Part shown: piece after piece, positions 1-64,000 of the stretch
Layout of the letters: each line of letters opens with the position of its first letter
How positions within the stretch are numbered: the first letter of the stretch is position 1
Assembly (NCBI RefSeq): GCF_964204645.1
Contig: NC_134026.1
Location: 10,055,450 to 10,119,449 of the forward strand
DNA length: 64,000 nt
Direction of reading: 5' to 3'
Source: Tubulanus polymorphus
Lineage: Eukaryota; Nemertea; Palaeonemertea; Tubulaniformes; Tubulanidae
The notes under the pieces: generated by a model
What the model was told of the DNA's origin: nothing
The model's input: only the letters and a program-made list of their open reading frames with translations
Databases searched by the model: none
Made by a program: the position numbers and the translations under genes

Positions 1-633
1 AAAAATTCATTCCAAAATAGAACAAACTTTGAAGGCACACAATTCGACTATACGAAGATGCAAACCGTGTAAAAACCGATACCCAAAACTGATCGTAACA
101 AACACCAGGGTGCGGAAACGGTAATCTGACCGGTGAAGATATCCATAGGTAACTTTATCACAATAATTGAAAATAAAATCCGCATCAAACAAACAGTAAT
201 ACAATAAGAAGGAGTATACTCAACCAACACCCCCAGCCAACATCACCAAACCCTTGACGACGGACACTGACTAGGAGCCCGCGTCAAGAGAGTTGAAAAC
301 AGGACGCAATAAAAACAATAGAAACAGATAAATGATCTGTTGCTCAAATCCTTTGCAATTCGGATGTTTCGACACCGAAGACCGTATGTTAAAGAAATCA
401 ATCATCAGGTAAGATCAACAGGTAAGAGCCATGCAGCAAAATACTATAAAATGCTAAAATCTGAGTAATAAAAAGACTTTATCACGCGTACCGCACGAAC
501 GGAGCAACTATATATGGTGCGTTGAGCGCGACTAAACTCTCCACGGAAAAGAAAATGCGCTAAATAAAACGCTGAAACAGAAATGATAGCCGAACTCCCT
601 GATAAATCTTACAATAGTGGGATTAACGTACTA
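1..633. other. Intergenic, nothing recognised
   Basis: No open frame with recognisable protein character and no obvious repeat. Short open frames on the minus strand here look like chance. Confidence 0.5.
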
Positions 634-803
634 CAGTTGAACCTCATTATTGAACTCGGAACAACGATTCATCGGATATAACATATACAGAATTGTGTCC
701 CAAGTAGGACAATTTGATAATTTCATACTGAATGTAACGAACTATCGGTTGTAACGAACATATTATCTGGTCCCGTGAAGTTCGTTCTAACAAGGTTTCA
801 CTG
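634..803. mobile_element. MITE, pogo/Tc1-like ends (copy 1)
   Basis: The left end CAGTTGAACCT and the right end AGGTTTCACTG form short imperfect inverted repeats, with a TA just before the left end. The inside (runs of ATAACGATTCATCGGAT, then TCTGGTCCCGTGAAG) is shared with a second copy at 1243-1414. Size near 170 bp and ends starting CAGT fit a non-autonomous pogo/Tc1-mariner type element. The right flank lacks a clean TA. Confidence 0.65.
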
Positions 804-832
804 TGTACAGAAACGCACTTTGAATATGGAAA

Positions 833-916
833 ACCAACAACAACAACAATGATGATTGATGATGATGATGATGATGACGATGACACACACGTACGCAAGC
901 ACGCTTGCACGCACGC
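833..916. repeat. Microsatellite cluster (CAA)n, (GAT)n, (GCA)n-like
   Basis: A compound run: CAA triplets, then GAT triplets, then CA and GCAC-type repeats. It abuts the 3' side of the MITE at 634-803. Confidence 0.85.
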
Positions 917-1242
917 ATATTTATATTTAGGAATAAAAAATAACTGTCAGGTATAGCAAAATTTTCATGATTTGGTATTTTGAAAAAAATATTACGCCAA
1001 AAATTGCATGCCCATTTTGTAGATTTTTCACTTTCAGCATCGAAAAATGTATCTAAAATTCTGAATTTTTGTCTCGAATTCTACTTTTTCTAAATCTTAG
1101 ATTAGCCATAATTATCACTTAACAACTGTAAGCAACAAAATATAAGACAATTAAAAACCCGAACTTTATGTCCTTGATTTTATTTGTCATTTCGGTGACG
1201 ATCTGGATAATCCATGTCTGTGGCTGTCAATTATCAATAATA

Positions 1243-1414
1243 GTTGAACCTCGTTATAACGAACTCGGATATAACGATTCATCGGATGTAACAAATAAAG
1301 AATTTCGTCCCAAGTAAGAAAATTTAATCAATTGATACTGGATACAACACAACAAACTATCGGCAAATGAACATATTTTCTGGTCCCGTGAAGATCGCTG
1401 TAACGAGGTTTCAC
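1243..1414. mobile_element. MITE, pogo/Tc1-like ends (copy 2)
   Basis: Second, direct-orientation copy of the element at 634-803. It starts GTTGAACCTCGTTATAACG and ends GTAACGAGGTTTCACG, so the terminal inverted repeat is clearer here. About 172 bp, same family size as copy 1. Confidence 0.7.
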
Positions 1415-2601
1415 GGATTTCTACATTTTGTCCCTGCTTGTTTCTTCGAGCAACCGTTGATTGAAAACTATCGACCCCATTTTTTGCGAAGTTAGAACGA
1501 CCAAAAAACCATCGGTGTAACGATTATTCCACGTGCATTTCGGTGACGTAGATTTGTATCGCTAACAATCTAAAAGGACCACATCAACTTAGAGTGGCGA
1601 CAAATATTAGCTGGGGGATGCTATTTTACCTGTTTTACCTTTATAAAACCGACAGATATTTTTCAACCTGTTCGAATGTTTTACTATACTTATTTCACCA
1701 TTTACAATGAATTCTTGTACAACGTATATTCAATTTAGTGACATTTATATTTTACACAATAACAAACTTTCACAAAATCTGAGTAGATTGTGTGAGATTT
1801 GAATTGATTTTCTATTCACTGTTAACAACAAATCTTGCAAAAGGTGAATTCACCTGATGAAGCTACTATACATTGGTAGCTTGTTCGTCAAATGAATAGT
1901 TAATAGTTAAATATAGTACTACTCGTCATATTTATTCTTTATATCAAATTTGAATTAATTTTCCAATACATGGAAAGAAACGGTTAGTTCTAGAACATTC
2001 TCAGACGGCTAGCCAGTACGCTCTCAGACACTAACTGTCACAGTTAGTTTACTTTTAGACAGTCAATACACCCCCGGATCCTCATGAATCATGAATTCTA
2101 GTCAGATGCAGATTGGTCGCGCATATCCTAGTAACATTGTTCTAATGTCTGTTGTGAACAAAAAATCCGTGCAATATGCTATAGAAAAAATATACAGCAT
2201 TGCTTCGTTTCGTTTCTGCGTCCGTTTCTTCGCCGCGCAGAAACGCGCCGAAACGAGCGCAGAAACGAACCTTCGAGACGCAACTCAAAATATCGATTCT
2301 AGGAGGAGATTCGGAAAAGATGCCAATCATGATAATTGACATTCCAATAATTTCCTGGGGTTTTCTTGGTTTAGTTAATATAGAGAAGATAGATTTCTGC
2401 AAATGATTCGTGGCTGAGAAGATAGATTTCTATAAATGGGCCCAAATTTTCAATGTTAGATGAGAGTTTAGAACAACCTCTCTGGTGGATAATATTGTAC
2501 GCTGCAGTGGAGAGAAGATAAAGATGCTGAAGTATTAAGCGATACTAATAAAGTCTTAAAGACTTATCCTTGGATTACTTTACTTCTTGGATCGTTGATT
2601 C
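1415..2601. other. Intergenic; one GC-richer inverted repeat
   Basis: AT-rich, no supported gene. The only structure seen is the inverted repeat listed separately at 2203-2270. Confidence 0.5.
2203..2270. repeat. Imperfect inverted repeat rich in GAAACG/CGTTTC
   Basis: GTTTCGTTTCTGCGTCCG on the left mirrors CGAGCGCAGAAACGAAC on the right around a CGCCGCGC centre. The symmetry makes short open frames on both strands, which I take as by-products. Confidence 0.6.
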
Positions 2602-3220
2602 TTGAAGTACATCGAAGAGGTTGCGATGTTACAGGAATCATTTATTGGAATCGACCGAGGAGATGCAAGGCAAATGGTTAAACGGGTCGAGAAAATGTGC
2701 AAGCCAGAAACACGGAAATTAGATCGATGTTTAACTCCGGAAAAGCTAGAAACACGGGAATTCGATCAATGTTTAAGTCCGGAAAATGCTGTATCAGATC
2801 CGGACCTTGTCATTTTCTGTGATGCCTCAAAGATGGAAATGCGGAGATTTGGTTTGCGTTCGCTTAGTCAGGAATTGTGCCTATCCGTACAATAAGTCTC
2901 TCACGAAAAGTACTACAATCATTGGCATTGGATTATGGAATTTATGAGACTATCAAGATTGACTGCTGACTCGAGATCAAGAGTGTTCCCATCTTCGCCG
3001 ATTCGACGATTGCCTGCTCGTGGATTTTCGATGACTTGCGCGTGAATGAAATGGTCGGAGGAAATCTGTCTAAAACGGAGCGCAGTTATCACGGTCAAAT
3101 GTCAGTCAACCGAGAATTTGACTGACGATAGTAGCCGTTGAACCAGTTAATCCGATATGGATGTTCGCTGGGTCAGTGGCCCAGAATTTCTACATCAACC
3201 GAAAGATATCTAGCCAGTTT
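2602..3220 (+). pseudogene. Degenerate BEL/Pao-type retrotransposon fragment (RNase H region)
   Basis: Three scattered pieces in different frames resemble BEL/Pao pol after the reverse transcriptase: LVIFCDASKME near 2805, then FADSTIACSWI near 2995, then a GPEFLHQP-like piece near 3180. The order matches the RNase H to connector part of these polyproteins. Frames change between pieces and no complete domain survives. The 5' part contains a short internal duplication, with two related stretches that both contain a CL(T/S)PE motif. Assignment rests on motif order only. Confidence 0.45.
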
Positions 3221-5736
3221 CGTATCCTATGCCGTCGCAGTAACCGTCTTACAGTCGTGAACAACCACCTATAAAATTGAGCGGTGACAAAAACCAGAAG
3301 TAATGCGGGTCCAAGATATGATATTCTGCCAAGGCATGAAGATATAGAAGAGACCTAGCAACAACAGTAGATATACTGAAGGAGACTGTTGTGTTGTCAT
3401 TATTCCAGGTGAAAACATTTTCTTGCCAACGTTTTTTGATTCATCAAATAATTCAAAACAAAAACAAAGCAGTTTAACCGATCGTGACTGAGGGCAATTA
3501 TATTGCCATACATTATTTCCGCTTTTCGGGACCACGCGTTTCCGGGACATCCAGTCGTAACAGGTTGTATTAACCCAACAGAAAAACTTGCCAAAATTTG
3601 AAGATCATTATCTCTAACCGTTGATGAGAGAAATTCCCTCCCATACTACAGATAAATCATATTTCATTAGAATCATCAATAGATTTGGTGTTGCAAAATT
3701 GGCGATGAAGTCGCATTATCCGAGTATTCCGATTGATGAGGGTATATAGAAACTTCAAAACAATTCCTGGATGCTATCCAATTTGAAGATATCGATCGAA
3801 GCGCGATTAGCAAGGCTACAGAATTAATCTTAAAATCCAATATCTTATACTTTGATAATGAAATGATATCTCCAAAATTCGGGTACTGCTATTGGTTCAA
3901 AACTAGCACCATCGTTTGCAAATATTTTCACGCATATATTAGAATATATGCTTACTCCCATGAGGAAGGGGCTGTACTTTGTAAAATTTGAAACTGAAAA
4001 TCAATGATATTAGTTTGAAAGAAATTCTAAAATGAATTGAGGAAACATGCAGTTATTCATCATCCCTTATTCAAGTTATGTGAGGTGAAAATTTTGTACA
4101 GACCCTTACAATTTCACAAACGAGAAGACTTAAGTCTACATTGAAAAATATTTTATCAAATTCGTGAAATGAAACGACTTTCAGCGTAATAAGACTTTAT
4201 TTCAACAAATATTTAATTATCAAATTAATGTTTCCCGGAGCCAGTCGCTCAAAGGTTGATATAAGTTAACTTGAACAAAAATCATACATTCCAATTTCAA
4301 TAGCCAGTTAGTCGAACCAACTTTTCAGCAACTGCAACATCAAAAGTGATAAAAAGACCGGGTTTTGCTAAAAAGTGAATTCGAACAATATTCTGTGCTA
4401 AAAAGCCCCTACCATATACCAATGCCCACTTCTTCGACACCTCTTTCAAAACATTGTGTGAATAGAATTTTCGATATCAATAAGAGATTTCTTATTTCCT
4501 CGCTGCTATAACTTGCCTCATTTCAATGAAACATCGACGACGTCGACGACGAGGAAAGTTTTCGATTCAGAAATGAAAATATCTTTCGTTGCAACGTTAT
4601 TGATTATATGAACTTTATGTTGAGAGCAAACAAGTCATTCAATTTCCGTGCAATCGCAATATCTCCGCAGCGCACGGCATATTAATTCAACGATATAAAG
4701 CATAAAATCATCGGATGGAGAATTGATAAAAGATATAAATGGAATGTCTGTATTTTCTTCCAATAACATCGGCCATTCGTCAAAATTTTGCTATAGCGAA
4801 TACACTTCATTAATCGCCCGCAATTAATAAGCTCTACAAAGCATCAGGATAGATAAGTGCATACAAATTAGATCCTTTTACATGCTACGTACGCGAAAGA
4901 TGAGAAAAATTATTATTTCTTTGATTTAAAGCACCAATCTCAGATTTACTCATCGCAAATAATGATGAAAACATATAAAAAGATGATCGAAGATCAGCCC
5001 ATGTTTTCATCATTTTTATCATCATCTTTTCATCTTTCAGTATCTTTTCATCGTCCCAGGTTTCTTAAGAATAATATCTGTTCTTTTCCACTCGGTTGAA
5101 ACGATAGAAATGATCTCTTCTTCATTAACGGAATGTGTCAACGATGAAGCCTGAATGTAATAAAGTTTGTGAGGTTTCATATAAAACTGCGTATGTACTG
5201 AAATTACTGCCTCGTGCATATTTTTCTGATAAGAATACGTGCGGGGGGTTAACAGGGTATATTCGTATCTGTTAACTAAAGTGCCCACTTTCAAACTGGA
5301 GATAAATGGCAATACATATTCAGAATTTTCCATGGCGAGTTGAAGTTGGAATAATCAATTGAAAACACTGAAAGAACTTAGTCAGGGTCCAGTTTCACAA
5401 AAATGATGAAATCGAAGAAATTGAATCGATTAAAGAGTTAAACCGCATAAAATATGTATTACCGATACGTCCAAAAGTGGCTTCAAATCCAAAGACTGTT
5501 ATTTAGTTGTCAAATAGTGAGTATATATAACTGAAATGGCCATAAAGTCCAGTCTTAAACTGTTTAAGCCATGCCCATGAGCTTGGTTCCACAGTAACTG
5601 TCGAAGGTTCTTAGATTGATAGAATACATTATGCCCGATATGGCATTATACCCTGATATAACGTATCTAAAGCTCGGCTTGGATGGAATCGCGCACAATA
5701 TGTATATGTAATTACTCTAACGCGAAAAACGTTCGT
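3221..5736. other. Intergenic, nothing recognised
   Basis: Low-GC sequence with only short open frames. A run of ATGATGAAAA/TCATCTTTTCATC-type words near 4970-5050 is mildly repetitive. No promoter, gene or transposon end could be supported. Confidence 0.5.
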
Positions 5737-7371
5737 TCACGGGAGATACCCTAAGCTTCGTTCAAAATCAACATCATCGGCCGCATCGGTTTTGTCGTCT
5801 TCTAAATTCAGATAACGCATAGATGACGACAAGGCCGAATCGATCTCGGCGTCTTTCTTCGATCTTAAATGCAAATCACGCGATCTGAAGGCGTTATCGG
5901 CCTTTCTCGCTTTACCACGTTCCGATATGGACCCGAAGCCCGTATCATAATCGGCTTTATTTCGCTTTTCATCGTCACGCGAAATATCAGCAAGGTTGTA
6001 AGCAGATTTCGACTTGTACTGCGATGCGACTCCGGGCGGCTCGTAACGATTTCCCGAGTCGCCGCTAGACGTTCCCGGTTTGGGAGACTGGATACCTCTG
6101 ATTGTCGGCAGAACTTTCACACCGTTTCGCATGTAATTCGGAATGTATTTACCGGGAGTTTTGTTTTTTTGAGACGTGGAAATGTCGTCATCTGCAGGTT
6201 TACTCGGTTGAACCCTCTTATAAACGGTCGGTTGGATTTTGTCGACATTTTGTTGCTGCGGTTGGGATTGGTTTTCTTGTTCGTTATCATCCCACGAGTT
6301 CATACGCTTGTGTTGCTTGGGTATACTGACCTGATTCCAGCGATGCTCGTATCTATCGCTGGGATCCGACGATTCCGAACTCGACCGAATCATATGCGAG
6401 CGCACCGGCGAATCACAAACATTTTTTATCAGATCTGGTGTATAGTTTTCCGATTTTTGAGAGGCATCGGATGCCGATCTTTTCATTTTACCATCATATT
6501 TGTAACACGATGGCACATTCCCGGACTTTCCCGGACTAGATGGTGAATGTGGACCTTTAAGTGGAATAAAATCCTTATTTGATAGTGTAATAACGGACGG
6601 TTGAGGCTTGTGGAAACGTTTGTCTTCTAAAGTAGTTGGTGGAGTTATCCTGTTTTGGATCAGTTCTTGTCTAGCGTCGGAAGTTGGCGCTACATCGGGG
6701 TATTTTGTGTGAGTTAGTCTCCAGCCTTCTTCCGTAAGTCGCCAGTTTTCATAATTCGATTTCGTCGGAACGAATAGACTGTCGTCTTCGACCGTTAAAG
6801 CATTATAGTCTTCGGAATATGCCCGTCGGTTATCCGCTACGATCGTCGACATTTCCAACGCTTGTTCCGGAGACTGGCAAGCAATCAAGTGACACAAAAC
6901 GTTTTTCTTATTAGACGACGTGTACGTAAAGACTAACAGTGGCACATGCGGGTGTTTGAGATTCACAAGCCTGTCTTTAACTGGGAATAGACTTTTCGGT
7001 CTATCGGTTTGCACGACTTGACTCGGCATCAACGACTCGAACATCCCGTACATTTTCCTACCGGCGCTTTTAAACGTGCGTAGTATAATCGAGTCCCAAA
7101 ATTGCATCGCGCCGTATAGATAGGCGGGCTCGGTTTTACCGGTCGCCACGCTTTCGGTCTGTAAAACTTTCAGCTCCAAAGCGGAAAAAGCGATCATTTT
7201 TTGTCGATGGGGATAGTATCCGCCGGCTTTGATGAAATCGTAGTATATTTGATGTAGTTCTTTTTGCATCGTGTCCAGAGTACATTTTACTTCGGCTACG
7301 GTCCCGATAGTTACGCTGCCCAGGTAGATGCCCGCGAACTTTTTGACGACTTCAGACGTTACCTCCGTCAT
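5737..7371 (-). CDS. PTB-like domain protein, disordered C-terminus
   Basis: About 544 residues if started at the first ATG in frame (7371); the frame stays open to 7428 but only with non-ATG codons, so an upstream exon is possible. Residues 1-190 contain a strand FAGIYLGSV followed by a long insertion and then LLVFTYTSSNKKNVLCHLIAC with a helix QALEMSTIV, the order expected of a PTB/PH-like fold. That is inference from pattern, not an alignment. The rest is low-complexity, basic and Ser/Pro/Gln rich. The protein ends FERSLGYLP, nearly the same tail as the gene at 13871-15553. PTB proteins are usually cytoplasmic adaptors that bind NPxY-type peptides; no such partner can be read here. The exon is intact. 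Confidence 0.8.
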   Translation of the reverse strand: MTEVTSEVVKKFAGIYLGSVTIGTVAEVKCTLDTMQKELHQIYYDFIKAGGYYPHRQKMIAFSALELKVLQTESVATGKTEPAYLYGAMQFWDSIILRTFKSAGRKMYGMFESLMPSQVVQTDRPKSLFPVKDRLVNLKHPHVPLLVFTYTSSNKKNVLCHLIACQSPEQALEMSTIVADNRRAYSEDYNALTVEDDSLFVPTKSNYENWRLTEEGWRLTHTKYPDVAPTSDARQELIQNRITPPTTLEDKRFHKPQPSVITLSNKDFIPLKGPHSPSSPGKSGNVPSCYKYDGKMKRSASDASQKSENYTPDLIKNVCDSPVRSHMIRSSSESSDPSDRYEHRWNQVSIPKQHKRMNSWDDNEQENQSQPQQQNVDKIQPTVYKRVQPSKPADDDISTSQKNKTPGKYIPNYMRNGVKVLPTIRGIQSPKPGTSSGDSGNRYEPPGVASQYKSKSAYNLADISRDDEKRNKADYDTGFGSISERGKARKADNAFRSRDLHLRSKKDAEIDSALSSSMRYLNLEDDKTDAADDVDFERSLGYLP

Positions 7372-10239
7372 ATTGTCTATAACGCAGACGAATATCGACT
7401 CGCATGCAGCAACAATATATACTGTCAATACGTAAGTATGTTATGACAGCGAAGTGTAATAGCAATATCAATATCGGGCGAGACAAGTCATATTTTTCCG
7501 CACAACAGTAATCGTAGAAATAGTCAACATTTCCCGTCGAAACGATGTGCAACGACTTTCCATGGTAACCGACCTGCAACGACAAAGAACAACATACGCG
7601 TCAAATAAAAAACACATAAAATAGAAATGATGGCCGCAGTTTTCAGATACTCGAATATAATGCTTGATTAAAGCTTCAGCACGAAACCATCCATCATTTT
7701 GAGTAACTAGTTCTTATCAGGCTATACGCAGACAGCCGCCATCGTTCTTGTTAAATCAATTCTCTATTTATGAATTCAGGCCTCGTTTCATATTTCATTA
7801 ATGAGGGAGAAGTGAAATAAGCAGCCCCGTCCATAGCTCTTATTTATGCTGATAACCACGCACAACTGCAAATTAAAAGAGCTATGCGAAACGTCTTCGC
7901 CCATCTATTCGAAGAAAATGAATTTGAGACATGCATGCCATTGGCATGTTCAACAATCAATAGTCTATTATATATGTGAATCGATCAAAACAAATCGTAA
8001 CCGAAATTCAAATAGAATTGTCTACCGGTACACCTGAAATAAGATATAGAACACTCGCTCGTGAACTAAATTGACTTCACTTACCCCGTGGTTATTCCGG
8101 ATAACTTGTTTTAACTATAACAAATATACGCTTTGTAAAAAGAACTATCCAATAAAGAATTAGTTGTTATTGAGTATATACACTTTGGAGTATTCAGCCT
8201 AATCTATAGCGAAATAAAAGTGACTAAATTATGGAAAGATACTAAATTCCACGTTCATAGGCGTAGGCTGCGACAGAGATGACATTAGCTGTCCCATCCA
8301 CTCTGCACTGACTCACGATCGGGGCAGCAGGTGTTTGATAATTTATTAATCACTTCATATTCATATGCGTCTGTTATACGATGTGTGGAACGCCGCTATA
8401 TATAGTACGTGGAAACTGTATCATTATCAACAAAATAAACAACATGAAATGAAACCTGTTCCGTATTTTAGATATTTGTCACTACACTAGGTCTCCGAAT
8501 ACCAATTATGTATATCGATATATGTATGTATTCAAATGAGTTCGTACAAAAAACCCGCCAAAATAAAACATTTTTCAATGCATTGTCTATAATTTTCGGT
8601 CGACGAATATGTCGAAATGTTGGATTTTGTATGTCAGGTTCTTTATGTGTGTGTGTTAACGGCATAACGTGAGCGACCAGAGAATTCATGACATAGTAAC
8701 TCCACTGACAAAATTTGGCAACATTGCTGAATTTGATCGATAACTCGGTTATGTATAAATAATTATGTATACACTTAGCCTATACCTGCAAAATGTATAC
8801 CGAATGCCTGTAATTTATTAAACGAACGACCAATGTGTTTATTTGTGTACTAGCGTTTTTACCACAAATCAGACAAATTATCTTAGACATTATTCGTAGT
8901 GATCAGGACACATATAACAACGCGGCCACAACGTCAGTCGAAAAACTTAATAATATTCTTCACCCACGGCGGATTTACGATACAGTAATGAAATGCGTCA
9001 CATCGTGTGTGTACGTATAAATATGCGTGTTGGAGTGTTTGATTAGTCTATTTGTTACACTATTTTCCAATATTCTAATGCATATATACACATTGAATGG
9101 AGAATGCAACAGCATATTATTTTCGATGACCAAATTTCTAATCAATTCAGACGGTTTGATGAAGGTATGTATGTACGAGAAGACGTTCGATTGATGTGTA
9201 AATATATCATGACTGCATACTAACCTTTTTTCTGGTTTATGGTTTATTTAGCCCCAGCAAACCCGGCATTGCAGCTGCACTCCGTTACTGCAGCGAATAC
9301 TATAGAACGGTAAATACAGAACAATCAATACGCTTCCAAATAACTGTGATCGACGGAGCTGCAGGCAGCTTTAAATGCCGCTTGTTGAGGGAGCAGAACG
9401 AACGATTACCATTTGCTTGCTGTAATATTACTGGTAAATTCACAATATTTGCGCTTCTGGGTATACATAATAATACATGTATATCTGGTATTCAAAACAA
9501 ACAACTCGATTACTTTCTCCAGTGCTCAAAAATATTTTTGCGATTTGTTTGTTTCGATCACACCCTTCTACACTCGAGGGATCGGCTTCGATGTGAATAT
9601 GAATTTAGTTTTTTCTATCTCCTTACTACCAGGTTCGATCTAATGTATGATTGCAAAGACTATGATATAAACACGGAAGTCTACGAGTTCCAGTCGACAG
9701 TAGGTATTCTGAATATAATTAGAAATTATTCATTAACCGAAGTCTGAATGGTTTTATACTTGGACGAGCTGTTTGTTCGCTGTATATAGATTTCCAACCG
9801 CGATATTTCACACCATTACAAAATATGAAATGTGAAAGTTTTAGCATCAAGTACCAGTATCATCTATTATAAGTATTGATTAAGAAATATCATGGTATTT
9901 CAAAATTGATTTTCGAAATCATAAATAACATCTGGTGCGTATATTGTCCAGAACGGAAAATATTGTTTTTTGTTGAACCAGACTATTGGCGTATCTCAGG
10001 ATTCTATATAGAAGTATATTTACTAAAATTGTGCATGAGAAGCCTCGATGTTTGAGCGGAACCACACCCTCCATATTGATTTTCATCTCATTTAATACCC
10101 TGTATATCTAAACTAAACCACATTGTCGCTCAAACACGTAATAGGTCTGTAGTAATCCAGATCATGACCTATCAATAGAGGTACTTTACCTCTTGATGTG
10201 CTTTACGTTGGACGATTAGAAATCTTTATGTACTCCTTC
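7372..10239. other. Intergenic between the PTB-like gene and a long-TIR MITE
   Basis: Likely holds the 5' end and promoter of the 5.7-7.4 kb gene, but no motif is convincing. Open frames up to 133 codons (9346-9747) have no recognisable protein character. Confidence 0.45.
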
Positions 10240-10970
10240 GGTGCGTCCTGAAATAATGTCATTCTGATTTAATTAGTCCTAATTGATTAACGGAGGTACA
10301 TAATTTAAATCAATTTGTTCTAGAAGGAAGCCATGAATGAGGCGTGGATGTCAACTTCATACTATTAAACTTGCGTAGAAAATCACTGATGCATAAAGGA
10401 TACAGAACCAGTCATTCAAGAAGTGAAACATTATATCATTTGTATTATTATAGCGTCACCGATTGCTTCAAACCTTACTTTGAACTCAAAACTTAAACGA
10501 GTATTCTAAACTATAAGAATTTAAAAATTGACGGACAATAATCTGGTCCGTCTGCATAATTTCCATTACGACCGTCAATGTGCCCGTCTTCATTTTAGAC
10601 ACATAATTTAGCATGAGTGTAACTTAAATCAGCCATAACCATTGCCTAACTCCTCAGTATCCCTTGCTTCTTGCTTAGATGACATTACTATCCGTTTTTA
10701 TGGATCCATAGGAGGATTTTTGAAAACAAAGTCGTTGATCCAATCAAAGTATGATTCGTTGGTAAGTTTTTTTAAGAATAAGAATAAAATAGTTAAGTTT
10801 TTGAGTTGATCAATTTGTTACTTCATGGATGACCGGTTCTGTATCCTTAATGCACCAATTATTTTCCGTCGAAGTTTAATAATATGAAGTTAACATTGAC
10901 TAAATTACATACTACGGTATTTGTTTATTGATTACAAATAATTAAATCAGAGTGATATTTTAAGGACACC
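10240..10970. mobile_element. Non-autonomous DNA element with ~190 bp terminal inverted repeats
   Basis: The left 190 bp (10240-10430) and right 190 bp (10780-10970) are inverted copies. Shared blocks include TCTGATTTAATTA, AACTTCATA(C/T)TATTAAACTT and AAGGATACAGAACC(A/G)GTCA. Ends start GGTGCGTCCT and GGTGTCCT. There is no coding potential inside the roughly 350 bp core. Could be a MITE or foldback element; no clear target duplication was seen. Confidence 0.75.
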
Positions 10971-12964
10971 CTAGATAATGGCTCCGCAGTCGGTTTCACA
11001 TGAATGACTGGGTATCATTGATATGCCATCATGCTGGTGATTTCATCGGTGAGTATTCGTAGATTATACTGTCAATCGTACAACGGCCAATGCGAATCGA
11101 TTTTTTGTTTTTTGATTAATTTCTCTAAGATAACTAACTCCCTACGGAAGAAGTTGTGGATTACATGATTTACACTGTAATTGAATGATAGCCTTTATAG
11201 AACTGATTCTATCTGGGGCAGGAGTACACGTAGTCGATACTTAGCTCATATTCCAATAGTCTTACAAGCCTATCATAGATTTGGGAGATCTCGACTCTCA
11301 AATGCTAGACCATAATTCCTAAAAGCGTCTTTACTAGGACTTCGACAACAACTACGAAGCTAGGTCAACGGCAAAGAATGGTATCGTGAAGTCCGCAGTT
11401 TTGTCTTAGAATTAAAGGTCACATTTCATTGGCATAACGTATCGGATGTGACATGGGGTCATACGTAGAATTTCCTCTATAGCCTATCTTACTTATTTAC
11501 GAATCCGTTTTCGGTCCACCATAGAAACGGCTTTGAATATATGCGTAGGCCTACCGGTATTCAAATTACGTATTCCCTTTGGAGTATAAACGTAAGAAGT
11601 TGGTTTAGATTTTATTCTAGTATAGTCTTACTATAGCCTTTTCTAAAATAACACGATCATTCTAAGCAGTATACGTACAATACACCATGTCGCATACCGT
11701 TACGTAATTAGCATTCACCAATGATTTTCTATCTGTCGTGAAATAAGGACTGGAGCGAGTGCATAAAAGAACTGTCCCTATACGAAATGATTAATGTCAT
11801 GTGTGCGCGACGTATAAATACGTAATTGATCCATAGGTCACAACGACACCTAAAAATTACCGTCAAATTAATCTTACCTCTCATATGAAATTACCGTTAT
11901 CAACCTTAAATCCAATTAGATATTTGAAGTCGCAGGAGCAGATACTTAGGGTGGGGCGACGCACAAAATGGCGCTTTTCAGCAGTATATATATTAGTAAC
12001 GAGTATACGTGTGGTGGTGTGTGCAGTGACATATCCGCGCTGTATATTGTCAACTATTAACGAACGCGAATGAAAATAAAAATATGCATAGCACATAATA
12101 GGTAAACAGGTTTGGGATTTCTTTTACGTTACACGTTCATTATCGAAGCCTTACGGCAATCGACGCTACAGCGACGACGGCTGTCAGGAAGACGACGCAC
12201 CGACTTGAATATTTATAACATATCTAGTTTTAACTTATATATTTCTCGGGGTTATTTTTCATCGCAAACAAGTTTTCAACCCTTAGAGAGGTTAAGCTAT
12301 TTGTTTGAACAAAATACTATTATCACAAGAACCGTCCTAATGACTACGTATATCATTATCAAACGAGAGTTAAGAGTTAAATTTATCGATGAAAATCTTC
12401 AGCGGTCATTCGTTCAACACGAGATCGTAATCATATATTTTTGCAATTCAAATATCTCATTACCTGTTCAATACTCCCTGGACGTTCTGGTCACCGACCG
12501 GTTGGAGATCACAGGGGCCCGTTTCATTGAACGATTTTTCATTAGTCGCATGGACTCTCGTTTTAGAGTCATGATTAGTCATTATACCCAAGTGCGAGAG
12601 AAGTGGTTTGATTTTCAGTCAGTAAATATCAACGAAAGCTACTAAGACCCACTACACGGTACATCAAATATCCTCGGCCACGGAATTCATAAGCAGCTTT
12701 CTCAAATTTTCAATTTTTAGAAGAAAATATTAGCCCGTACTTTATTTTTCAATCTAAAAACTGCACACGTTCTTATGTTTTACAAAAATATTCTTTTTAA
12801 ATCTGTACTAACATAAATATTACGGCCCTAGCACTTTAACGGAGTAATGCTGTGTCTGCTTTTCAGTTGGTTGTTCTCTGTGGAAATATCCCCGTCTTCT
12901 ACGAAGACGGAGAATGTTGCGTTTTACGAGAAACGACGGCTGAACAACCACAAAAGAGTGGCAG
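10971..12964. other. Intergenic; chance-length open frame and a hairpin
   Basis: Contains a 177-codon open frame at 12112-12645 (+) whose composition (many Ile, Tyr, Arg; no domain) does not look like protein, and a short perfect hairpin at 12892-12910. No supported gene. Confidence 0.45.
12892..12910. repeat. Perfect 8-bp-arm hairpin
   Basis: CCGTCTTC and GAAGACGG are separated by TAC. Outside it, GTTGGTTGTTC (12866) and GAACAACC (12943) form a second, wider inverted pair, so the whole 12866-12951 stretch can fold. Confidence 0.6.
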
Positions 12965-12968
12965 TTTA

Positions 12969-13251
12969 GAAGAAAATCCCTAGGATTCCTTTCAAATATT
13001 TACGCCACGTAAACTTTTATTTCTAACGCCACGTGGAGCTTTTCGATATATACAAAATTGGTTGAGGTTGCGTCTCAATATTGGAAAATTTTGATATGGC
13101 CACGCAAGAATGAAAAGTTAGTTCTAACGTGGCGTTAAAGCGAGAAAGAAAAAACGAAACATTTAAACGAAAAATTGGTTTTTAACTAAGGCGTTTAAAA
13201 TAAAAATTAACGTGGTGTTAGTATTTGAAAGAAATCCTAGGAATTTTCTTC
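12969..13251. mobile_element. MITE with ~42 bp TIRs, TTTA flanks
   Basis: The first and last about 42 bp are inverted copies (GAAGAAAAT(C/T)CCTAGGATT, TTTCAAATA, CCACGT). TTTA sits directly outside both ends (12965-12968 and 13252-13255), consistent with a target duplication. The inside carries inverted AACGCCACGT / ACGTGGCGTT words that also occur in the MITE at 16456-16779. Confidence 0.8.
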
Positions 13252-13575
13252 TTTACGACTTGTTGCGTTTATATGTAAAAGAAAACTGGTAGAGATAATC
13301 ACATTTTTTTTCTTATTTGGCCTGAATTAGGTACAATTAAGATCGAAGGAGTTCGTTTAAAATATTTAAAAAATAGTTAAACCAAAGTTGCATAGTATAA
13401 CAAACGTTTATTTCATACGCATCATGTTCGTATATAGCATCGAGATACATGAATATAGATAATTGTACGAAAACCGCTATAATAATCATATGTTGAAATT
13501 TGCAAGAGAAAAAGGAAAATAAGCAACAAATGGAATCTCACACCGCCAAAACGTACCGATTTGCGGATATGGTTG

Positions 13576-13576
13576 C

Positions 13577-13605
<29 letters not shown>
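13576..13605. repeat. (TA)n microsatellite
   Basis: Uninterrupted TA dinucleotides, about 30 bp, 265 bp past the stop codon of the minus-strand gene at 13871-15553. Confidence 0.95.
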
Positions 13606-13607
<2 letters not shown>

Positions 13608-13870
13608 AAGTTTGATGAAATGATTAGCTTTAGTATAATGTAATTTCCATTACAAAATGAAATGTAAATATGTAATACAAATTGAAAATAATGTATACAT
13701 AATATTATCATTATTGTGTTACTTGAACGTAGGCAGGCTATGAGGAACAGTTAGAAGGAGAACACATTCCATAAAATATTTCATATGCTATCGTCATAAA
13801 AATGTATCTACATGTATTATCTATTTTCTATACGGAAATTATAGAATGTCTGCAAGCATTAGACTTTTTA

Positions 13871-15553
13871 TTAAGGAATGTATCCGAGGCTTTCGTTCAG
13901 TTTACTAAACGGGATCACGTGATCATCAGACGGCAAACTGTGCGGTCTAGGATTTAGTACAGCCGGTAGTGACGACGATCTGATGTGTACGCCAACGTCG
14001 CCGTAATCCGGGGCCATCTCTGGATTCTTCACGAGATCATACGCGGAGACAGGTGACCCGAAATCATAATCCTGCTGAATAGATCTAGCAAATGCTCGTT
14101 GGTTAGTGAACCTATCTCCGCTGACCGACGCACGTTTGGTTGAAGTACCAAATTCATTGTCTCTTAAGACAAATTCTTTTTGTACCGCGTTATCGATAGT
14201 CGTGTCCATAAATTGCTTCGATAGTCGCCTGTTATCTTCTTGACCGGACGCAGTCCTATTGTAGGAAAACCAATATTCTTCGAAGTTGTCGTAATCAGGA
14301 GGTGGTGTCTCGGGAGGAACTGATCCGGCGGGAGCGGACATCGGTCTTTGTCTAACAGGGGACGACGATTTGCTCCTCTTTCTGTGAGTCTTCGACGACC
14401 TTCTCGAATGACTTGGTGACGGCGACCGATGTCGATGACGTTCCAATGAACGTCGTCGATTTGAGGAGGTCTTCTTTTTCGATTTTCGGTACATCGATTC
14501 TCTTTCGCCTCCAAATGACCGAGTCTGAAACGTGCTCGGTTTGTTCCCGCGCTGCATTTGCCGCGTTTCTGTGTTCTTTTTGTATCGTCTCGCTTTCTTT
14601 GTCGTGCCTTGTTGAGATACGGAATCCACGTGCGAGTCGGCATATTCGTGCGGTTGTATTGGGCGGTAGTCGTTCCGGCGCTGTTGTTCCCGATGGACGA
14701 CCAATGCGGCAGGTGCCAGCACCACTCTAGCACCCGGTGGAAGAGTTCCAGATGGAGGAATATGGTCGAGAGGAATTGCGTTCTCGGGAAGATAGCTCGT
14801 TATTTCTGGGTATCTCGGCCTTAATGTCGGATAGTTTGGATCGCGGTTGGCCGAGAATCCTTTAGGTAGCCACAAACCAAAGCGTTTAGTGTATTTTTCA
14901 CCACCAGCGAGAAAATATCCGCCGATATCGGGAGGGACGCCTTCGTGATCCTTCATCCATTTTTGGAAATTGTTCTCCTCTGTGTTTATAAGTTTCGTGG
15001 TGTGAAGCCCCCCGGACGAGTCGGAATCACTTGATAGCACGGTTTCAGCGGTATCATCGATACTTTCATACGCTTGCGTGCAGCAATTCACCAAAGCCAT
15101 GGCCGCCTCGTCAGATTTCGTAATGAAACAGTGGCACTCGAGAACTTTGATACCGCGGATTCGCCGAGTTATCAGGCCGAACATCGGCGGGCTTTTCACA
15201 TTCGCATTGGGCGTCAAGGCATCCATGGCGACGAACCGATGAACTACCTCCGCAGAACTATCTCTAACGGCGTTTACGCATTTTACCGCGGCACCGACTC
15301 GGAGCGATGAAATCGGGAACCAAATAACCGTCTGCGGAGCACTTACGTATTGTAACTGTATTCCGTTTGAATAGACGATCAGCCGAGAATCGATTCCTTG
15401 CGTATCGTCAATAGAGATGTAACGTTCTCGGAATGGTTTTTGTACCGCTTCAACGCCTACCGACGACTCGGTCGGTAGAGCCGTCCCTATGTACAGTACA
15501 CGACACTTACACAGCGGCAGAGCTTCTCCGCTACCACCAGTTTTATCCTCCAT
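13871..15553 (-). CDS. PTB-like domain protein with RS-rich basic tail
   Basis: 560 residues in a single open exon. The ATG at 15553 follows an in-frame TGA within about 70 bp, so the start is credible. Residues about 15-160 look like a PTB fold: LCKCRVLYIGTA, an insertion with VEAVQ, then LQYVSAPQTVIWFPIS, GLITRR, KVLECHCFIT and a final helix AAMALVNCC. Residues 320-400 are Arg/Ser/Lys rich (RRRSLERHRHRSPSPSHSRR), which suggests RNA-protein or nuclear interactions, or only disorder. It ends LNESLGYIP, matching the tail of the gene at 5737-7371. The stop overlaps an AATAAA on the coding strand. Family placement is pattern-based; I cannot give a gene name. Confidence 0.85.
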   Translation of the reverse strand: MEDKTGGSGEALPLCKCRVLYIGTALPTESSVGVEAVQKPFRERYISIDDTQGIDSRLIVYSNGIQLQYVSAPQTVIWFPISSLRVGAAVKCVNAVRDSSAEVVHRFVAMDALTPNANVKSPPMFGLITRRIRGIKVLECHCFITKSDEAAMALVNCCTQAYESIDDTAETVLSSDSDSSGGLHTTKLINTEENNFQKWMKDHEGVPPDIGGYFLAGGEKYTKRFGLWLPKGFSANRDPNYPTLRPRYPEITSYLPENAIPLDHIPPSGTLPPGARVVLAPAALVVHREQQRRNDYRPIQPHEYADSHVDSVSQQGTTKKARRYKKNTETRQMQRGNKPSTFQTRSFGGERESMYRKSKKKTSSNRRRSLERHRHRSPSPSHSRRSSKTHRKRSKSSSPVRQRPMSAPAGSVPPETPPPDYDNFEEYWFSYNRTASGQEDNRRLSKQFMDTTIDNAVQKEFVLRDNEFGTSTKRASVSGDRFTNQRAFARSIQQDYDFGSPVSAYDLVKNPEMAPDYGDVGVHIRSSSLPAVLNPRPHSLPSDDHVIPFSKLNESLGYIP

Positions 15554-15746
15554 GCTGTGGATACTGTCGAAAAAAGTGTCAGCTCTCGATACGAACAGTT
15601 CTATTCACTATTCTCATCACAAAAATATCTTACGGCGAGATTTAAAACGAGTCACGCCTTATTCACAACGATGATCCTTTGTGCAAAATATAGTTACGAT
15701 CAAGCCAAGAACCGGTCTTCAGAGTATTTGCTCTAGAATATGAATA

Positions 15747-15877
<131 letters not shown>

Positions 15878-16455
15878 CCACAAATACCGACAGGCCTATA
15901 AATGTATTCTAAAATATATACGTATAAGACGGATCAGTAACGAGGTTATTTTCATACCTACGTGGATTGACAACGATTTTGTAATCGCTGTTCCGCCACG
16001 CGTGACAGAGGAAAAATATATGCATTCCTGGCTGTCGACCTGACGACGGTAAAAACGTAATATTTACATTAGTTGATCAATCATTCAGAAGCTTACCGTA
16101 TAGTCCATTCACCATCATATATTGACTCGCATATGGCAAATAGCAGTTGAATCATCAAACATTTTTTCTCAGTTTCTGCTGCGTACAGAATCCTAGAATA
16201 CCGTACACGAGAAAACGCAATTTCCCCCGTTTTGAAATGTAGATTACGAGAAATTGAGGCCACAAAAAGAACTTCTCTTTTTATCTTGAAAATTCAAATT
16301 TCATACTCAAAATATTTTGATTCCAATATCTTGCGATCTGTCTATTCGCGAACTTTTTCTTTTAACTCGAAATTACGCACTCCAAAATTCCGACAAGATT
16401 TTTACATTTTCAAACACGAGATACAGTATATATGTGCAGCAGTCAGGGTGTAGTA

Positions 16456-16779
16456 TGATGGCTGATTCGGGCCACATTAAAAAATAAAAATATAATGACA
16501 CTCGATCCCCAACAATTTTTACATTTTACACTTTTCCGTTCGCCAGGTTAAAACCAGTTTTTCGTTTGAACATAATCGTTTTAACGCCAAGTTAAAACCA
16601 ACTTTTCTAAAACGAAAGAGACCACGTTTAAACGAAAGACTGACGCTTTAACGCGGCGTTAAAGCGAAAGATTGGGTTTAACGTGGCTTTAAAACGAAAC
16701 AGTAAAATGTAAAAAAAAAACAATTGGCGGAGATCGAGTGGCATATTTCTTACTTCTAGGTGGACCGAATCGGCCATCA
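16456..16779. mobile_element. MITE, 324 bp, TA target duplication
   Basis: Inverted ends TGATGGC(T/C)GATTCGG and the next block (A/T)CACTCGATC run inward on both sides. TA flanks both ends (16454-16455 and 16780-16781). The centre near 16650 has an almost perfect palindrome GCTTTAACGC/GCGTTAAAGC, with further TTAACGTGGC-type words. TA duplication and folded structure fit a Tc1/mariner-type MITE. Confidence 0.85.
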
Positions 16780-16781
16780 TA

Positions 16782-19318
16782 GCATTTTGGTTTTCGTAGC
16801 TAGTCGACTAGTGGGAACTAATAACCGAAAGCACTTGTTCGGCCGTAACTCATTTCACAGTGTTGACCATCCTGGAACTAGGTCCGAATTACAGGGACCG
16901 CGCTCTATCCCGTGGTCTAGACTGTAGTTCCGACTAACTGACATTCGATTTCACTTGGTTTGACTATAGTCGACTTTCTCCGATAATCTAAGTTCGCTCA
17001 TGTATCCCTAACTGGAGAACATACAGTGACCGGAGTCCAGTTATTCTAAAAATTTTTAGATGTCTGGTAACGTCTTGAGACTACAGAATTTCGACTTCCA
17101 AGTTAAAAAGTCTATAGACACTGGTGGAACTTTCTAGTTTTAAAAATTAACATTTTGTGGTAAATAGTTTAACCCAACCGTAAAAATTGTACGTATTTGT
17201 CAAATACATATCAAAATTCCACGACCCCATTATCATTATCAGGCATGCGAGTTCCGCGCAATGGATGTACACGTAGACCATATCATCACCCTTGCAATGA
17301 TCTCGCCAAGCACGAGAAAGTCTTTTCTAATCACGATTTCTTTCTATACGAAACTTATGTACATGCTGATGAGAAACTTCCATAGGTAGATTTTTGGCTG
17401 ACCAACCGATAAAACAGTAATAGTGGGTTACTGGCGGAAACATATGCCTACATAAAAAAAACCGCCAAAATGTAGGTTCGAATCCCAGGGTTAAAACTTC
17501 ATTAGCGCAAACTGGCATTGGACGGAAAATCAGACCATTTTATGAGAATAGCTTTAGTTACCAGTTTCTTTTTTATTAATCAAACATAACAAAACATGCT
17601 TTTGAAAATGCAATTAACAATCATTTTGAATTAGGATGATAAATACGCGTAATACGTGTTTTGACGAACAGTTTCCACACATGATAATCAGCGGTTGAGC
17701 TAGGTCGTGTAAAATGCATAGTATACAATTCAATGAAGTAGAAATACATAAGATATTTAAATCTACATATCAAAACTTCTAAAACCAGTAAATGTCCAGC
17801 TAAACTACAACATATACCACACAGGCCAATTTTAATGTCACACCTTTTGTACCTATTCAGTCTCGAGCAATCATCTCGATGTTGAGATAATTGCTTGTAG
17901 GTCTCACATTGTATAATCCTGTCAGTAGAAGGCGATCGTTTTACTTCTAAAAATATCGCTTTCAACTTTTTTCAAGCCCTGCACACACAGTTGTGATCCA
18001 CGAATCATCCATGAAGAATGTAGCGGAATCCAGAGCCGATTTTATTGTACCACCTGAGATCAAATTTGCTCGCTATTGCGTACGAGGGCGGTTCATTGTA
18101 ATAACTTAAATCCTAAACAAAAAACGAAAATACTCCAGCGCCAATCATGGCATGGGATGAAGTAAGCTTTTTCAAATGATACAAATAACCTCTTAGCTAT
18201 TTCCAACTTAAATATATTAATGGGTAGTAAAATAAAGTGCCATCAGTGGCTTGCTACTTCATGGCTACTGGAAGATTGTTTACCGAACCGGGAAAGAAAG
18301 AATACTCTGATTTCAACCAAAAATTCTGACTATACGATCTTCCAAAGCCTCCTGTTTCATTCTGGGAGGCGCGGGGCGGGATTTGTAAGGGGCAAGTAAA
18401 CAAGTATGATTTGTGTGGCGTTGCAGTCAGATAATCATTAAGCAGAGCCCTACATAGCAGGGGCAATTTTGGGAAAGAGCCCTTTTTGAAAATATTAACA
18501 AAATAAAATCCCATTATAGATTCAACCAAAAACGAAAAGTTCCACAGTAAAATGGTATATATTTCGGCCATTGATAAATACTATTAGCCATCATCCGGCG
18601 TATCACTCTAGTTTCCGTCTTTGTTTTTAAATTACTTCAACTTGTATTATATTACCCCTTCTGTTGTTTTTCGGTTTTTTGTAATATTCATCTCAATGTA
18701 ATATTTCATTCGGTTCTCAGTCTGATTATGGCTATAGTATTCAGCGGAAACGTTGCTCGTTGAAATATATACCACTTTACTATAGAACTTCTTTTTTTTG
18801 GTTGAGTTATTGTGGGATTTCTCTCGTTATTCATCTTAACACGGATATGGTGTACCTTCTCGACTCATCTTGAAAATACTGTTGTCATATCCAATAGAAC
18901 GGCCCTTTTTGGGGTTTCTTTGCCCCTCCCCAAACAAAAAAATGTTATTGTTAGGAAGGGCCCTGCTTAGGCGTGTGGGATCGATAAAGAATTTATCGCT
19001 GCATTACCGATATAACAATATGATGCAGGTTTCATTTAAATCACAAAAGGGTGCATTGTCATGGCCTCTATCTTAAATTTAGCTTATTTGATACCAATAT
19101 AAATAGTCTGGTTTCGGAGAAATCCGGATAAAACATCATATACGTGTATTTCACATACCTCTTTTCACATGGAACTAGGACCTAGTTCCACAGTTGGCAG
19201 TTAAGTTTCACTCAAGAATAGGACTAAATCAGTTGATTCTCAGTTTTCACCGAGGAGTCAAATTGTAACTTCTAGCCGTGGAACTGAATCTAGATTTCGA
19301 TTAAAATTTGATTCGTTA
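16782..19318. other. Intergenic downstream of the membrane-protein gene
   Basis: No supported gene. Notable only for a tRNA B-box-like GGTTCGAATCCC at about 17472, a perfect palindrome GGAACTAGGACCTAGTTCC at 19171-19189, and a loose inverted pair around GGGCAATTTTGGG (18460) and CCCCTCCCCAAAC (18920). Confidence 0.45.
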
Positions 19319-22300
19319 TTACCAATCGTCGTTGTTGATATCATCTCTCTGAACATTATACATATAGAGACAGAATATGATAGTTATTTGCAGCAAACGA
19401 CCAGGAATCACGCCGACTGGCAGAAGTTTCATATACCACGCGATTAACGACGTCGTTTCACTGCGCGGTAACGTCGTACGATGAATGTGATTCGTTACGA
19501 GTTGCGTGTAAACGAATATAGCGACTAATCGTAGAATTAATGGTGACTTCCACGCTGAATATTCACTGACATTGTTATCGTTGTCATTATTGTGCAAGTA
19601 AACGTTTTCGGATTCATCCACCTGAAATGATAACCGATGAACCGTTTCCCCATAATCAATGTAATCAGTCGGGACTTTTTTTGGACCGTGAACATAATGA
19701 AAAATTCATTTCTTTTATGGTTATTTTCTAAAATATGAAGACTCCTTGCACATGTAACTAGATTGCATCTTCGGACTGACAAATGGACGGATGGATGAAG
19801 GTTTGGACAGCAGACAAGAAATGAACCCAATTAGTCTGCAGGATTATAATCCTAAAAATTACCCATGATTCATGACAGCTCTTACCTCATAGTCGCTTTT
19901 ATTGTCAGGGAACCATTTCGATAATTGACTTGATACGAAAGTCATCACTGTAGCTAAACGTACAACCGATAACAAAACAAAATACGGTGACACGATTTTC
20001 TTCAAGAATTCAAGTCCTGTGTTAAATGACCCTGAAATAAACACAATAATGAACCGTCAACAAATCGGTGTGTTATCGATGTGTTATTCAAATATTTAAA
20101 GCTTTCAAAAAGTTCTGTAATTCTGACTGCCGATCACATAACTATATCTGTACTTCGATTTCTGATTTCAAAATCAAACCCCCAGTTTCATTCCCGGCAG
20201 GTGTGGTGGGTTTGTAAGGGACACCAAATAAAAAAATTTCAAATTCAAATTCAAAATCCATTCTAACAATTAAATAGATAACAGGGTCAATCCCTATTTT
20301 AAGATCAGAAACCATGCCAGAGCAAGTTAATTCGCTTTGTTAATCTATAAGGTCATCAGGTAGGCAGGCAAGTGATTCAAAAGAATTTTTTTCTAAAAAC
20401 AAATTTGTGGATATTTTGCACCACGCAGGCAGGATTTAAACAATTTTGTGGAGGATTTCACTGATACTGAAAGCAAATAAAGAAAGCAAAATGTGATCAT
20501 ACAAGAAAGTGTCAGTGTCTAATATTTAACTTGATGAAGAAGCAGACTGATGAACAGCCAAAAGACCGGGGGATTCGACAGCACAACATTGGAGGATTGT
20601 TAGAACATTATTGGTTGAGCTTCCCAAAACATTGGTGGACGATTCCCATTACAGAACACCCTGCAAATTTCAGTGCAAAATCTGTCATTGCAGATGTCGT
20701 GCTATAAATTTGCTTTTGAGAATGAAATAACGAATTCTTCCTGAGAATTTAGCATCTGCTATTCATGCTTGTACTTATAATGGCAACAAACTTGTGAAAT
20801 GTATTTATTAGATTTTGAGATGTCAGTGAACCCGATAGAAAAAAAATCAAAAAGTCAAATAACAACCACAGCGAGCGCACTGTCAGTGGCAACCACTTCT
20901 GTCGTATGTATGTACGTGGCTACTCGATGCATTAGTGTGCGGCGCGGCTGTCTCAAAACGCAACAAAAAATAAATAGGGGCTATATATATTTACTTATGT
21001 TTGAAAAAACCATTAATTGGCGGATAATTGCGGGAATATACTATGGAAAAAGCACTTATGCAACTAAGATACCGTGGTGGATGATCGTAAGCGAATTTGG
21101 CAAATAATTGAACACAAATTACATTAGGAAAATCCGTACACAGGCATTTTACTGCGGATAGCCAGAATGGCGGTTAATTGGAGGGCGGATAATCGAGGGT
21201 AGACTGTAAAGGGGCATCTCAAGATTTCAATAGTTGCGTCAATAAGAATAACTGTCTAATTCGATTAAACCCTCCACCCCACCCCCCTTTGATCAGACAC
21301 ATGCCAATTTTGGAACTATTGATTTTCTAATGAGAGGCACAGACTAAGATTAGACATTCTCACGAGTGTATATTGATCATTACTTTTAATTGAAAAAAAA
21401 ATTAGCTAAAGTACAAGTGGAAAACCTATCAAACTCTAGTAGACTTTATAAACAAAATCAAATATATCTAAAATACCAACAGCATCTAAAAGAGAGATGG
21501 TTAAATCTACTGCTAGTAATATATATATTTGAAACTGCAATTCGATTCAATGTTATCTTTATTGAACTGCAATAAATCGATAGTTCCGCAGTCGTGATGA
21601 ATCCGCAGGAGGGCCTCCAGCCCAATCCACTTCCACGGTTATTCTAATTGAAATAACCAATGAAATTTTGAGATGCTCCCTGAAGTAGACTGGGAGATCC
21701 ATATTCGATGTCAGATGTGTCCTAGGATAATGCTTGGAATTTTTTTCTACGAGTTCTATCAAAGCTCAATGGTCTTCTGAATAATGGATGATTATGTAAT
21801 ATCACTATATTCAACCACGAGATAACTCATAAGCCGCGATCACACAAGCATTTTTGGCAAATTTGGCCCGGAACAACTGTTCACACAGGTGCCAAATGGG
21901 CCCGAACCAGTTTGGCCCGACCAAAAACGTCGGACAAGACCCAAGCCTAATTTTAGCACCAGACAAATGATTGTGTTTGAATTGCAACTGGCACGGGAAA
22001 TGATCCACTTCGCTTTGTTTGAGCATTGTTGAGTATCGAGTGAACGGTTTGCGTGTGAACACGCTCTCTAATTAGGCATGGGCCAAATTTGGCCCGAGCT
22101 TGATCGGCACCAATTTGGGCCTGGCCAAATTTTTTCCGTGTGATCGTGGCTATCGGAGCACCTGGATAGATAGTTAGTTATCTAATCGTTAGTTGTAAGC
22201 TTTTATTATCGGATGGGCTTTTTGTATGAAACTAAACCAGACAGGTTACTGACTACTGGATAGACTGATCATGACAGCAGCAAATGTGTAACTGTTGAAA

Positions 22301-25300
22301 TATAAAAGCATTCAAGATATATCATCATCCCCTGAATGGGATTCAAAACTGATGGCCTGCGTACTGGGCTATCAGACATGGAATTGTGCCGTAGCAATGT
22401 CTCGTCAATGCAATCATGTTTGGATCCTAACCGAGGGAGGATGTAAAGAAATATACCTGCAGCAGATGTCATCATGGTAAGGAAAAGTTGAACGAAAGAT
22501 TGGTTCGAAGCGCTAAAAAAGGATAATTTTGTTGAATTAATATCAATGAATAAGAATAGTGGTAGTACAGTATTGAATGTCTACCACCCTGTGGAGGAAA
22601 GCAAAATTCACAAATCAAGATTAAAGATGAATAATGACTGGATAAAAATTGGGGTAAATCTGATATGGTTTGATAAACACATCAGACTCTATTCTACTCT
22701 TCCATTTGATAAATATTGGATAATGCAACATAAGTAACAAAATTACACACTTATGACTAATTACATTTCAAAACAATCTGACTTATTCTTAATTATCCAC
22801 TATCTTTTCTTACATCGAGCTCATTTTTACCTGTCTATTGGTTGAACTGATGGCATCTTTAGGCTGCTAGACATCTCACTGGACATGGCATATAGTAAGA
22901 AAAAACAGTAGAAACTCAAACCAGCAGCATCTGATATGGTGCCTTAAAAGAAACAAACTTACGTCTAACTCCCTTTAAAAATTGAAAAACATTAGTTATG
23001 CCCTTGATGATTTCATGAGCACATTCAAATTGAGCATATTCTTATACATATATGTTATTATTTGCAAATGAAAATACTAGTTTACCAGGTTCTGACATCC
23101 ACATATAAAGATGCATCACGATTGTTGCAACAATAAGAATGATCGTAAATCTGAAAATGAAAAGAAAACTCAAAGTATTTTTCAGACCATAACACAAAAA
23201 ATACTGCCACAGATAGAAACAACTTAGCACCTTTACCCTTAAACTCTATACCAAACAAGAAATGATTCTCTCAGATAAATTCTATGCAAGGAGGTTATTC
23301 TGAACCTGGTCAACAGTTCACGGTTGACTTACAAGCAAAAACATTGGAAAAAAAATTATCTAATTCTAATGAGTCAAACGTAACAAAGAGTGTTACTGAC
23401 TGCAGTATATAGGAAGCATCTTCCACCATACATCATCCCCTGGCGGGGATTTGAACCTAATAACTCATGGTCACCAGAACATGGAAATGCAAATCGAATT
23501 TAGACTAGTGGCCGTCCATAAAAGACATCCACCCTGTAGGGGGAGGGGTTTTTAGATTTTTTTTTACTTTTGTGGACAAGGGGGAAGGGGAGGGGGGTTC
23601 CCTCTGATATAGATGTCCATCTTGAAAGGGGGAGGGGGATCACTAGTTTAGGGACATCTTTCGTGGATAAAAGTATCACTCAATCCTCCAATGACTAGTT
23701 ACCAGAACTTTACAAGTTAAAATTATAATACCAGGTTGAGGGAATGAATGCAAATACGTTAATAAAAGTTATGTTTTTTTATGCTGCATCAAAATTTATC
23801 AAGAGTGAAACTTAAGGTCTACTGTCCGTTGGACAAGGGGGGTCAAGCTGATATGGATTTAATGTGGACATAGAGGAAGGGTCAGATTTTCCATATTTTG
23901 TGTGGATGTCTTTTATGTCGAAAACTATGGAAAAGCCTAGTTTTAATCTTAACCCGCGGTTTTGTTCAATTTGTATTTTTGGGGAGGGGAGCTATAAAAT
24001 ACGGTCCAAATTGACAAGTTACTCGGGCATTTGCTCGGTCGATCATTAAATCAGAAAGTTGTTTACTCGGCCTAGTGATTGTTCGAATTGGTTAGGGAAA
24101 GAGTCAGTGAAAGTCCATTCTGAAAATTGTTCAATGAATGAAACCATGCATGATGGAATAATTAAGCTAATTAAATGTAATTCTACCTGCATTTATTTGT
24201 TCACATGTGTTTTTTATTCTTTCATGTATCCCAAACAAATCAATATGACAGTGCTTAATATCATTTTAGTTTATTATCGACCGACTACAGGATCGTGTGA
24301 CTGTAGCTTCATTTTGATGACAGCGAAGAGTTGCTGATTAATTTAGACAATGCATATTTTGTAGATTATCAGCTATTGTTTAGATATTTACATCTGATGG
24401 TTGAGCAACCCATTGTCAACATTTCAAAGGTATGCTATCGAACTGTACATAAAAATGGAACGAAAAAAAGTGAAATCTTAATCAAGATTTTCGTGAAGAT
24501 TTTAAACGAAGAAATATTATTATCATCAGAGTCATCACTAATTTCTGGAACTAAACATCTAGACCATGTATTTGTCCCATTGACTAAAGCTAGAAAGCTT
24601 TTTTGGCAGTATGCGGGTGGTCAGGTAGCTGGATCAGCTGAGAAGGTACCTAAGGTACCAGTTCCGTTAACACAGGCACAAAAACGGACCTGAATAACTG
24701 TCTACAGAAGGAACATCTTCGTAGCTTATCCACCTTAATTTATGAAAATAAATCGTTGACTGCAAAGGAAAACAAGAGAGAATTGTTCAGAGCGCTTTCT
24801 TGTAATGGGCCTGTTTGTGCCCTTGTTCAGTCAAATAATGTAGAATTGGCTTTACAATTACTACAGTCCTGCTTGAGGCAGGTTGACTTTTTTCAAGTCG
24901 AGTGAGATTGCGAAATTGGATCAGTCACTCAGCTGAGTAAACAACTTTTTAAAATGATGCTCGGCCGAGTGGACCGGCGAATTCTATCGTTAGCTTGGCC
25001 GAGTAAAGGAATTACTATACTGTTAGCTTGGCTGAGTGGACCAGCGAATTTAACCACTCACTCCGCCGAGCAAATAACTTTTTCAATTATGCTCGGCCGA
25101 GCAAATGCCCGAGTAACTTGTCAATTTAGTACCTATTATATACCTGGGGAGGGGGGTTGTTCAGTGAAACCCGAAAAAGGGTAGTTCTATAGGATAAAAC
25201 AATATTTGCAAAAAGGGCACTTTTCCAAAACTTTTTCTAACGTAGCATATAAATATGAAGGCTGCATCATGTAGGTCTGTATTTTAGTATCAAATTTGAC

Positions 25301-26768
25301 CACCAGTCAACCAACTTGAATGCAAATACCCCTGAAATAGATAAATCCCTTTTTATCAAAGGGAAGGATGTACTTCAACACTGTATCCTGGGGGTTGGAA
25401 AAGCGGTTTTTCAAAAATTCAATATGGCTGCCAGTCAACCAACTTGATAAAAGTCTACAATTGTTTGCCAGATTACTACTGGTACTGTAAAAGGAATGCA
25501 ATGCTCACCCACTAATGACACTTGATTCAGCAAATAGTGTTTTAGGTATCAACCATGCAGTCATCAAATAGGAAATACCAGCTATTGAGAGTATAATGCC
25601 CTGAAAATAAATAAGATGTAATTATATCTATCTTAGCTCAACTGTTATAGACTAAAAGAGTGGAAGATAGATATGAAAAAAACATGCCAGTCATCAGATT
25701 TTTGCTCACCAGTTAAAGCACAATAGATGGCAAATTAGACCTTGATATTTGTCTTGATATTTGGTTTGTAGTTATATTTTATTGTCTTTGGTGCATTATC
25801 TTGATATTTTGCTATACTATAATGTACCTACCCTTGATGCATCTGCAGATTTAATTAGAATCTCAGTGGCCAACTGGTGGCCATTTATGTTCACCAAAAT
25901 CAGGATTTATTGCACATGTTTTAAGTTTTCCTTCTTGAGGATGTTATGATCAACTGTCTTGAGGTTCGCTATGTATATGTACCCCCTAGGTTGAATTAGC
26001 TAGCTAGTATTCGGTTCCAAGTGGGCATGGTCTCCCTGGACCCCTAGTTTTTAAATGAATGCATATTATAGTTCATTCTGAGGTTCCGGGCGAATATTTT
26101 ACTCTTTTACTACACATATACAACTCTAACCAGAAGAATTCCAGTTCATTGCACATGAACGAGTGTCTTTTAAGAGATTGAATTGACCAGGGTCGATCAT
26201 CCTCCCCTGCCAGGGAATCAAACCTGCTGGCATCGAGATTGACACAGTACGAAACCCTGCCACACTAGACCGAGTGCACAGCTACACGCACAGCTTAGAA
26301 GATGTCATTATTAGCCAATCTAATATCCCGTTTTATTTTAGCCCGGATTTTCCAATTAATATTTCTTCCCTGAAATATACCTCAGCGATTATACAAAGAG
26401 CAATCTGATTGGTGCCGCCAATTTTCATGCGGTAATCCTGCGCACCCGGCCTAGTGTGGCAGGGATTCGTGCCATGAATCAGTATAGCCATGCCATCAGG
26501 TTTGAATCCCTGCCGAGGGAGGATGAGGGTCGATGTGTTGCAAACATACCTTGAACATGAATTCATTTTCCTCTATGTTCTGCACTAAGACCTTGCTTAT
26601 CACCATGCACAAGTAAACTATCTGCCAACCTTCAATGATAAGCCATGCCGGTTCTGTGAGCCATAATACTGTATCATAAAGTGCCACAATTGTCCATGGA
26701 ATGAAGTTCACTGGAAGCGATACTAAACCAACAAAAATTCCCAGCTGTAGTAATGGAATCATAGATAC
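19319..26768 (-). CDS. Multi-pass membrane protein, seven coding exons
   Basis: Exons (minus order): 26550-26768, 25509-25600, 23086-23150, 22831-22942, 22457-22512, 19886-20031, 19319-19621. All junctions have GT donors and AG acceptors and the phases add up (0, 2, 1, 2, 1, 0) without a stop. From the ATG at 26762 this gives about 328 residues; the exon opens with two extra codons, so coding may also come from further upstream. I see about eight hydrophobic segments, for example LLQLGIFVGLVSLPVNFIPW, IILSIAGISYLMTAWLI, FTIILIVATIVMHLYMW, FVLLSVVRLATVMTF and LILRLVAIFVYTQLV. The loop before the last two is acidic and Asn-rich, and the tail is VQRDDINNDDW. I do not recognise the family. Introns hold MITEs and SINE-like copies. 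No frame damage, so probably a live host gene. Confidence 0.8.
21181..21207. repeat. Pogo/Tigger-like terminal repeat, single end
   Basis: Read on the minus strand the sequence begins CAGTCTACCCTCGATTATCC next to a TA, the typical start of pogo/Tigger ends. No partner end was found upstream, so this is a solo or decayed end inside an intron of the membrane-protein gene. Confidence 0.55.
21832..22151. mobile_element. MITE, ~320 bp, in intron
   Basis: Ends AGCC(G/A)CGATCACAC are inverted copies. The inside is rich in inverted TTTGGCC / GGCCAAA words. No target duplication is evident. Lies in the 2.4 kb intron 20032-22456. Confidence 0.75.
22319..22446. repeat. Two facing SINE-like 3' ends (tRNA-related)
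   Basis: CATCATCCCCTGAATGGGATTC on the left and GGATCCTAACCGAGGGAGGATG on the right are inverted copies of one unit. That unit has a tRNA B-box-like core (GGTTTGAATCCC) and a GGGGAGGATGAT tail, as in the copies at 23425, 26187 and 26448. The right copy stops about 12 bp from a splice donor. Confidence 0.55.
23425..23512 (-). repeat. SINE-like copy, tRNA-related
   Basis: Minus-strand reading shows GGTTCAAATCCCCGCCAGGG followed by GATGATG, the same B-box-like core and tail as at 26448-26540. Directly abuts the MITE that begins at 23513. Confidence 0.55.
23513..23920. mobile_element. MITE with CGTCCATAAAAGACATCC ends
   Basis: The left end CGTCCATAAAAGACATCCAC is mirrored at 23902-23920 by GTGGATGTCTTTTATGTCG. 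Internal copies of GACATCTTT / AGATGTCC and runs of GGGGGAGG suggest internal duplication or nesting. Type not decided (hAT-like ends are possible). Confidence 0.6.
23952..25180. mobile_element. DNA element with ~140 bp TIRs and tandem GCTCGGCCGAGT words
   Basis: The left arm 23952-24092 and right arm 25040-25180 are inverted copies. Shared blocks are GGGGAGGGG, AAATTGACAAGTTACTCGGG, CATTTGCTCGG and GAAAGTT(G/A)TTT(A/G)CTCGGC. The inner right side repeats GGCCGAGTGGACCGGCGAATT-like words at least twice. The middle carries a damaged coding stretch (24331-24905). Sits in the intron 23151-25508 of the membrane-protein gene. Confidence 0.75.
24331..24905 (+). pseudogene. Broken coding stretch inside the long-TIR element, unknown
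   Basis: Two frames joined by a single shift near 24680 read as protein-like sequence: 120 codons ending VPLTQAQK, then about 70 codons containing ELFRALSCNGPVCALVQ and NNVELALQLLQ. The first part repeats a VP(L)TKARK/VPLTQAQK motif about 28 residues apart. I do not recognise the family. Position between long TIRs suggests it belongs to the element, but it could be a captured host exon. Confidence 0.35.
26187..26275 (-). repeat. SINE-like copy, tRNA-related
   Basis: Minus-strand reading contains GTCTAGTGTGGCAGGGTTTC, then GGTTTGATTCCCTGGCAGGG and GAGGATGATC. It is an inverted copy of 26448-26540, about 170 bp away. Confidence 0.65.
26448..26540 (+). repeat. SINE-like copy, tRNA-related
   Basis: CCTAGTGTGGCAGGGATTCG (A-box side) followed by GGTTTGAATCCCTGCCGAGG (B-box side) and GGATGAGGG. 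It lies immediately inside the intron next to the splice donor at 26550. Confidence 0.65.
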
Positions 26769-27791
26769 CTGAAATCAAAATTTAAAGTTGATCTATACAT
26801 GTACATTGGTAGATAATTTTATACACATTTCACTTTTTCTATGCAAACGGTCTGGTGAAGCAGTTTTCATTGAAAATGAATTGAGTACCGGTGTGTCAAC
26901 AAGGCACAAACATTGGCTGTTGAACCAATAGTGTTGATTTTTGGTATAATGGTTTGGCTCAATGAGTTCTCAAGCTCACAAAAATTTCATAGTGATCGAG
27001 TTATTTTAAGGGGACTTATTCTTGAAAAACACGTAAAAACCCTGCTTTTTAGCACTAAGTCATGGCGCGTTTTTAAATATGACAATTTGCATACTTGGAA
27101 TTGAAATATATAAAAGTTCAATCCTTCCTGGAAGTGTTGCCGTTTTTTGTGCGACTCATCTTGATGTACTTTTCGACCTACAAGCCCTTACTTTATAAAC
27201 CCCCTAAATTTTCTCGCTTCTATTTATCTGAGTTGACCTTGTTACCTGAGCTACAATGAATGTGATTGGCTGTTTGTGGGATACATGGTTTCACGTCGAA
27301 ACCAGTCTTTCTTTCTTTTTCTTGTCAAAGTTTTCCTATTGTTTTAATCTCTGTTTTGTTTTTCCTGCTGATGGGTTAGGACCCACTTTTCTTCACTGTA
27401 TTTCTTTCGAGTTCTGATATATTGCCGCGTCGCGTTAGATTTGGCATCGTTTTGGTAAGCTTTGACCCCATATTAATAGTTTAGTTGCTAGTCTACTTAG
27501 TTCTCATATCGTTATCAGTATCATCAGTAGCATTTAGGTTTATATATATTCAGAATTCCTAGTTTTAATATCGTGTAAACATATATCCTATCGTGTAGAG
27601 GGCAGCATCTCCTACAGTGCTGCCCCGTAGTAACTTGCTTCCATTACTTTTATAACTACTTTGTATTTTTTACTGTTTTTAGTTAATCCTTTCTTGTCTG
27701 GTGCTGATGTTCTGTGGTCGTGTAATGAAATAAAGCCTCAGCCTGACAATCGATCTAATGAGATGCATTTTTTGAGACTTAATATTTTCGC
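26769..27791. other. Region upstream of membrane-protein exon and before the BEL copy
   Basis: Could contain 5' untranslated or promoter sequence of the minus-strand gene and the 5' LTR of the BEL copy. A TGTAGAGGGCAGCATCTCC...GCTGCC inverted motif lies at about 27593-27630 and AATAAA at about 27729, which would suit an LTR. No matching 3' LTR was found, so I do not call one. Confidence 0.35.
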
Positions 27792-28560
27792 TTGAGGAAT
27801 CTATTACCCCACATTCTATTAACAAAAAGCGAGTTCGTCATGACCGAAGCTATGAATGGTCGCGTAGCTGCGTGGGTTAAACTTTCCTCTTCGCAAGTCG
27901 ATCGGCCCGAGAATGGAGATAACGTTGAACAACGTTCAATTAAATCAGCGAAATCCTCCTCATCAACCAGATCTCAATGGATGAGAGAAAGGAGGGAACG
28001 AGTATCGCTGGACGCTGAATTGCAATCGCTGAAGCGTAAGCAAGAAATAGCTTTACAACGTCTACAACTGCAACAGGAAGAGGAAGAACTCGATTTAAAA
28101 ACAAGATTGACCGTAGCCGCCACTTACGCTGCACTGTTGAAGGAACAGGAATTCGCCGAAGAGAATCGATGTGTCATTTCCTCCAGCAGCCCGCCTGCCG
28201 TTTTCAAACAGGAACTTACTCCGCAGATTGTTCCCGGTCAATCAGGTCCCACGGCTGGTGCGTCGCCACGCGGATCACCGCTGTCCGCAAAGGATTTCGT
28301 TATCGTGCGTGAATAACGGAAACTTAAAACCAACATCAAAAGATTCTCCGGAGATACAATCGAGTACCATAAATTCCTTCGTCAGTTCGAAAGTCAGATT
28401 GTCCGATAAACAACTGACGTGTGCGAATGTTTGAACTATCTGGAACAATTTACCGACGGCGAAGCTCGCGATATTATCTGCGGTTACAGCTATATCGATC
28501 CAGAGCTTGGCTACAATGCAGCTCTGGCCGAATTCGAAGCCTATGGCGGGCGATAACCAC
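27792..28560 (+). pseudogene. BEL/Pao gag, N-terminal part
   Basis: Reads as a charged coiled-coil N-terminus (LQSLKRKQEIALQRLQLQQE, then a run of E/L) ending near 28316. After a frame change, YLEQFTDGEARDIICGYSYI at about 28440-28530 is the typical DUF1759 gag region of BEL/Pao elements. The initial 15 codons may be upstream sequence; the likely gag start is MTEAMNG at 27840. Gag then stops where the minisatellite at 28570 begins and resumes at about 29690. Retroelement capsid-type protein, inactive here. Confidence 0.75.
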
Positions 28561-28569
28561 CAAAATATA

Positions 28570-28830
28570 TCATTACTTTGAAAGATAACAAAAAGATGAT
28601 GAAAAGATAGTGAAAAGATGTTGAAAAGATAGTAAAATGATGATAAAAAGATAGTGAAATGATGATAAAAAGATAGTGAAATGATGATGAAAAGATAGTG
28701 AAATGATGATAAAAAGACTAAAGATACACGGTGATAAAAAGATGAAACGATGGAAAGGTGAAACAATGAAAAGGTAAAAAGATGAACAAATGAAAGGACC
28801 CCGAGTGAAATGATGAAATGAAATAGAATT
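28570..28830. repeat. Minisatellite, ~21 bp unit
   Basis: Repeats of GATGATAAAAAGATAGTGAAAT with drift, at least ten units, degenerating to GATGAAA/GGTGAAA at the right. It interrupts the BEL gag frame. Confidence 0.9.
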
Positions 28831-28948
28831 GTTGATCACACGCTGTAACGTTTTTACAATTTTACAATGTAAAATGCAATGATATTTACACTGTATCGTA
28901 TCTAATCAAGCGATGCAATGCTGTAAGACTCGACCGTAAGATTGCAAA

Positions 28949-29649
28949 AACCGTAAAGTTTCCCAAGTTTCCGTTTTTCTAGCTAACGAATGCGCATTAG
29001 TCAATGCTGGCAAATGATCCAAGTCGAGAAATCGGCAAAGTGCGCATGCGACCCTACATATGAACATGTGAACTTTGATGACTACAAGTCACTGTAGTCT
29101 TTATAAACTTCAAATCCCATAAAAATATTGATCTTGTTCATCTTATGGCGGCGTTATAAGGTTCGAATCCCGAAAATTACTGATTGTATTTCAAGCGTTA
29201 CGATATGAACTTTTATGACGCTGGTTTATAGTTTGCTGAGTAAAAAAGTTATAGCATCCCGAATATGAAATAATAAACTTTAATAGCCCCAGGGTTTACT
29301 TGTATGTGCTAGGTTCGAATCCCGAATGTGTAATAGAAAAATACATTCATTCATTTTAATATACCGATATACATTATATCTTAGATTTTCAGCTTACAGT
29401 AAAGACCATTTGAACACTTGTCATCGCTAAAAATACAAATGATTCTCTTAAGTGACCAAACAAACTGTACTTTCACGTTGAAAAAGTTCAGACAGGTTCA
29501 TTTCAGCGTACTGCTATGACCCAGTTTAGAAAAAAATTCACATGTAGTGATGCATGCACACGCTCACAATTTCTGGACTTAGAGAGGATTTCCCTAACAC
29601 TTATTAATGCGCATGCGTTATAAACAGAGACTTGGGAAACTTTACGGTT
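28949..29649. mobile_element. MITE, ~700 bp, inserted in BEL gag
   Basis: Inverted ends of about 48 bp: AACCGTAAAGTTTCCCAAGT inward to ATGCGCATTA on the left (28949-28999) and the mirror image at 29604-29649. The core has no coding potential but two GGTTCGAATCCCGAA words (29161 and 29311). It lies between two gag pieces, so it inserted into the retroelement or into the minisatellite that had already split it. Confidence 0.75.
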
Positions 29650-29689
29650 GTGTCTCTAACACCAAATTAAATCACTATAGCTGGTACAT

Positions 29690-30369
29690 AATAATCTTCT
29701 TACTGGAATGCCTCCATGCCATCCGGCATATCGATGGTTGTCAAGTGTTACAATACTCAGCTAATATGAAAGCGCTGGTGGACAAGCTTCCGTTCTACCT
29801 ACATGATCGCTTGCATGGTGTCGTCAAAGGGTAGGGGCCGTGAAATTTGATTTCGTTCGTAAGGATGGTCAAAGGCGAACGATCCGGTCTATGGTCGCAC
29901 GGCCTTTCCTAAGAAAGACAACCGGAAGCCGAAAGCGTCATTTGCGATCATCCACGACGAACCCGTGAAATCCAGAGATTCTGAAAGTACCGGCAGTGGC
30001 ATGAATACCTTTCGGAATGGCCTTAACAAGCCCTGCTTGCACTGCGACTCGACGAATCACGCCATGGTCAATTGTGACTCTTTCGGTCATCTGGATTCGG
30101 TCGAACAAACCAAAAAGCTTAGAGCGGAGAATCTATGCTTCGGCTGCTTACGCACCGGTCGCCGTAAGCTGCACTGTAAGAATTTAGCCACCCGCAGTAA
30201 ATGTCACCGGAGACATCCAACAGTACTACACTTTGACAGTCAGTCCGATAGCCCTTCACGCAAGGAAAGTGCTAAGGAGCAGTCGACTGACACGATAAGA
30301 TGGCGTGTAGAACCATGGGGGCTGGTGACCAGTGCACTCTGGCGATCATCCCAGTTAAAGTTGGGTTGA
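29690..30369 (+). pseudogene. BEL/Pao gag, C-terminal part with zinc knuckles
   Basis: Gag resumes at HIDGCQVLQYSANMKALVDK (frame open to 29834), breaks, and continues at 29965 with the zinc-knuckle region: CLHCDSTNHAMVNC, an intervening helix, CFGCLRTGRRKLHC and a third Cys/His cluster ending RRHPTVLHF. That arrangement of spaced knuckles is characteristic of BEL/Pao gag. At least one frameshift and several stops separate the pieces. Confidence 0.75.
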
Positions 30370-30800
30370 AAGACGGCACGAAATTCGTCAATACGTACAC
30401 TTTCTTGGACCCTGGTAGCACCGTCAACCTGTGTAGCGAATCATTGTTGCAGCAGTTAGGGTATCCAGGCCAACCAAAATCGTTAACACTAAAAACTGTG
30501 AGTACCTCGCATAAGATCCCTACATACCTGATGCGCTATGTGGTGATTAAAAACTTTAGCTCTGACGAGAGTGTAGTTCTGTCGTCTGTGTATAGCAAGG
30601 ATTAATTGAATATTTCGAAGGAACACATCCTGCCACGCAACGACGTTTCTCGGTGGCCTCATCTATCCGACATCGAGTTGGAAGAGGATCAAGGTTTTCG
30701 AAATCGGACTCCTTATCGGCAACAATGCGCCCGACGTCTATTCACCTTAAGATGTATGTACCGGCCCACCGGGATCGCCTCACGACCTCCATGCCTCAGA
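30300..30800 (+). pseudogene. BEL/Pao aspartic protease region
   Basis: Open to 30605 with the protease core TFLDPGSTVNLCSESLLQQL; the usual D-S-G is D-P-G here. After the stop, WPHLSDIELEE and, in another frame, GLLIGNNAPDVYSP follow the expected order after the protease. Coding similarity ends near 30800, where unrelated sequence leading to the piggyBac copy begins. Overlaps the gag frame, as usual for a frameshifted polyprotein. Confidence 0.7.
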
Positions 30801-31089
30801 GGTAAGATATTATATTTCATCAAATTTTGCATGTGCCAACTGGTCAAATCCACTAATGCGCCTGATATAATGAGATAAAATAAAGTAGAGAACACATTGA
30901 CACTGTTGTTTTAGTTTGAAATCATCAATACAGAGAAAAAAATTACTTTGTATCGCAGTGACCATCATGCATATAGTTGCTTAGTGGTTTGGTCACCACA
31001 GTAGCCATCACGCACAAATGGCATGTAATTTTTATGAATTGTTATGACACTTGTGTAAGACCTTACTCCTTCATTTCAGCACTCGTAAA

Positions 31090-32961
31090 CGAACACGTAC
31101 AGTAGACGAAATAGTCGATGAGATCGCCATCGATGAAGATGACGATTATCATCGGGTAGTGATGACGATCGATTTTCAGATGGTGAAGATGACGATAGAG
31201 ATGTTATTGGCGCCGAAGCAGAAGAGGAAGATTCTGAAAGTGATAGTGAGCCTCCTGAAAGTGAAGGGGAAGAAACAGACACAGCCACAGACACAGACAA
31301 CGAAGAGCCAAGGCCAAGTCAAAGCAGGCCTACTACTGCCAAAAAACAGCCAGCCATGAAAAAATCAAAAACGTAAGTTGCGATACTCATTTCCTCTATC
31401 ACGTGATACAACAAATCGATCGAAAATATATACAGTCAATTTATGATTGCTTCTTGTTTGTATTTCAGCAATGCACGCAAGTGGAAATTGGAAAAGAAGG
31501 ACTTACAAAAATTTGTCAATGACGGAGTTGGGTCTAAACTTGCCGCAAAAGGCACAGCGTCACAGGCACAAACTGAAATGGAATACCTCATGGAATTATT
31601 TAGTGATGATATTATAGACAATTTGACCTTCGAATCAAATAGACTAAAACTGCAAACAAACCAGGTTAGACTAAAACGTGTCACTAATGAGGAAATGAGA
31701 AAGTTTCTGGGTATCGTTTTATACATGTCTGTCATCCGTGTACCATACCGGCCTGAGTATTGGTCAAGACAAACACGCATTCCTACCATGGCAAATGCTA
31801 TGTCTGTCAATAGATTTGATGAGATAATGTCATCACTTCATTGCAATGACAATAACCTACTTGTTGCTAGAGGTGAACAGGGCTACGATCGCCTATACAA
31901 GGTACGCCCTCTAATAAAAAAGTTAGGTGAAAATTCTGAAGCATGTGCGGAAAAAGAGTTGCACTCAGCGATCGATGAACAGGTTGTTCCCTTCAAAGGA
32001 AGGAGTACCCTTAAAACGTACAACAAAAAAAACCCCAAGAAATGGGGGTATAAGATCTGGGCATTAGCAGGCGAAAGTGGTTATGTTCACCGGTTTTATT
32101 TTTATGGTGACAATCAAATCCCAGACAACATTGATTTCCCAGACATAGGCAAAAGTGGACAAGTTGTTCTGAATTTATGTGCCGATTTACCATTAGAGAT
32201 ACATTCCTCTATTTTGATAATTATTTTGCCTCACCAGCTCTGCTTCTAGAGTTGAAGAATAAGGGATTATATGGTACTTGTACAATCAGGTCTGACCGTA
32301 TTGCCAACTGCACTCTCACAACAGAAAAAAATCTGGTCGTGGCAGTCTTGATTTCAAATCCTCAGATGGTATAATAATTTGTCGTTGGTATGACAATAGA
32401 TCTGTCAACCTAGGTTCAAACAAGCATTCTGTTGCTCTTCTGAATGTTATAAAGCGCTGGGACAAGAAAACAAAAGACTTGGTCAATGTCCAGAGACCAA
32501 ATATTGTCAGTGCATACGACAAAAAGATAGAGGAGGAGTAGACAGATGTGACATGGTGTTGGCCCTGTATCGTAATACTCTGAAAACAAGAAAGTGGTAT
32601 AAACGTATCATATTTCATTTGCTCGACCTAGCTGTATCCAACGCCTGGGCCCTCTTTCGAGCAGATGGTACAAATAAGATGCCATTTCACAAGTTCAAGA
32701 TAGCTGTTGCAGAGGGTCTTATTGAAAACCAGATGATGGAGACAAATGATGAGAATGGTAATGCCCCTGCGTTACGGGCAGCCGATGTCCCCGATTCGGT
32801 CAGATACAACAACAAAGGTCATTTGCCAATGCAACAGGAGACCAAAAAGGTGTCGTCAAAATGGATGTAAAAGAAGGTCAACATATTTGTGTAAGAAATG
32901 CAATGTGTACCTGTGTATTGATAAGCATAGTAGCTGCTTCTATCATTACCATACTAAGTAA
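31090..32961 (+). pseudogene. piggyBac-like transposase, two exons, frame-damaged (copy 1)
   Basis: An acidic N-terminal exon (about 31186-31372, ending at GTAAGT) is followed by an AG at 31468 and a catalytic exon. The DDE_Tnp_1_7 pieces are in order: LGIVLYMSVIRVPYRPEYW, DEQVVPFKGR (first Asp), FLYFDNYFASP (second Asp, new frame), ICRWYDNRSVNLGSN (third Asp, new frame), RCDMVLALYRNTLKT, and a Cys-rich end CKKCNVYLCIDKH. At least four frame changes (near 32170, 32340, 32535, 32855) disable it. A GGG-TTAA at 33385-33391 may be its right end; no matching left end was seen. It lies between two parts of the BEL polyprotein. Confidence 0.85.
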
Positions 32962-33270
32962 TAAATGGAGTATTTGTAAACAAAGGTCGACTTATGTGTA
33001 TAATGAGATGTATTATTGTGACAGAAACAGCCGATATGCTTATCAATGCAGTACTTGGCCTGTTTAAACAAGATCGACTTATGTGTATAATGAGATGTAT
33101 TATTGTGACAGAAACAGCTGATATGCTTGTAAATTCATCACCATATTAAGTAAAGTTCAATAAAAGCAGTTTGAGTGAGTTTTGCAATTATCTTTGTTGA
33201 CATTTTTTATGGATTTTCATTACCTTCTTGCATGATGGCTACTAGAGTAGCATGGCCCGACCCACAATAT

Positions 33271-33283
33271 GGGGGGGGGGGGC
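33271..33283. repeat. Poly-G tract
   Basis: Twelve to thirteen G in a row, near the presumed right side of the piggyBac copy. Confidence 0.9.
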
Positions 33284-33408
33284 AAATTTTGAATTGTGTT
33301 TGGGAGTCTTTATTTGGTGTCATATAGGTAAAGTAAAAGCAGTGGTAAGGAAATCTGAAGGGTTGGAGGGGGCCATGCAACATAGGGTTAAGTCAGATCT
33401 GTTGTTAG

Positions 33409-34842
33409 GGGGGTCGATATATGATCGACCTCCCGTTCAGGTCTGAGGGTAGCCGTCTACCAAATAACATTGACCAAGCTCTTAACCGTCTATATTCGCT
33501 GAAGAAACGGTTCATTCGAGATGAGACATACCGTCTAGACGATAAATCGTTTATGGATAACATGATCTCTGCTGGTCATGCCGAATTAGTTGCAGACAAC
33601 ACTTCTTCGCCAGGGCACACCTGGTATCTACCGCACCAAAGTCAACTCGAATAAGATCCGTGTCGTTTTCGATGGCTCTGCCCAGTATTGTGGCTCCTCA
33701 TTGAACGAGGCACTGTTGCTGTACCATCCCTAACCAGTTCGCTGATATCGGTACTGTAACGTTTCCATCAGGAAAAGATCGCATTTATGGCAGACATCGA
33801 GAAAATATTCCTACAGGTCGTCGTTCCGCCGAAAGATCGTGACGCGCTGCGCTTCCTGTGATGGCCGGAGGGTGATATCAGTCGCGACCCTTCCACCTAC
33901 CGAATGATTTGACACTTCTTCGGAGCCATATCATCACCTAGTTGCGCGAATTCAGCATTCCGCAGACGGCTAAAGATAACGAAGCGGATTTCGATCCGTC
34001 AGTAACCGAATTGATTCAGAGAATCTTTTACATGGACGATTTCTTGAAATCCGTTGATGGCATCGAGGAAGCTATATCAATTGTTCAGGAAACGACTTCT
34101 CTCTGTAGTAGGGGCGGTTTCAATTTTTGTGGCAGGGTTAGCAACACTCCCCAGTTGAGGGCTCTCTTAAGCCCCGAGCTGCAAGTAGATTCTGCCCAGG
34201 AGATGGACCTCGATTTCGATAAGACTTGAGAACGAGTTCTGGGTATCTCGTGGTCGCTGAGTTCGGACACATTCGTGTTCAACAGATCAATCCCCGAACG
34301 ACCAGCAACTCGTTACGGCATCCTCTCGGTTGTAAGCTCGATCTATGATCCGTTGCTGGCACCCTTCGTCTTGCCGGCGAAGATGTTGCTACAGAACTTA
34401 TGTTTGCGCAAGGCTGGTTGGGATGAAGAGCTGACTGCAGATGAACTTTCCGAGTGGAAAAAATGGTACAGGTCATCTCCGATCTAAATCAGGTCCGCGT
34501 ACCACGTTGCTACAAGCCAACTGGCTTCGGGAAGGTCATGAATTGCGAAATACACAATACAAAATTCCGACGCTTCGGGGGTCGGTTACGGGTCAGCTAC
34601 GTACGTATACAGATACCGCAGGTGACGTTTTGTGTGCGCTTATGTTCGGCAAGTCATGGGTCACCCCCTTGGAATCGATCTCTATTCCGCGCCTAGGATT
34701 GACGGCTAGCGCCATGGCTGTCCGTCTCTGCAATAGGCTGCTCAAGGAGACCGAACTGAGGGTAGATAAGATTCATTTTTGGACGGACAGTACAATCGTG
34801 TTATGTCACATCAGAAATGAATCATGGTTAGCTCTGCACCAC
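33409..34842 (+). pseudogene. BEL/Pao pol: reverse transcriptase and RNase H, damaged
   Basis: Resumes the BEL polyprotein: RYMIDLPFRS, LPNNIDQALNRLYSL, GHAELVADN, then (shifted) KIRVVFDGSA, FMADIEKIFLQVVVPPKDRD, the active-site box FYMDDFLKSVDG at about 34029, the RGGFNFC segment, SSIYDPLLAPFVLPAKMLL and the RNase H part with IPRLGLTASAMAV and FWTDSTIVLCHIRN. More than four stops or shifts separate them. The integrase is missing: similarity stops near 34842. Confidence 0.85.
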
Positions 34843-35037
34843 AACCGCGTTCGTATAATGTCTGAATCAGGACAATATTATCGTAGAAATAGGCGTCATT
34901 TGAACAGAACACAGGAGGAACACTTCCTGACAACCATCAAGGACTTGTCTGTTCCAGAGTCAATGACTACGGCTTCGGATGATGTACAACCTGAACTAAC
35001 TACGCGCGCAACACACACGCGCGGCAACAGTAAGTAG
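34843..35037 (+). pseudogene. Ty3/Gypsy-type pol C-terminal tail
   Basis: The open frame runs on from the BEL RNase H into RIMSESGQYYRRNRRHLNRT, the usual last segment of Ty3/Gypsy pol, then about 40 residues to a stop. Two unrelated retroelements are therefore joined in one frame near 34842. An LTR could follow (about 35056-35237, TGTTGC to TTACA), but its partner was not found. Confidence 0.55.
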
Positions 35038-35076
35038 GCCTATATACATTACTACTGTTGCTGCGCGCGCGTGTCT
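35005..35076. repeat. GC-rich stem-loop after the Gypsy tail
   Basis: ACACGCGCGGCAACAGTAA pairs with TTACTACTGTTGCTGCGCGCG across a short AT-rich loop. Confidence 0.65.
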
Positions 35077-35348
35077 GCAACCGATCGATAAAATAAATAC
35101 ACACTCATCGTAGTACAAATGTAGTAGTGCTGCCATCTAGATTGTAGGATAATGGCTGCCACGTAGACTGTAGTAAGAAGAGAAATAAAAAACTAGAAAT
35201 CAAGTTTAATGATGTGTTACTTGTTCGTTATGTTACAGTAAACACGTAAGCAGTAGTGATATTTTTATCTGCTCTACAAGTCGATTGTTGAATTAGGACA
35301 TTGCTCGACTGAACGCAACTGAGGAATTTTTGTAGCTTGTTTGTGTCG

Positions 35349-35449
35349 TATACACAAGTAAGAGAGCATCATATATAGCTTCGAATTCGGCAACACAAGT
35401 TAGAGAGCATCATACATAGGCTTTAATACTTCGGATTCGGCTAGTAACA
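35349..35449. repeat. Two-unit tandem repeat, ~46-50 bp
   Basis: ACACAAGT(A/T)AGAGAGCATC followed by AT(A/T)TAG...TTCG(A/G)ATTCGG occurs twice in succession. Confidence 0.8.
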
Positions 35450-35470
35450 AGAATATTGCATATCAATACT

Positions 35471-37140
35471 CCTTAACCATTGGAGATGAATTGTGGTTGC
35501 AACGAGCGATTAGTAGACCTTAACAGGACGCTTGTATTGATGTATGGTATAACTATGTACCTCATATGGTTCTCCAATAGCGCCACCTCTAAGACGCTGG
35601 AAAACTCATTTTCATTTATATCGACTAAGGGTATCAATGCATTTCTATAAAAATTGATACACATGTACCTGGTTACTAAATGCAAAGAACCCCTCACATG
35701 ATTAGTTCTTATTTTAACCACTAGGGGGCGTAAATTTTGAAAAATCGATTTCAGCATCCATTTTTCGCATGTAATGCGGTCTGTTTATTATTAAAATCAC
35801 AAAACTTGGCATAAGTACAAAGACATGTGTGTAATGTGCCAACCTGCATGATTAGTTCATACAACTTCCACCAGGGGAGTGTGAAAACAACGATTTTTGC
35901 TCCTAGGTCCTTAACCGTTGGTGATAGAATCAAGGTTGCAATGTGTGGTCAGTAGCCCTTTACAAGACACTTGTATTGATGTATGGTTTAAAGGCCGACT
36001 TAAATGGAGGTCCAAAAACCCACTGGTTGGTACTTGAGATTTGCAGTGCAGGCCACATCCCACTAGCAACTAGCTAGCGGTAGTTTGTTTAAAGTGTTTA
36101 CTGGAACACATCTGGCTCACACCAGTATCACACAGTATCACAGTGACACATAAAAAAACTTTTTTCGTATATGTTTGATATCATTTTGGTCATAGTAATC
36201 TTATTAATTAGAATTCGCTGATTTTGTAGATGTTTTTTGATAAGTATTCCTCCAGTAATAATGGAGTTGAACATAAAATCTGTATTTTCAATTTATTCAA
36301 TTTTTGTCCGATTTTGATGAAATTTTCACACATTGTTACTGATAAGGAGTTAAGATGATATATAAATTTTCAGTTTGATACAACTTTCAGGTCAAAAGTT
36401 TTCTAACCCCCAAAATTATGCACTAGAGCTGCAACTGTTTTGTTTATATAGGTTTATGACTACAGGTCACTGTGCTCTCTGTGGTGAGGTGAGTAACTCC
36501 TCCCAGCTTGTCATTCAAAGATTTGAAAATTTGAAGAATGCACTGAGTAAATTGCTAATTTATGCATGAAGGAGGGCTTAAACTAAATTTTAAGCCATAG
36601 ATATGACTATATTACATGTTTACACATATCCCTGACAAAAAGGAGGGTCCAAATCGGTTAACTGACGGAGATATTAGGGAAATACCAGTTTCAACGCTGG
36701 AGCTCTTGACTGCTCCATGGGTTCAGAGATACTGCCATGTCTGACAGATGATGGGCCTTTTATACTTGAAGTCGGCCTTTAAGTAGGTAACTCATAAGGT
36801 GCTCCAGTAGCACCACCTACAAGTTGTTGGAAATGCATTTTCATTGATATCTATTAATCGGATAGAGGGATTTCTATGAAAATTGATACACATGTACTTT
36901 GATATGAGATACAACGAAATTCTCACATAATTAGTTCCTATTCTAATCACTAGGGGGCGTTAATCTTGAAAAGTCATTCTAGCATCCGTTTTTCGCGTGC
37001 AATTCTGCCATTTTATTATAGATATCACAAAACCTGGTGTGAGTACATGTACATAGGTATACCTGGCTAACCAGCTGAATTAGTTGATACAACTGCTATG
37101 AGGGAATGGTAGAACACTGTATCACCTATTTTCTCGAAGT
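35471..37140. repeat. Tandem ~438 bp repeat, three partial monomers, split by a MITE
   Basis: Monomer starts (CCTTAACC(A/G)TTGG then CTTGTATTGATGTATGGT) recur at 35471 and 35909. The block from ACTATGTACCTCAT to TTGTTACACATG-like text at 35550-35930 returns at 36783-37135. Each full unit holds a CACTAGGGGGCG word. The second junction is interrupted exactly by the TTAA element 35992-36778. No coding potential. Confidence 0.8.
35992..36778. mobile_element. TTAA-flanked MITE (piggyBac-type), 787 bp
   Basis: Ends AGGCCGACTT and AAGTCGGCCT are inverted; TTAA lies directly outside both (35988-35991 and 36779-36782). Removing the element and one TTAA reunites the tandem repeat around it (GTATGGT...GTAGGTAACTCAT versus GTATGGTATAACTATGTACCTCAT in the first monomer). 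TTAA duplication is the hallmark of piggyBac-type mobilisation. No open frame inside. Confidence 0.9.
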
Positions 37141-37427
37141 TATTTTCCCTAAACTTGGTACATTATTACTTTGCACTTAAGAGCCATGGGTCAATACATA
37201 TCCATGATATGGGCTGACCAATGATACAGGCTGACCCCTAGGTGGCGCTTCTTCACAGATTGTGGTACGTAATGAACTGATTTCAGTGAAATCTTTTGCA
37301 ACCTTCCTAGTACGGTATTTAACCCGGCAAGGCAGAAACCCGTTATCACTGCTATGCAGCTATATTTATTATTATTATCATTAGAGTTTCTGCTGCTTTC
37401 TCAGAAACCCTATTGTAATTCTGCTGA

Positions 37428-37467
37428 TTATTATTATTATCATTATTATTATTATTATTATTATTAT
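37428..37467. repeat. (TTA)n microsatellite
   Basis: TTATTATTATTATC followed by ATTATT repeats; a shorter copy precedes it at 37367-37380. Confidence 0.9.
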
Positions 37468-38570
37468 ATTCTCTTTCACACTACATTTTACTGGATCATA
37501 ATAAATGACCTTATTTTACTCTCATTCTCCGTGAAAGCAAAACGTACCCTTAGAACTCAAATGCTTTGACAAATACTGCACGTGTAATTCATCAGACCCT
37601 TACCGTTTAGTAACTGTAATCGTCTAAACAGTGCAAATTAACGCCGTAGTGACAGCCATTGGTCTGACAGCCACGTAATTCGTGAATGTGGAGTTTGTTG
37701 CCTATACAGCTATAATCCCGGAACTAAATAAATACAAATCAAATTCAAATGGTGTAATTTATTGTTTCTTCTTTCAATTGACCGATTTACATGAAACATA
37801 TGTCATATTTCCAAGTGGAGCCCAATCTTTAAATATGATTAATGATACGTTATAGTGTTTGCAATGCTATAGTCAATTTCGGGGTGTTATGCTGGTCGTC
37901 GGAATGTTGCGCGGATCGGACTATCGTCCGAGTGCCGTCTGTTTCGTATGCCATTGCCGATTCCCTACAACAGCAATTCAATTCAACTTAAGGCCGATCA
38001 CCATTTTGTGTTCGTTGAAAGTGATCCTTCTTGCGCTAACTTTCTGTTTGTTTGTGAGAAGCGTCGCTGTGAACAATCGTATCGTTTCACTTAGCTCCCA
38101 GTAAACTGGTAAACTACACGCGCACAAGCGCCGCAGCTAGGCCCACTGAGTGGGTGAATTGTATCGACGAAATTTAGGGAGAGAAGGAATGCGGTCTTAT
38201 TCCTCTCGACTCGTCTTACTCCCCAGTTCTAACTTAGCGTACGTGTTAATAAACCTGGCGTCGGATTTTCTCCGCATTAGGGATATAGGCCTTTGAATTT
38301 GATAGGTAGGTTAATCAGAAAAAAGTACTTTATTCTGGGTATGCTAATTAGCGGAGCGTCAACAAGTTTCAACGTTTTGCGTCAAGATTTAAGCGTCAAC
38401 AAGCGACAATCAATAATAACTTAATAGCATTTTAAATAAATAAATTTTCTGCCAGGAATGACGATAGGCCTAAGTCAATCGACAATGTAGGCTTATCTTG
38501 CAGTACCTTAGAGTCATTTTCCACGAATTACTTATTTTGGTCAGTTTAGATTTTAATTCATGTTTCTGTA
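37468..38570. other. No gene recognised
   Basis: Short open frames only (longest 81 codons, 37859-38104). No transposon ends recognised before the MITE at 38571. Confidence 0.45.
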
Positions 38571-38900
38571 GGGGCACACAAGCGTAATCTTTGGCCCGAT
38601 CGCCGCAAATTTATAAATCGCTTCACCCGATTATTTAAGGCGGTGATCGGATTGTGCGCAAATTTGCTCGTCTGCCCGCACTCGGCGAATTCCGCCGAGT
38701 GATCCATTAAATGGCATTTTTATCAATGTGGGATGCATTGTTGATATCATGTGATTTGTTAACTCTCTCACACTAAGTTGCAGTCACTGACAGAATTTTG
38801 GTTTGATCGCTACGTGTACCCGCTCGTATCGGACGTACAAATTCGCTGGCAAATATAATCCTCGCGATCGGGCGAAAAAATACGCTCGTTTGTGTGTCCC
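38571..38900. mobile_element. MITE, 330 bp, TA target duplication
   Basis: Ends GGG(G/A)CACACAA run inward to GCGTA and GCCCGATCGC on both sides; TA flanks both (38569-38570, 38901-38902). The middle holds a strong hairpin, CACTCGGCG/CGCCGAGTG at 38679-38701. Fits a Tc1/mariner-type MITE. Confidence 0.8.
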
Positions 38901-39055
38901 TAACCTTAGATAGACTTTGGTTCCTAAATCAACTCCTTGACATTGAATTCTGACCGGTTGACGCTGGATGACGCTTGTTGACACTAATTTAGTATGACCG
39001 CTTTATTCTAACGATCATGCATGGCCTATAGGCATTGCCTGCCCGCCCTGCGAGC

Positions 39056-39175
39056 AAGTAAGTGGATATTTTGCTGAAAACGCAATATTCCAATTAGCAT
39101 TTACAGGTAAATTTCGATGTAATTTTTGTTGTAATTACTAAAATAATGTTGCAGCAGCAAAATATCCACTTACTT
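39056..39175. mobile_element. Short MITE, 120 bp, 21 bp TIRs
   Basis: AAGTAAGTGGATATTTTGCTG at the left and its exact mirror at the right, with a further imperfect extension (AACGCAATATT / AATGTTGC). Confidence 0.8.
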
Positions 39176-39619
39176 CAGCAGTGTTTTCTACAAGAAATTA
39201 ACAAGCCAGGTCCCTTTGAAAAAGAGGAGGGTCCCATATGTCACAGTCCCTGGAACGAAAGCTGGTTTAAAAAAACAGGCAGGACCTTTACAAACGACAG
39301 ACAGATCTGGGACCTGGGACCTGGCTCTTATTGAAAACACTGTTCAGTGGCCAATTCAGACTTCCTTCTGCTGTTACAGGCGTATGCAATTTCAGATCAG
39401 CGATGATGTCATTGATCCGGGGTGAAGAGGTATATTTTGTTATCACAATCAATTACAAAATAGTAGCTGCTGACAAGTTCTATAATTGTGGTGAGTTTCA
39501 AGGTCATTGGTTTTTGTATATGGTCACCAGGGGGCGTTGAATATTGAAAAGTCCGGCAAAACCAACCAAGTGGGGACTAATTGCAAAAACCGCTGCTTGT
39601 CCCCACTCTGGATCCTTAC

Positions 39620-40200
39620 TCAGTGCTATCCTCTACTGCGGACGCGATGAGAATTTAGTCGTTGAAGATGGACTTGAACGTCGCAATATGTAATCGAAGT
39701 TTTGAAACCATTTGCAGGGCGGGGACATCACGTTTACTGTGATCGATTATATAGCTCCATTCCTCTTGCTGAAAACCTTTATAAAAAGGGGTTTCATTAC
39801 ACCGGAACAATAATGCTAAATCGAGTTGGCATCCCAGCGGAAATAAAATATCCAACGAGGATGCGTGTCGGTGATGTTGTCGCTTATCGTAGTGAGAATA
39901 CGTTGCAACTAAATTGGAGAGATAAGCGCGTTGTCTCCATGATTTCGTCATATGGAAAGGGAACTGAAATCGAAGAGATTTCTGTTCGACGCGATCCAAC
40001 AAAAAAAGTAAAAAAGCCTAGTGTCATTGTGGATTATAATAATCATATGTCGGGCGTTGACAAACACGATCAGCTCAATAAATATCATGAATCCACACGT
40101 AAGACCGTGAAGTGGTGGAAAAGGATCTTTTTTTGGCTCTTAGAAAGTTGCGTCACGAATTCGTATATTCTTTACAAACTGCACAGAGGATTTCAGATCA
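39620..40200 (+). pseudogene. piggyBac-like transposase C-terminal half (copy 2)
   Basis: Starts inside the catalytic domain with YCGRDENLVVEDGLERRN. After a stop at about 39691 the frame is shifted, and from 39702 it is open for 181 codons: GRGHHVYCDRLYSS (second Asp), a basic segment, LNWRDKRVVSMISSYG (third Asp) and VDYNNHMSGVDKHDQLNKYH, then KWWKRIFFWLLESCVTNSY. The first catalytic Asp and the N-terminus are missing. Sequence differs from copy 1, so this is another lineage. It is flanked by inverted CACCAGGGGGCG words (39525 and 40257), part of the neighbouring repeat family. Confidence 0.85.
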
Positions 40201-40892
40201 GAATTATATCAGAATTTCAATTTTGTTGTTGTTTTCATCAATTTTAATTTTTGCAGCGCCCCCTGGTGTCTAAAAACCATATGTACCCAAGAAGGATGTC
40301 ACTGTTCTCTGAGATAATCAATCACACCTGAAATGAGCTGAAAAGGAATTCAATAGGAGGCAGAACAAACTGAGGAAATGGAAGGAGGCAGTTATTGTTC
40401 AGAGGATATTGTGACCCTTAGATGACCTTTGAATTTTGGGGGATTTGACCCCCGTAACATATCAAAACACAACCCCAAACCATGGATTTTTCTTCTAAAT
40501 GTCTTTTTGAATATTTTTGAATATATATCTCTAATTTCTTTTAGAAGTATTACATAGTAAATATATACTGCAAAATTTTACTGTTTTGAGGGGTCTACTT
40601 GACCCCCCATAGACCCCAAGACCCCAAATTGAATTTTTGAAAATAATATTCTGGTAGCTGAGGTCATAAGCTCCAAGAAAATTATAACTATTATTATGCT
40701 ATTTCCATTAGAACGACTGCAATAAGGCTTTGAAAAAAAATACTAAAAAATTGTTCTAAAACAATGAAACTAATTCATCACAGCTGAATACCATTAATCA
40801 ATAATATATTCAACACGGAAAGAGTTAACACGCATTTTTTTCAACAGGGCTAAAAATCATGTTTTACAGCACAGTGATCTACTTGTTTTTCA
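40201..40892. other. No gene recognised
   Basis: AT-rich with CCCC-rich words (GACCCCCGTAAC, GACCCCCCATAGACCCC). Starts with the inverted CGCCCCCTGGTG word that mirrors 39525. Confidence 0.4.
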
Positions 40893-41330
40893 GGTAGAAG
40901 CTGACAACCTTGGGGAAGAAGGATTTGAAGCAAGAAGATTGATCTGTGACCATGTTCACAATGTGGGTGGTATAATGAATGTACAACTTTCACAAGCTCT
41001 AATTCTTTCTGTTTCGACTGCACGACAAAAGTATAGACAGCATCTTGAAGATGAGCAAAAGAAACGAGCAGAGGAGCAATAATCCTTAAAAAGAAAGACT
41101 TTAGAGGACCAAATTTCAGAAGCCAAAAACAAGAAAAAACGCCTTACCAAGGATGTAACCTCACTCGTTGAGGTAGCTGACAAATAAGCAGATAAGGCAG
41201 AGATCACAGGAAAACGGGAATTCTTAGTTGAATCAAATAGTTTGCGGCGTACTTCTAAAGCGAAAAAAACTGAACTCGATGAAAATGAGAAATATCTTGA
41301 TGGATTGCTTCTACAGTTAAAGGATGCTTA
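40893..41330 (+). pseudogene. Coiled-coil ORF with in-frame stops, family unknown
   Basis: After TTTTTCAG a single frame reads about 145 codons with two in-frame stops (TAA at 41080 and 41185). It is rich in Lys/Glu: ARQKYRQHLEDEQKKRAEEQ, then KRKTLEDQISEAKNKKKRL, then FLVESNSLRRTSKAKKTELD and a final LLLQLKDA. The heptad-like pattern predicts a coiled coil. Similar tails occur in invertebrate transposon-encoded proteins, but I cannot name this one. It precedes the Helitron. Confidence 0.5.
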
Positions 41331-41601
41331 AATCAGTTGCTTAAATGGATCTATTTTTATTTACATATATCTGTTAAAATACATATGGTTTGCTTTTAAA
41401 ACAACCGTCTGAGATTTGTTTTTAAAACATTAATTTTATCGATCTGTTGCACACATTCTGAGATATTTAAGCATCGTTGGTCTCTGTGAAACCTGGAAAG
41501 TCATGGAATATTGGCTCTCAGGAGACATTGAAAATCATTGAATATGTTACTTGTTCAGGTGCATATACCCTGTAGCAGATTATTATCACATATAGCCAGA
41601 T

Positions 41602-42315
41602 GTGGCGAAGGCAGCTAAGGGTACAATAACAGCACATATTGAAAATGAAACTAACGTAATACGCAACCAAAATGAAATGTTGAATGAGCCAGAAAGCACA
41701 GAATCGTTGTGGTCAACAGATACAGCCTCAATGACAAAGGCCATAGTACATGGAAATTGCCATCAAGGTCACCCAAAATTTGGTGTCCCCTCTGGTAAGC
41801 AATGTGTTGCTAACTCCTTAGCTGCTATTATTCATCCAATGAACAAGTCACTGATACACTGAACATCAAATGATGTTCATTCTGTCTTGATTACTGGTAA
41901 TGAATTATATGCAACATTGACAAGTATGAACACTTTATCTTATATCTACCTTTTAGTCAGTGAACTGCTGAATGCAATTGAAATATCTAATTATATGTAC
42001 GAAGTAAATGTTGGAATCTCATATGTTGCAATGCTTGTTTTAAGTGTTGAAATGAAAGCTGGAAAGTTTGGTGTAATTATGGAATTGTCTGAATGTTTAC
42101 ACACAGTACTAGATGAATATAATGCTTGCTTTGTTACATTTGCTGGTAATACATTTTGCGTTTTGAATCAGGATGGTGTGTACTGGGTATTCGACTCTCA
42201 TTCACGTGACTCAAATGGAATGATGACTGCTGATGGATTTGCCACGATAGTAAGTCATAGAAGTATAAATGAATTAGAAAAACATTGTCACAGACTTGCC
42301 GCTTCTATGAATTAA
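41602..42315 (+). pseudogene. Helitron-associated cysteine-protease-like protein
   Basis: One frame with a single TGA at 41860. It contains GVPSGKQCVANSLAAI (possible catalytic Cys), YLLVSELLNAIEI, ACFVTFAGNTFCVLNQDG and VYWVFDSHSRDSNGM (possible Asp-x-His). That spacing resembles the ubiquitin-specific protease fold found at the start of large tegument proteins and in some eukaryotic mobile elements. It lies upstream of the OTU frame in the same orientation, as in animal Helitrons with accessory proteases. Function in the element is unknown; protease activity is inference. Confidence 0.6.
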
Positions 42316-42448
42316 ATTGATGAAATAACAGGTGTTAATATAATCTGCTCTGATCAAAAGGATCTTACAGGAGAAACATTATCCACACAGCCTCAATCAA
42401 CCAAAACCGTCTCATTTAAATGAAATCTATGATGATGATGTTATAGCT

Positions 42449-43463
42449 GTGGGTAGCTCCATACACCACACCTCACTAGTTTACATACCTCTAGAAAACG
42501 TTCAGTGTTTATCATTATGCTCTATTCTAGACATACCAACTCGATCTGTTATAGGTATTCCAATGGCTGAACTTGGATATGACAGTATGCCTGCTTATAC
42601 TGGACCGCTAGGCTCACCATGCAGTACCCATAAGATAAAAGGTGAAGGTAACTGTTTTTTCAGAGCTATCTCTTATTCTATCTGTGGTACTGAAAACTAT
42701 CACAGGGTAATACGTACAAAAGTAGTAAACCACATGAAACACAATGCAGAGAGGTTTCAACCCCATTTGAGAAATGCAGATATTACTGTAGAGCAATATA
42801 TTGAAGCATCCCAGATGAAATACGTACAGATATGGATGGGCGACTTAAGTTGAAATATTGGCCACAGCTGATTTACTGCATATAGATATCTATACGCATA
42901 TAGATGACAAATGGCAACAATTTTCGGATTCAGTTTTAGCCACTGTAAAACATCAATATGAATCCAATGGTAATATTTATCTTAGAAACAGTAGTGGTAT
43001 GCACTATGAGGTTGTTGTGTGCGTAAACTGTTCTGATGTATATGATAAAGTATGCGCATGGTGCGGGAACGAGTATAATTCAATGAATTATGCCACCGAT
43101 AACAAACGTGAAGATCAAATCAGGAACAGGAAATCAGTCAAAAGGCGTTATGATAATCAGCGCTATCGGCAGGATAAAATGTATCGCAACAAGATGATAA
43201 CGTATGCATCTCTAAAATATGAGAACGATGAATCTTATCGCCAAAACCAAAACACAGGGAAAAAAATGAAGTACAGTAGCAGTTTGGAATTCCGCCAGCA
43301 GATGAAATTTAATACTGTTAAGAAATACCACAATGATCGTAACTATTGTAATACTCTGAAAAGGAAAGCCGCTATGAACTATAAACAGAGAATGATGAAT
43401 TTCGAAACCAGGAGAAAGCGTTCAGTATACAGAAATATAAAAGTGACTCTCAGCATCGAGACC
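42449..43463 (+). pseudogene. Helitron-associated OTU domain protein and basic Tyr-repeat region
   Basis: HKIKGEGNCFFRAISYSICG is the OTU catalytic start (Cys in GNC; the usual Asp is Glu). The frame shifts at about 42845 and continues ADLLHIDIYTHIDDKWQQF and GMHYEVVVCVN, the end of the OTU fold with its His. Next comes CAWCGNEY and a tail of repeats with a Tyr every 10-15 residues (KRRYDNQRYRQDKMYRNKM). The protein is cut at 43463 by the P-like element. The same sequence restarts at 53557. Confidence 0.7.
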
Positions 43464-44116
43464 ATGGACGTATAAACTAGAAGGAAGGCGCACCATTCAT
43501 CAAGATCAAAGGCCCCGCTGATAACAGCTGTTTGCACTGTATTTGCAAGTGCCCGTTGAACAGGTGCGCGTTGTTACTAGCAACCGCCTAGCGTCTCGGT
43601 ATAAAGGAAGCGGTGTATGGGGATGCGCAAGCGCAATAGAAGCTATTAATGTGCGTAATAGATGTGCGCAGTCGTCGCAAAAAGAAAGATGGCTTCGTGC
43701 TCGGCGTTTGAGTGAAAATTTTTCGAGAATACGTCAATTTTTTGCGAAACTACAGCAGATTAACTTATGGAAGCATATGATGACATTTTTTAAATATAAG
43801 GTGAATATAATGTCTAATTTCTCATAGTCACACTCTTTTCCTCTGTTTGTGAATTATACATTTAAATGAAGAAAGAGTCCATCGTATCGATCCAAATGGT
43901 TTACACGCCAAATTGTAGAAATTTCAATCAGAAAATTGATCAGTTTTGGTTATTCTACCGTCCATGTTATGGATTTTTGAAGAGAAATGATCACCTTTTC
44001 TCAACATAATCAGTAGCCTTCTTTATTATTTCAATGTTTTCCTATCTTAAACTGTCATAATTTACCTCTAAATTGTTTCTATTTTTCCAGACTTCAGACT
44101 ATATAAAAAACGAGCA

Positions 44117-47100
44117 ATGGATACGGAATGTTTAGCGCAAAGCTCAATAAAAATTGGTAGGTGACCTGTAAATCATCAAATCCATGGTATGAAAGTTATT
44201 ACCACTTATCAGGCATTTCAGAATTTTGATTTCATTTATTTTAGAGAAACATCGACAGAATCTGAGCTCCATTTGTCGACTGTGCAGGCAACACTTCGAA
44301 TGTGGCGGAGGGATTGATGTGAATGATAAGCGTTATGCGACAATCATTCAGGAATTCTTAAATATTACCGCTGCGGAAGATGGAAATGTTTTTCCGAGTT
44401 GTTTTGCAGCAAGATTTGTCGTAGGAAATTGGATCGTGCAAAAAAGCCAAGAAAAACAGAAGTACTGCAGTTTCGTGAACATGGTTCGGACTGCACAATT
44501 TGCGACTCGATGCATGAGGAGGTATCGGTGGAAGAACTAAAAGCCATTGCGGAGAGGAATAACTTTCACCATCAACGTAATGATGATGGATCACTATTTT
44601 TTCAGTTGTCAGCTAGTTTTCAGCGGTTGGAAATCAGTGTATTTTTGATGAATGATATGACTTGAACTATTAAAATCAGGGAAAGCGATTGTACGAATAG
44701 TGAGCTGTTTTCTGCACAACCGAAAATTATGACAACTTTTTCATTCGCGGAATTTTTGTGTGCGTTAAGATCATTTTATATTTGCTCTGGAAATGCTGAT
44801 TTTAAAGAACTATGCGAACAACAGAAAGTAGGAGAAGCTGGTATTTTCTTATCTCGCGAGAACAAAGTGACTACATTTGAAGAAATAAATTTCGATACAG
44901 AATCAACGGTGCGGCATATTTCGTGTTCGATGCTATTGAAGGAAAAACCTGGCAGATGTATTTACTGTGAACTGTATAGACCAAACTTGTTTTTGATGAA
45001 TTCGCAATTATCAAACAAACCTGCTGCTCCTGGATTACACCGTCGAAATGATAATTTGCCAAAGGCTACTTTGATTTCAAAATGTAAAAATATTCAAAAA
45101 GAGAAAGCGTCTCTCAAAAGAAAATTGAAAAACCTTGAGGAACAGGTGAAAAACAGAATGGAAAAAGATGGTATTTGTGTGAACAGTGAATTATCAGAGA
45201 GTTTGACCACCGTACTGAAATTGAACAAGGAATCTATATCAAGCTTACATGAAGAATCTCCTCAGCAAATCCTGTGGGAGCAACAAGCGGGCAATGAACT
45301 GGCACCCTGTACTCATTAAATGGTGTATTTCCCTGGCATACAACTCGTCATCTGCCTATGAACTATTGCAATCATCGCCATTTCTGAACTTGCCGCATAG
45401 AACTACATTGAGGGATTATACTCATCTTTGGAATAGTGTCTCTGGTGTCAATTTTTACCTCATCAACCAAATAAAGAATGAATTGAATTTTCATAATATG
45501 AAAGACTACTAAAAATGTGTGTCACTCGCCTGCGATGAAGTTAAGATCAAAGATGGTCTTGTTTACAGCCCAGAAACTGGCGAATTATTAGGATTTTGCG
45601 ACTTGGGCAACTTAAACAATGAACTTGCCACATTTTCGAATAGCTGCAAAGAAGAGGTAATTAATGTGAAGCCATTGCAACACACGTCATGGTATTTATG
45701 ATTCGTGTTTTATTTACTGAAATCCATAGCGTAATCGCCCATTATCCATGCGTCGGTTTTGACAGTAACCAGATATTTTGGGCGATACAAAGAGTGCTGC
45801 AAGCCGTTGAACTGTCTGGTTTTCTCGTAAAATCTTACCTTTGCGATGGTGCATTACCAAACAGACATTTTTTCAAACTACACCACGACATTGAACTTCA
45901 TGGCGATGGACCAGCATTTTGTACTCCCAACCCGTATCGTTCTGGATCAATGATATATGATATATCTGATCCATCGCACCTGATGAAAACGACGAGGAAC
46001 AATTGGGATGTCACAATTCTGGATGGCACAATAAAACAAGGAATTTAACGGTTAGTATTATATACAATTGAATTATTAATTGAATTATTAATCAAAATAT
46101 ATATTAATGTATTTTCATATTTATTATAGTTCAATGGTCAAGGAATTAAATGGCAGCAGCTCGTGTCCGTCGTAGAATGTGATGCAGGCATAGATGCTTT
46201 CGGCAAGGGAAATGCAGGAGGTCTTCGAATGCTGAGCAAAATTACGATGGACCATTTGCGATTCACACCTTCATTACGAATGAAAGTAAAACACGCTGTT
46301 CAGGTAAGAATGAACTGATTTTTCTTCAGTGATTTGAACAAGTAATCATTCAAATGTTTAAAAAGGTTTTCAATTTCTTTAAAGGTTCTGAGCCAGTCAG
46401 TTGCAGATGCATATGAAATATTTGACAGATTCAAGGATAGCACCAAATCGACGCGTAAATTTGTTTCGTATATGGACACTTTCTTTGATTGTTTAAATGC
46501 ATTCAAGACTGGATCAGCGGAAAAAATCCAAAAAAATAACAACAGTACCCTATCATAGAACGGATGACTGGCGTTTATCAATGAATAAGGTTTTAAAGCT
46601 CTGATATTCATCTAAGTTCTGAAATAGGAAAGAACTTTTTATCATTTCCAGTGGCTCGAAGAAGATTTCTTGCAATTCCTAGAGAACTGGCAAAGCCAAA
46701 GTCTGGCTCGTGATGATTTGACAAAAACAGAGAAGAGTCGCCTGTGCTTAAGTCAGCAAACACTAGAAGGATTTCAAATTACTGGTAATGACATATTTAT
46801 TTGAGACATACTTAAACAAAATTTACATTTACAACATATCATAAATATCTAAATTTTAGTTAAGTCGTTTGTACGCCTGACTCGAGAATTGGTGCTTGAA
46901 CCAGAAGTGCAGTTCTTTTTGAGTGGAAAGTTAAGCCAAGAGCCCCTGGAGATTTATTTCAGCAGACAGAGAGTTTGTGGAGGCAAACATGAAAACCCGA
47001 ACGTGCTCGATTTTCGGCAGAAAAATACTTGTCGCTGGGTCGAAAGCAATTCATGGATCGCCATATGGCAACTGCCAAGTCGACGATTACTCAGTAACGG

Positions 47101-47137
47101 ACGAAATCGATCTTCAACGAAGAAATCGAAGAAATGA
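44117..47137 (+). pseudogene. P-element-type transposase, multi-exon, inactivated
   Basis: A short first exon (MDTECLAQSS, donor at 44156) joins in phase to 44245 onward. Residues 20-80 form a zinc cluster (ICRLCRQHF, VFPSCF, CSKICRRKL). Then come SPQQILWEQQ, LPHRTTLRDYTHLW, the catalytic SLACDEVKIKDGLVYSPETG, LCDGALPNRHFFKLH, DPSHLMKTTRNNW and, across introns (acceptors near 46130, 46383, 46650 and 46860), WQQLVSVVE, WLEEDFLQFLENW, LSQQTLEGFQITG and EPLEIYFSRQR. These segments in this order are characteristic of the P superfamily RNase H-like transposase. It has shifts near 44400, 45285 and 45690 and stops at 44663, 45510 and 46046, so it is dead. Confidence 0.85.
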
Positions 47138-48850
47138 TCACTAAGTATGTTTAATAATCTGATTTCTGCCGTTTTAACCTATGTTCTGGGAAGCACTTAA
47201 ACTTTTTCGAAGGCTTTTCTCCTTTGTTGCACCTGTTTTTGGGTTCAATTTCTGTTTCACAAACACGTATGAATTGACAAATCCTTTCATTCGAATTCAT
47301 ATCCAGCACCGAATAACTTGTTTTAGCATATATGTTTTCAATTCATCATTAACTAGGGGTGCTGATATGGAATTCCACGAGAACAGTATTGCCCGGTCAC
47401 TTAGTACAGTATCTTCAAGGATTTTTTTAACATTTCCTTTAACAGATTTACTGCATTTGATGTGGCAAGCAGTGGTTTTATTTTCAGTTGTAACAATTTG
47501 AAAAATTGATAAACACTGTCATTTACACAGAATAGTCCACCACGATTACAAATATCAATCAGTTGTTTAGTATAGTCGAGAAATGATGATGCACTTGAAA
47601 TATCTTCAGTTCTCCAAGAGGCAAAAAATGTTGCATAATTTGCCGCCATAACAGAATTCTCCTTTTTTGTTGATTTATAGCCTATGTAACGTTTTTTTAA
47701 GTTGAGATGCAACATATCCAGCTACATAACGAATAACTTGTTCTTCGTTTTTTTCTAGCTCAAACTTTGGTAGCTCTGGAGAAATAACAGCAGTTTCATT
47801 TTTTGTTTTCATTATGCGTTCCAACACTCCTAAGACATTAATAACAAATAGGCATTGATAACAAATGTTTTCTTTTCTAATTTTAGTTGATGACTATCAA
47901 AAAATATGCAGAACTCGGTCATGAAGTTGACATTGTGAATAAGCTTCAAATATGCTGTGCAGCTCTTGTAGTAGTCATTTTCACCCGGTATTCGCTTCTT
48001 CTCGACAAACAGACTTTTAACCAAATTATATATATAAGGAACAATTACTTTCAGCAAATTTTTTTGTCGTAGAGTTCTCATAATCACTTTGGAACAATGT
48101 ATATAATAGTTTCACATCAGCGCTGTATTCTATGTCGAGCTCACACATACCATCAAGTTTCATTGACAGAAGACCATCTCTTAGCATTTTTAAGGAGTCC
48201 ATGGTTGCACTGTCTTGATATGCTGATTCCGGTGCTGTAATTTAAATAATACATGTATATTAATCTTTCAAATTTTGTTAATAATGTATAGATAATAGAA
48301 TATAAGGAAGAATTAATCTTAATTCTTATATATTAATTCTTGTATATCTATCTTTCAAATTTTGTTAATAGTTTATACATAATAGAATATAAGGAAGAAT
48401 TGATCTTTAAAATACCTGTTTTCTTAACTTGAATGTTTTCCGGGCTTTTATTCGAGTGGATTGCATCGACGACCTCACTGAGCGCGGCTAAGTTGTTAAA
48501 ACCTGAAAAAATTGTATTCCGTTAGTGATCAAAGAAAAAATGAATGACAGTCAAAAATATTGAAATACAATAGATACCTCTGGAACATTGACTGCTGCAA
48601 TAACATTCACCACCGGGACCAAATGCACTGTCTTCAAAGCAAGCTACCAGAAAAGCTGACCCACATTTTTGACATATGACTAATTCGCTGTTCTTGCCAC
48701 AGTTGCACTTGAATGAGGTTCCCGCAGTGCACCTCAGGCATGCGAGTATTACAGATGGCGCGCACAACAGCGGGTCGTGTTGTACATTGTTATTGTATGT
48801 AAACGCTGTAGACCTATAGTACTGGTACAAACGATTTCTTTTAATAAATA

Positions 48851-50934
48851 ATGAGTGAGCAAAATAGTAGATATGCGAATCTGACACTAGCCGAGATAAA
48901 AAAAGAACTACGAAAAAGGAATATCAAAGTGTCTGGCCGAAAAAATGACTTAGTTGAGAGGTAAATGGATTTTTATTGGGCATGTTTACATTTTCAATTT
49001 ACTTCCGGGTTTATGCACCGGTATTCTGTTCCTAATATAATGTTTATTGAAATGAGTAATTTATCTTAAATGAGGTGTTATTCAGATGTTATTTTCTAAT
49101 ATGAGAACGTTATTGAATATATTTATATTAGATATCGCAAAAATAGGTCTGTTGTTTATTTTTTCAGACTACTTTTCCATGACAGAACTGCGTCTAATGA
49201 TGAGCCTGATGTGGAATACCACATGACAATACCAGATTTACCTTCTTTCAAGGATTTACATTCTGGAGACAAAAATTATATAAACCTTGATAAGAGTACA
49301 GTTATTGACTACTTTAGATGCTACAAAAAGGAATATGACCTTAAGTTTGAAGATCTGTATAATGAAAGGTAATTTAATAATATTCATAGAATTAAAAATT
49401 AAATGTTTACATGCTTATGGGCCTGTCTAAGATAAACACGTAGTTAAACTTATTTTGAAATATCATTTCAGGTACATAAGATATGCTCGAATTGCTTTCG
49501 AACAAACGGATGACACAGATGATGACAACAATTTCATTTATATAACATCAAATGTTTGGGCAGAAATGCGGAAATCTGTCTCTTACAAGGTCGACCTGCT
49601 ACTAACTAAGGAGGGAGGCATAGAAGAGACACAGTGTGAATGTGCTGTTGGCCAAGGACCGACAGCACATTGCAAGCATGTTGGATGTGTACTATATGGA
49701 TTGACATGCTTTTCTGAAAATTCAGAAATCTTAACTGAATTGACATGTACTCAGGTATGTATTTCTTCCTTTTTTGATTGGAGTTAATATTTTTTGAAGG
49801 GTATTTGACAATTTTATATTTTTGCCACAACTGATGGAAATTTCATTCTTTTCAGGTGCTTCAAACCTTCCACAAGGCTAAGCCTCTCAAGGGATCCCCA
49901 GTGAAGGCTTGCAATCTGGCAGCCATACGCGGGAAAGAAAATCCCCCAGTGGTTTTTGATCCAAGACCAACCAAATGGCGTAATGTTGGAACGACCGAAC
50001 AGAATCTCAGGAATTCAGTAATCAATTATCAAGCCCTCCACCCCAGCCATCGATTACCAGTCCTAAATTTATTTCCACCAGCCAATTTACGTGCTTGTGA
50101 CCATGACTACATGAAGCAAACCATGGAAGAAGATTTTCTACAAAAAATCAAAGTAAGTACAATTTGATTAAAAATTAATAGCACCTATGGCGTGTAGTTA
50201 TCTTTAATAGAATAAAACATGTTTTACATAAGAAATGTAATTCTTAATTTTAGGTCTCATCTATAACTGCTGACGATATCATAGACATTCAGTCAAAAAC
50301 AAAATTACAATCTTCTAGCAAATTGTGGAAAGAACAAAGACAATACAGAATAACATCATCTACATTTGGAACTATATGCAAGGCAACTGAAAGAAGGGAC
50401 ATCGAAAAATTACTTAACTCATTATTTGGCGATACAGAATTTACTTCATTAGCAACGAATCATGGCAAGAAATATGAAAATGTAGCTGTTAGAAAATTTG
50501 AAGCAGAAACCGGGAAAACTTCAGATTCATGCGGTATTTTTGTTTCAATCGAACGCCCCATGTTAGCCGCTTCTCCTGATCGTATTCTCAATTCAAATGC
50601 TGTGATTGAAGTTAAATGCCCATTTAGCGCAAGACAATTAAAAATCACTCCAAAATCTGTACCTTATTTATACATTAAAAACACTGGAGAACTAAGCCTA
50701 AAGGAAACTCATGATTACTATTATCAAATACAAGGCCAGTTGTATTGTACAGAAAGAAAATTATGTAAATTTGTAGTTTATACACTGAAAGATATGAAAA
50801 TTATTGATGTGAATTATGACCAAGAATTTATAAACAGCATGCTTCTTAAATTAGATGATTTTTATGTAAAGTTCTTTAAACCAGCATTGATTGAAAGATT
50901 CTTTTACCATTGTGAATCGAAATACAATTTCTAA
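48851..50934 (+). CDS. SAP-SWIM-YqaJ nuclease of the ISL2EU element, intact
   Basis: Five exons, 48851-48960, 49168-49368, 49472-49754, 49856-50152 and 50254-50934, all with GT/AG borders and matching phases: 523 residues without a break. Residues 9-37 (LTLAEIKKELRKRNIKVSG) are a SAP DNA-binding motif. A SWIM zinc finger has its Cys at about 159 and 161 (CEC) and ligands at 171 and 173 (CKH). Residues 320-510 are a YqaJ/lambda-exonuclease-type PD-(D/E)xK domain: RITSSTFG, GKKYE, SPDRI (Asp about 406), VIEVKC (Glu about 416, Lys about 418) and YYYQIQGQLYC. All metal-site residues are present. It probably processes DNA ends during transposition; that is inference. The start lies 136 bp from the element's left end. 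Confidence 0.9.
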
Positions 50935-50991
50935 AAAGTATAAATACATGTACATGAAAATTATGTCTTATTTTCTGGCTCTTAAACTTTT

Positions 50992-52646
50992 TCAGGCATC
51001 TCTCGGAACTATAGCCGACTTAAAGTTACATAAGAAAAAGCATACACTTATAATGGGATCTGCTAGTTCGGAGTCTGTATTGTTCATAGGCTGCTTTAGG
51101 ATTTTGAATGTCTTTGCCAGTCCTATCACTCTTTCGACTTGTACTCTTTTACTCGCAATTTTTCTGTCTTGTAGTACTGATGAGGCTGACATTCTATTTT
51201 TTTTCTTAAAAAATTCTGGGATATTGATGGCGACATTTACTGGAACGAATAAATCTTGCATGTTAAACCCTTTGTCAGCCATTATCGAATCTCCAGGGTC
51301 ACAGATTTGTAGGAGATTGCTACGCTCACAAATCTGTCGGTCACTCGCTGATCCACCATAAATGTCTGACACAAAACTGACCATCCCACCCGGAGTTACG
51401 CCTATCAGAGCCTTAACTGTATTTCGGTTTTTATATGTTGAGTATGTTGCTTGCTGGCCAACCGGTTGTTTCGGCTTCATTATTGGACACTCGGTGCCAT
51501 CGATAACAACTCTGGTGGTAGGATACTTGCGCCTGAAATCTACTGGCGAGTAGAATTTTACAATGTCTCGTGATGGCCACCAATTTATCTCCTTGAAATG
51601 CAAGTGTAAGAAATTTATCCATGTCACAAATATGTTCTTTACTTCTTTCTCAGAGCATCCAAACATAAGAGAAAGTTCATAATGTGGCCGAGCCAACCTT
51701 AACTTTGTAAGTGTTAGAAAGAACTGGTCCTCAATCGCTAATGGAGGTTTATTTTGATAATAATATCTCAGTTCATTCACAACTTGGCCAAATGATCCCA
51801 ATAAAAATCGAAAGAATTCATAACTGTTCATTCCTGTATAATAATGGAATGCCTCATCATTAAACATATAGTCCGAAGCCTTCATTCCCGGTTTTTTTTC
51901 AGTTTGCGTCATTACTTCCACAGTTGATACTTCTTCTGTTTGAATGAAAACTGAGCTTGTTTTTGAAGTCTCACCTGAAAAATTCAATTTAAAGTTCTAT
52001 GAAATCCAATTTCTATTCCAACTTCAAGATTAATGTAATTTGAATCAAAATGAATTATCCATAAATTATAATACTGTTTGCAGGTAAGTATAAATCAAAA
52101 TTTATTAAACCCACCTTCTTCAAAAGTTTCGACCTCTATTTCTATAGGCTCACATTCAGTCTGCCAAGATATAAGGGCTTCCATCTCGCGCTTTTCTTCT
52201 AATTTCTGTCTTTTATATGCTCTTTCCTTTCTCTCTGACAGAGACACATTTGGTGTTTTTTCCAAGAGAAAATGTGTGGGACCGCACCTGGTTTTAAGAC
52301 TTGATGTACAACATCATTCCCTGAAAAATAAAATACAAATGATGAATTCATCACAGACAATATAGCCTAAATAAATATTAATTTACGAATTTATTTACAA
52401 TAATTTACAAAAAATACACCATTTGAAACTGACTACAGAATTAAAACACCATAGTTGCATATCCTACCTTCTTTAGTGCTCCGAATATAATCATGTACGT
52501 CAAAATGTAATTTACATACTTTAGCCCACTTGCCAGGTTGCCATTTTCACTGCTAATATCCACTTTTGTCGTAATTCTAAATCTTTTGATGGAAATTGGT
52601 GACCTCCTTTACCGTTGCACAAAGGCACCGAACAATATATTGGCAT
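50992..52646 (-). pseudogene. THAP-DDE transposase of the ISL2EU element, one frameshift
   Basis: Exons 52468-52646, 52115-52320 and 50992-51975. Exon 1 is a THAP zinc finger: MPIYCSVPLC, FPSKDLELRQKW, then after a one-base shift near 52540 KWAKVCKLHF. Exon 2 is basic and probably disordered (SERKERAYKRQKLEEKREME). Exon 3 is an intact DDE_Tnp_4 domain of about 328 residues: LTLTKLRL, WINFLHLHF, RVVIDGTECPI (first Asp), STYKNRNTVKALIGVTPGG, DSIMADKGF (second Asp), RVQVERVIG (Glu). Apart from the THAP shift everything is in frame, so loss is recent or the shift is a sequencing error. It ends 57 bp from the convergent nuclease gene. Confidence 0.85.
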
Positions 52647-53311
52647 TTTGACAGAATTTGAACTATTATCATGAGAAATTTCTATAGAATTCTATATTGA
52701 TGTGTTCAAGGAACCTCAGTTTACACATGAACCGTATCGTGGCGGCATCTAGTGGCAATTATGTGATACATTTCTTGGAATTTCTAGGATCTATATTGAA
52801 TTCTACTAGATCTAGTATATACTGCATCTATAGTTAAGCGACCCGCTGTTATGCGCGCCATCTATCGTGATAGCTGGATTGACGGGAACCTCATTGGCAC
52901 TCTATATTCGTTTTGGTTGTAATCTCGAGATTGAACGTATCTTGGCCAATAAATTGAGTGAAGTCCTGTTCAGAATAATTGCACAAAGTGTCTTCCAAGT
53001 CATCTAAAATTTGATCTAAACCAACCGCCATCATCGAATGTCTAAAACTGACAGCGTAACCAAGGATATACGTCAACGAACTGACATCGGATTTCAGCGG
53101 AATTAACCGATTATGCCCGAAGCTATTCCGGAAATAACCGGACATTACCGATCACAGCCGCAGCTACACGCATCCGCGCGCAGGTAGATGGGATTACGTT
53201 ATAGACAGAGATGTGTGAAGTGTTTACTCTGCGCTGACAAGTAGCGTCAGAAATACAGTTGATTCCTTTGAACCAGGCTGGTGCGCCCTCCTTCTAGTTT
53301 AAACGTCCATG

Positions 53312-53552
53312 TCCACATTACGTGGAGTCATTTTGATTTTATAGTCATCGATATAGAAATCGATTTAGTTCAATGTATCGTGGCTTTGTTTGATTCTATT
53401 TGACTGTAATAGCTGAAAAAAACGTCTTAAACTGCAACAATTTATCAAAAGGACATCAAGACTCAAGCCTCGTCTTTGTGCCCTTTTTTGGGACAGTGCC
53501 CTTCAGAAGATTGGTGAACCCAGCCCTTTCAGAAATCCTGTATCCGCCCCTG
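53312..53552. mobile_element. hAT-like 3' end fragment
   Basis: The right edge reads, on the minus strand, CAGGGGCGGATACAGG, a typical hAT-type terminus. No left end is present. It fills the gap between the P-like element's right repeat and the restart of Helitron sequence at 53557. Confidence 0.5.
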
Positions 53553-53556
53553 CAGG

Positions 53557-56168
53557 ATGATGAATTTTGAAACCAGGAGAAAGCGTTCAGTATACAGAAA
53601 TATAAAAGTGACTCTCAGCATCGAGACCAAGTCAGGATATACAGTATTGCAAAATATCAGAATGACACTTAGCATCGAGACCAAGTTAAGACGTACAGTA
53701 TTGAGAAATATTGAAAGGACATTCAGCATCAAGAAAGGGTCAAATGCTACAGCATTGACAAATACAAAACTAATTTGGACCATCAACATATTGTGAAGGC
53801 CCGCAGTATAGATAGGTATGCACACGACCCGATATTCAAAAATACTATCAAAGGCCAAAATAATTTGAGGCGGGAAAATGAAAAGGTGAAGAAATTGGAC
53901 GTCAATTATGTCATATCAATATTTCGGGACACAGCAAAGAGAGACCCTGAATATGTATGTGCTGTTTGTCAACGTCTACTTTTTCAAAATCAAGTGAAAA
54001 GATTGGATGTTAGCATGTATAGTACTCGCAGTTCCAAACACTCAGCTGTTGCGCGAGAATTTATAACAAATACCTATCTACATACATGTAGCAATACTTG
54101 CTCTCAGTCATGTACCTTGAAAGGGAAAATCATGGATATGTCATTGTTGCCACAGTAAATTACTGTCAGCTATAGTACCTTGTAAAGCTGCTGTTAATAA
54201 CTTGCAATTAGAAAGTATTCCCGATACGCTTACACAACTGAATTCGCTAGAAGTTCATCTCGTTTCAATTAACATACCATTCATTAAAATGATAGCTTTA
54301 CCGAAGCAAGGTCAGCACGGATCTCATGGGCCAGTCGTATGTGTACCGAGCAATGTAAAAAAAAAACAACGACATATTACAGCGAAATTATTCGGATGAT
54401 CAAATGATGAAGGTCAAATTGAAACGAAAACTTACATTCAAAGGACATAACAAGTATTAATTCGTTGAGCAGAAAAAGATAATGGATGCGTTGTGTACAT
54501 TGAAATCAATTAATCCACATTATCGTGATGTGAAATTAAACTATGAGTGGAATAACCCATTTGAAGAAGTCACTGAAGATCTGAGAGAGAATCACTTGAG
54601 GATGAGATATTAGATACAGAAACAATTGAAACTGAAGAACTGCCCGATCTTGACAACAATTCCACAGCACAAGGACAAAACGATGTCAACTGCCAGGAAG
54701 AAACTGATGTCAAAATCTGCATGGAATGTACATGAATTCCTGCCTGCAACCAATTAATATCGGCCAGGAAATTCTTGACGCACATTTCAATGACATTTTG
54801 TGTGTGGCTCCTGCTGAAGATGATAGCCCAATAAAGATTTTGACTGATACTGAGAATGAGGCCAGGTGTATCCCCACTCTCTTTCCGACCGGTAGATTTA
54901 CATATCATGATATTCGAGGACACAGGATTACTTTATCACGCTACTTACACACACGTTTAATGAATGCCGACCCCAGATTCTCGCGAAACAGATTACATAT
55001 TTTATGCACAGTTTTTGTCTGAAATCAACCAGGTCAACTCAAATGTCTCAATTGCATTGCGGAAAGGAGTGAAAGATGGTAAGAAAAGTTTGAATATTGA
55101 CTTGAATACTTTGAAAAACATTGAAAATATGAACGAATTGTTGAAACATAATGACGGTTATAAGTTTTTAAAACCTATCAGAGGAACCTATCTGGGAAGC
55201 TGCTCAAAAAGACTTGCTGGCTTAGACAATTAGGTGTGCCAACATTCTTTGTGTCATTCTCTGCAGCTGAAATGAGATGGGAGGACCATTTAGAGGCTAT
55301 AATGCGAGTTGATGGTTGTGATAAGCCAGTAAGAGACATGTCATGGTCCGAGAAATGTGGTATATTGAGACGAAACCCAGTAATTGCAGCCAGGATGTTT
55401 GATCATAGATTTCGTACGTTCCTTAACACTGTTATCAAGTCCCCTGCACAACCTATTGGTGAAATAAGGGACTACTTTTATCGGGTGGAATTCCAGATGC
55501 AGAGCAGCCCACATGTACATGCTTTGATATGGGTAAAAGATGATGACGTTGATGGCACTGAGTTTGTAGATAGATACATAACCTGCAGATTGCCTGAAGA
55601 ATCCGAAGATCCTGAATTGCATGAGGTTGTCACCAGTGTCCAAATGCATAGTAAAAGACATTCTAAAACATGTCGTAAAAAAGGTACTGTATGCAGGTTC
55701 AATTTCCCCAGAAATCCATCCCTACAAACATTTCTAACTCAGATGAAATATGAAGCCCCTCCAACAAGCGATGAACCAGATGAAGAAATTCAGCAAATAC
55801 AACATGATGCAGCTATGAATGCAATGACCCCAGCTAGAGCTAAAGAGATACTTGGAACTGTGTGGAAAATGATGAATACAGAGGGAACTGAGTTAACAAC
55901 AACAGAATCATTATTCAGATCAATTGGTATCACACAGGATATGTTTGAAGAAGCCTTTTGTAGTTTATTGCGTAAAAGTGGTGTCGTGTTGAAAAGAGAA
56001 CCAAATGAATGTTGGGTAAATCAATACAATCCTGCATTATTGAGAGCCTGGCAAGCAAACATGGACATCAAATGTGTGACTGATGCATTCGCATGCGTAG
56101 TATATATTGAAAATACATCAAAGCGAAGGGACATCGCGCCAGAGAAGATGACGAAACTGGTATTCTGA
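53557..56168 (+). pseudogene. Helitron Rep (HUH) protein, C-terminally truncated and broken
   Basis: Continues the Helitron: the first 73 bp repeat 43392-43464, then the Tyr-repeat tail, VCAVCQRLLFQNQVKRLD, LEVHLVSINIPFIKMIALP, VVCVPSNV, EARCIPTLFPTGRFTYHD and, from 55236 in one 310-codon frame, FFVSFSAAEMRWED, DYFYRVEFQMQSSPHVHALI (HUH motif), the Cys/His KTCRKKGTVCRFNFP segment and NPALLRAWQANMDIK. The tyrosine motif that should follow is lost (VVYIENTSK) and the helicase is absent. Several stops between 54158 and 55233 show it is inactive. Confidence 0.85.
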
Positions 56169-57901
56169 ATATCTCAATTGGACAATCACCTAAGGTATGA
56201 AACAGTTTTTATTATTTTGTTCCTTCATAGTTTGTCAAATTGTATTTCTTAATCGTGATCTAAAAAAGGGCAAACTATTTGAAATTGATTGTCCCATTGC
56301 CAAGACATTGCTTTCAAAACTTTCTCCCTGCTCTTTCAGGTTTTCATTGGGTCTCCTTTTCCCATCAATGATGATATTATGTTGGCTTTAACAAACCCTC
56401 CATCCATTTCTATTTTGGAGACTCTGTCCAGTCCAAAAAAGAGAAGAGTCACCATCAAGGGCAAAGTCGAAAAAGTGAGTACTACATAAATATTCTCATC
56501 TATTTATCACTTTTCCTTCATGCTCAAGGGCCTGTCGCTCTGTAGTAGGTTTACGTTTTAACTGTAGAAAAATGGCATTTACTGACATATAAGTGACTAT
56601 AAGTGACATTTTTAATCCACCAGATTATCAACTATCAATTTTTCAACCATTGTCTTTAGAGGCCCTGCTATATTTGGCGTTTTAGCACAATCCCCTGCAG
56701 TAATATATCATATTTGATAGGCATTTTTCTCATCTCCAGGTGTTCCAAAGTTCTGGAAAAAGAACAGATGTGTTTGTGTCCGACGGCACAAATGATATTG
56801 TGGCCAAATTCTGGGAAGGGTCTACCATCACCAAAGGCTAATACCAGTCTACAAAACCAGGCCCAGAACTTATCGAAACAAATAACTCTAATAATTACCT
56901 CGCATGAAGTGCTTGCAGTGGACACCAGCTCCCTGCAGTTATTATATATTCCCACTATTATGGTATCATCTTTAACCTAGGGGCTTGAAAATGAATTCAG
57001 TCAGCCTCCCTGGACCCTGGTAAAAGATAATTCCTGTCTATAAATCTAGCTCCTGTAATGTTTTCATTGCACCCCTTTCACCACCAACTATGTACCTACA
57101 AGCATTTCTATTTGTTACTTCAAGGTAGAACAGTCTAACTACAGAAACGGCGTTTTGACTGACATAGATGACGAGGAAAAGCAGTTAATCGTGGATGACA
57201 ACATTATTGAATTCACACCTGGTATTTTAGAATTAGTCATGGAATCACAATACCACCTTCCAGTTAATGTGGACATAACATTGGAAGGAAATGTTATAAC
57301 AGAGATATGCAAATCATCGTAAGTACATGGTCGATCGACCAGTTAGATGAGGCTTTCTTCATCATTCGTCCAAATAACTTGACTGTCGCCATTTGTAAAC
57401 AAAATTGTCTAAATAGTGCTGCCATCTATAGATATCCTATTCAATTCAATAAACATTTATTGCAAATAAATGGCAGACTATATCTTTACCCCCTCCACGT
57501 CGACGATTGCAATCTGGCAACTTTATTCTGAAAGCAATATTTGAAATCATGCTTATATAGATTTATCTGTAAGAACCTTTTCGGACTCATGCACCGGACA
57601 TGATTTATATGAACTGTAGATTCTATTTCTACATTTTCATTTCAGATTGCCAATTCTGCATTGTAGTGTAAGTAGTGTAGCAGAGTCAACGCATTTGGTA
57701 TCTGTACCATCAACCGCCTTGCCTGGGCCCTCGGACGTTGAAAGTGCATCCGCAGAGTCGTCGCTCTCGGAAGCTGCACCATCATCCGCCGCCTCGCACT
57801 TGGACGCTCCGAAAAAAAGCCAGCGAAGTCGAGGAGATCGCTTAAGTTGTGAAGTAGCTCGCACATTACTTACATTTTACAGCTACGACTACGTTCAGTG
57901 A
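56124..57901 (+). pseudogene. Spliced OB-fold (RPA-like) coding unit after the Helitron Rep
   Basis: Exon-like pieces with good borders: up to 56194 (ISIGQSPK then GTATGA), 56340-56474 (PINDDIMLALTNPP, KKRRVTIKGKVEK, then GTGAGT), 56740 onward (VFQSSGKRTDVFVSDGTNDI), 57125-57318 and 57646-57901 (Ser/Ala-rich, then KKSQRSRGDRLSCEV, stop). Phases agree between 56194/56340, 56474/56740 and 57318/57646. The VTIKGKVEKVFQ...VFVSDG pattern resembles an OB fold, as in RPA-like proteins. In the third piece the frame ends at TAA 56839 while protein-like text continues in another frame, so it is damaged. It could be an RPA gene of the Helitron or a separate transposon gene. Confidence 0.5.
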
Positions 57902-58943
57902 GCATTTTAATTAGCACTCGAAGTGCGAAACACATACCGCGGTAGATTATCACTATTACTATTTTATTCATACTCTATTTAAACTGTTTATGTTCAATTT
58001 ATCATATCAATAGGATACTTAATATCATATATTGTATCTCTCTTTATTTCAACGATTCAAAGGAAAGCGAACCCCAGTGTTCAATGAAAAATGATGGCAC
58101 TTTTTTTGTAAATATTTCTCTTATCTAATAAATCATATTCATTTCATCTTTTTGTTTAAGCCTTTTCCATTTCTTGTCTACTACGTTCTTTCCAACCACA
58201 GTGGAATCTTGTCATAACATCTTTTGGAATTTTACTATTTATTAGTTAACAAATAAGAGCTATGACAAACATATTTCTGCCCTCCCGTGTTCGGTGTGAC
58301 GAGGTTCCATGAACGTGTACTTAGTAGACCACAGTCAACCCTACACAGCAAAACAAAGCCTGGCGCGACGGAGATGAAAAAGTGTATGCATGTATCAACA
58401 ACATCTTTCCAAAAAACATTGATAATTAAATACCATAATAATTGGTTTAAAGAGATTGAAGGATTCATCGTCAATTTGATCAACGCACAGCGAGCGCCTA
58501 AGGCACTAGAAGATATTCTCGCCATAGAACTACAACGGCCTATCACTATGTTTATTATTGCTTGATTTATCATTAATCATACAGTTTGGGGACTTCAATA
58601 ATCTTACACGACAGTTATAGCAGCTGATATTATTGCAATCAGTTAGGTTACTATAAGTGGAGATGAGATAGGTCTTTAACAAACATTCGACGGATGATTT
58701 ACTTCGAAGGTCGATAACGTTTCACCATAATTGGCAATGTTCTCCATATATTTGCAAAATATTCTTTTGGTGATTTTGTTTCTTTAAAATGTGGGTTTGT
58801 AAGTGAAGAATAGTTGTGGTCGAGGTGAATGCTTTTAATGATTAGATAATTTGCCTTCTTCCCTGACGATAGTAAGAACTATTTTCTTTTCCAATAAAGA
58901 GCAGTCGCAATAGAAATATTATCTGAATTTCTACACAGGAGTT
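57902..58943. other. No gene recognised
   Basis: AT-rich. A 92-codon frame at 58287-58565 (ending AIELQRPITMFIIA) has some protein character but no family I know. Confidence 0.4.
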
Positions 58944-59192
58944 ATGGAGTTAGCCTCTCCATCTCAAGGTCAATTTATTTCGAGCATATTTGTTGTTCCT
59001 AAGAAGGATTCTGGAACTAGACCAATTTTGAATCTCACTCACTTTGACAAGTTCGTCAAATATTGTCGTTTTACAATGAATTCGTTGAATACTGTTCTGA
59101 ATTTAATGACTCTGGGTTGTGTTATGGTATCTCTTGATTTAAAGAATGCCTATTATTCCATTTCAATTTGTCCCGAAATAAGACTTGGATAA
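58944..59192 (+). pseudogene. DIRS-type reverse transcriptase fragment
   Basis: 82 codons: GQFISSIFVVPKKDSGTRPI, LTHFDKFVKYCRFTMNSL, then MVSLDLKNAYYSISI with the first catalytic Asp. The order and spacing fit the start of a DIRS/Ngaro-like reverse transcriptase (the same block is less typical of Gypsy). The polymerase is cut after this motif. Confidence 0.65.
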
Positions 59193-60824
59193 ACTTAAGG
59201 CAGGTTCACTTATTCAATCTTTGGCAATCAAATCTACTACGACATTGATGTTTCAGTAGACAGTTCGTGGCAAAAAGGGGACATAGTTAACACAATGGAG
59301 TTGCACTAGTTTGTCACTAGATGATATGTTTAGACATTGAGGTATTGTCAGATTTGTGCCTGTCATGCAAGGAATAGGAAAAAGATCAGAAACTGCTGAC
59401 TTTTATAAATGGAAGGTTACCCATAACTGTAAGATTAACTACAAAGGTAGCTCAAATAGCAAACTTTTAACAAGCTTTGTGAAATCAAGCCAAACCGATC
59501 CGCTATTGAAATTACCAAGAGGGAATGCATGTACAAAACGTGTCAGAGCACATTTGTGAGTGCTAAAAACATATTACCATGGAAAGAACCTGTCAGATAG
59601 ATAGGTGATAAGTGGAAATGGGCGGACTAAGTGATGTCAAAACAGACGTACTTCAGAATTATTATGGCCTTGCAATAAGGGGCATGTTGCAATCTGTTGA
59701 AGCCACAATAGAGCAATGAGTCAGTGTTTATCACATAGCATCGACTGCATAAAGTTTTCATCATGACATACATTGAGTTACATGGAAATATTTAGCCACT
59801 AAAAATGTTAACTAAAGACACAAAATTGGTGATTGAAGGTTTATCTTTAACTAGCGAGAATTACTCATAAGCCAAAGACTTATTAATTCTGGTCAAGCAT
59901 ATAAAATTACCGAAGCCACTAAAAACTGTGGTCAACTAGTGGATCTCGAACCGCCGGTTTACCATCTACAATCGTTCCATGAGTTTTATGACATGATCGA
60001 GTAGTATACCGTAATTCGGAATCGTTTAATACTACTTCAGACTCGTATGGTTTTGCTATTAGTGCTGATTTTATTAAGTAAACTTCGTAAAGAAATATTA
60101 GGAGGAACATAGCTCGTTCACATGAAAATTCAGCTTTGTCACTTTCCAATCTTCGTTCTCCCTGTTTACAAAGATTGATGTCTTGACAACTAAGGTAAGA
60201 AAACACAATTTCATATTTCACTTTTGGCACTTCTGTATGAAATTAGATCTTCAGAAGGTAACAAATCACAAAAATACTCATGGGAGTTTCACGGGAGTGG
60301 AACCAGTAAACGTATATCCTTCAGAAATGGCAGCAGTATGGGAAACACTGTAGCAACAGTTATTGGAGAAACGAAAAAACTGTGATTCTGGCGGTCATTT
60401 GGCTAAATCAACATGTACAGACAGTATCATTGATCTTGTGAAAATTCTATGCATGGAATAGGTTCACCTTTTTGCTGTCGTAGGCGCACGAGGTGCACCA
60501 TGAGCTTTTTCCTTAATGCGTGGCACGTGCACCACTAGACTTGCTGCTGTTGAAAAATTCAATAGATCGCAAATGTATCCGCATATGTTTAGTTGTCTGA
60601 TAGAGCAGCATATTTAAGTGTTATCGATCGTACAGTCACTCCTACTTCAATAACACTCACTGTATGTGCACTGTGCTTGACCCCTCAGTGTATGAATGCG
60701 TGCTGTATAACCAGTAGTACAATAATACAGCCTACTCTGTAATACTGCAATACTATTCTATGGCATCTTGTCAAAGGTACTCAAGGCAATCAAACCAGGG
60801 ACCTCATACTACGATATGTAGAGG
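59193..60824. other. Decayed repeats, no gene recognised
   Basis: Contains the first copy of a 154 bp direct repeat (59607-59760). Short frames have no clear protein character. Confidence 0.4.
59607..59760. repeat. 154 bp direct repeat, copy 1
   Basis: GATAAGTGGAAATGGGCGGA through GCATAAAGTTTTCA is repeated almost exactly at 61499-61652, 1.9 kb downstream in the same orientation. Confidence 0.9.
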
Positions 60825-61500
60825 ATGGAGATGATGAATCTAGTGAAAAACAATGATGATAAAACTGACAATCATGTTGACAGTGATGTCATAGACCCAA
60901 CCAATTCTGACAGTGAAAATGATGACAACACTGCACCAGTCACCCATAAAATGTCATTGATCAGTGGTGAGTCAACTGAAAATGAATGCCCACCAAGGAA
61001 CCGAGTGATGGGGCAAGCCAGGGGACAGCAAAACTCAAATCATCGGACAGGGCAGCCTGGCATAGTAAATTGCAACGAAGATCAAGATAGGGATTGGATG
61101 ACGTGAATGTCATGTTAGGCAAAATATAATCTGGATGGCTCCACGAGCAACCCCCAGACCAAATGATTGCGATAATGTTAGTGAATCAGTTGAAACCCCA
61201 TTTAAGTGCACCGATGGATGCCAATGAAATACATGGATTGAATTTGGCCCTTGTAGATTTCCTGGAAGTCAGAAAATACTGGTCAACATCGTGGGATTTG
61301 CATGCCCCATTTTTCAACAATTCTGATCCAAACAATCCAGCTCGTGGTGAAAAAATTCATCCACGCATTGAGAAATTGGTGGAAAATTTCAACAAGTACT
61401 ATGCCCCACACAGAGCTGTCCATGGATGACAATATGATTGGTTATGAAGGCAGAGTGATTTTCAGGATGAATATGCCATAGAAGCTGTTTAAATGGTAGA
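60825..61500 (+). pseudogene. piggyBac-like transposase N-terminal part (copy 3)
   Basis: An acidic N-terminus (NNDDKTDNHVDSDVID, PTNSDSENDDN) is followed, after a stop at 61104, by VRKYWSTSWDLHAPFFNNSD, RGEKIHPRIEKLVENFNKYY and, after a stop, DDNMIGYEGRVIF, which corresponds to the first catalytic Asp. The rest of the catalytic domain is replaced by the 154 bp repeat at 61499. It differs from copies 1 and 2. Confidence 0.75.
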
Positions 61501-61652
61501 TAAGTGGAAATGGGTGGACTAAGTGATGTCAAAACAGACGTACTTCAGAATTATTATGGCCTTGCAATAAGGGGCATGTTGCAATCTGTTGAAGCCACAA
61601 TAGAGCAATGAGTCAGTGTTTATCACATAGCATCGACTGCATAAAGTTTTCA
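61499..61652. repeat. 154 bp direct repeat, copy 2
   Basis: Near-identical partner of 59607-59760 (one G/A difference seen in the first 20 bp). It starts right where piggyBac similarity stops. Confidence 0.9.
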
Positions 61653-63300
61653 AGAGTTTGATGTAGAAATTAGTCAATGAGTAAACATGAATTCATAGAA
61701 GAATAAGATAACAAATATGGATGGTTGCCTTTTTGCCAAAGTGAACTTTTGTTTTTGTCCCTAATTTACCCGTTTTAGTAACTGCGAGTGTCTGTCCTAG
61801 AATTTCATATAATTCACTACAGTCTTCTAGTTTGTGTTTTAGTTTCTACCCTTAGTTAACGCAGGCCTATTATGTGTCGTCACTACAACTGCTTCATCTT
61901 TATACTGGAGATGCACAAAACAAAGCAGCAAGGCCTGTTAATTGGTTTTGGTAACAGATCACAGCCATGCTCAAGTATTGGTAAAATCAAAGTTTCAAAT
62001 GCCAAACAGCTCATGAAAACTAAGGCTACTACCACTGCTACTAAACCAAGTACTGTATATGCAGAAGTTCTAAGCACGGACGAAGAAGCCAGCATGCTGT
62101 TAACTTCCACAAGATTTCTGCAAGAAGATGTGTTGCATAATCATCATACTGCAGATATACTACCTTCTAGTCCAGCTACTCTTCACGATCTTGTAATAGA
62201 TGGCATATGGAATAGAACTAGGAATGAAAATGCATGGTGATATTTGCTGTATGACAACTGGAGTCTGATAAACAGTTGATTATATGATGTTCATGGATAT
62301 GATGTTTCTCTATGGCACCACCCCAATACTTGCAACTGTATGTAATCCAAACACCTGTTGGTGACCATTCAGCTTCCCTGGTCTACGATCTTATGCAGCG
62401 CAAATCCAAACATAGATGTAGAAAATATTTAATGTGATTTGATAGCACAGCTACCATGTTATTTTCGATTTCTAGAAGGCATTGATAATGTAATAAAAAG
62501 TGATTTTGGCGAAAAAAGTTGGCATTGAAGGGTGTTGTTACCACCTTTGCCAAGCTACATGGAGTGAATTACAGGAACTTTGATTGGGTAATCATTATTG
62601 CGATGATGCTTAATTCACCAGGGTATGGACAGGTGTAACAAAATTTCATTTCTCAAGACAGATACCTCTATCCCCTTGGTTATCAGCGACCGTGCAGAAG
62701 ATACATTTCCCCTTGCTTCAACTCCGGCGATAACCCGCGGCTCCTTAGTCCCGAAATTGTTCCCGGTGGTAAATAGTACCGCCGCTGTATTTATCTCGCC
62801 TTTTACACACTAAATAATTATCGAAAGTCATCATGTACGATACCGTTTGAAAGAGGATTATAAAGTCTTGACTCGGTGAAAGCATCTACTAATGTCATCG
62901 TTTTTTAGGCGACACGAGCTGTAGTTTGGTAGATGAACCGATTTCGCCGGTTTGTTTACTTCCGGTCCGGCCTCATGATCCGCTCGATAAGCGGGAGAGT
63001 TAAAGTTTCTACGATGACGTCTTGTTACTGTCACCATAACATATCACCTTAGTATTTAGTCACATAAATTAAGTTCTTAGATAATTATCATTATAACAAA
63101 CCTAGAAGATGATTTCGGCACCTTCGTGCCTTAAAGCTAATGAGTATTCGACGGTTAAACCTGCGATCTCGAACGCGGTCACGCATGACGACAGCCTTTC
63201 GGGACCTCACTTGTCTTTACGACCGAACTATCTAACACGAATTTCATATCATCGGAAAGTACAAGTTCCAACCTTTTTAATGGTATATTACTTCGATAAG
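61653..63300. other. No gene recognised
   Basis: A 122-codon frame at 61872-62240 (Thr/Ala-rich) and shorter ones at 62625 and 63109 have no recognisable family. GC content rises from about 62.7 kb, which fits proximity to a promoter. Confidence 0.4.
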
Positions 63301-63433
63301 AAGACAACGTAGTTCAGCAGCAAAGCGGCTCGGAAGAATCCTAGGAAGCACATCCGACGGGGCGGCCATTGTTGAGCGACCAGTGAAGCGACGCGGAGTG
63401 AAGATGCAACACATCGGAGTCGGCAATATCAGA

Positions 63434-63490
63434 ATATAAGGCGCGCAGTTTTTCTCTTTCAGTTAGTTACTCGGAGAACGTCTTTAAGAT
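63434..63490 (+). promoter_or_regulatory. Probable core promoter and first exon, TOP-like
   Basis: ATATAAG at 63434-63440 is followed 14-20 bp later by a pyrimidine run TTTTTCTCTTTCAG, then a short leader ending AAGAT directly before GTAAGT (63491). A TATA, a polypyrimidine start and a first exon that ends inside or at the ATG are typical of ribosomal-protein and other translation genes. The body would lie past the window end. Inference from layout only. Confidence 0.45.
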
Positions 63491-63509
63491 GTAAGTCGGT
63501 CCGGGACAG

Positions 63510-63524
63510 CGCCGCCTGGCGGCG
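63510..63524. repeat. GC palindrome CGCCGCC-T-GGCGGCG
   Basis: Seven-base arms around a single T, 20 bp past the presumed splice donor. Confidence 0.8.
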
Positions 63525-63717
63525 TTTCGGGTCTTGTACCCATTCGTCTCTGTTCCTTCTTTCTGAGTTAGAAATTAAGGGCCTTAGGCCCACAGAATCC
63601 CCCTTACTGTAAATACGTTACTAGTCTTGAGTATTACTCTTTGTTAAGCATTAAGCTACGGCAAAATCATAGTACGATTTCCTCACCTATGGCCATAAGC
63701 CATTGGGCATTACGTTT

Positions 63718-63885
63718 ACCGTCCATACTTATGTATTATTGACGGGCCCTGTGTTTCTCGTTTGTCCTTAGGATCGTTGAACTATATATAATCCGTCAAT
63801 ACTTATGTATTAGGTATGGATTCTTGATACCAGGCCTTGGGTTCTTGTGTTACTCCCCGTTTATACTTAAGTATATAGAGACGGG
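63718..63885. repeat. Three related stem-loops around ATACTTA(T/A)GTAT
   Basis: CCGTC(C/A)ATACTTATGTATT at 63718 and 63793 and CCCCGTTTATACTTAAGTAT at 63855. The first and third close with GACGGG or AGACGGG; each can fold on a near-palindromic core. The spacing is 60-75 bp. Confidence 0.65.
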
Positions 63886-64000
63886 TTTGACCATTACTTG
63901 TGCTTATAGCTTTATCAAACTATTATTCTGCCTTCATGTATGTGTGATATAGGTCCTTAAGACCAGCTTTCAGGCGCGTATCTTTAAGTTTCAATAAATT

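Follow-up and report, generated by a model that had tools for sequence, protein, structure and literature searches.

Structure of the locus

The window, by which we mean the whole 64,000-nucleotide stretch of Tubulanus polymorphus DNA that was analysed, contains three mobile elements that very probably lie one inside another. A Helitron-like host sequence is present in two parts, with a P-superfamily-like element (hereafter the outer element) between them, and the outer element holds an ISL2EU-type DNA transposon (the inner element). Both the outer and the inner element have a transposase and a second gene, and the inner element interrupts what appears to be the first coding exon of the outer second gene. 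The features are collected in Table 1.

Table 1 Features of the three elements, with positions in the window and profile matches where these define the feature.
Feature	Position	Strand	Remarks
Host mobile element, left part, Helitron-like	42344..43462	+	OTU domain
Outer P-superfamily-like element	43463..53311	.	ends CATGGACGT; holds inner element
Outer transposase, catalytic half	45665..47137	+	TNP-like RNase H N- and C-terminal parts; in-frame stops
Outer second gene, remaining exons (predicted)	47401..48503	-	weak Tnp_P_element_C match (E 0.011, 16.8 bits, cut-off 22.6)
Outer second gene, putative split first coding exon, downstream half	48578..48714	-	zinc cluster, then phase-1 donor at 48577; splice predicted from sequence
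Left AT target-site duplication	48713..48714		target A/AT/T
Inner ISL2EU-type DNA transposon	48715..52892	.	4178 bp; TIR GAGGTTCCCG
Inner second gene	48843..50934 (approximate; exons predicted)	+	SAP, Cys/His cluster, YqaJ nuclease
Inner transposase, main ORF	50992..51996	-	DDE_Tnp_4 (E 1.6e-39), HTH_Tnp_4 (E 1.2e-12)
Inner transposase, N-terminal region, THAP-like	52473..52652 (approximate)	-	split over two frames
Right AT target-site duplication	52893..52894
Outer second gene, putative split first coding exon, upstream half	52895..53145	-	first ATG 53145
Host mobile element, right part	53557..56168	+	Helitron_like_N (E 2.9e-18); starts with 73-nt repeat of 43392-43464

Inner element

Ends. 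On the left, GCACTTGA and an AT precede the first bases of the element, GAGGTTCCCG; on the right the element closes with CGGGAACCTC, followed by AT and TGGCACTC. The ends form a perfect 10-bp terminal inverted repeat, and a subterminal inverted repeat (48753-48777 and 52839-52863) is 96% complementary over 25 nt. Both boundaries and the AT duplication bear out, to the base, the AT-flanked 4178-bp element and the exact insertion point proposed in the initial annotation. As a control for chance we counted AT-flanked perfect 10-bp inverted repeats spaced 2-6.5 kb apart: three occurred in 45001-56000, and 200 block shuffles averaged 0.56. Because 84 of the 200 shuffles contained at least one such repeat, the 10-bp repeat is not decisive alone, and the case for the boundary combines it with the 25-bp subterminal repeat, the internal coding content and the similar ends of a relative, L069 (C4:14780817-14784645). 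That relative has AT followed by GAGGAACCC, a spacer and a second inverted repeat, with AT at its other side too; it starts GAGG and its flank is A/AT/A. A DNA search of the genome with the inner element gave 19 rows, comprising the window at full length and 18 partial matches, none of which (0/18) covered either end of the element. The insert was judged by eye not to be an intron, the junctions not being GT-AG.

Genes. The first part of the transposase N-terminal region matched the Pfam THAP family below its cut-off (E 0.0011, 20.2 bits against 23.9) and the second part had no THAP match in Pfam. Since this region is divided between two frames, the inner transposase is probably broken. The second gene matched YqaJ (E 6.3e-19, 69.2 bits against a cut-off of 22) and SAP (E 2.8e-11), and its Cys/His exon had no Pfam match. 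Published ISL2EU elements, in the available portions of PMC4482050 and PMC9179366, have AT duplications in A/AT/T, encode a transposase of the DDE/HTH/THAP type and carry YqaJ in their second ORF. The inner element shares with this group of PHIS (PIF/Harbinger-ISL2EU-Spy) the 2-bp AT duplication in A/AT/T, the DDE and HTH transposase, with a possible THAP remnant, and the YqaJ gene, which supports its earlier designation as ISL2EU-type. Its length is also near the published mean of ~4840 bp (PMC4482050, available text). It differs in starting GAGG, as does L069, where ISL2EU TIRs usually start GG (same source, available text), and in the apparent frameshift in its THAP-like part. The SAP domain and Cys/His cluster of its second gene are unmentioned in those portions of the ISL2EU descriptions that were accessible.

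Outer element

Without the insert, the outer element (43463-48714 plus 52895-53311) comes to 5669 bp by arithmetic from its ends, in agreement with the 5.67 kb given previously. These ends, which begin CATG, were set by short internally deleted copies, both ends being present in four of nine stretches (L050-L053). The flanking 7-bp duplications were exact in L050 (GTCGAAT), L052 (GTTTGAC) and L053 (CTTATAC) and matched at 6/7 positions, with one difference, in L051 (GTTTGAT/GTTTGAC); one end of L050 was mutated. No 7-bp duplication was present at the window's own copy, which has TCGAGAC on the left and TCCACAT on the right. The outer transposase matched TNP-like_RNaseH_N above the cut-off (E 1.4e-6) and RNaseH_C just under it (E 5.5e-5, 23.5 bits against 24), and its in-frame stops indicate that this copy has decayed apart from the insert. 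Three N-terminal ORFs of the decayed copy had no THAP match, and for that reason we call the element P-like and not P.

The P superfamily (P element, 1360, Galileo, Pdre2/THAP9) is recognised by RNase H transposase domains, a 7- or 8-bp duplication and a THAP domain in the transposase. The first two were found here, the domains in the outer element and the duplication in its short copies, not in the window copy. Galileo, a member of that superfamily, makes 7-bp duplications like those of the short copies (PMC4168063, available portion), and the ends start CAT like those of Pdre2 (CATACC). Together, the CATG ends, the 7-bp duplications of the short copies and the TNP-like RNase H transposase uphold the initial annotation's P-like label. 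In contrast to those known members, the outer element has a further gene, convergent with the transposase and with a PHD-like finger, and no THAP was found in the three ORFs.

The second gene and its paralogs

We hand-collated 17 second-gene loci, the window included, from 21 search rows, four of which were the second row of the same locus. A transposase match lay on the opposite strand, convergent and 0.57-1.46 kb away, at 14/17 loci, again counting the window, and C1:20251634, C4:10891139 and C10:9144475 had a second gene without a transposase partner. The 14 convergent loci are not independent: the two on C4 are duplicates, and those at C2:12.8/13.9 Mb and on C6/C8 look alike in the tables. 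Loci of P-like elements carrying the second gene include C3:14262-14265 kb and C2:10541-10548 kb. With its convergent position kept at this many loci and its reading frames partly open, the second gene is more than an ORF arisen by chance. One further copy, at C10:9144328-9146848, is split by ~1.5 kb within its coding region and possibly represents another nested insertion.

Read as DNA, the first coding exon of paralogs L075, L076 and L077 consists of M, ~30 aa and a PHD-like finger; in L078 the first Cys is lost and the ATG lies in another frame. A putative phase-1 glycine donor (G before GT) after the last Cys is common to the window and L075-L078. When the first exon of L075 served as query, a single open frame was found at 6/6 of the matched places listed. 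The L075 finger matched PHD in Pfam only below the cut-off, and the 348-aa second-gene ORF of L075 had 0 matches in a PDB search up to E 10. No finger exon was seen in the three fetched stretches upstream of the second genes on C7, C2 (16.9 Mb) and C6 (L079, L080 and L081). We found no description of a second gene in P elements in the accessible portions of the literature searched, which was without most subscription journals and Repbase Reports, and this absence is no evidence that the gene is unpublished.

The putative exon across the insert

Taking out the insert together with one AT leaves a single open frame on the minus strand that runs through ...NIECQ-FKCNCG.... The joined flanks hold a minus-strand ORF that is 149 codons long from stop to stop and includes NIECQFKCNCGKNSELVICQKCG, consistent with the previous report of a frame restored as ECQ then FKCNCG. 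When left ATs at 48600-48829 were paired with right ATs at 52780-52999, 18 of 375 pairs gave a spanning ORF that was as long or longer (149 codons or more), so the restored frame alone is a coincidence at the ~5% level and moderate evidence. Comparison with the paralogs makes the ATG at 53031 the likelier start of the joined exon. The left flank of the insert has only FK ahead of the cluster's first Cys, and therefore an exon of the paralogs' shape must extend past the insert. The window's zinc-cluster ORF had no Pfam family, and its finger, aligned by eye, is without the usual His.

Sequence similarity to L075, L076 and L077 across the junction was not significant in a shuffle test. The window's score against these three paralogs, respectively, was reached by 771, 478 and 427 of 2000 shuffles for the N-terminal piece, by 451, 583 and 288 for finger against finger, and by 215, 407 and 176 for the joined against the whole exon, so the N-terminal similarity is no better than chance, and the joined exon scores only slightly higher. 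The window and paralogs have in common a motif, [YF]S..DF, that occurred in 1037/200000 shuffles of the N-terminal piece and was picked after being seen. What the paralogs contribute is indirect and comes from exon structure and not from sequence similarity. That structure and the joined frame support the initial annotation in naming a minus-strand exon of the P-like element's second gene as the target.

Search for uninterrupted copies

The initial annotation had treated an uninterrupted copy as the decisive test, and neither DNA nor protein searches, which score best candidates only, found a copy spanning the insertion site in the 268-Mb assembly. Given that scoring, the result does not prove that a spanning copy is absent. 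None of 15 fetched DNA stretches matching the outer element crossed the junction, and a protein search with the joined exon returned the window's own two halves only. The DNA matches were either short internally deleted copies or two mutually duplicated copies on C4. The latter (~85% identical) match the outer element no further than the equivalent of 47752 and lack recognisable outer ends; compared with one another, they are inverted duplicates at 96.7%. By the rule set in that annotation, whereby either missing contiguous copies or unrelated flanks counted against the claim, this result is half a refutation; we attribute it to copies that are few and mostly deleted rather than to unrelated flanks.

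Alternative explanations

The inner element might truly end at the 25-bp repeat, at 48757-52859, with the outer 10-bp repeat accidental. That repeat is the longer one, has AT on both sides and would give the GG start usual for ISL2EU in the available text of PMC4482050. Excising 48757-52859, however, leaves a stop and an ORF of only 87 codons, versus 149, and L069 likewise has a 10-bp GAGG-type end outside its second inverted repeat. A GATAGATGGC-type motif also lies ~95-105 bp inside both ends of L068 and L071, and inside one end only of L072. We consider these inner boundaries very unlikely. It is somewhat easier to imagine, though still improbable, that the insertion is real and 52895-53145 was never coding. 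The target would then be an intron close to the zinc-cluster exon, or the 5' region, and the frame would be open across the join by coincidence. The equally long spanning ORFs from 18 of the AT pairs would fit this, as would the non-significant N-terminal similarity to paralogs. The exon structure argues otherwise: start codon and finger share one exon in the paralogs, and since FK alone precedes the first Cys in the window's left flank, such an exon has to run on past the insert. The shared [YF]S..DF motif points the same way, with the post hoc choice noted above. Least credible of all is an assembly artefact. The junctions are known from assembled sequence, in which the inner element could have been wrongly joined, but a misjoin would not produce exact ends, duplicate AT and restore the frame at both junctions.

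We favour, with high confidence, a three-level nest in which an ISL2EU element is inserted in the first coding exon of the P-like second gene, inside a Helitron-like element. The P-superfamily-like element (43463-53311) would sit within the Helitron-like one, and the ISL2EU element would then have entered AATT in that exon by cut-and-paste, duplicating AT and bringing a minus-strand stop right behind codon CAA. Transcription of the second gene would converge with that of the transposase, and the second gene's first exon is predicted to comprise a short N-terminal stretch and the PHD-like zinc cluster.

The nested insertion itself is ordinary; the more promising lead is the two-gene P lineage. 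We tentatively suggest, as an idea open to considerable doubt, that the outer element represents a P-superfamily lineage not yet described, in which the genes for a transposase and for a conserved partner protein converge. The partner, with its PHD-like finger at the N-terminus, might attach to chromatin and either guide transposition or license it, and the ISL2EU insert would be a natural knockout of the partner gene. The nest is of use mainly for annotation: it establishes where both elements end and shows that the outer second gene has to be read through the insert. Should a partner gene be routine in P-type elements outside flies and fish, a question about their targeting or regulation would become testable.

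Host element and relative age

The host matches Helitron_like_N and OTU, as do Helitron-like elements with an OTU domain, and it may belong to the Helentron/Helitron2 branch. A 73-nt direct repeat of host sequence (43392-43464 and 53557-53629, 72/73 identical) flanks the outer element. Two other host copies, L065 and L066 (left part ~93% identical), are without the P-like element and run from the equivalent of 43460-43464 into that of 53569-53588 via a 54-bp tandem array. The initial annotation had held that the locus shows the relative age of the two transposons. This stands insofar as the inner insertion would postdate the outer element's sequence; the composite may have moved here afterwards, as one, since both outer ends are still present.

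Between the outer right end and the host repeat lies a 239-bp filler (53315-53553) that is 98% identical to C1:19934231-19934468, which suggests repair with copied DNA. The 54-bp tandem repeats occupy 53588-53734 in the Helitron-like host gene, with more copies in L065 and L066. Further upstream, a plus-strand ORF at 39678-40247 reads ...MSGVDKHDQLNKYHESTRKTVKWWKRIFFWLLE... and presumably resembles a piggyBac-type transposase.
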